Assembly: GCA_025774615.1 (NCBI GenBank) | Contig: JALGVQ010000062.1 | Coordinates: 1 to 13,830 of the forward strand | Direction of reading: 5' to 3' | DNA length: 13,830 nucleotides | Source of the DNA: a bacterium | GTDB taxonomy: Bacteria > Blakebacterota > Blakebacteria > Blakebacterales > Blakebacteraceae | Part shown: piece by piece, positions 1-13,830 of the stretch | Layout: every line of letters begins with the position of its first letter | How positions within the stretch are numbered: position 1 is the stretch's first letter | The notes under the pieces: model-generated | The model's database searches: none | Told to the model about the DNA's origin: nothing | The model's input: the letters and a program-made list of their open reading frames with translations, nothing else | Program-made: the position numbers and the translations under genes

Positions 1-134
1 ACACCGTCAACAGTATCGTGATCGGTAACCGCAATGGCCGCGAGGCCTGCTTCGAGTGCGGCCTCTACGAGCTGACAGGGCGTGAGGGAGCCGTCACTCG
101 CGGTGGTGTGAGTGTGCAGATCGATCAGGTTCAC
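1..134 (-). CDS. PHP-domain phosphoesterase, N-terminal fragment (gene runs off the left edge)
   Basis: About 44 residues are visible, beginning VNLIDLHTHTTASDGSLTP and reaching AVTDHDTVDG at the window edge. The HTHT and TDHDT motifs are the first metal-binding elements of the PHP domain. Their spacing and the ASDGSLTP context match the TrpH/YciV group (COG0613), whose characterised members are 3',5'-nucleoside bisphosphate phosphatases or 5'-3' RNA exonucleases (RNase AM). Family knowledge, not this sequence, supplies the substrate. I chose the GTG at 134 because the reading frame upstream has no better start and homologues begin a few residues before DLHTHT; no strong Shine-Dalgarno site is visible. 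It lies 19 nt downstream of the methyltransferase on the same strand, so the two are probably co-transcribed. Most of the protein is outside the window, so the subfamily is not certain. Confidence 0.85.
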   Translation of the reverse strand, partial: MNLIDLHTHTTASDGSLTPCQLVEAALEAGLAAIAVTDHDTVDG

Positions 135-153
135 AGGTGCGACCGCTGGATGA

Positions 154-894
154 CTATTCTTCTTCAGGTGGCCGCCGTCCAGAAATGAGGAGTGCTCCCT
201 CTTCCCTGAAGTTCTTCAACTGCTCGAGAGTGGTGAACCACTTGCCGTCGATCTCCTGGGGGAGATCGCCTTCTTCACGTATCCTCTGGTCACCCACATC
301 GATGAACCCGCATGCCCGGAAGAGCGTATTGTACTGTTCTGTTCCCTTGCAGTGCATGCTGACATCCAGGTAGGTCCGCCACTGGTGCGACCAGGGATTC
401 TCCAGGAAGAAATGCATCGCGACGAAGAAAGTGCCGCCCGGTTTCAGAACCCGGAACATCTCATGTCCCGCGGCAACCTGGTTGGGGAAGTAATAGAAGG
501 ATTCGATGGAGGCGATATGATCGATGCTCTTGTCCTCGAAGGGGAGTTCCTCGGCGTTGGCCACTTCGAATCGCACATTACCCGGGTTGTCACTGTCCTC
601 GCTTGCTACCTCGATCATCCCGGGCGAGAGATCCACACCGATCACCTGACCGTCAGGAACAACCTCTGACGCCAGATGCCTGGTGAACCAGCCTTCACCA
701 CAGGAGAGGTCGAGGATCGTATCGCTGCTGCCGGCGGGCAACTCGCTTGCGATAGTCAGACCGAGGTGTGAATGCCCTTCCCTCATAAGTGCTGCAGTGC
801 CTTCCCGGGCCCATCCGTCGAACGTCTCCTGAAGACGTTCCCAGGCCTGTGGATTAGGATCAGTGGGGGGTGGTGTGCTGGGTATATGTGCCAT
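154..894 (-). CDS. class I SAM-dependent methyltransferase (Methyltransf_11 type)
   Basis: A 246-residue soluble protein. Motif I is ILDLSCGEGWFTRHLA at residues 60-75, the glycine-rich SAM loop. The acidic end of strand beta-2 is in VIGVDLSPGMIEVA (about 84-97), motif II is in the NAEELPF region (about 113-119), and FRVLKPGGTFFVAM (about 147-160) is the usual post-core strand. This is the UbiE/Methyltransf_11 fold, but nothing in the sequence fixes the substrate. The start at 894 is preferred over the upstream ATG at 912 because GGAGG lies four bases before it. It is transcribed divergently from lipA across about 100 nt and leads into the PHP gene 19 nt downstream. A quinone, lipid, small-molecule or protein substrate is equally possible. 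Confidence 0.85.
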   Translation of the reverse strand: MAHIPSTPPPTDPNPQAWERLQETFDGWAREGTAALMREGHSHLGLTIASELPAGSSDTILDLSCGEGWFTRHLASEVVPDGQVIGVDLSPGMIEVASEDSDNPGNVRFEVANAEELPFEDKSIDHIASIESFYYFPNQVAAGHEMFRVLKPGGTFFVAMHFFLENPWSHQWRTYLDVSMHCKGTEQYNTLFRACGFIDVGDQRIREEGDLPQEIDGKWFTTLEQLKNFREEGALLISGRRPPEEE

Positions 895-956
895 GAGACC
901 TCCGGTACACAACGTTCCTGCTGAGAGTGATGGGGCGCTGCCGCCGGTGGTCGGTC

Positions 957-992
957 TTGCCCCGATAGAGTGCCAAACTTATAGTGCCATCA
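957..992 (+). promoter_or_regulatory. candidate sigma70-type promoter of lipA with very short leader
   Basis: TTGCCC at 957-962 and TATAGT at 980-985 are separated by exactly 17 nt. The expected transcription start, about 7 nt after the -10 box, is near 992, only some 6 nt before the lipA ATG at 998. That agrees with the absence of a Shine-Dalgarno sequence there. A direct repeat AGTGCCA (969-975 and 983-989, 14-nt period) overlaps the -10 box and could bind a regulator. Sequence inference only. Confidence 0.45.
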
Positions 993-997
993 ACGAC

Positions 998-1942
998 ATG
1001 CCAATACCCGTTACACAGAATGATCATCCCGGCCGCAAACCCGACTGGCTGAAAGTCAGGGCCCCCGGCGGTGGAGAGTACGCAGGCCTGAAGCGAGCCA
1101 TCCATGATCTGGGGCTCCACACGGTCTGTGAGGAGGCCGACTGTCCCAATCTGGGTGAATGCTGGGGCGGCGGAACCGCTACGGTGATGATACTTGGTGA
1201 CGTATGCACGCGGGCCTGTCGCTTCTGTAACGTTGCGAGCGGGGATCCTGCCGGACTGATCGATCATGACGAACCGGACCATGTTGCCGAGTTGTTGACA
1301 ACACAGGAATTGCGATATGTGGTACTCACCAGTGTGGACCGGGATGACCTCCCCGACGGAGGAGCCGGACAATTCGCCCGGACTGTCAGGGCGATCCGGG
1401 AGCGGTGCCCGGAACTGTTGATCGAGACATTGATCCCCGATTTTTCTGGGGATCACAGATCACTCAGGACCCTCCTGGCCGCAGGCCCTCATGTCATATC
1501 CCATAACGTAGAGACGACCAGGAGACTTACCCGATCTGTGCGTGACGCGCGGGCATCCTATTCATTGAGTCTCAGGGTGCTGGCCGATCTGAAGAAACTG
1601 GCGCCGGAGGTCAGGCAGGAAAAGATATGGACGAAGTCGGGTATCATGGTCGGTATGGGTGAAAGTGTTGACGAGGTGCTGGTGACCATGGATGATCTGC
1701 GTAACGCGGATGTCGACTTCCTCACCATCGGCCAGTATCTGCAGCCGACACGGAAGCACCATCCCGTGCGCGAATACGTAACACCAGCCCAATTCGAATC
1801 GTTCCACGAGATCGGTCTGGAAAAGGGATTTTCCTATGTGGCGAGTGGACCGCTGGTACGTTCCTCTTACCGGGCTGGTGAGTTCTTCATCGCGAACATC
1901 ATCAGAACGTCAACAGGAAACAGTGACAGGATGGAGAGATAA
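998..1942 (+). CDS. lipA: lipoyl synthase
   Basis: A 314-residue radical-SAM enzyme that inserts two sulfurs into protein-bound octanoyl groups to make lipoyl cofactors. The auxiliary cluster motif is C44-x4-C49-x5-C55 (CEEADCPNLGEC). The radical-SAM motif is C70-x3-C74-x2-C77 (CTRACRFC). The conserved C-terminal RSSYRA begins near residue 288 and supplies the unusual serine ligand of the auxiliary cluster. All family-defining residues are present, so it should be active. The frame is open back to 863, but family members begin shortly before KPDWLKVRAPGG, so the ATG at 998 is taken; it has no clear ribosome-binding site but sits just after a good promoter. Three bases separate it from lpdA, which needs lipoylated partners, so the two form a functional operon. 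Confidence 0.95.
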   Translation: MPIPVTQNDHPGRKPDWLKVRAPGGGEYAGLKRAIHDLGLHTVCEEADCPNLGECWGGGTATVMILGDVCTRACRFCNVASGDPAGLIDHDEPDHVAELLTTQELRYVVLTSVDRDDLPDGGAGQFARTVRAIRERCPELLIETLIPDFSGDHRSLRTLLAAGPHVISHNVETTRRLTRSVRDARASYSLSLRVLADLKKLAPEVRQEKIWTKSGIMVGMGESVDEVLVTMDDLRNADVDFLTIGQYLQPTRKHHPVREYVTPAQFESFHEIGLEKGFSYVASGPLVRSSYRAGEFFIANIIRTSTGNSDRMER

Positions 1943-1945
1943 CAG

Positions 1946-3349
1946 ATGGCCTCGAAGGAATATGATGCAGTCGTCATCGGCGCCGGACCGGGAGGATATG
2001 TCTGCGCCATACGCCTGGCACAGCTTGGCAGGAAGATCCTCTGCGTGGAGAGCCATAAAATCGGCGGGGTCTGCCTCAATTATGGCTGTATCCCATCGAA
2101 GGCGTTGATTTCAACCGCGGACCTCTATCATCGGATCGGCAGCTCGAAATCTCTCGGTATCACGGTCGGGGAGAAGAACCTTGATTTCGGGGCCACCCAG
2201 AAATTCCGTGAGCGGGTGGTCAAGCGGATGACGGGGGGAGTGAAAGCGCTCTTCGAGAGTAATGGGATCGATGTGCTGATCGGCATGGCATCGTTCCGGG
2301 ACGCAAATACTCTGCAGGTAGCCACCGAAGAGGGCGAAGAGACGATATCCTTTACCAACGCGGTCATCGCGACCGGATCAGTGCCGTTCTTCCTGAAGGG
2401 ATTCGAACCTGATGGTGACCGGGTCGTAGGCAGCAGGAAAGCGCTCGAGTTCGAAAAAGTGCCGGAGAGCCTTCTCGTCATAGGCGGTGGGTACATCGGG
2501 CTCGAACTCGGTATCGCCTATGCCAAGTTCGGGACGAAGGTCACCGTCATCGAGATGATGGAGAGTCTCCTGCCTCTCTCCCCGAAGAACCTCTCTGCGT
2601 TGGTGGAAAAAAGATGCCGCAAACTGAAGATCGACGTGCATCTGGGAACTGCCGCCCGTGAACTCGAAAAACATTCCGATCACGTAACTCTGGTAGCGAC
2701 TGGTCCCGGAGATGAGGAACTGCGATTCGACGCCGACAGATTGCTGGTCACGATCGGCCGCAGACCGAATACCACCGGCCTCGACCTGGAGAATGCAGGG
2801 CTCGAGACAACTTCACATGGATTCATCGAAGTCGATGAGTGCCGCCGGACCGCGGTGCCGAACATCTATGCCATCGGTGACGTGGCCGGAGAGCCGATGC
2901 TCGCGCACAAGGCGAGCAAGGAGGGACTGGTTGCGGCCGAGGATATCGCCGGGCACGACGTGACCTATTCTCCGAAGGCGGTGCCCGCGGTGATCTTCAC
3001 CGACCCCGAGGTCGCATATGTCGGTCTCTCCGAAGAGGAGGCGGGCGAGGCGGGATTCGAGGTCGCAGTGGGTGAGTTCCCCTTCATGGCGAGCGGACGC
3101 GCGGCCGCTATCAATCATACCGACGGATTCGTCAAGGTTATCGGGGACGCAAAAACCGGAATGGTGCTCGGAGTGCAGATCGTCGGTCCGGAGGCCTCTG
3201 ATCTGATCAGTGAAGCGTGTCTGGCGATCGAGGCGGGGCTTACCATGGAACACATCGGGCACACGATGCACCCGCATCCAACCCTTGGTGAGGTCGTCAT
3301 GGAGGCTGCTGAGACCGCCCTCGGGAGGGCGATCCACGGAGGAGTCTGA
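1946..3349 (+). CDS. lpdA: dihydrolipoyl dehydrogenase (E3 component)
   Basis: A 467-residue flavoprotein disulfide reductase that reoxidises dihydrolipoamide of 2-oxoacid dehydrogenase or glycine cleavage complexes, reducing NAD+. The FAD-binding GxGxxG is in VVIGAGPGGYV (residues 9-19). The redox disulfide is C43/C48 in GGVCLNYGCIPSK. The NAD-binding glycine motif is in LLVIGGGYIGLELG (about 176-189), and the second FAD motif is in IYAIGDVAGEPMLAHKA. The C-terminal HPHPTLGE places His444 and Glu449 as the catalytic dyad contributed across the dimer. The Shine-Dalgarno GGAGAG (1933-1938) lies inside the last codons of lipA, suggesting translational coupling. No E1 or E2 gene is in the window, so which complex it serves cannot be told. 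Length and motifs are normal. Confidence 0.96.
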   Translation: MASKEYDAVVIGAGPGGYVCAIRLAQLGRKILCVESHKIGGVCLNYGCIPSKALISTADLYHRIGSSKSLGITVGEKNLDFGATQKFRERVVKRMTGGVKALFESNGIDVLIGMASFRDANTLQVATEEGEETISFTNAVIATGSVPFFLKGFEPDGDRVVGSRKALEFEKVPESLLVIGGGYIGLELGIAYAKFGTKVTVIEMMESLLPLSPKNLSALVEKRCRKLKIDVHLGTAARELEKHSDHVTLVATGPGDEELRFDADRLLVTIGRRPNTTGLDLENAGLETTSHGFIEVDECRRTAVPNIYAIGDVAGEPMLAHKASKEGLVAAEDIAGHDVTYSPKAVPAVIFTDPEVAYVGLSEEEAGEAGFEVAVGEFPFMASGRAAAINHTDGFVKVIGDAKTGMVLGVQIVGPEASDLISEACLAIEAGLTMEHIGHTMHPHPTLGEVVMEAAETALGRAIHGGV

Positions 3350-3365
3350 TCTGACTTTCAGGCCC

Positions 3366-3377
3366 TGTCACGTGACA
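3366..3377. promoter_or_regulatory. 12-bp perfect palindrome in the lpdA-gltA intergenic region
   Basis: TGTCACGTGACA is a perfect dyad 17 nt after the lpdA stop codon. Such a site could bind a dimeric regulator controlling gltA, or form a small hairpin at the end of the lipA-lpdA message. No U-run follows, so it is not a convincing terminator. The function is not established. Confidence 0.4.
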
Positions 3378-3414
3378 TGACCTTCGGGTATCTCTGGTAA
3401 CCGGGGCTCAGGTT

Positions 3415-3432
3415 TATTACATTCAGGTAATA
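3415..3432. repeat. inverted repeat TATTAC-N6-GTAATA in the gltA leader
   Basis: TATTAC at 3415-3420 and GTAATA at 3427-3432 are perfect inverted copies around a six-base centre. The AT-rich arms stand out from the GC-rich surroundings. The geometry suits a dimeric transcription factor. I cannot name the factor. Confidence 0.4.
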
Positions 3433-3433
3433 C

Positions 3434-3468
3434 GAGGCATCGAAGGAGGACGCCTGCTCCCGTGCCTC
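3434..3468 (+). promoter_or_regulatory. compound stem-loop in the gltA leader
   Basis: An outer stem GAGGCA (3434-3439) pairs with TGCCTC (3463-3468). Inside it GGAG (3445-3448) pairs with CTCC (3457-3460) around a GACGCCTG loop. No U-tract follows, so it is not a standard terminator. It could be a structured leader of gltA or chance. I do not recognise it as a known riboswitch. Confidence 0.3.
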
Positions 3469-3553
3469 TGACCACTCTTTGAAACTGCCGATTACACTTT
3501 ATTGAGCTGAGGAACCCACCCGTCCACAGGCTCTTTACGCATGGAGAGCACAA

Positions 3554-4822
3554 ATGGCGACGCTGAAAGACGCACTCGCATCAAGACTCCCGGCGCGCTT
3601 TGAGGAAATCAGGAACCTCGTCAAGGAGCACGGTGACACGGTTATCTCCGAAGTCACCATCGCTCAGGCATACGGCGGGCAGCGGGGCGTGAAGAGCCTC
3701 GTGTGCGATACCTCTCTGGTTGAGCCGGACAAGGGATTGATCGTACGGGGGATCCCGATCATCGAACTCACTGACCGTACCCCCGAGGACATCTTCTACC
3801 TTCTTTGCGTGGGCGAGCTGCCCAGTGACGAGGATGTAGAGGGCATCAAGCAGGAATTCGCCGCGCATTGTGATGTTCCCGACCATCTCTTCGATGTCCT
3901 GAGAGCGATGCCCGCGGACGCCCATCCGATGGATATGTTCATCACGGGGATCCTCGCCCTTCAGAACGGTTCGGTCTTCGCCCAGCGCTACAACGAGGGG
4001 ATGAAGAAGGATGTCTACTGGGAGGCGGCTCTCGAGGACAGTATCAGTCTTATGGCCAAACTCCCCTCCATCGCTGCAGCGGTGTATCGGATCCGGTTCA
4101 ACAAGGGGGATCTGATCCCCAGTGACCCGAGCCTCGATATGTCGACCAACTTCGCGCGGATGCTCGGGCAGGATGATCCCGAGTTCGCCGACCTGGTCCG
4201 TCTCTACCTCGTGCTCCACTGCGACCATGAGGGCGGGAACGTGAGTGCCTACACGTCGCACGTTGTCGCTTCGGCGCTTTCGGATCCCTACTACTCGGTC
4301 GCCGCGGGACTCTGCGGTCTGGCCGGTCCGCTGCACGGCCTGGCGAACCAGGAATGCCTGAAGTTCCTGATCGAGATCCTCGACCGGTTCGGCGGCAAGG
4401 CTCCGACTGCGGACGAGCTGAAAGAGTACACCTGGGAGGTGCTGAACAGCGGCCGGGTCGTGCCCGGGTTCGGCCACGCAGTTCTGCGTGAGACCGATCC
4501 GCGGTACACAGCCCAGTGGGAATTTGGTAAGGCACACTTCCCTGACGACGAGCTCTTCAAGACGATGTCGACCGGATTCGAGGTCATTCCGCACGTCCTG
4601 ATCGAGCACGGCAAGGCGAAGAACCCGTGGCCGAACGTCGACGCCGCATCTGGAACGATGCTCTACCATTACGGGCTCACCGAAATGCTCTACTACACGG
4701 TGTTCTTCAGTGTGAGCCGGGCGATGGGAATATTGTCACAGCTGATCACCAGCCGGGCGATGATGGAGCCGATCACCCGACCGAAATCCGTTACTACGGA
4801 GTGGATGAAAGCACAGGTGTAA
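3554..4822 (+). CDS. gltA: citrate synthase, eukaryote-like (mitochondrial-type) clade
   Basis: A 422-residue enzyme condensing acetyl-CoA with oxaloacetate. The catalytic triad is visible: His261 in GLAGPLHGLANQE, His308 in VVPGFGHAVLRETDPRY, and Asp363 in WPNVDAASG. The sequence follows the mitochondrial enzyme, not the hexameric E. coli type: DHEGGNVSAYTSH at about 224-236, ALSDPYYS, the TEMLYYTVFFSVSRAMG block, and the RPKSVTTEWMK tail. Homologues of this clade are known in some bacteria, for example Geobacter, so transfer is not implied for this locus in particular. The start at 3554 has GGAGAG at 3543-3548. It follows lpdA after 204 nt of palindrome-rich leader, so it probably has its own promoter. 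Its 3' end faces the selenoprotein gene across tandem hairpins. Confidence 0.96.
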   Translation: MATLKDALASRLPARFEEIRNLVKEHGDTVISEVTIAQAYGGQRGVKSLVCDTSLVEPDKGLIVRGIPIIELTDRTPEDIFYLLCVGELPSDEDVEGIKQEFAAHCDVPDHLFDVLRAMPADAHPMDMFITGILALQNGSVFAQRYNEGMKKDVYWEAALEDSISLMAKLPSIAAAVYRIRFNKGDLIPSDPSLDMSTNFARMLGQDDPEFADLVRLYLVLHCDHEGGNVSAYTSHVVASALSDPYYSVAAGLCGLAGPLHGLANQECLKFLIEILDRFGGKAPTADELKEYTWEVLNSGRVVPGFGHAVLRETDPRYTAQWEFGKAHFPDDELFKTMSTGFEVIPHVLIEHGKAKNPWPNVDAASGTMLYHYGLTEMLYYTVFFSVSRAMGILSQLITSRAMMEPITRPKSVTTEWMKAQV

Positions 4823-4833
4823 AAGCGGGAAAC

Positions 4834-4852
4834 GACCCGACACGATCGGGTC
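4834..4852. repeat. 7-bp perfect hairpin between gltA and the SelW-like gene
   Basis: GACCCGA (4834-4840) and TCGGGTC (4846-4852) enclose a CACGA loop. It lies between the gltA stop and the main terminator. Read on the minus strand it is followed by GTTTCCC, so it may serve as a weak terminator or 3'-end stabiliser for the convergent selenoprotein message. Confidence 0.5.
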
Positions 4853-4857
4853 TGAAT

Positions 4858-4896
4858 GGACTCCGGTGGATATGCTTCACCGGAGTCCTTTTTTTT
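4858..4896 (+). terminator. strong intrinsic terminator of gltA
   Basis: GGACTCCGGTG (4858-4868) and CACCGGAGTCC (4878-4888) form an uninterrupted 11-bp stem with a 9-nt loop, followed directly by eight T residues (4889-4896). This is a canonical Rho-independent terminator for the plus strand. Confidence 0.96.
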
Positions 4897-4915
4897 GTCG
4901 GATCACTCTATCGGA

Positions 4916-5149
4916 TCACAGCCGCTCATCGATCAGGTCGGTGATCTCCTGGTTCTGGGGGAAGACGTTGGTCTTCAGTTTGGAGTAGACCATCTCATCA
5001 TCGAGCCGGATGTCGAATTCTCCATCTCCAGCCGGGATGAGGGTGATCGATTCGAGTCGTTGTTTGTACTGCAGCATCAGATGGTCCGCCAGCCTGGCGG
5101 CCTGTGGTTCGAACTTTCAGACAGCGCAGTAGGTGATTGATACCTTCAC
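4916..5149 (-). CDS. SelW/Rdx-family selenoprotein with in-frame UGA (CxxU motif)
   Basis: Reading the minus strand from the GTG at 5149 gives VKVSITYCAV, then TGA (5119-5117), then KFEPQAARLADHL and on to the stop at 4918-4916. With UGA read as selenocysteine the product is 77 residues, the normal size for bacterial SelW-like Rdx proteins (thioredoxin-like fold, thiol/selenol redox). The UGA falls exactly on the second position of the family's CxxC/CxxU motif: C8, U11. Family features on both sides of it are intact: a beta strand before YC, a long amphipathic helix, GEFDIRLDDEMVYSK (about 42-56), then VFPQNQEITDLI (61-72). A GGGAGG Shine-Dalgarno site sits six bases before the GTG. A SECIS-like hairpin follows the UGA. 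A pseudogene is the alternative, but no other disruption exists. It is next to uspA and trxB, oppositely oriented. The substrate is unknown. Confidence 0.87.
5083..5119 (-). promoter_or_regulatory. UGA (Sec) codon and candidate bacterial SECIS hairpin
   Basis: On the minus strand the UGA (5119-5117) is followed by 14 nt and then by a stem: GG (5102-5101), CCGCCA (5100-5095), loop GGC (5094-5092), TGGCGG (5091-5086), a bulged A, and CC (5084-5083). The apical loop begins 22 nt after the UGA and its first base is G. Both features fit the usual description of bacterial SECIS elements recognised by SelB, which lie inside the coding sequence just after the UGA. Folding was done by eye. Confidence 0.7.
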
Positions 5150-5190
5150 TGGTTCCCTCCCTGACAGCTGTGATCACCAACGTGCGGTGG

Positions 5191-5206
5191 AGTGTCTCAG
5201 GACACT
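5191..5206. promoter_or_regulatory. inverted repeat AGTGTC-TCAG-GACACT between selenoprotein gene and uspA
   Basis: AGTGTC (5191-5196) and GACACT (5201-5206) are perfect inverted arms around TCAG in the 128-nt region separating two divergent genes. The right arm touches the candidate uspA -35 box. It is a plausible operator for one or both genes, but the factor is unknown. Confidence 0.4.
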
Positions 5207-5241
5207 GGCCACCGGGTCCGTCCTCATCTATGTTATGACAA
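5206..5241 (+). promoter_or_regulatory. possible promoter of the uspA-trxB cluster
   Basis: TGGCCA (5206-5211) and TATGTT (5229-5234) match the sigma70 hexamers at four of six positions each, with a 17-nt spacer. This predicts a start near 5241 and a leader of about 37 nt carrying the GGGAG site. The individual matches are weak. Confidence 0.3.
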
Positions 5242-5277
5242 GGTAAATAAGAACAGGCTTAAACGGGAGTGTCTATC

Positions 5278-6189
5278 ATGGCTGCGATCAAGCAGATCCT
5301 GCTGCCAACCGATTTTTCAGGTTACAGCAACCAGGCTTTCGAACACGCACTGGCCTGGGCGACCAGTTTTGGCGCGGATATCCACATGCTGCATATCGTG
5401 ACGGTCCACAACTTCGATCCGTTCAATCCCGAACTGGGATTCCCTGGAAATGGGATGAACGACCATCTGCGCGAGTCAGCAGAGAGAGCGATGGATACAA
5501 TCGCCGGGAGCAGGCAGTATGAAGCTTCCATGATCACCATGGAGACGAGGACAGGATTTTCTCCCTGGAACGAGATAATCGATACGGCTGCCAGGATCGA
5601 AGCCGACATCATTGTGATGGCGACCCATGGTCGGAAGGGATTGCAGAAACTTTTTATCGGGAGCACCGCCGAAAAGGTGGTGGAGCATGCTGCCTGTCCT
5701 GTTCTGCTGCTTCGCCCGAGAGAGAACGAGGAGATGCCTGAGGCCGGCGATGTCGCGAGCATCCTCCTCCCGTCTGATTTCTCTGATGAGGCAGGTGATG
5801 CTGCTCCGGTCGCGATAGCGCTGGCGAAGCGTTTCGGGGCGAAACTGAATCTCTTCCACTGTGTTGAGCAGGATGTTCCGCCGCCATATTATGCGGCGGG
5901 CATCACCAGTATTTTTGAATTGAACGATGATATCCTGGCGGTTTCACGAAAACATCTGGCCGAACTCCTCACCGATGACGAAGCTGACGATGTCGATCAC
6001 GATTTCATTATCCGGGAGGGACGCTCCCCACTTGAGATCGTGGCCTTTGCCAGGGAAGCCGCGGTGGATTTGATCGTGATGGCAACCCATGGATACTCAG
6101 GTTTTGAACAGGCATTACTGGGGAGCACCACCGACCGTGTGATCCGGAATACACCCTGTCCACTCCTGGTGATCAGGAGCGCGCAGTAG
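5278..6189 (+). CDS. tandem-domain universal stress protein (UspA family)
   Basis: A 303-residue cytoplasmic protein made of two Usp domains. Domain 1 starts IKQILLPTDFS (residues 4-14) and ends with MATHGRKGLQKLFIGST (114-130) and CPVLLLRP. Domain 2 starts ASILLPSDFS (160-169) and ends with MATHGYSGFEQALLGST (268-284) and CPLLVIR. Both domains keep the G-x2-G-x(about 8)-GS/T nucleotide loop, so ATP binding is likely in each. The ATG at 5278 is chosen over the GTG at 5269 because GGGAG (5265-5269) is 8 nt upstream of the ATG and overlaps the GTG. Family members act in stress survival without a defined reaction. trxB follows after 51 nt, suggesting a stress/redox operon; the selenoprotein gene lies divergently upstream. 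Confidence 0.93.
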   Translation: MAAIKQILLPTDFSGYSNQAFEHALAWATSFGADIHMLHIVTVHNFDPFNPELGFPGNGMNDHLRESAERAMDTIAGSRQYEASMITMETRTGFSPWNEIIDTAARIEADIIVMATHGRKGLQKLFIGSTAEKVVEHAACPVLLLRPRENEEMPEAGDVASILLPSDFSDEAGDAAPVAIALAKRFGAKLNLFHCVEQDVPPPYYAAGITSIFELNDDILAVSRKHLAELLTDDEADDVDHDFIIREGRSPLEIVAFAREAAVDLIVMATHGYSGFEQALLGSTTDRVIRNTPCPLLVIRSAQ

Positions 6190-6240
6190 AAGCCCTGTTC
6201 GAACATCGACAACACATGATTTTCAGAGGAGGACCAGTAG

Positions 6241-7173
6241 ATGAGTGGTAATGACATTCGGAATGTGATCATCATCGGATCCGGACCCGCGGGTCTGACG
6301 GCGGCACTCTATAACGCTCGTGCCAATCTGGCGCCGCTGGTACTGGCCGGTCCCGAGCCGGGCGGACAACTTATGATCACCACAGATGTTGAAAACTTCC
6401 CCGGATTTCCGGAGGGTATCCAGGGACCTGAACTGATGCAGCGATTCGAGGCTCAGGCTGAGGGATTCGGTACTGATATCCGTCGTGAGATCGTGGAATC
6501 GGTCGATCTCTCCGCGAGTCCCTTTTCGGTCACCACCGAGGAGGGAACCTATCGTGGTAAAACCGTTATCATCTCAACCGGAGCAACGGCACGATGGCTC
6601 GGACTGGAGTCGGAAACCCGGTTCCGGGGCAGGGGAGTATCGGCCTGCGCGACGTGTGATGGGTTCTTCTACAAGGATAAGGTCATAACGGTTGTAGGAG
6701 GTGGAGACTCAGCGATCGAGGAGGCCACCTACCTCACCAGGTTCGGTTCGAAGGTATACCTGGCACACCGGCGGGATGAACTGCGTGCGAGCCAGATCAT
6801 GCAGAAACGAGCCTTTGATAACGAAAAACTGGAAATCCTCTGGAACAGCGTGGTGACCGAAGTGCTGGGAGATGACCTGGCCGGTGTGACCGCTGTCAGA
6901 TTGAAGGACACACAGACGGGTGAAGAGCGGGAGCACGCGACCGATGGCCTCTTCCTCGGTATCGGTCACGATCCCAACACCGCGATCTTCAAGGGGATCC
7001 TCGATATGGACGACGATGGATACCTCCTCACCGATGGCGTGAAGACCAATGTGGATGGCGTTTTCGCCTGTGGTGATGTCACAGATCACGTCTACCAGCA
7101 GGCCATCACGGCGGCGGGTATGGGATGTCAGGCAGCGATCGAAGCAGAACACTGGCTGGAGGGCCAGGAGTGA
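6241..7173 (+). CDS. trxB: thioredoxin reductase (low-molecular-weight type)
   Basis: A 310-residue NADPH-dependent flavoenzyme that reduces thioredoxin. The FAD loop GxGxxG is in IIIGSGPAGLTAALYNARA (9-27). The redox-active pair C136/C139 is in SACATCDGFFYKDK. The NADPH loop GGGDSAIEEATYL follows, and the C-terminal FAD motif GVFACGDVTDHVYQQAITAAGMGC is complete. These are the hallmarks of TrxB; the CATC pair and the second FAD motif argue against a ferredoxin-NADP reductase. The strong AGGAGG site (6227-6232) is 8 nt before the ATG. The stop codon overlaps the start of the MBL-fold gene by one base. No thioredoxin gene is in view. Members of this superfamily can act on glutaredoxin-like partners as well, so a link to the nearby Rdx selenoprotein is conceivable but unproven. 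Confidence 0.95.
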   Translation: MSGNDIRNVIIIGSGPAGLTAALYNARANLAPLVLAGPEPGGQLMITTDVENFPGFPEGIQGPELMQRFEAQAEGFGTDIRREIVESVDLSASPFSVTTEEGTYRGKTVIISTGATARWLGLESETRFRGRGVSACATCDGFFYKDKVITVVGGGDSAIEEATYLTRFGSKVYLAHRRDELRASQIMQKRAFDNEKLEILWNSVVTEVLGDDLAGVTAVRLKDTQTGEEREHATDGLFLGIGHDPNTAIFKGILDMDDDGYLLTDGVKTNVDGVFACGDVTDHVYQQAITAAGMGCQAAIEAEHWLEGQE

Positions 7174-8042
7174 TGGTTCGCATTGGTAACTGGACGCTCA
7201 CGTCGATCGAGACGGGTGATTTCAAACTCGATGGTGGAGCGATGTTCGGCGTTGTTCCGAAAACCCTCTGGAGCCGGGCATACCCGGCGGATGAGGATAA
7301 CCGCATCGACATGGCAATGCGTGCCCTGTTGGTACAGGGTGAAGTGGGGGGAGAGGAGAGGGTCATACTCATCGATGTCGGCGCCGGAGACAAGCTCGGC
7401 GATAAAATCAGATCGATCTATCAGATCGATTACAGTCGAAGCGACCTGCTTGGAAGCCTTGCCTCAGCCGGTGTGACGCCCGCCCAGGTGACCGATGTCA
7501 TCCTCACTCACCTTCACTTCGATCACTGCGGGGGTTCCACCATCGTCAAGGACCAGAGTGTGGTCCCGACATTTCCCAACGCGGTCTACCATATTCAGCA
7601 GAGTCAGTGGGAGTGGGCCCAGGCCCTGAATGAACGGGACAGGGCGAGTTACCTGCCTGAGAACTACATGCCTCTCAAGCAGAGCGGTCAGCTCAATCTG
7701 ATCGATGGGGAGGTGGAACTGCTGTCCGATATCTATCTCGTTGTGGTGGATGGTCACACACCCGGCCAGCATCTTCCTCTGATCAGGACGGTCAACAGGA
7801 CCGTTCTCTATTGCGCGGATCTTTTCCCGACACCTGGCCATATCCCTCTACCGTATATCATGGGGTACGATCTGGAGCCGCTGAAAACGCTTGACGACAA
7901 GAAGAGACTTCTTCCCAGAGCGGTTGAGGAGGAGTGGGTTCTGCTCTATGAACATGATCCCGGCATGGAGTGTTCCTTTGTTGAAGACACCGGAAAAGAT
8001 TACCGGGCTACAGGGCAGACTATTTTAGAGGATTGTCTCTGA
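7173..8042 (+). CDS. metallo-beta-lactamase-fold hydrolase
   Basis: A 289-residue MBL-superfamily protein. The zinc motif HxHxDH is HLHFDH at residues 113-118, His195 lies in VVDGHTPGQH, Asp216 in VLYCADLFPT, and His261 in LLYEHDPG, so the binuclear zinc site looks complete. The overall form resembles the lactonase/MBL-fold hydrolases such as AHL lactonase relatives, but the substrate cannot be deduced. There is no signal peptide. The ATG at 7173 overlaps the trxB stop (TGATG) and GGAGGG is at 7158-7163 within trxB, which indicates translational coupling; the frame is open further upstream inside trxB, but no homologue feature is lost by this choice. The gene is followed by 92 nt before the ferredoxin. 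Confidence 0.9.
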   Translation: MVRIGNWTLTSIETGDFKLDGGAMFGVVPKTLWSRAYPADEDNRIDMAMRALLVQGEVGGEERVILIDVGAGDKLGDKIRSIYQIDYSRSDLLGSLASAGVTPAQVTDVILTHLHFDHCGGSTIVKDQSVVPTFPNAVYHIQQSQWEWAQALNERDRASYLPENYMPLKQSGQLNLIDGEVELLSDIYLVVVDGHTPGQHLPLIRTVNRTVLYCADLFPTPGHIPLPYIMGYDLEPLKTLDDKKRLLPRAVEEEWVLLYEHDPGMECSFVEDTGKDYRATGQTILEDCL

Positions 8043-8051
8043 AATTTCCTG

Positions 8052-8080
8052 TTGCGGTCGGGAAGTCTCAATCATAGAGT
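8052..8080 (+). promoter_or_regulatory. possible promoter of the ferredoxin gene
   Basis: TTGCGG (8052-8057) and TAGAGT (8075-8080) are 17 nt apart, giving a predicted start near 8087 and a leader of about 48 nt. The matches are three and four of six, so this is only a candidate. Confidence 0.3.
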
Positions 8081-8134
8081 GCGGTGGTCATTCGGGGCTG
8101 AATCAGTTCTGCAACCAGATGGAGGATGGTTTCC

Positions 8135-8392
8135 ATGACGTATGTGATCGTTGAACCCTGTGTCAACACGAAGGACACCGCCTGCGTGGACGTGTGTCCG
8201 GTCGATTGTATCCACCCGACCAAGGATGAGGATGGGTTCGAAGAAGCTGAGATGCTCTACATCGAGCCTGATGAGTGCATCGACTGCGGTGCCTGTGAGC
8301 CGGCCTGCCCGGTGGAAGCCATCTTCCCCGAGGAGGACGTCCCGGAGCAGTGGGAATCGTACATCCAGAAGAATGCCGACTACTTCGATTGA
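8135..8392 (+). CDS. 7Fe-type ferredoxin ([3Fe-4S] plus [4Fe-4S])
   Basis: An 85-residue acidic electron carrier. Cysteines are C9-x7-C17-x3-C21-P-x2-C25, then C48-x2-C51-x2-C54-x3-C58-P. This is the pattern of seven-iron ferredoxins: C9, C17 and C58 would bind the three-iron cluster, and C21, C48, C51 and C54 the four-iron cluster, leaving C25 free. The opening TYVIVEPCV and the VCPVDCI and CPVEAIFPEEDVPEQW segments are typical of the family. The ATG at 8135 is preferred to the ATG at 8126 because GGAGG (8121-8125) directly abuts 8126 but lies 9 nt from 8135. It has its own candidate promoter and terminator, so it may be monocistronic. The redox partner is not visible. Confidence 0.93.
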   Translation: MTYVIVEPCVNTKDTACVDVCPVDCIHPTKDEDGFEEAEMLYIEPDECIDCGACEPACPVEAIFPEEDVPEQWESYIQKNADYFD

Positions 8393-8423
8393 TCAGTCAG
8401 TAATCTTTTTAAACAGTACCCTT

Positions 8424-8455
8424 CTGAGGTGATGCCATGGTGTGGCGCGCCTCAG
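8424..8455 (+). repeat. nested inverted repeat after the ferredoxin gene
   Basis: CTGAGG (8424-8429) pairs with CCTCAG (8450-8455), and inside it GCCA (8434-8437) pairs with TGGC (8443-8446). No T-run follows, so it may only protect the 3' end of the ferredoxin message or be incidental. Confidence 0.35.
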
Positions 8456-8473
8456 TATGGGCTGCGCTTTCTG

Positions 8474-8505
8474 ACGGCCTCCGGATCGATTCTGGGGGCC
8501 GTTTT
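8474..8505 (+). terminator. intrinsic terminator of the ferredoxin gene
   Basis: ACGGCCTCC (8474-8482) pairs with GGGGGCCGT (8494-8502) with a single G-U wobble and an 11-nt loop. A run of four T then CATTTAT follows. This is a good Rho-independent terminator for plus-strand transcription. Confidence 0.75.
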
Positions 8506-8514
8506 CATTTATAC

Positions 8515-8543
8515 AAAAACGGGCGGCTCGGAAGCCGCCCGTT
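8515..8543 (-). terminator. intrinsic terminator of the outer-membrane protein gene
   Basis: AACGGGCGGCT (8518-8528) and AGCCGCCCGTT (8533-8543) form an 11-bp stem with a CGGA loop. On the minus strand the hairpin runs into five T (complement of 8519-8515). It sits 35 nt beyond the stop codon of the minus-strand gene. Some activity toward the plus strand is possible (TTCGTTATT follows). Confidence 0.85.
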
Positions 8544-8578
8544 CGTTATTACACCCGGTCTGGCCGGATAGCCTGATA

Positions 8579-9778
8579 TTAAAATCTGATCGCGGCGGCC
8601 ACAGAGAAGTAGCGCTTCTCGACCGGACCATACACTCCTGTTGAGAGAGGCTCGAAATCAGTGATGGTCGAGGCCGCCATGGAAATATCCACGATCAGGA
8701 ACCGGAATCCCAGACCTGCCGAAAGCTGGCCCCGGTTCAGACCGGCACGCAGCTGGAAAAATGGGATCCGTACTTCGGCGCCAAGCTGCAGTTTGTCCAT
8801 GAGGCCATCCTCATAAGCCTCGCCCCGCACATTGGTGAGGTCCTGGATATTAGCCTCGAGGGTGATGTCCTTGATGATGATGAGGGGGAAACCCATCAGG
8901 AGTTCGAGCGGCTTGAACATGATCCCGCCGGAGAGTTCCGGTTCCCAGCCGTTGGTCAGTTCGTCGTCTCCGCCGCTCACCAGACCCCGGATCACCCCTC
9001 CGGCCGCGAAGGCCTTCGAAAGCGTCACCATACCGCCCACATCCACCTGGAAGCCTGTCAGGGGATCGTCCAGCCAGTTGTCCTCGTTAACCAGGTCGGT
9101 TGTGAAGTCACCCATTTCTCCCAGGTCATCGCTGTTCATGGTGATCAGCGAACTGTATTGTCGCCGAAGGGACCGGATGCCGATACCACCATGCAGCATT
9201 TTCCCCATCTGGATCCCGAGGGCCGCGTTCATGACCTCATCCATGGCGACCCGAGCCTGCAATACGGGCGCATCGGGAATGGCCGGGGGTACGATCGGCG
9301 GAACGTAAGGACGGATGTCGGCCCGGACGACGGCATACCCTGAAAAGCTGAGTGCTCCAAGCTGAACCCCCATCAGGGGATCGACGCTCAGGGTGTACCA
9401 CCGGCTGGTGAAGTCGGTCAGGTCGGTCCGGAACTTCTCGGCAGCAGCCGGATCGCTCAGGTAGAGATTCTGGAACTCGACAGGATCGAACAAGTCGGCG
9501 TTGTCGGTGATGAATTCAGCCAGATCGCCGAAATCCTGGTTGAAGGCTACCTGGAGCGCGAGATTGACGTGGAACCCCTTGTTCAGAGTGAGGGCGGCCG
9601 GGTTGAAGTACCCTGCCTCGATCGGCCCGGCTGAAAGCAGGTTGGCGCCTCCCATGGCCTGCGTCCGGGTACTCATCCGGAGGGGTACCGGTGGTTGTGC
9701 CAGCACTGGACCGGCGGTAAGAACGATGAAGGCCGCCGAGAGTGAGATCAGCAGGGCGGTTCGAGTGCGTTTGTGCAT
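8579..9778 (-). CDS. outer-membrane beta-barrel protein, PorV/FadL/TraF-like
   Basis: A 399-residue exported protein. The N-terminus MHKRTRTALLISLSAAF continues to a signal-peptidase site near VLA-QPP (after residue 27). The next segment, TRTQAMGGANLLSAG then YFNPAALT, is the typical start of FadL/PorV/TraF_2-like barrels (MGGA and NPA motifs). The rest alternates polar and apolar residues as amphipathic strands and ends FSVAAAIRF, with the terminal Phe used by the BAM complex. A Pro-rich loop (YVPPIVPPAIPDAP) is probably surface exposed or periplasmic. I cannot assign a cargo or role. The ATG at 9778 is chosen over a TTG 15 nt upstream, because the signal peptide starts there and AGGA precedes it. 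It follows polX on the same strand after 153 nt containing its own candidate promoter. Confidence 0.85.
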   Translation of the reverse strand: MHKRTRTALLISLSAAFIVLTAGPVLAQPPVPLRMSTRTQAMGGANLLSAGPIEAGYFNPAALTLNKGFHVNLALQVAFNQDFGDLAEFITDNADLFDPVEFQNLYLSDPAAAEKFRTDLTDFTSRWYTLSVDPLMGVQLGALSFSGYAVVRADIRPYVPPIVPPAIPDAPVLQARVAMDEVMNAALGIQMGKMLHGGIGIRSLRRQYSSLITMNSDDLGEMGDFTTDLVNEDNWLDDPLTGFQVDVGGMVTLSKAFAAGGVIRGLVSGGDDELTNGWEPELSGGIMFKPLELLMGFPLIIIKDITLEANIQDLTNVRGEAYEDGLMDKLQLGAEVRIPFFQLRAGLNRGQLSAGLGFRFLIVDISMAASTITDFEPLSTGVYGPVEKRYFSVAAAIRF

Positions 9779-9892
9779 GCTGGATCCTGTCAAAACAGAC
9801 CCCTTCCTTATGGCCGGCGGCTGGCTGGCGGGTACCGCCTGGCGGACACGTGATAGTCATATTCCGGCAGAACCGGTTTCAGACAAGTAAAA

Positions 9893-9921
9893 AGTGTACG
9901 GTGGAGCACCGGCAGACGCAA
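9893..9921 (-). promoter_or_regulatory. candidate promoter of the outer-membrane protein gene with a dyad in the spacer
   Basis: On the minus strand TTGCGT (9921-9916) and TACACT (9898-9893) are 17 nt apart. The spacer contains the dyad CGGTG-CTC-CACCG (9911-9899), which might be an operator. The predicted leader is about 105 nt. Only partial consensus matches. Confidence 0.35.
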
Positions 9922-9931
9922 GAAAGAGAGA

Positions 9932-11695
9932 TTATTCACGTTTTCGGTGCAGTTCGTCCAGCAACGCGTCAGCCTCAAGGGTGTTGAGGATATCAGCGGG
10001 ACCGAGCCAGGCCCTTCGGGCCACCTTCACTCCAAATCGCATGAAGTCGAGATGCCCGGAGCGATGGGTATCGGTACAGATCACGATTCCCGCGCCGGCC
10101 TTATGTGCCATCCTCGCATGACGGTCGTTCAGGTCGAGGCGTTTCGGGTGAGCATTGATCTCCAGCGCCGTCCGGGTACCCACGGCGGTCTCGATCACCT
10201 GCTCCACATCCAGATCGTATGCGTCCCGCTCACCCAGCATCCGCCCTGTCAGGTGGCCGATCACCCCTACATATGGATTCTCCATCGCTTCACAGATCCG
10301 CTTCGTCTGTTCCTCTCCGCTCATACCGAACCGGGAATGGATCGATGCGATGACGATATCGAGTTCGGCAAGCAGATCGTCAGGGTAATCGAGGGTGCCG
10401 TCCTTCAGGATGTCAACCTCACTACCGGTGAAGACGCGAATATCCGGATGCCGGGCGTCCGCCTCCCGCACCCGGTCGATCTGCCACTTCATCCGGTCCA
10501 GATCGAGTCCGCCTGCGATGGTGAGACTCCTCGAATGATCGGTTATCGCGATATATGACAAACCTCTCTCTCTGACTGCTCCGATGAGCTCCTCCAGCGT
10601 GAGATGTCCGTCACTCGCGTCGGTATGGGCGTGGATCTCCCCCCTGATGTCTTCCAGTTCGATCAGTTCGGGCAGCGTTCCATCGAGAGCGGCCCGGATC
10701 TCACCGGTGTCTTCTCTCAGTTCAGGCGGGATCCACGGCAGGTCCAGGGCCTTGAAACATGCTTCCTCGGTGGCAGCACCCAACCTCCTGCCGGCTTCAG
10801 GATCGCCTTTCTTCTCCCCGGCAGTCAGGTCGCTGACATCAAAAATCCCATACTCGTTGATTCTGATATCTTTCCTCGTCGCCATCTCCCGCAGCCGGAT
10901 GTTGTGTTCTTTACTGCCGGTGAAATGCATCAATGCCGCACCGAAGACCCCGGGCGGCACAACACGGAGATCCATCTGCAGATCATCATGTGTCCGGATG
11001 CTCGACTTCGTGGTTCCGTGCGCCAGCACCTCTCCAACCAGCTGATGAGATGTGAATGCATCCATCACCGGTTCAGGAGCGCGGGAGCCGACCACGATAT
11101 CCACGTCTCCGACCGTTTCCTTCATCCGACGGAGACTTCCGGCGATACTGATCTTCTCGACTTCCTTGAGACCACCCAGTGACTTGAGCATGACGTCGGC
11201 GGCCGGCAGTACCTGACCGAGAGACCAGATCCCTGATATGCGTCGAACAAAATCGATGCCTTTCAGGATATTCTGCTGACTCTTCTCACCGAAACCGGTC
11301 AGTGCCGCTACGGCTCCTCCCGTACAGGCGGCCGCCAGTTCATCCAGACTCTCCAGACCGAGTTCCTGATACAGTTTCAGGGCTTTCTTCGGACCGAGGC
11401 CCGGGATCGCGGTCATCTGGACGAGTACGGGAGGAACGGAGGCGCGCAGATCGAACAGTTCTGTTATCGTGCCGGTCTCAAGGAACTCCTGGATCGTGGC
11501 TGAGAGATCCTTCCCGACACCGGGAATGTCGAGCAGAGTTCCCTCTTCGGCGCGGTGGGCAATGTCCTCTTCGAAGGATTCAAGTACCTGTGCCACCCTC
11601 TGCCAGGCGCGTATCCTGAAAGGGTTGGATTCCTGGAGTTCAAGAAGGAGTGCGATTTCGGAAAACAGCGCGGCAAGTTGGACGTTTACTGACAT
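9932..11695 (-). CDS. polX: PolX-type DNA polymerase with C-terminal PHP 3'-5' exonuclease
   Basis: A 587-residue repair polymerase, normal length for bacterial PolX. The N-terminal HhH regions are at LLDIPGVGKDLSATI (54-68) and MTAIPGLGPKKALKLY (94-109). The nucleotidyltransferase motif is AGSLRRMKETVGDVDIVV (185-202) with Asp197 and Asp199; the third metal Asp is 242 in MDLRVV. The family block TGSKEHNIRLRE (259-270) and NEYGIF follow. The PHP domain begins EIHAHTDASDG (353-363), with ITDHS (His387), GSEVD (Glu426), SIHS (His453), GHLTG (His481) and CTDTH (Asp542, His544), so its metal site looks complete. The role is gap filling and base-excision repair. The ATG at 11695 abuts the next plus-strand gene region in a CATATG; there is no Shine-Dalgarno site, but a TATATT box just upstream suggests a leaderless message. 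Confidence 0.96.
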   Translation of the reverse strand: MSVNVQLAALFSEIALLLELQESNPFRIRAWQRVAQVLESFEEDIAHRAEEGTLLDIPGVGKDLSATIQEFLETGTITELFDLRASVPPVLVQMTAIPGLGPKKALKLYQELGLESLDELAAACTGGAVAALTGFGEKSQQNILKGIDFVRRISGIWSLGQVLPAADVMLKSLGGLKEVEKISIAGSLRRMKETVGDVDIVVGSRAPEPVMDAFTSHQLVGEVLAHGTTKSSIRTHDDLQMDLRVVPPGVFGAALMHFTGSKEHNIRLREMATRKDIRINEYGIFDVSDLTAGEKKGDPEAGRRLGAATEEACFKALDLPWIPPELREDTGEIRAALDGTLPELIELEDIRGEIHAHTDASDGHLTLEELIGAVRERGLSYIAITDHSRSLTIAGGLDLDRMKWQIDRVREADARHPDIRVFTGSEVDILKDGTLDYPDDLLAELDIVIASIHSRFGMSGEEQTKRICEAMENPYVGVIGHLTGRMLGERDAYDLDVEQVIETAVGTRTALEINAHPKRLDLNDRHARMAHKAGAGIVICTDTHRSGHLDFMRFGVKVARRAWLGPADILNTLEADALLDELHRKRE

Positions 11696-11722
11696 ATGGT
11701 TAATATAGCCCTGACTGATACC
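11696..11722. promoter_or_regulatory. 27-nt divergent promoter region between polX and the M61-like gene
   Basis: On the minus strand TATATT lies 6 nt before the polX ATG, predicting a transcript starting at or beside the start codon. On the plus strand TTGGAC followed after 17 nt by TAATAT would start a transcript 12-14 nt before the ATG at 11723. The two -10 elements occupy the same AT-rich patch (TTAATATAG), so the promoters probably compete. The -35 matches are poor. Confidence 0.4.
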
Positions 11723-13222
11723 ATGCGCAGAATCCTTTGCGGCATATCGCTGATCCTCTTCCTTTCGCTGCTCATCCCCGCAGCTGCCTCGGCGTCTGTA
11801 GTTTCTGATGCTTCCCGGCAGAACACCTGGCGGGTCTCCTACGTGATAAGACCGTTACTGGAGGAGGGTGTTGTCGAGGTAACCGCGGTCCTGATGGGTG
11901 ACGTGGAGGGCAGTGTTGTATGGCGACATGCCGACTTCAGTGAGAGAAGGGCAAGCCAGTCACGCCCGGAGGCAGTCGACGGATTCGGTCAGGTCCTCCG
12001 GGTCGCAACTCATCCCCGCGGATGGACGATCTCCGGGGGAACTGGTGGCGGGATGCGGCTCTCCTACCAGGTGATCGCCACGGGTCCCGAGCCGATCGGA
12101 GCTGATGGTGTGGGGATCGGGAGCGAATCGCTCTATGCGCCCGGATACGAACTTTTTCTCTATCCCGATCCGGTCCTGACGGCCGTGCCGGTGGGAGTTG
12201 AAGGTGGAGTCGAAGACCCTCTCGAAATCCAGATCGATGTCATCTTCGACATCCCGATATCGTGGAGGATCATCGTACCCTGGCAGGGGTATGGCCGTAG
12301 TTATGATCCCGGTGACAGGAACGGGCTGTGGAACGCGATAGTGGCTGTTGGCGATTTCAGGCGCTTTGCCGTGCGGACCGCCGGAATCGATGTCATCGTC
12401 GGTGTCCAGGGCCGCCGTCCCTCCCTCGATTCATCGATAACAGAGATCGTGAGGCGGATACTCCTGTTCGGTCAGCAGACCTTTGAGGTAGCTACCGGTT
12501 CCCGGATGACGATAGTGCTCCCCCGGATCACGCAGGGAGGGAAGGATGTCCTTCGACTGGGGAGCTCGGTTTCATTCGGATGGGATTCGACCGTCAATAT
12601 CCCGGCCGATCCGGAGGCGGTCCACCAGCTCGCTCGTGAACTCCTCCTGCTCTGGCAGGGAACACCCTCGTTCGCTCCCGACTGGTACACCGAAGGAGCG
12701 ACCGACTACCTGGCCTGGCTCATGCTGTTGAGGGAGAATCTGATCCAGCGCCAGACATTCCGGCAGCAGCTTCTGCTCACCGAGCAGCGATTCCAGTCAC
12801 ATCCGAAATCCAGAGAGTGGTCATTCGCCCAGGAGGAGGCTCGCTACGCTGCCCGGGGGTTAATCAGGAGAAACGCGGAAGCGGGGAATGATACTCTGGC
12901 GGATCTTCCCTCAAACACATCGGATCCCGAGAGCCTTGCCCGGAGCAAAGGAGCGCTCGTAGCCCTCGTCCTTGATGCTACGGTTGCCAACCTGACCGAT
13001 GGTCAGCGGAGGATCACTGATGTGATGGGGCTCTACTACCGATGGAAAGCGTCTTCTGGGGCGGGAACAGCCATGCGCGATTCCGACCTCATGGCCGTCT
13101 GTGCCGCGATCACCAACGGCGATTTTCTCGATGATTTCTTCGTTCTTCAGATCTCGTCTACCGATCCGCCTCCCACGGCCGCCGCGCTCAACGATATCAT
13201 GGGATGGGAAGGCGGCGGATAG
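11723..13222 (+). CDS. exported M61-aminopeptidase-like protein lacking the zinc-binding histidines
   Basis: A 499-residue protein with a clear signal peptide (MRRILCGISL, then a Leu-rich core to AAASA near residue 24), so periplasmic or exported. The N-terminal half looks like the beta domain of M61 glycyl aminopeptidases (WRVSYVIRP, then GDFRRFAV at 210-217). Residues 321-343 read WYTEGATDYLAWLMLLRENLIQR, very like the M61 block WFTEGFTDYY containing the glutamate zinc ligand (Glu324 here). But the upstream HExxH-W is RELLL-L-W (305-311): Glu306 remains and both histidines are gone. It is probably not a zinc peptidase. The start at 11723 is used because the signal peptide begins there; the ATG at 11696 would add nine residues. 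There is no Shine-Dalgarno site. The assignment rests on motif recall, without alignment. Confidence 0.7.
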   Translation: MRRILCGISLILFLSLLIPAAASASVVSDASRQNTWRVSYVIRPLLEEGVVEVTAVLMGDVEGSVVWRHADFSERRASQSRPEAVDGFGQVLRVATHPRGWTISGGTGGGMRLSYQVIATGPEPIGADGVGIGSESLYAPGYELFLYPDPVLTAVPVGVEGGVEDPLEIQIDVIFDIPISWRIIVPWQGYGRSYDPGDRNGLWNAIVAVGDFRRFAVRTAGIDVIVGVQGRRPSLDSSITEIVRRILLFGQQTFEVATGSRMTIVLPRITQGGKDVLRLGSSVSFGWDSTVNIPADPEAVHQLARELLLLWQGTPSFAPDWYTEGATDYLAWLMLLRENLIQRQTFRQQLLLTEQRFQSHPKSREWSFAQEEARYAARGLIRRNAEAGNDTLADLPSNTSDPESLARSKGALVALVLDATVANLTDGQRRITDVMGLYYRWKASSGAGTAMRDSDLMAVCAAITNGDFLDDFFVLQISSTDPPPTAAALNDIMGWEGGG

Positions 13223-13253
13223 ATCCCGTTCAACGCGAGCGGATGGATAGCTC

Positions 13254-13830
13254 TCAGCGTGAGTAAACGATCCGGCCGCCGACGATCGTCAGAGCCACCG
13301 CAGTTTCAAGCCATTGTCGTGGTTCCAGCCTGAACAGGTCTTCTTCGAAAATCGTGATGTCGGCGAAGTACCCCTTCACCAGCATCCCCTTGCGATCTTC
13401 CATTCCTTCAGCACAGGCACTGCCGAGAGTGTAGGCGGTGATCGCCTCCTCCAGCGTGATCCGCTCCCCGGGGAACCACCCGCCTTCGGGTCCCCCCCCG
13501 GTGAACTCGCGGGTCACTGCCGCGTAGAGTCCCAATCTCGGGTCGAGCGGTTCGACGAACCAGTCGGTACCGAAAGCCACCGCGATACCGCTGTGAAGGA
13601 AACTCCCGATCCGGTATCCGATAGCGCAGCGATCCCTTCCGATACGTTTCTCCGCCCAGCGCATGTCGTCGATGATATGGCTCGGTTGGATGGACGCGGT
13701 GATCCCGAGTGACCGGAATCGCTCCATGTCTTCCTCCCGTACGATCTGGGCATGTTCGATCCGGTGGCGACGGGGAGTATCCCTGCCGGTGTTCAACGTC
13801 AGGGCTTCTTCAAACGCATCCAGCGCGACC
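13254..13830 (-). CDS. amidohydrolase family 3 protein (YtcJ-like), C-terminal part; gene runs off the right edge
   Basis: About 192 residues are visible, open to the window edge, with no start in view. The fragment holds RRHRIEHAQIV (a His-containing metal-site strand), SIQPSHIIDDM, the GIAVAFGTDWFVEPLDPR segment carrying the conserved Asp of the amidohydrolase barrel, and the closing composite-domain sequence GYFADITIFEEDLF with TIVGGRIVYSR. This arrangement is typical of PF07969 amidohydrolases related to YtcJ, which are predicted metal-dependent hydrolases of unknown substrate. It converges on the M61-like gene, with 31 nt between the stop codons and no clear terminator. The N-terminal HxH motif is outside the window. 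Confidence 0.88.
   Translation of the reverse strand, partial: VALDAFEEALTLNTGRDTPRRHRIEHAQIVREEDMERFRSLGITASIQPSHIIDDMRWAEKRIGRDRCAIGYRIGSFLHSGIAVAFGTDWFVEPLDPRLGLYAAVTREFTGGGPEGGWFPGERITLEEAITAYTLGSACAEGMEDRKGMLVKGYFADITIFEEDLFRLEPRQWLETAVALTIVGGRIVYSR

Follow-up and report, generated by a model that had tools for sequence, protein, structure and literature searches.

A predicted SelW-like selenoprotein gene with an in-frame UGA and a candidate SECIS hairpin in a member of the Blakebacteraceae

SelW-like proteins with a CxxU motif are among the commonest bacterial selenoproteins. They formed the most abundant selenoprotein family both in the Sargasso Sea survey (48 genes; PMC1088965) and in the GOS survey (427 genes; PMC2398784), and bacterial members have also been catalogued in a 2026 review (PMC13188914). 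In Campylobacter jejuni, full-length translation of a UGA-containing SelW (transcript CJnc60) has been documented by Ribo-seq and proteomics (PMC11955535). A survey of epsilonproteobacteria found that some selenoprotein genes, particularly selW, had been missed altogether by annotation (PMC4607533). The locus described here lies in a window of 13,830 nt (the whole stretch of DNA that was analysed) and displays no categorical difference from the catalogued bacterial SelW-like proteins (PF10262), with which it has in common the CxxU motif, membership of the Rdx family, a candidate bacterial SECIS (bSECIS) whose small apical loop contains a G, and a tendency to be omitted from annotation; the window gene starts with GTG. 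On sequence evidence it is a well-supported new member of this long-known and widespread family. It almost certainly encodes a bacterial Rdx-family SelW-like selenoprotein, in which Sec is inserted at the UGA by means of SelB and a SECIS hairpin to form a Cys8-x-x-Sec11 redox pair.

The gene and its coding signals are found on the minus strand of the window:
nt 5156–5161, minus strand: GGGAGG ribosome-binding site, read directly from the sequence
nt 4916–5149, minus strand: selW-like gene of 77 codons plus a terminal TGA, with a GTG start at nt 5149 and the Sec-UGA as codon 11 (from translation, Pfam and TIGR02174)
nt 5117–5119, minus strand: in-frame TGA occupying the second redox position of the CxxU motif, predicted from homologous codons to be read as selenocysteine

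With TGA translated as U, nt 5149–4916 of the minus strand give VKVSITYCAVUKFEPQAARLADHLMLQYKQRLESITLIPAGDGEFDIRLDDEMVYSKLKTNVFPQNQEITDLIDERL, followed by TGA. The sole interruption of this 77-residue Rdx/SelW frame is the TGA at nt 5119–5117, which falls on the second redox position of CAVU, and the C8-x-x-U11 motif closes the first strand of the product (residues 2–8). The preliminary description of this DNA had proposed a 77-residue Rdx-family protein on the minus strand, obtained by reading through one TGA, and both the translation and the profile scores (see below) agree with this; the C8, U11, GTG start and GGGAGG sequence (nt 5161–5156) that it listed are all present. Its statement that no uninterrupted ORF exists here is true of the selW strand but loose for the plus strand, where an uninterrupted 94-aa frame (nt 4856–5140) runs antisense to the selW-like gene; this frame has no separate support as a gene. 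In a same-family relative, ATG replaces GTG at the equivalent start codon of selW. That such a gene is prone to loss in standard annotation had also been suggested, and it is indeed easily missed, with a precedent for selW among the epsilonproteobacteria (PMC4607533).

Pfam Rdx (PF10262) matched residues 2–74 of the product with an E-value of 3.1e-20 (72.6 bits against a cut-off of 22.6), and TIGR02174 (SelT-SelW-SelH) scored 57.3 bits, above its cut-off of 34.2. The window protein and C. jejuni SelW are both UGA-containing SelW proteins, but the former scores 81 bits with the SelTWH_Campy model (NF041051), below the equivalog cut-off of 88, which makes it a relative outside the threshold and not strictly a Campylobacter-type equivalog. 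An AlphaFold2 model, made with the window protein (Cys substituted for Sec) and 17 relatives, had a mean pLDDT of 95.9, and the predicted structure has the Rdx/thioredoxin-like fold of the family. Foldseek aligned this predicted model with the SelW-related crystal structures 2obk, 3dex, 2fa8, 2oka, 2p0g and 2ojl at a TM of ~0.93 and an rmsd of ~0.9 A. Thioredoxins and mouse SelW were more distant matches, the latter (2npb; TMq 0.69) having the thioredoxin-like Rdx fold in common. Sequence searching also recovered PDB relatives (3dex, 2fa8, 2obk), and in these three the motif is CxxC where the window protein has CxxU, so that no SECIS is needed there.

Thiol/selenol redox chemistry is expected of a thioredoxin-like CxxU protein. 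SelB with Sec-tRNA(UCA) would bind the hairpin just 3' of the UGA, and selenocysteine would be inserted at this codon in place of termination. The product would be a thioredoxin-like protein of 77 residues, with Cys8-x-x-Sec11 as its redox pair. Most likely, the Sec selenolate would attack an oxidised thiol or peroxide substrate, after which Cys8 would resolve the Sec intermediate, with electrons supplied by a cellular thiol system.

A scan with an alignment of the residues 3' of the UGA position recovered 220 relatives, with matches in 74 of 386 genomes. An earlier scan with the C-substituted window protein had found no relatives, probably because it used exact single-protein patterns that were too narrow, one of them across the UGA position. 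Named hosts of the homologues include Poribacteria, Planctomycetota, Verrucomicrobiota, Gemmatimonadota, Desulfobacteraceae and Neomarinimicrobiota. Among 153 homologous copies, the codon aligned with the Sec-UGA is TGA in 140, TGC in 10 and TGT in 3, a TGA:Cys ratio (140:13) that is not a census, since the query alignment was built from TGA copies and is biased to TGA. No other codon occurs: TGA or Cys aligns at this position in every copy, as the preliminary description had expected, and its refuting condition of homologues without a redox residue at the UGA did not apply. Three genomes (G364, G266, G130; loci L088, L089 and L090) have SelW paralogues of the TGA type as well as of the Cys type. 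One copy (L056; G142:C466:4377-4586) has an extra in-frame TAA in addition to the Sec TGA, and may be a true pseudogene or an assembly error.

The same-family relative G003 has a selW copy that is 70% identical to that of the window and has TGA at the same codon. The two genes differ at 72 bases, 43 of them at third, 18 at first and 11 at second codon positions, with none in the TGA, and the stretch TACTGCGCTGTCTGA is identical. The orthologue thus shows purifying selection both before and after the TGA, and not the decay that the preliminary description had named as a refutation. An assembly error at the TGA of the window is unlikely, as this relative has the TGA too.

All four genes of the Sec machinery, whose absence would have counted against the preliminary description, were found in the host genome, a fragmented draft of 324 contigs and 82% completeness: selB (321 bits, contig C262), tRNA-Sec with anticodon tca (UCA) (66 bits, C184), selA (509 bits, C132) and selD (351 bits, C273). 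The host selD (L021 1501-2418; G000:C273:7717-8634) itself has an in-frame TGA in the motif CAG-U-ASKLGP, followed by a hairpin of -20.2 kcal/mol. This TGA is at the catalytic Cys position of SelD, and selD is probably a second selenoprotein gene of the genome. Counting selW, the host has at least two genes from selenoprotein families with an in-frame UGA. The sequence identifies a very short gene, of the kind that annotation normally drops, as coding for a selenoprotein, and shows a host equipped for selenocysteine use.

Across the genomes searched, selB was present in 58 of the 62 with a TGA-type copy compared with 115 of the 324 others (Fisher p 2e-18, a value that is only a guide as the genomes are not phylogenetically independent). 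Three of the four selB-less genomes with a TGA copy (G003, G063, G326) have a tRNA-Sec above the cut-off. In the fourth, G192, which is rated 98% complete, neither selB nor tRNA-Sec was found. The SelW of G192 (L032, G192:C9:31494-31709) is of the TGA type and keeps the usual stem sequence; a binning error, divergent machinery and a relict gene are alternative explanations for this case.

A stop codon inside the frame could also mark a decaying Cys-type SelW pseudogene, in which TGC or TGT had mutated to TGA, and a genome of the same genus (G001) is without a detectable selW copy. However, the absence of selW from G001 is uninformative, since even the genes around selW find no DNA match there. 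Third positions account for most of the substitutions between the two genera, and the frame has neither a frameshift nor another internal stop. Given also the conservation of the TGA at the same codon in 140 of the 153 copies and the Sec machinery of the genome, the chance that the gene is a pseudogene appears exceedingly small. Smaller still is the chance of a global reassignment of UGA to an ordinary amino acid such as Trp, which would equally allow the in-frame TGA to be read through. In the window, TGA terminates lpd, trxB, a metallo-beta-lactamase-fold gene, a ferredoxin gene and selW itself, and these ordinary stops refute global reassignment and indicate local Sec recoding; moreover, the aligned codon in homologues is never a Trp codon, and the genome has a gene for tRNA-Sec(UCA).

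Eukaryotic SECIS elements, such as that of mouse SelW, sit in the 3' UTR and not in the coding region. The candidate element of the window is as follows:
nt 5083–5102, minus strand: candidate bacterial SECIS hairpin with the apical loop GGC at nt 5094–5092, or AGGCU with the A-U pair open (from folding and family-level pairing)

The hairpin begins 14 nt 3' of the UGA and its loop lies 22 nt after it, which confirms the position given in the preliminary description, where a stable stem with a G-first loop had been placed at the site usual for bacterial SECIS elements. The published bSECIS model (PMC13188914) specifies a loop of 3–9 nt, a stem of 4–16 bp, a G in the first two loop positions, a loop 16–37 nt after the UGA and an MFE of -7.5 or lower. 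The window hairpin agrees with it throughout (loop GGC at 22 nt, with G in the first two positions; 6 bp core; -13.0 kcal/mol for the hairpin and -8.6 kcal for the core). While the G of the loop was thus upheld, exceptional stability was not: the single-sequence stability does not exceed that of dinucleotide shuffles (z 0.18), for which reason it was dropped as evidence for a SECIS, and 13.7% of synonymous-codon shuffles of the window gene fold as well as the native hairpin. Rfam at gathering thresholds gave no match in the window, and hence no independent SECIS call.

Pairing across the family was examined in 100 TGA copies that were less than 85% identical over the hairpin stretch, with within-gene synonymous codon shuffling as the control. 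One DNA alignment, three rows of which were in the wrong register, was kept out of the statistics. The five core pairs were formed in 90% of stem cells, against 71.7% (sd 1.4) after shuffling (z 13). Ten Cys copies showed no such excess (52% vs 49% shuffled, z 0.6). At pair +18/+30, which is at a third codon position on both sides, CG, TA, TG, GC and AT all occur. A conserved hairpin might instead follow merely from conservation of the AASLA peptide, with the UGA read through without a SECIS, and in the window gene all five core pairs do appear in 24% of synonymous-codon shuffles. Yet family pairing 13 sd above such shuffles, covariation at the synonymous third positions of +18/+30, and Cys homologues without a pairing excess together make this very improbable. 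Two other features discriminate poorly: the loop G at +23 is found in 97 of 100 TGA copies and also in 9 of 10 Cys copies, and so is not diagnostic alone, and a G-loop hairpin of some kind at the right spacing occurs in 139 of 140 TGA copies and equally in 13 of 13 Cys copies, so that the mere presence of a hairpin is weak evidence. The argument for a SECIS element in the window gene comes from the pairing excess and the covariation across homologues, and not from the window sequence alone.

The SelW copies of planctomycetes (L103, L139, L145, L152, L160, L174) have GUGAGCCUGGC or GUGGGCCUGGC in place of the GUCAGUUUGGC of the others, about 17 nt after the UGA. In these copies the usual stem is broken. 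Another stem, with CGUGA or GUG as its loop, can form 4–5 nt closer to the UGA, and it looks as though the putative SECIS had slipped register with the protein unchanged.

The features flanking selW are on the plus strand:
nt 4858–4888, plus strand: strong intrinsic terminator of the convergent gltA, a 13-pair stem then TTTTTTTT, just beyond the selW stop
nt 5269–6189, plus strand: uspA-like gene (ORF), divergent neighbour of selW
nt 6241–7173, plus strand: trxB-like gene (ORF)

The neighbour names are readings of translations, with search backing for trxB only: matches in the plasmid search were mainly to trxB and included trxB annotations. In a same-family relative (L015/L101), a 69% identical uspA and trxB have the same divergent layout from selW, with trxB adjoining uspA in L101 too, and a metH-like gene separates selW from gltA. 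A search of the 107 remaining homologous loci, many of them with short flanks, gave no match to uspA or trxB near selW. The functional link between selW and the uspA-trxB cluster put forward in the preliminary description is weak, as the genes are on opposite strands and the arrangement recurs in the same-family relative only, not in the 107 other loci. Co-regulation of these genes is conceivable, though the case for it is weak. It seems improbable that the SelW of this lineage is a dedicated redox partner of its UspA and thioredoxin-reductase neighbours, in which case one divergent promoter region would control a selenium-dependent reductase belonging to the TrxB system. For the substrate of SelW-like proteins, the conserved divergent position of uspA nevertheless offers a modest lead.
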